Assembly: GCA_902489515.1 (NCBI GenBank)
Contig: CABUAL010000014.1
Span: forward strand, 1 to 15,184
Direction: 5' to 3'
DNA length: 15,184 bases
DNA from: an uncultured Collinsella sp.
GTDB taxonomy: Bacteria; Actinomycetota; Coriobacteriia; Coriobacteriales; Coriobacteriaceae
Part shown: piece after piece, positions 1 to 15,184 of the stretch
How the letters are laid out: every line of letters starts with the position of its first letter
How positions within the stretch are numbered: position 1 is the stretch's first letter
Notes under the pieces: model-generated
Seen by the model: only the letters and a program-made list of their open reading frames with translations
Told to the model about the DNA's origin: nothing
Databases searched by the model: none
Made by a program: the position numbers and the translations under genes

Positions 1-3000
1 CGGCCGAAAGCGCAGTCACCGTGTAGTCACTCGAGGCCACGTACAGGCCGTCATCGGGAGCGCCGTCGACGTGCTTCCAGGCGCCCTTCTCGATGCGGTC
101 GATGCCCACGATACCCGAGGCGTCCTTGCCGTCGAGCGTCTTGAACGTCCAGGTGAGGCCGGGCTCGGTCACGCTCCAGCCGTCCGCGTCGTTTTTACCG
201 GTAAAGGTCAGGTCGAGCTTTTGCGCCGAGCCGGCCTTGAGGTAGAGGCTGTCCGTGCCGGCCGTCACGCTCGCAAGCGGATTTTGGTAAGCATAAGTCA
301 CGTCGCACGACGCGCTGATGACCTTGCCATCGGCGTCCGTGTCGGGCAGCGTCGCGGTAAACGTGGTGGTGCCAGCCTTGTACGCCGTGTAGCCGATCTC
401 GCCCGCGGTGGCGTAGGCCGCCACGGCAGGATCGCTGCTCGTCACGGTAAAGTTGTCGCGGTTGGTGGCGTTGTCGGGCGCCACCACCGGGCGTGCGTGA
501 TCGGTCAAAAACGCGCCGCGCTCGGAGAGCGGGTTGCGGCCCTGCAGGTAGACGGTGGCGCCGTCCTCGTTATAGCCCATCGAGATGGACGTGGCGGCCA
601 CGGCTTCTGACGTCAGCGTCACGCTCTTGGAGCCAGCGCCCGCAGATGCGACGTCGCGCGGGGTAACGGTGATCGTGGCACTGCCGGCATGCTTGAAGTA
701 AAAGCAGGCCGAGTAGTCGTTGCTGTAGATGGTCGTAGGATCGCTCGAGGCAAAGTAGAAGCGGCTGAACGAAACGGGCACGTACTCGTCCTTATCGGCG
801 TCGACGTAATGCACGCGCACCTCGAGGTTGCGCACCTCGGAGCCCTGGACGGTAGCCGCACCATCGGTCACGTCGCTCACGGTGCCGTCGGAGGCACGAT
901 ACCACAGCTCAAAGTCATCGAACTGTTTGGCCTTGGCCTTGATCTTGATGGTGGCCACGGTCTGCTCGGAACCATTGGCCTTATGCTCGGTGGCGGTCAC
1001 CGTGCCGGTGGCGTTGTCGTAGATGTAGAGCTCGCCCGTGGACTCGTTGATACCGATGTTTCCGCGGTTGGCATCGTCGGTGCCCCAGGTGACGGTGCTC
1101 GTGGCCGGCACGCCCTTAAGCGCAAAGACGCCAAGTTTGCGGTAGGCGTTCACAGCGTCGGGCGAAACCTCGAGCATATGGTCGGCAACCGCCTGGCTGG
1201 TGCCGTCGTTGGCCGTGAAGCTCACGGTGTAGGTGTCGTCGGGCGTGGTATCCTCGGGCGCCTGGTAGCTGTTGCCCGAGCCAAAGACCGGCGTGCCATT
1301 TTTATCGATACCCCAGCTGCTGCCGTTGGCGCCGCAGTTAGCGTTGATGAGGTCGGCGAAGGCGTCGGTGGCCATGTCGGCCGGGTCGACGGCATAGGAG
1401 TTGACGAGCGCCGAGGCGGGGGCGTCCATCTTGTTGGTGAGGAATGCGCCCCAGTAGGTGTTGACGAGCTGGCCCGCGTTGTAGGTCGCGAACAGCGCGC
1501 CCGCCGTGCCCTCGGAGGTCGACACGCAGTTGGACACGATGCCGCCGTCGAGCGTGCGCGCAAAGCCCGCAACGCCCTTGCCGGTCACGCTCGTGGAGCA
1601 GTTGAGCACGGCGCCCTGCACACTGTTGCCCAGGGGGCCGAACGCCTTGCCGTCCGTCGCTTGCTTCAGTTTGCCGGCAAACGAGATGTTCTGCACCACG
1701 CCCATGGAGGCAACGCCGCCCATGAGCGACTTCACGCCACCGCCGTTGGCGAAGGTGATGGTGTGGCCCTGACCGTCGAGTGTGCCCGCAAGTATGCCCA
1801 TGGGAGCAAAGAAGTACTCGTCATCGATGGTAATGTCGTTGTCGAGAACGTAATAGGCGTCGGCGTTGGCGTCGGCGGGTTTGAACTTGTTTTCGAGGTC
1901 GCTCTGCGAGCTCAGGTGCACTACGTTCTGCGGCTGAGCCACGGGCTCGGTGGGCTTGGGCTTCTCGAGCGCGGCAATGGCATCGGTGAGCGTCTTGGTT
2001 GCGGCGTTGACCTCGGCCTGCTTGGCGTCATCGTTGGCGTAGACGTCTTGAGCGCTCACAAGGGCCTCAGCGAGCTTCGACCAGCTCTCGGCCGTGTAGT
2101 CGTTCTCGATCTTGGCGTTGGCATCGTCAATCGCAGCCTTGAGGGCATCCTTGTTCACGACGACCGCAGCGCCGCCCGAGATCAGCACAGGCAAACCGCC
2201 CTGCGCAGACCAGGTAAAGCCGGTGGCAGGGGCATCGGTGTTGAGCTTATCGACCGAGGCCTGGGTCTTGAGGTCGTCGACAGAGATTTTGCTGCCAAAG
2301 GAAGAATCGACCTTGTAGCCGCACGCCTGATCGCCCGCAGTGAACAGATTGTTGGTCACGGTGCCAGACTGATACCAGGCAACGAGGCCGTAACCGCCAA
2401 AGGGCATGCCGCTGAGGCTGCCGGCGTAATACGAGTTGAGCACCGAACCGCCATCGAGCTTGCCTACAAGACCGGCAGCGTCAGCGAAAGTCCAATTGTC
2501 GTCAGAGGGGCTTGCCGTCGACCAGCACATTTGCACGGTACCCGAGCATGTGGTGGCGATAGGACCGTCGGTGCCAGAAATCGTCATCGAACCCGTCACG
2601 CCCAGATTCTGTACCGTACCAGCCACGCTCTTCGCCAGCGCCTTGCCGTTGAGCACGATGCTGTGGCCCTGGCCATCGAGCGTACCGGCCACGGTCTCGA
2701 TCTGTTGGCCAGCCTCAAGGCTGATATTCGCCGCGAGCTTCACGACAGCCCCGGCCTCGATGGTGGTGGGCAGCTCATCGGCAAAAGAGACCATCACGGT
2801 CTCGCCGGCCTTGGCGACGCGCGCGCCGCGTGCCTGCTGAGCATCGGCATCCTCGTCGTCGATGTCCGCCGCGGCAGCAAGGCTCTCATCGGCAGACGGA
2901 GCGGCCTCGGAGCTCGCCTCGTCCGCCGATGCCTCGGCGCCTTCAGCACCCGTCTGCTCGTCCGCAGTGAAACTCGACTCGTCGGCATTCTCGGCAGTAT

Positions 3001-3148
3001 CCGCCTGCTGCGAGGCCTGGGCCTGCGCCTGCACAGCGATCTCTGCCACGCCCTCGGCAAATGCCGACGTACCCGGCATCGACCAGACGAGCAGCGCCGA
3101 GAAAGCAGCGGCTCCCAGGCGCTTGAGCATAATGTTGTTTCGCGTCAC
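1..3148 (-). CDS. Large secreted surface protein, C-terminal part outside window
   Basis: The frame is open from a GTG at 3148 to the left edge (1049 codons, no stop), so the C-terminus and any wall anchor are unseen. The GTG is preferred over the in-frame ATG at 3130 because AAGGAG lies 5 nt before it. Residues 1-31 form a signal peptide (basic start, hydrophobic LGAAAFSALLVW, cleavage near SAFA). Residues ~33-105 are acidic, Ala-rich low complexity. Two beta-helix-like stretches, each with an LDGQGH motif and GLUG-type repeats, span ~150-270 and ~450-570. A FIVAR-like helical segment (~328-396, ending DAIAALEK) separates them. Ig-like beta domains fill ~640 onward. This architecture is typical of Gram-positive adhesins or ligand-capture proteins. 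The leader holds a cobalamin riboswitch, which suggests a role in corrinoid acquisition or metabolism. That role is inference only, since no corrinoid-binding domain is visible in this part. Confidence 0.85.
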   Translation of the reverse strand, partial: MTRNNIMLKRLGAAAFSALLVWSMPGTSAFAEGVAEIAVQAQAQASQQADTAENADESSFTADEQTGAEGAEASADEASSEAAPSADESLAAAADIDDEDADAQQARGARVAKAGETVMVSFADELPTTIEAGAVVKLAANISLEAGQQIETVAGTLDGQGHSIVLNGKALAKSVAGTVQNLGVTGSMTISGTDGPIATTCSGTVQMCWSTASPSDDNWTFADAAGLVGKLDGGSVLNSYYAGSLSGMPFGGYGLVAWYQSGTVTNNLFTAGDQACGYKVDSSFGSKISVDDLKTQASVDKLNTDAPATGFTWSAQGGLPVLISGGAAVVVNKDALKAAIDDANAKIENDYTAESWSKLAEALVSAQDVYANDDAKQAEVNAATKTLTDAIAALEKPKPTEPVAQPQNVVHLSSQSDLENKFKPADANADAYYVLDNDITIDDEYFFAPMGILAGTLDGQGHTITFANGGGVKSLMGGVASMGVVQNISFAGKLKQATDGKAFGPLGNSVQGAVLNCSTSVTGKGVAGFARTLDGGIVSNCVSTSEGTAGALFATYNAGQLVNTYWGAFLTNKMDAPASALVNSYAVDPADMATDAFADLINANCGANGSSWGIDKNGTPVFGSGNSYQAPEDTTPDDTYTVSFTANDGTSQAVADHMLEVSPDAVNAYRKLGVFALKGVPATSTVTWGTDDANRGNIGINESTGELYIYDNATGTVTATEHKANGSEQTVATIKIKAKAKQFDDFELWYRASDGTVSDVTDGAATVQGSEVRNLEVRVHYVDADKDEYVPVSFSRFYFASSDPTTIYSNDYSACFYFKHAGSATITVTPRDVASAGAGSKSVTLTSEAVAATSISMGYNEDGATVYLQGRNPLSERGAFLTDHARPVVAPDNATNRDNFTVTSSDPAVAAYATAGEIGYTAYKAGTTTFTATLPDTDADGKVISASCDVTYAYQNPLASVTAGTDSLYLKAGSAQKLDLTFTGKNDADGWSVTEPGLTWTFKTLDGKDASGIVGIDRIEKGAWKHVDGAPDDGLYVASSDYTVTALSA

Positions 3149-3155
3149 CCGTTCT

Positions 3156-3196
3156 CCTTCTTTCGCGAACCTGCAATAGAGCCATGGCGAAGAAGG
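3156..3196 (-). promoter_or_regulatory. Possible SD-sequestering hairpin of the riboswitch
   Basis: On the minus strand, CCTTCTTCGC (3196-3187) can pair with GCGAAAGAAGG (3166-3156), leaving one bulged base. The right arm contains the AAGG of the AAGGAG ribosome-binding site for the GTG at 3148. The arrangement fits a translational expression platform, in which corrinoid binding upstream would favour hiding the RBS. The pairing is seen in the sequence. Its use by the riboswitch is inferred. Confidence 0.45.
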
Positions 3197-3328
3197 CGGG
3201 ACAGGCGATACCCCGGCAGCACAAAGGCGCACGTCAGCCACCCTATCGGCAGCAAAACGCACGCTCAGCAGCACCCCTTGTAGACCGGAATCCAGCGGCA
3301 AACAGAGAGGCCCTCGGTTTCGAGAAGA

Positions 3329-3440
3329 GCGCGGGCAGGTAATCTGACTCGTGGGCGCGCCCGCATACAGTAACCGCCTTGCTCGGGATTCTCACCCGAT
3401 TCCCCTTTATGCGCTCGCGCGCACCCGTGCTCCGGCTTCT
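3329..3440 (-). ncRNA. Cobalamin riboswitch aptamer
   Basis: Read on the minus strand, the region shows the hallmarks of the B12-element family in the right order. The core GGGAA-T-CGGGTGAGAATCCCGAGC (3405-3381) has its self-complementary CGGG/CCCG arm. It is followed by GGCGGTTACTGT (about 3379-3368) and then the B12 box AGTCAGATTACCTGCC (3349-3334, family consensus AGCCAGGAGACCTGCC). The stretch between ACTGT and the B12 box is short, so this is a compact variant with little of the optional P7-P10 arms. The element sits between a promoter at 3457-3486 and the surface-protein start at 3148, with ~180 nt of leader after the B12 box. Outer aptamer boundaries are approximate. Confidence 0.85.
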
Positions 3441-3456
3441 ATTTTTAATCGGAGGA

Positions 3457-3486
3457 AGTGTACGTTACCGCAGGTAAATCGGTCAA
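3457..3486 (-). promoter_or_regulatory. Promoter for riboswitch and surface-protein gene
   Basis: The minus strand shows TTGACC (3486-3481), an 18-nt spacer and TACACT (3462-3457), a fair sigma70-type match. Transcription would begin near 3450, just upstream of the cobalamin aptamer, giving a leader of about 300 nt. Confidence 0.5.
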
Positions 3487-3588
3487 TGCGCTACACAAAA
3501 AACCGCCATACCCGAGCCATATGGCTCCCGGATGACCACCTATAGGCAACCCATATCGCCACTAGGCCGCTAACGAACCAAGCCCGCC

Positions 3589-3719
3589 CGCAAGATTGAG
3601 CGGGCCGAATGTCCCCCGTGGGGCTGAGGGGGCCAAATGTACCTGTTAGAAGCCATTTAAGCGTTTTTACAGGGACTTTTGGCCCCCTCAGTCCCACGGG
3701 GGCTTTTTGGCCCGCTCAT
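3589..3719. repeat. 131-bp palindromic intergenic repeat, copy 1
   Basis: This sequence recurs at 6164-6294 in the same orientation with 7 mismatches and no indels (about 95% identity). Each copy is a long imperfect palindrome. The arms here, 3599-3643 and 3672-3716, match at 38 of 45 positions around a 28-nt loop, and the ends read AGCGGGCC and GGCCCGCT. No transposase or convincing coding frame is present. It resembles a MITE-like or REP-like non-autonomous element. The two copies bracket the C69 peptidase gene. Confidence 0.85.
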
Positions 3720-3736
3720 TTTGCTTTAGCTCAAGC

Positions 3737-3772
3737 AAACGGTCCCGCACGATTACTCGTACGGGACCGTTT
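3737..3772 (-). terminator. Hairpin terminator downstream of C69 gene
   Basis: The perfect 11-bp stem AAACGGTCCCG / CGGGACCGTTT has a short inner stem (ACGA/TCGT). It lies 34 nt beyond the stop of the C69 gene. The T-run is better on the plus strand (TTTTT after the stem) than on the minus strand (TTTGCTT). It probably ends C69 transcription, and may act in both directions. Confidence 0.6.
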
Positions 3773-3805
3773 TTAGTTAGGGCTGTCGTCTATGACCCGC
3801 TCCGG

Positions 3806-5950
3806 TTAATTCGCACGCTTGCGGATAAGCACGGCCCCCATAACGGCCAGAACTCCAGCCACCGTCAGAAGCGCCACGGTCACCACAGACGAATCACCGG
3901 TCTTGGCAAGCCCTCCCTTGGTCGCCTTCTTGGCGGTATCGGTCTTGACGTCCGTCTTCACATCCGTCTTCTGACCGGGCTTCTGCCCAGGCTCCTCCTG
4001 CGCAGCCTGCGTCACGGTCACCGTCGCATCATCGGACGTGGAAACCAGCCCGGCAGCACTCGTCACCTCAACGCGATACACCTTTGAACCGACCTCGGTC
4101 GTCGCGGCGACGTACTCAGCCGCCGTCGCCCCGTCGATGGCAGAGAAGTTACCGTCCTCGCCCTTGACGAACCACTGGTAGGTAAGCTGGGCATCCGAGC
4201 CATCCACGCTGTCATCAACCGTCGCGGCAACGCTCAGCTTGGCCTCAGCGCCCTGAGCACACGTTACCGACTGCGGCTGAGCCGTGATGCTGGGAGCAAC
4301 AAAAGCGGACGCGTACATAATCGGGGTCCGGGAGGTTCCATTCTCGGCGTCATAGTCGCTCGGCATAAACGCACTCGAGGTATCTCCCGCATTCACATAG
4401 GCGCGCATCTCATCGAGAAGCTTGGCCGCCTTGTTGTAGACCTGTTCGCTCACTGCGGCAAACGCCTTGTTGGCAAGGTCCGTGCGCTGATCGGCAGGGG
4501 TCGCCTGCATCAACCCGTCAACAACGTCCTGCTGGGCGATAACCTGCTTCTGAAGGACATCGAGGTAGGCGCGCACGTTCTCACCCATCGAGGCACGGTT
4601 GTTGTAGGCGAGCGTGTTGATGTCCATGAAGACGTAGTCGAGGTTCTTGCCGTCCTTTTCGACCAAAGCCTGCGCAACGTCGTCCTTGCGTCCTGTATAA
4701 GTGCCGTCCACCGTGTTCCACGCCGGGAAGTAGTCAGCCGGAACTTCCGTCAACAGCGCAGAGTAGCTGGGCAGGTACACGCTGAACTCGCAACGCGAAA
4801 GCGCTTCCCACTGAATCGTGGCGATATCACTGGAAAGGCCGGACCGAATCTGGAAGATATTGCCCTCGGTCGTCCTGTTGTTGCCGATGGCATACAGGGC
4901 ACTGTTGAGATTGGCGTTGAGGCTGTCATCCTGCTCACCGCGGGCAGCGAGGGAACGCAACGCCGTGAACGTATCGGATTTGATGCCCGGCGTAAACGTC
5001 AGCTGCGGGTCGATGAGCGAGGTGACGCGACCCTGTTCATCAACGGTATAGTCCGTCTGAGGCGCAAGGGCAGCACCGAAGTAAGCACGTCCCTGGGCCA
5101 GGCGCGTATTCTGCGACGAACCCGAATTCTCCTTGCCATACGTCTTGAAGATGTTCGGCGTGCCGTCGTCATAGGTTACGAGAACGTCGTTGGACTCGGG
5201 CAGCGTCACGACATCGGCCGAGTGCAGGCACTGACTCGCATCGTCAAGATCGACCTTATACTGCAGGCCGCCGATGTTGGGATTAACGGACGCCACGTCG
5301 TCGCCCATCTTGACGGCAATCCACTGATGGCCCGAAAGCTGAGCGAAAATCCAGGTCTCGGTATTGTCGGCAATGACGATCTGGTTGCAGTCCTGAGAGC
5401 CATACTGATCGATGATGGCGCCGAGCTTCTCCACGCCGTCGCGCGCCGTGGACGAAACGCTCAACAGGTAGTCGGCCAGGTTATACTCGCCGATGCCCGT
5501 GTCGACACGAGGGTCGATAGCATCGATTCCGTCGTTGTAATCCGTTGTGAGCGTCGCGGAAACGGAGACGCCGCGCTCGTTGGTGCCGGCCTCGGAATAC
5601 ACGCGGGACGCTGCCTCGTCGTCCTGGGCATCCCACTCATCGGGATTGTCACGAACATAGGTGTAACGATACGAGCGACCCTGATAGGTGTACTCAAAGC
5701 CGGTCCCCGGCACAGAATCGTTCTCGAAAGAACGGAAGACAGGGTTGTCGATCGGCTGCTGCACGCCAAAGGTCTTGCAGTAGCGAGGTGAATAGTCCTC
5801 GGCGCGGCCGACATAGGTATCGCCCGTCGTTGTCTGGTTCTTACCGATGTAAACCTGCGTGCAGGCGAGCGCGGGCGCGGGCATGGCAAGCACAAGCGCC
5901 GCGACTATGCCCCCCCTAAACGCCTTCTTAGCAAAAGCCGGTAACCTCAT
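3806..5950 (-). CDS. Secreted, wall-anchored C69-family dipeptidase
   Basis: This 714-residue protein belongs to the C69 (PepD-type) dipeptidases, Ntn hydrolases whose nucleophile is an N-terminal cysteine. The start at 5950 follows GGAGGGGAG by 5 nt. An in-frame ATG at 6010 lacks such a site and would bury the signal peptide. Residues 1-29 form a signal peptide ending PAPALA. Cleavage there would expose Cys30 (CTQVYIGKN...) as the catalytic N-terminus, followed by the family's GDTYVGRAED stretch. Residues ~553-645 are an Ig-like domain (YQWFVKGEDG). A Lys/Thr/Asp-rich spacer with TDVK repeats leads to the sorting signal LAKTGD (681), a hydrophobic segment and the tail RKRAN. LAKTG is a sortase-motif variant. 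The enzyme would cleave dipeptides at the cell surface. The gene is monocistronic and flanked by 131-bp direct repeats. Confidence 0.9.
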   Translation of the reverse strand: MRLPAFAKKAFRGGIVAALVLAMPAPALACTQVYIGKNQTTTGDTYVGRAEDYSPRYCKTFGVQQPIDNPVFRSFENDSVPGTGFEYTYQGRSYRYTYVRDNPDEWDAQDDEAASRVYSEAGTNERGVSVSATLTTDYNDGIDAIDPRVDTGIGEYNLADYLLSVSSTARDGVEKLGAIIDQYGSQDCNQIVIADNTETWIFAQLSGHQWIAVKMGDDVASVNPNIGGLQYKVDLDDASQCLHSADVVTLPESNDVLVTYDDGTPNIFKTYGKENSGSSQNTRLAQGRAYFGAALAPQTDYTVDEQGRVTSLIDPQLTFTPGIKSDTFTALRSLAARGEQDDSLNANLNSALYAIGNNRTTEGNIFQIRSGLSSDIATIQWEALSRCEFSVYLPSYSALLTEVPADYFPAWNTVDGTYTGRKDDVAQALVEKDGKNLDYVFMDINTLAYNNRASMGENVRAYLDVLQKQVIAQQDVVDGLMQATPADQRTDLANKAFAAVSEQVYNKAAKLLDEMRAYVNAGDTSSAFMPSDYDAENGTSRTPIMYASAFVAPSITAQPQSVTCAQGAEAKLSVAATVDDSVDGSDAQLTYQWFVKGEDGNFSAIDGATAAEYVAATTEVGSKVYRVEVTSAAGLVSTSDDATVTVTQAAQEEPGQKPGQKTDVKTDVKTDTAKKATKGGLAKTGDSSVVTVALLTVAGVLAVMGAVLIRKRAN

Positions 5951-6163
5951 ACGTTCTCCCCTCCACACGGAGCCCGAACTACCCACCAACAATATGCGCA
6001 ATGAGAACACTTTAGCTGGATAAATCGGATTGAATATGCAGTTATCAGCTTATCTTATGTGTTAAGGAAGTATGGACACGGCACTCGTAACAACCCGTGA
6101 CCGGTCGTTTGCATCTGGCAGGCGGCATTCCCCGCAGGGTTGAACAGGCCGATAAGCCCCGTG

Positions 6164-6294
6164 CGCAAGATTGAGCGGGCCGAGTGTCCCCCGTGGGGCT
6201 GAGGGGGCCAAATGTACCTGTTAGAGGCCATTTAAGCGTTTTAACGGGGACTTTTGGCCCCCTCAGTCCCACGGGGGACATTTGGCCCGCTCAT
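6164..6294. repeat. 131-bp palindromic intergenic repeat, copy 2
   Basis: This is the second copy of the element at 3589-3719, in direct orientation and offset by 2575 bp. Its arms (6174-6218 and 6247-6291) match at 40 of 45 positions, so this copy is closer to a perfect palindrome than copy 1. It ends 68 bp before the start of the HAD hydrolase gene and lies ~210 bp upstream of the C69 start. Confidence 0.85.
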
Positions 6295-6305
6295 GCCCGA
6301 CTGGA

Positions 6306-6334
6306 ACGGCACGCGCTATCATGGGTGCCGTTTT
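6306..6334 (+). other. Small hairpin in the leader of the HAD gene
   Basis: ACGGCAC (6306-6312) pairs with GTGCCGT (6325-6331) and is followed by TTT. It resembles a weak intrinsic terminator or leader hairpin about 30 nt before the HAD start. The loop also holds TATCAT, a possible -10 element without a good -35. Function is unknown. Confidence 0.3.
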
Positions 6335-6362
6335 GATGAGTCATCTTGATGGGAGCGTACCT

Positions 6363-7028
6363 ATGGCAGCTTTTTCCACCGTGATCTTTGACCTTGACGG
6401 CACCATCCTCAACACGCTCGAGGACCTAGCAGCCGCCGGTAACCATACCTGCGAGATGCACGGCTGGCCCACGTTTGCCGTGGACGAGTACCGCTACAAA
6501 GTGGGAAACGGCATGCTTAAGCTGGTCGAGCGCTTTATGCCCGCCGAATACGCGGGCGACGGCCGTATGTTTGAGCAGACACTTGCCGAGTTTAGAGCTT
6601 ATTACGGCAAGCACAAGGAGGACCACACCGCTCCCTACGCCGGCACGATTGAGATGCTCGACCGTCTGCGCGCTGCGGGCGTTCAGCTTGCCGTGCTCAC
6701 CAACAAGGATCATATTTCGGCAGCCCCGCTTATCGAGAAATATTTTGGCCCCGAGCGCTTTGCGCTGGTGCAGGGCCGTGTGGACGCATTTCCGCCCAAG
6801 CCCGAGGCACCCGTCACGCTGCATGTGATGAAGGAGCTGGGCGCCGATCCGGCAACCACGCTCTATGTGGGCGATTCGAATGTCGATGTTCTGACCGGCC
6901 ACAACGCCGGCCTTAAGAGCGCCGGCGTCACTTGGGGCTTCCGCGGTCGCGCAGAACTCGAAGCCGCCGGCGCCGACTACGTGGTGGACACCCAGGACGA
7001 GCTCGCCGCGCTGATCTTGGGCGAGTAA
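6363..7028 (+). CDS. HAD-family phosphatase, phosphoglycolate phosphatase-like
   Basis: This 221-residue soluble HAD-superfamily hydrolase has all four signature motifs. Motif I is IFDLDGTILNT with nucleophile Asp10 and acid/base Asp12. Motif II is VLTNK (Thr113), motif III is Lys146 in PPKP, and motif IV is YVGDSNVD (Asp171, Asp175). The helical cap between residues ~15 and 90 and the overall length fit the Gph/PgmB-like subfamily I. Members hydrolyse small phosphate esters such as 2-phosphoglycolate. The exact substrate cannot be read from the sequence. The ATG at 6363 is chosen because GGGAG lies 7 nt upstream and DLDGT then sits near the N-terminus as usual. The frame stays open upstream to 6282, into the repeat, but that extension is unlike the family. 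The gene stands alone, with no co-directional neighbour. Confidence 0.88.
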   Translation: MAAFSTVIFDLDGTILNTLEDLAAAGNHTCEMHGWPTFAVDEYRYKVGNGMLKLVERFMPAEYAGDGRMFEQTLAEFRAYYGKHKEDHTAPYAGTIEMLDRLRAAGVQLAVLTNKDHISAAPLIEKYFGPERFALVQGRVDAFPPKPEAPVTLHVMKELGADPATTLYVGDSNVDVLTGHNAGLKSAGVTWGFRGRAELEAAGADYVVDTQDELAALILGE

Positions 7029-7068
7029 CGAAGCCGACGCGCTACGCAGTCGCGGCGATGCTGCCGTG

Positions 7069-7213
7069 CGGAAAGCGCGTCCCGTTTTGACGCCTCAAAC
7101 TGGGACGCGCTTTCCGGTTGAGCCCCGTTGGGGAAACGACATCCCGTTTTGGAGCAATATTCCGGGTCGCACTTTCCGCAACCCACCCCATCCGGAAACC
7201 GCGACCCGGAATT
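7069..7213. repeat. Array of five alternating ~22-bp motifs forming palindromes
   Basis: A motif close to CGGAAANCGCGWCCCG plus a T-rich tail appears five times in alternating orientation. The copies are at 7069-7090 (+), 7118-7096 (-), 7131-7152 (+), 7178-7157 (-) and 7192-7213 (+). Centres are spaced about 27, 35, 26 and 35 bp apart. Copies 1 and 2 form a perfect 15-bp stem (7069-7083 with 7102-7116). Copies 4 and 5 form a 12-bp stem (7159-7170 with 7201-7212) plus an inner TTTCCG/CGGAAA. There is no T-run after the stems and no coding frame of note. Confidence 0.75.
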
Positions 7214-7259
7214 CAGCCAAAAACCGGTCCACATTTTCCCGAGCGCTCAATATAGTCGA

Positions 7260-7301
7260 TGGGGACGTTCTTAAACGACTAGTCAAATAAGAACGTCCCC
7301 A
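7260..7301. repeat. Perfect 14-bp inverted repeat, hairpin
   Basis: TGGGGACGTTCTTA (7260-7273) is exactly complementary to 7288-7301. The 14-nt loop contains the palindrome GACTAGTC. It lies in the convergent gap between the HAD gene and the lipoprotein gene and lacks a terminal T-run. The motif differs from the neighbouring 7069-7213 array. It could be a dispersed repeat, a protein-binding dyad or an RNA hairpin. Confidence 0.6.
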
Positions 7302-7373
7302 ATGACTACCACGGCAACGCCGATGCTTTGGCAATGCCAGCGAGCGGTCGCCAGAGCGAACAAATTGGCATGA

Positions 7374-7414
7374 AAAGAGGGCGGCATAGACCTTCTGGTC
7401 ATGCCGTCCTCTTT
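7374..7414. terminator. Bidirectional intrinsic terminator
   Basis: AAAGAGGGCGGCAT pairs with ATGCCGTCCTCTTT (one G-T pair), then GACC pairs with GGTC around the loop TTCT. On the minus strand the stem ends CTCTTTTC, and on the plus strand CTCTTTG. It lies between the convergent HAD and lipoprotein genes and could end transcription from either side. Confidence 0.7.
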
Positions 7415-7457
7415 GAATGACAAGTTGTCGCTCTGGTGCCCGCGCAGCGTCGAGCAG

Positions 7458-7483
7458 TTACGGCGTTTGGTAAAACGCCGTAA
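7458..7483 (-). terminator. Hairpin just after lipoprotein stop
   Basis: The perfect 11-bp stem TTACGGCGTTT / AAACGCCGTAA has a 4-nt loop and begins 4 nt after the lipoprotein stop codon. It has no T-run, so it may protect the 3' end or work together with the terminator at 7374-7414. Confidence 0.5.
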
Positions 7484-7487
7484 CCCC

Positions 7488-8045
7488 CTAGCTCATCATG
7501 GCATTCATCATCTCGTTGGTTGCGGAATCGTCGGCAGACCACTCGCCGTCGTCATTGCAGGAATACTTGAAGGTGACCTTGGTGTCCTTGGTCTTAGCAG
7601 CCTTGGTCACATCGACCATAACCTGACCGGCCATTTTGTACAGCTCGTCATCGGAAGGCATCGAATCGAGCGCAGCGACCTTCTCCTGGTACTGGGTGGC
7701 AAAATCCTCAACGATCTGGTTCATGGACTTGCAGGTAATGGTGACCTCGGCAGTTGCGGTGCCCTTGTCCTCGTCGACCGTCACGTCGCCGATCTTGTAG
7801 TCAAAGCCCTCGAGATAGCTCTTGGCATACTCCTTGGGATCGATGCCCAGCTGCTCGAACTCGTCGCCCGAGGCCTCTTCCAGGCCGGCGAGGAAGTCGT
7901 CGCCACCGTTCTTGACCTCGTCAAACTGCGTCGTAAGATCCTCGGTGATGAGCTCCTCAACCGAAGGACCTCCGCAGCCGGAAAGCACAACCACGCACGC
8001 GACCAGAACAGCCATCAGGGGCACAAGCAGCAGCTTCTTTTTCAT
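7488..8045 (-). CDS. Uncharacterised secreted lipoprotein
   Basis: This 185-residue protein has a type II signal peptide: MKKK, a hydrophobic run to residue 21, and the lipobox LSGC with the lipidated Cys24. The mature part is acidic and mostly helical (VEELITEDLTTQFDEVKNG...), then gains beta-strand character (KGTATAEVTITCK, DTKVTFKYSC). This layout resembles small extracellular lipoproteins of the DUF4878/DUF5105 type, but no family can be named with certainty. The start at 8045 is preceded by GGGAGG with 6 nt spacing. An in-frame ATG 8 codons upstream has no such site and would spoil the short basic N-terminus. The gene is a single transcription unit with its own promoter (8109-8138) and 3' hairpins. 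Two cysteines outside the lipobox (in ITCKS and YSCND) could form a disulfide. Confidence 0.85.
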   Translation of the reverse strand: MKKKLLLVPLMAVLVACVVVLSGCGGPSVEELITEDLTTQFDEVKNGGDDFLAGLEEASGDEFEQLGIDPKEYAKSYLEGFDYKIGDVTVDEDKGTATAEVTITCKSMNQIVEDFATQYQEKVAALDSMPSDDELYKMAGQVMVDVTKAAKTKDTKVTFKYSCNDDGEWSADDSATNEMMNAMMS

Positions 8046-8108
8046 GAGATTCCTCCCAACAAGCGGCACCGCGCTTCCCGACGCGGCGCACGTCGTAACA
8101 ATAAGGCC

Positions 8109-8138
8109 ATACTAGCCGCTAACGAACACCCCCGGCAA
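8109..8138 (-). promoter_or_regulatory. Probable promoter of lipoprotein gene
   Basis: The minus strand shows TTGCCG (8138-8133), an 18-nt spacer and TAGTAT (8114-8109), each 4 of 6 to the sigma70 consensus. The start would lie ~55 nt before the lipoprotein ATG. Confidence 0.4.
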
Positions 8139-8223
8139 AGCAAAGGCGCAGGCGGCTCGATTTAACGTCCGAACGGTTTACCGGTCCGCCCAACGCGCAA
8201 TAAAACGTTCCGCCGCATTGTAA

Positions 8224-8255
8224 TAAAAAAGGGTGGTCGAACGATTCGACCACCC
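8224..8255 (-). terminator. Intrinsic terminator of PTS IIA gene
   Basis: On the minus strand, GGGTGGTCGAA pairs perfectly with TTCGACCACCC around a 3-nt loop and is followed directly by TTTTTT. It lies ~25 nt after the stop of the PTS IIA gene. It is the clearest rho-independent terminator in the window. Confidence 0.9.
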
Positions 8256-8280
8256 CAAAACACCCTTATGTTGCCGCGGC

Positions 8281-8817
8281 TTACTTGCGGACGACCTTAA
8301 CGATGGCGTCACCAGCAGCAACGGCAGACTCAGCCTCGACGGCGAGCTCGACGTCGGCGAACTCGGCGGTGTTGGACACGGCCACGACGACGCAGTCCTT
8401 ATAGCCGGCAGCGGCGATCTTGGCGCGGTCGATCTTGAGCATGGGCTGGCCAGCCTTAACGACATCGTCAGCCTTGACGAAGCCCTCGAAGCCGTCGCCG
8501 TTCATGTTGACGGTATCGACGCCAACGTGCACCAAAACCTCGATGCCGCTATCGGACTGCAGACCCACGGCGTGACCCATGGTGACGGTCACCTTGCCGT
8601 CGCAGGGAGCGTAGACCAGATCGTCCTCGGGCCACACGGCGCAGCCCTTGCCCAGCACCTCGCCGCTAAAGACGGGATCGGGCACGTCGGCCATCTTGAT
8701 GACCTTGCCCTTGACGGGCGAGCACAGCACGTCGGCGCCGGCAGAAGTAGAGATGGAGGCAGGAGCAGCGGCAGCCGCGGGCTCAGCCTTCTTCTTGAAC
8801 ATGTCAAACAGACCCAT
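8281..8817 (-). CDS. crr: PTS glucose-type EIIA protein, stand-alone
   Basis: This 178-residue cytoplasmic protein belongs to the glucose-family EIIA phosphocarriers. It accepts phosphate from HPr and passes it to a membrane EIIB. Residues 1-25 are a short linker with an Ala/Pro run (FKKKAEPAAAAAPAS), and the EIIA fold follows (VLCSPVKGKVI, VYAPCDGKV). The active-site histidine is His97 in VLVHVGVDTVN, with the partner His82 in MGHAVG 15 residues before it, the same spacing as in E. coli Crr (75 and 90). ATG 8817 follows AGAGGAGAAAACGT. The gene has its own promoter (8867-8895) and a strong terminator, and no EIIB or EIIC gene is in the window. It may therefore serve several permeases. The linker-like N-terminus could also mean it derives from a fused EIICBA. 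Confidence 0.92.
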   Translation of the reverse strand: MGLFDMFKKKAEPAAAAAPASISTSAGADVLCSPVKGKVIKMADVPDPVFSGEVLGKGCAVWPEDDLVYAPCDGKVTVTMGHAVGLQSDSGIEVLVHVGVDTVNMNGDGFEGFVKADDVVKAGQPMLKIDRAKIAAAGYKDCVVVAVSNTAEFADVELAVEAESAVAAGDAIVKVVRK

Positions 8818-8866
8818 ACGTTTTCTCCTCTTGATTAAGCGCAACGTTATGCGCATGCCTATGGTG

Positions 8867-8895
8867 ATTATAGTGCCAAATGGCCAAATTGCTAA
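8867..8895 (-). promoter_or_regulatory. Promoter of PTS IIA gene
   Basis: On the minus strand, TTAGCA (8895-8890), a 17-nt spacer and a perfect TATAAT (8872-8867) precede the IIA gene. The start near 8860 gives a leader of about 43 nt. The spacer carries two related blocks, TTTGGCC and TTTGGCA. Confidence 0.7.
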
Positions 8896-8899
8896 GGTC

Positions 8900-8920
8900 A
8901 GGGCTCGAGTCGAGAGCCCT
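8900..8920 (-). terminator. Weak hairpin after HAD remnant
   Basis: AGGGCTC pairs with GAGCCCT around a 7-nt loop, with no T-run. It lies between the HAD remnant and the IIA promoter and could end read-through from the GH1 gene. Support is weak. Confidence 0.3.
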
Positions 8921-8968
8921 TCCAGGCCCTTCCCAAAACCTTTTCCCCAGTGGCACTCATATTGTCGA

Positions 8969-9073
8969 TTAATCCTCGATAAGCCCCAGGCGAACGAAAG
9001 CGTTCCAGATGCCGCCGTCATCGACGTCGGTGGTCACGCAATCGGCTGCCTGTCCGGCGTTCGGCAGAACGCC
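8969..9073 (-). pseudogene. C-terminal remnant of a Cof-type HAD phosphatase
   Basis: Directly after the GH1 stop, the minus strand reads a short frame with no start codon of its own: NAGQAADCVTTDVDDGG, then IWNAFVRLGLIED and a TAA stop (8971-8969). The order N-A, then D-x-V-T-x-D-V-D-D-x-G-I, then a final helix ending GLI is the usual C-terminus of Cof/SupH-like (HAD subfamily IIB) sugar phosphatases. Those proteins are ~260-280 residues long, and only ~34 remain. The rest appears to have been deleted, joining the remnant to the GH1 3' end. Family identity rests on this short match alone. Confidence 0.6.
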
Positions 9074-9075
9074 GG
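9054..9075 (-). terminator. Hairpin downstream of GH1
   Basis: The perfect 9-bp stem CCGGCGTTC / GAACGCCGG has a 4-nt loop and starts 21 nt beyond the GH1 stop codon. It has no T-run. It overlaps the beginning of the HAD remnant, so the palindrome may also mark the deletion joint. Confidence 0.4.
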
Positions 9076-9096
9076 AACTCAATCGCCGAAACTCAA

Positions 9097-11726
<2,630 letters not shown>

Positions 11727-11842
11727 AGCTCCACCATCGTTGATTTAGTCATATTCTGCCGTGGTTTTGATATTAGCAGGGCAGCGCGGACGACGTACCC
11801 TGACTTCAATCGATTTAAAAGGTTGGTTTTAGAGGAGTGGAT
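11727..11842. promoter_or_regulatory. Divergent promoter/operator region of AraC and glycosidase genes
   Basis: The 116 bp between the divergent starts must hold both promoters and probably AraC sites. It is AT-rich relative to its surroundings, with GTTGATTTAG near 11739, TTGATATTAG near 11768 and TCGATTTAAAA near 11811, but no -35/-10 pair stands out in either direction. AGAGGAG (11831-11837) is the ribosome-binding site of the glycosidase gene. Confidence 0.5.
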
Positions 11843-14413
11843 ATGGCAGCATACGGCAACCATGTGCTTCCGTTCTTGTGGCTCAAGGGCGAAGAACGCG
11901 AGACGATTACCGAATACTTAGAGCAGATTGCCGGCGCAGACATCCATGAGGTCTGCCTTGAGTCGCGCACGCATCCCGAATTTTGCCGCGACGGCTGGTG
12001 GTCCGACCTGCGTTTTATCATTGGCGAGTGCAAGCGCCTGGGCCTTAAGATCTGGCTGCTCGATGATGCCCACTTTTCCACGGGCTACGCCAACGGCGCG
12101 CTTGCAGGCGAGGATGTAGACCCCGCGCTCAAGAAGACTGTGCTTAAGCATCACACGGTAACGGTCGTTGGACCCCAGCCGTCCACGACCATCAAGCTCG
12201 GCAACCTCATGGATCCCACGGAGCACTTTGTGGGCGCGGCGGGTTTTGACGCTGCCGGCGCATCGCTCGACCTTGAGCTCGCCGTTGAGCAAACCGAGGG
12301 CGGCACTCCCGCCTGCCTGCGCTTTGACGCTCCCGCCGGCGTCACCACCCTCGAGCTCTACGTCACCAGCCAAAAGACCGGCTTTCGCGATGAATACATC
12401 AACATGGTCGACGCCGATTCGTGCCGCATGCTCATCAACGCCGTCTACGAACCCACATTCACGCATCTGGGCGACGAGTTCGGCAAGACCATTCTGGGGT
12501 TCTTTACCGATGAGCCTGGCTTTATGAACGAGAAGGGTGCGACCCTCGAAGACGCTTCTACCAGCAGCTTTATCGGACGCGGTGACATGGCGCTGCCATG
12601 GTCGGACGAACTTGCGCGACGCCTGCACGAGGCACTGGGCACAAATTGGCTGAGTGAGCTCCGCGGGCTTTGGACGCGCGACCCCGCCGGCGCTCGGGTC
12701 CGCCACACCTACATGGACATCGCCACGCAACTCTACCGTGCGTGCTTTGACGAGCAGATTGGTGACTGGTGCCGCGAGCGCGGCGTTATGCACATTGGCC
12801 ATGTAATCGAGGACAAGAGCTGCCACACACGCTTGGGCCAGGGCGCTGGGCACTACTTCCGCGCTGTCGCCGGTCAGGACATGGCGGGCATCGATGTGGT
12901 TATTAACCAGCTCGCCCCCGGCATCGACCACGGCCCTTACAGCTACTTCCATGGCGCATGGAACATGGAGTTCTTTACCTACGCGCTTGCCAAACTGGGC
13001 TCTTCGGCCGCGCGCCTCGACCCCAAAAAGCAAGGGCGCTGCATGGCCGAGGTCTTTGGCGCCTTTGGCTGGCACGAGGGCTTGCGCGAGATGAAATGGA
13101 TTGCCGACCACATGCTCGTCCGCGGCGTCAATTGGTTTACGCCGCACGCGTTTAGCATGGCGCCCTTCCCCGATTGGGACTGCCCGCCGCACTTTTACGC
13201 GCACGGCAATAACCCGCAGTGGCCGCACTTTGGCCAGCTCATGAGCTATATGAACCGTACGGCAACGCTGCTTTCGGAAGGCTGTGCCACGCGCCCCGTC
13301 GCCATCCTGTACCATGCCGATGCCGAATGGGCCGGTAGCGCCATGCCTATCGAGCGCTTGGCGGCAGAGCTCACGCGCGCGCAGATCGACTTTGATTTTG
13401 TGCCCGCCGAGGCTTTTGAGGACAAGAGCCGCTACAAGGTTTCGATTGCCGATGGATTGCTTGGTGTTAACAACTGCCACTACCAGGCATTTGTTATGCC
13501 CGGTGCTACGTTTATTGGCGCGGAGACGGCAAAGGCGGCGAGATACATGACGGATGCAGGCGTTATGGTGCTTGCCGTCGACGAGGTGCCCGGCGCATTC
13601 TACGATTCCGATGGCGCGGTCGAGCTGGGAGGACTCGTCGCAACGCCGCTCGCCGATGTCGCCCGCGCGCTTGCAAGCGCGGGACTGCAGACCGTTGTGC
13701 CTGACACACCGCAACCCTGGCTACGCGCACTTCGCTACAAGCGAGCAGGCGAGACCTACGTTATGCTCGTCAACGAGCACCCACGCGAGCACATCGACTG
13801 CACGGTTGCACTTGCGACAGGCGAGCGCCTTTGCGGCACGCGGCTCGACCTGCTAAACGGTGCCGAGCCCGTTGCGTTTGACGGTGCGCTGGAGCTCGCA
13901 CCCTTCGAGAGCTGCATCGTTGTTTTGCAAGCGAGCAACGAGGATGCGCCCGGAGACGGCGTAATCGACGCTGATACATCGCTCGGCCTGCGCATCGAAG
14001 GCCCATGGACCGTTGCCCTCTCCCCTGCCGGCAGCAATGGCGCCTTTGGTGAAGCACAAGAGCTCAAACACCTGGGCGACCTTACGGCCGATCTGTTCAC
14101 CGGCACCTGCGGCACCTACCGATATCATGCGTCGTTTGAGCTGGCCAACGATTGCACCGACGCCACGATCGACCTGGGAGACGTCTACGAAACCGCAACG
14201 CTCACGCTCGATGGACGCTCGCTCGGCACACGCATCTGCCCGCCCTATCGTTTTGCCGCCGGCTCACTTTCCGCCGGTGCGCATGAGCTCGCGATCGACG
14301 TCATCAACACGCTCGACCATGCGATCCCCGACATCTTCGGTCTCACCGAGCCCGTCGCCCCCAGCGGCATCCTCGGCCCCGTTACCCTTTGCGGGCAAAA
14401 CCTGCCAAAATAA
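11843..14413 (+). CDS. Large cytoplasmic glycoside hydrolase-like protein (GH106/GH2-like architecture)
   Basis: This 856-residue protein has no signal peptide. The N-terminal part looks like a TIM-barrel glycosidase: strand-like FLWL, then CLESRTHPEFC, WWSDL and IWLLDDAHFSTGYANG. Acidic candidates for catalysis are Glu224 in FFTDEPGF and Glu403 in MAEVFGAFGW, and GVNWFTPHAFS follows. The middle (~490-680) is an alpha/beta region of the beta-galactosidase-trimerisation type. The C-terminus (~710-850: GLRIEGPWTV, TATLTLDGRSLG, HELAIDVINTLDH) is a GH2-like jelly-roll sugar-binding domain. The layout recalls alpha-L-rhamnosidase-type GH106 and relatives, but family and substrate are not certain. 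ATG 11843 has AGAGGAG 5 nt upstream. A GTG at 11837 overlaps that site. An AraC gene is divergent and an RpiR regulator follows 42 nt downstream. It probably acts on imported oligosaccharides or plant glycosides. Confidence 0.75.
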   Translation: MAAYGNHVLPFLWLKGEERETITEYLEQIAGADIHEVCLESRTHPEFCRDGWWSDLRFIIGECKRLGLKIWLLDDAHFSTGYANGALAGEDVDPALKKTVLKHHTVTVVGPQPSTTIKLGNLMDPTEHFVGAAGFDAAGASLDLELAVEQTEGGTPACLRFDAPAGVTTLELYVTSQKTGFRDEYINMVDADSCRMLINAVYEPTFTHLGDEFGKTILGFFTDEPGFMNEKGATLEDASTSSFIGRGDMALPWSDELARRLHEALGTNWLSELRGLWTRDPAGARVRHTYMDIATQLYRACFDEQIGDWCRERGVMHIGHVIEDKSCHTRLGQGAGHYFRAVAGQDMAGIDVVINQLAPGIDHGPYSYFHGAWNMEFFTYALAKLGSSAARLDPKKQGRCMAEVFGAFGWHEGLREMKWIADHMLVRGVNWFTPHAFSMAPFPDWDCPPHFYAHGNNPQWPHFGQLMSYMNRTATLLSEGCATRPVAILYHADAEWAGSAMPIERLAAELTRAQIDFDFVPAEAFEDKSRYKVSIADGLLGVNNCHYQAFVMPGATFIGAETAKAARYMTDAGVMVLAVDEVPGAFYDSDGAVELGGLVATPLADVARALASAGLQTVVPDTPQPWLRALRYKRAGETYVMLVNEHPREHIDCTVALATGERLCGTRLDLLNGAEPVAFDGALELAPFESCIVVLQASNEDAPGDGVIDADTSLGLRIEGPWTVALSPAGSNGAFGEAQELKHLGDLTADLFTGTCGTYRYHASFELANDCTDATIDLGDVYETATLTLDGRSLGTRICPPYRFAAGSLSAGAHELAIDVINTLDHAIPDIFGLTEPVAPSGILGPVTLCGQNLPK

Positions 14414-14425
14414 ACCTGTCCCTTT
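14397..14425 (+). repeat. 29-bp exact repeat at glycosidase 3' end (copy B)
   Basis: This is identical to the minus-strand sequence at 10720-10692. Here it encodes the last residues (QNLPK) and contains the TAA stop of the glycosidase gene. The two copies sit at the 3' ends of two divergent genes and so form an inverted pair bracketing ~3.7 kb. Confidence 0.85.
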
Positions 14426-14436
14426 TTGGCAGGTTT
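14398..14436 (+). terminator. Hairpin with the glycosidase stop codon in its loop
   Basis: AAACCTGCCAAAA (14398-14410) pairs perfectly over 13 bp with TTTTGGCAGGTTT (14424-14436). The 13-nt loop begins with the TAA stop of the glycosidase gene. No long T-run follows (TTTGGCGAG), so termination would be partial. A terminating ribosome would cover the left arm and block folding, which would let translation of the glycosidase gene influence transcription into the RpiR gene. Confidence 0.5.
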
Positions 14437-14455
14437 GGCGAGTGTGGGAGTTCGC

Positions 14456-15184
14456 ATGGATATCAAACGCAAGATCACCGAAGCGCAGGGCCTCACCCCC
14501 ACCGAGCAACAGCTCGGCATTGCAGCCCTTGCCATCGGTCAGGACATCCGCGGACTTTCTATTAAGGAATTTGCCGCGCAAACCAACGTTTCGGTCGCGA
14601 GCGTACACCGTTTTTGCAAAAAGCTCGGTCTCGAGGGCTTCAAGGATCTCAAGGTCGAGCTTATTCGCTTGGCAACCGAGGCGGGAAACCGCCGCGACGT
14701 GGACATCAACTTTCCCTTTGATGCTACGTCCAGCCCCGCGCAGGTTATGGAGCGCATGGAGGGGCTCTACCAGACCACGCTGGCCGAAACGCAGGAGCTG
14801 CTCGACCCCACGCAGCTTGACCACGCCGCCAAGCTCATCGCGAACGCCCGACAGGTCGACATCTACACGGGCTCGCACAACCTCTATCCAGCGGGAATGT
14901 TCCGCGACCGCCTGCTCTCCGCCGGTAAAAGCGCGACGTGCCACGACGGTGTCGAGGCCCAGGTGCGCACGGCACTCGCCTCGGGTCCCGACCATGCGGC
15001 AATCGTCATCTCCTACAGCGGCCTTGCCCCCAATCTCAAGGACATCTTGCCGATCCTCAGCAGCCGGCATGTCCCGGTCATCGTTATCGGTACGCCTTAT
15101 TGCGCGCGCATTCATCCCGGCTTTGCTGCCTACCTTACGGTAAGTGACCACGAGAGCATGACGCATCGCATCACGCAGTTCGCG
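14456..15184 (+). CDS. RpiR/MurR-family transcription regulator, C-terminus outside window
   Basis: The first 243 residues are present and the frame runs through the right edge. Residues 1-77 are the RpiR helix-turn-helix domain, with the recognition unit LSIKEFAAQTNVSVASVHRF (35-53) followed by CKKLGLEGFKDLK. From ~120 a SIS (sugar isomerase) domain begins, with strand VDIYTGSHN (134-142), AIVISYSGLAPN (182-193), the usual phosphosugar-binding loop containing SYSG, and VPVIVIGT. Such proteins bind phosphosugars and repress or activate sugar-use genes. Family members are ~280 residues, so about 40 are missing. ATG 14456 has GGGAG 5 nt upstream. It follows the glycosidase gene by 42 nt across a hairpin and is probably co-transcribed with it at reduced level. 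Confidence 0.9.
   Translation, partial: MDIKRKITEAQGLTPTEQQLGIAALAIGQDIRGLSIKEFAAQTNVSVASVHRFCKKLGLEGFKDLKVELIRLATEAGNRRDVDINFPFDATSSPAQVMERMEGLYQTTLAETQELLDPTQLDHAAKLIANARQVDIYTGSHNLYPAGMFRDRLLSAGKSATCHDGVEAQVRTALASGPDHAAIVISYSGLAPNLKDILPILSSRHVPVIVIGTPYCARIHPGFAAYLTVSDHESMTHRITQFA

Follow-up and report, generated by a model that had tools for sequence, protein, structure and literature searches.

A cobalamin riboswitch precedes a giant Collinsella surface protein that is probably a bacterial vitamin B12 catcher

A cobalamin riboswitch upstream of a giant surface-protein gene

We analysed a stretch of 15,184 nucleotides (hereafter, the window) from contig CABUAL010000014.1 of an uncultured Collinsella sp. 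(GCA_902489515.1). Its features are the following.

2..3148, minus strand: first 1049 codons of a surface-protein gene with a GTG start, cut at the window's left edge, with no stop over 1049 aa
1964..2152, minus strand: FIVAR domain, residues 333-395 (Pfam PF07554, E 6.6e-7, over the gathering score; three helices in the model)
2177..2800, minus strand: beta-helix region, residues about 117-324 (strands in AlphaFold2 model m165b8849820b, mean pLDDT 87.3)
3284..3299, minus strand: post-aptamer hairpin GCCG-CUGGAUUC-CGGU, seen by eye
3317..3443, minus strand: cobalamin riboswitch aptamer (RF00174), compact form (Infernal, 46.0 bits, E 5.5e-9)
3457..3486, minus strand: sigma70-like promoter candidate TTGACC-18-TACACT (9 of 12 matches, shuffles mean 0.3; consensus match only)
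3806-6010: C69-family peptidase (PF03577; NCBIfam C69_fam_dipept below its cut-off)
8281-14413: sugar-use cluster with a PTS EIIA, a GH1 glycosidase, an AraC-type regulator and a sub-threshold GH106 (alpha-L-rhamnosidase) match

An earlier note on this DNA had proposed a B12 element with its core at 3381-3405 and its B12 box at 3334-3349, and both lie within the RF00174 match, which runs from 3443 to 3317 on the minus strand. The Infernal search that the note had suggested gave a score above the gathering score of the family (31.5 bits), with the full model (1-189) covered and the match placed upstream of the open reading frame on the same strand. The aptamer is compact, with 7 nt in place of a stretch of 62 model positions. 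The promoter that the note had placed at 3457-3486 was recovered by our promoter scan.

The same gene is preceded by RF00174 in three loci from Collinsella metagenome-assembled genomes (L001 and L002 with 48.2 bits each, L003 with 46.8), which are the same assemblies as genomes G032, G034, and G031 of our genus set and are counted once. A more distant homologue (53% protein identity) in locus L020, from genome G029 of the same genus, has a sub-threshold RF00174 match directly upstream (25.7 bits, E 0.015). Aptamer identity between the window and L020 is 72% (92/127), against 43% (23/54) in the upstream flank and 45% (70/156) in the remaining leader. The window forms 26 of the 36 model base pairs and L020 forms 24, while the changes in pairs between them, one two-sided and four one-sided, are too few to weigh. 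The loop of the hairpin at 3284-3299 is complementary, by eye, to aptamer positions 3391-3386, a pairing which we take to be a possible L5-L13 kissing loop; in L020 the stem is kept and the complementarity of the loop is lost (also by eye). Our scan for an intrinsic terminator between the aptamer and the start codon returned a single weak candidate (3326-3311), at the 3' end of the aptamer, and the stability of the leader fold is not above that of shuffled sequences (z -0.28).

The open reading frame listing opens the gene at TTG 3301. We favour the GTG at 3148 because it is accompanied by an AAGGAG Shine-Dalgarno sequence and a signal peptide, both seen by eye. The complete gene is found in L001 (10025-14545), where it encodes 1507 aa, and in L003 (1517 aa). 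The window protein is 99.2% identical to the L001 copy across the shared 1049 aa and 96% identical to that of L003, and the DNA of L001 and L002 is 98-99% identical to the first 7.0-7.3 kb of the window. The previous description of a secreted protein of more than 1049 residues holds: the frame is open to the edge, and the full copy starts with a signal peptide. The window ends before the C-terminal parts, whose architecture was read from the L001-L003 copies. In L001, the signal peptide is followed by the beta-helix and the FIVAR domain, then by another beta-rich region, and then by an alpha/alpha-toroid, with a hydrophobic segment at the C-terminal end. By eye, a separate domain spans residues about 1100-1385, after which come a low-complexity stretch, the hydrophobic segment, and a basic tail. 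FIVAR is the sole Pfam family in the window protein, and also the sole one at E<=1 in the full copies of L001 and L003. The beta-helix and FIVAR parts of the architecture proposed earlier are retained. Its Ig part is not confirmed, since no Ig family was found in the protein by Pfam at E<=1. The C-terminal search for DUF4430 that the note had recommended found none in the same chain in L001 and L003 (Pfam, E<=1).

The neighbourhood has features of its own. Downstream of the surface-protein gene lie convergent hypE-, hypD- and hypF-like genes (by eye). In the window, a 137-nt palindromic repeat (3583-3719 and 6158-6294, 93% identical) flanks the peptidase gene, whose product has, by eye, a signal peptide, an LAKTG-like sorting signal, and a membrane helix. 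In L003, the stretch between the repeats has no blastn match (E<=1e-20) and its two flanks adjoin each other, which suggests that the repeats may have mediated a gain or a loss of the peptidase module. Some miRNA-family matches in the RNA-family search of the window were regarded as artefacts because they sit on the palindromic repeat.

The toroid domain and its relatives

Since the window ends before the toroid, this domain was analysed on the L001 copy. It is homologous to toroids linked to DUF4430, a domain of the transcobalamin beta type, and 9 of its 92 relatives also carry DUF4430 in one chain. In four aligned relatives, the toroid comes after the same long region. At the sequence level, no match to animal transcobalamin, intrinsic factor, or haptocorrin (Pfam family Cobalamin_bind) was found, either by Pfam on L001 and L003 (E<=1) or in the comparison of the toroid profile. 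A comparison of the predicted structure matches the toroid to the transcobalamin-type carriers, and to terpene cyclases at least as well.

Given the latter resemblance, the toroid might act as an enzyme outside the cell, either cyclase-like or corrinoid-modifying, and not as a binding domain. The profile and the model both match terpene cyclases strongly, and two residues invariant in 13 of 13 toroid rows (D139 and T141) line up with a stretch of a cyclase that we take to be its DxDDT motif. Against this, the last Asp of the motif is replaced by L, I, M, or A in all 13 rows (by eye), and terpene cyclases are not typically exported to the cell surface. We regard an enzymatic role as very improbable.

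Genomic company across Coriobacteriia

We searched 396 genomes of the class with the toroid profile, and 46 were positive at E<=1e-10. In the 42 of these outside the genus of the window, we then searched for RF00174 and DUF4430, counting riboswitches that lay at most 8 kb upstream on the strand of the toroid gene, and DUF4430 genes within 6 kb on that strand. A riboswitch match lies upstream of the toroid gene in 25 of the 42 genomes, spanning 17 genera, a DUF4430 gene lies nearby in 30, and both are present in 20. For comparison, 0.15 toroid-riboswitch pairs are expected by chance, under uniform placement and ignoring kinship between genomes. Ten of the 26 toroid-adjacent riboswitch matches are above the gathering score. 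Among the 21 genomes with a single riboswitch match, the toroid gene is its downstream gene in 17; over all 59 matches, 25 are near neither a toroid nor a DUF4430 gene. The upstream riboswitch was undetected in 17 of the 42 genomes, including 4 where the toroid is less than 1 kb from the start of the contig.

We inspected 11 of the 25 riboswitch-bearing toroid loci for the genes of ECF transporters, all chosen for having the riboswitch. S components and ATPases are present in 11/11, and T components and DUF4430 in 10/11 each. The S component of L086, the only one tested against the PDB, has as best match CbrT (6fnp, E 6.7e-9); its substrate is presumed, as Pfam places it in the riboflavin-type S family.

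Separately, at locus L089 (7378-14529), a sub-threshold B12-riboswitch match (28.6 bits) precedes the gene for a protein of 2384 aa. This protein combines a toroid, ricin-B lectin repeats, and the cobalt-chelatase domain CbiK (PF06180, E 5.5e-68), a fold that is apparently extracellular here.

These neighbourhoods bear on a further explanation, in which the protein is a B12-responsive adhesin or a helper of glycan degradation, B12 signals the gut niche to the cell, and the ligand of the toroid is another one. The beta-helix and FIVAR would fit adhesion, the toroid fold is common to proteins unrelated to B12, and sugar-metabolism genes are close by in the window. However, it was the search with the toroid, not with the N-terminal part, that found riboswitch and DUF4430 neighbours in 17 genera, and the inspected toroid loci carry CbrT-like ECF genes. 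Such a role seems to us quite unlikely.

In Collinsella, the parts are found in separate places. Among 43 genomes of the genus, DUF4430 is present in 42, an S homologue in 42, a B12-binding domain in 38 (one such protein, in G031, is MetH-like), and the toroid protein in 4. RF00174 is above the cut-off in 3 of the 43, namely the three assemblies that contain L001-L003. In the toroid-bearing genomes (G029, G031, G032, and G034), the toroid gene and the DUF4430 genes are on different contigs, and the T, ATPase, and S genes of the ECF-CbrT type are clustered at another site. No cobalamin riboswitch was found at E<=1 at the Collinsella ECF loci L101, L103, L104, L105, and L098, a scan that covered three of the four toroid-bearing genomes (L102 was left out). 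Neither a DUF4430 relative nor one of the ECF genes was found by tblastn in the window, L001, L002, or L003, and the search for an adjoining transporter of this kind, which follows up the earlier note, was negative in these four loci. The adjacency of riboswitch, toroid, DUF4430, and ECF genes does not extend to the lineage of the window, where this site holds the riboswitch and the toroid only.

Another type of cobalamin riboswitch, AdoCbl-II, has a match right before a surface/DUF4430 gene in five of six scanned loci (L021, L022, L023, L044, and L050, with no match at L047), above the gathering score in L021 and below it in the other four. As L021-L023 had been selected for weak riboswitch matches, the unselected count is two of three; the scan left out L045, L046, L048, L049, and L051-L053. 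In one genome, a single locus (L023) holds the riboswitch together with the genes for DUF4430, T, the ATPases, and S. The simplest reading is that a once-compact system has since been dispersed in Collinsella.

Three of the genes right after AdoCbl-II matches encode giant surface proteins (L044 8587-15918, L050 10597-14535, and L021 2899-7566). DUF4430 occurs in three stretches of the L044 protein and as one sub-threshold match in that of L021, and the L050 gene has four matches. Propeller-like matches in L044 and L021 are under the Pfam cut-off. The N-terminus of protein P0087, suspected by eye to be DUF4430-like, was not confirmed on testing.

The scattering of the genes could also mean that no partner is needed, the toroid binding corrinoid alone or with the beta-rich region of its own chain as a one-protein device. 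The lack of DUF4430 in the protein is in line with this, as are the constant position of the toroid after the same long region in the aligned relatives and the separate contigs of the toroid and DUF4430 genes in the four Collinsella genomes. Yet the toroid usually has a DUF4430 gene close to it in the other Coriobacteriia (the 30 of 42 genomes above), some relatives hold both domains in one chain (the 9 of 92), and the part of PMC1796856 used here describes the ligand of transcobalamin as sandwiched between two domains. We consider a self-sufficient toroid unlikely.

A proposed split transcobalamin-like system for B12 capture

Our analysis demonstrates the riboswitch, the architecture of the protein, and the kinship of its toroid to toroids that are linked to DUF4430. 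For other Coriobacteriia, it demonstrates that the riboswitch and the genes for toroid, DUF4430, and ECF are linked. The surface protein is probably a bacterial vitamin B12 catcher, because its distal part is similar to one of the two halves of the animal carriers and its relatives often pair this half with the other one and with a B12-type importer. More specifically, we favour, with some confidence, the view that it is the alpha half, now dispersed, of a transcobalamin-like system that captures B12 with two separate halves, and that it is secreted, membrane-anchored, and riboswitch-controlled. The earlier note had arrived at surface capture of corrinoids from the regulation alone. That idea gains from the kinship of the toroid and from its company elsewhere, while the DUF4430 domain and the adjoining transporter are missing at this locus.

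In the split system, low intracellular cobalamin would lead the leader RNA to permit expression, and the exported protein would be anchored by the hydrophobic segment at its C-terminal end. Its beta-helix, FIVAR, and subsequent beta-rich region may serve as a stalk or bind glycans or matrix, and the distal toroid would be the alpha half of a corrinoid clamp. Separate surface proteins carrying DUF4430, which in several Collinsella genomes sit behind the putative AdoCbl-II riboswitches, would supply the beta half in trans. The corrinoid would then be handed to an importer of the ECF-CbrT type and used by enzymes such as methionine synthase. Scavenging of host B12 by the surface protein is speculation.

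Extending this to the class, the odds seem to us even that a split transcobalamin is present on the cell surface of Coriobacteriia, human-gut genera among them. Separate toroid and DUF4430 proteins under cobalamin riboswitches would clamp corrinoid outside the cell and feed ECF-CbrT, and in Collinsella the system would consist of scattered units, of which at least two are under riboswitch control.

The idea has a precedent. In the part of their article used here, Burroughs et al. 2007 (PMC1796856) describe Gram-positive surface proteins with a toroid and a domain of the transcobalamin C-terminal type (the SLBB clade that includes DUF4430), proposed to bind extracellular B12, and toroid proteins with FIVAR, Ig, and propeller fusions. 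Our protein resembles these in its alpha/alpha-toroid, its secreted or cell-surface location, its FIVAR fusion, and its predicted B12 binding. In contrast to them, and to animal transcobalamin, intrinsic factor, and haptocorrin, which according to the same part of the article hold the toroid and the beta domain in a single chain, the DUF4430/SLBB half is absent from this chain and encoded in other genes. The word "riboswitch" has no occurrence in the main text of that article. New with respect to it are the control by cobalamin riboswitches, the encoding of the two halves by separate genes, and the operon with ECF components. The ECF-CbrT transporter has been shown to import B12, as stated in the part of PMC5997447 used here, and one of the toroid operons has an S component homologous to it; unlike ECF-CbrT, the operons of Coriobacteriia add extracellular toroid and DUF4430 proteins. 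We did not find the link between riboswitch, toroid, DUF4430, and ECF genes in the literature available as open-licence full text, which is weak evidence of absence.

As with other riboswitch-controlled genes of B12 uptake, RF00174 here precedes a gene with a presumed function in uptake. The usual targets of cobalamin riboswitches in this process are transporters, whereas here a giant surface protein with several domains is controlled.

To our knowledge, the extracellular collection of B12 by Gram-positive gut bacteria is poorly known. With its B12 riboswitch, its transcobalamin-like halves, and its importer of the CbrT type, the recurrent locus provides specific proteins on which this can be tested. 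It also makes testable, with binding assays, the idea, put forward in the part of PMC1796856 used here, that the B12 carriers of animals were acquired from surface proteins of Gram-positive bacteria, and it points to a way in which actinobacteria in the gut might compete for B12. If the class-wide reading above is true, Coriobacteriia would have a split transcobalamin made of the same kinds of domains as the B12 carriers of their host. Such a system would be a Gram-positive functional counterpart of surface capture of the BtuB/BtuG type.
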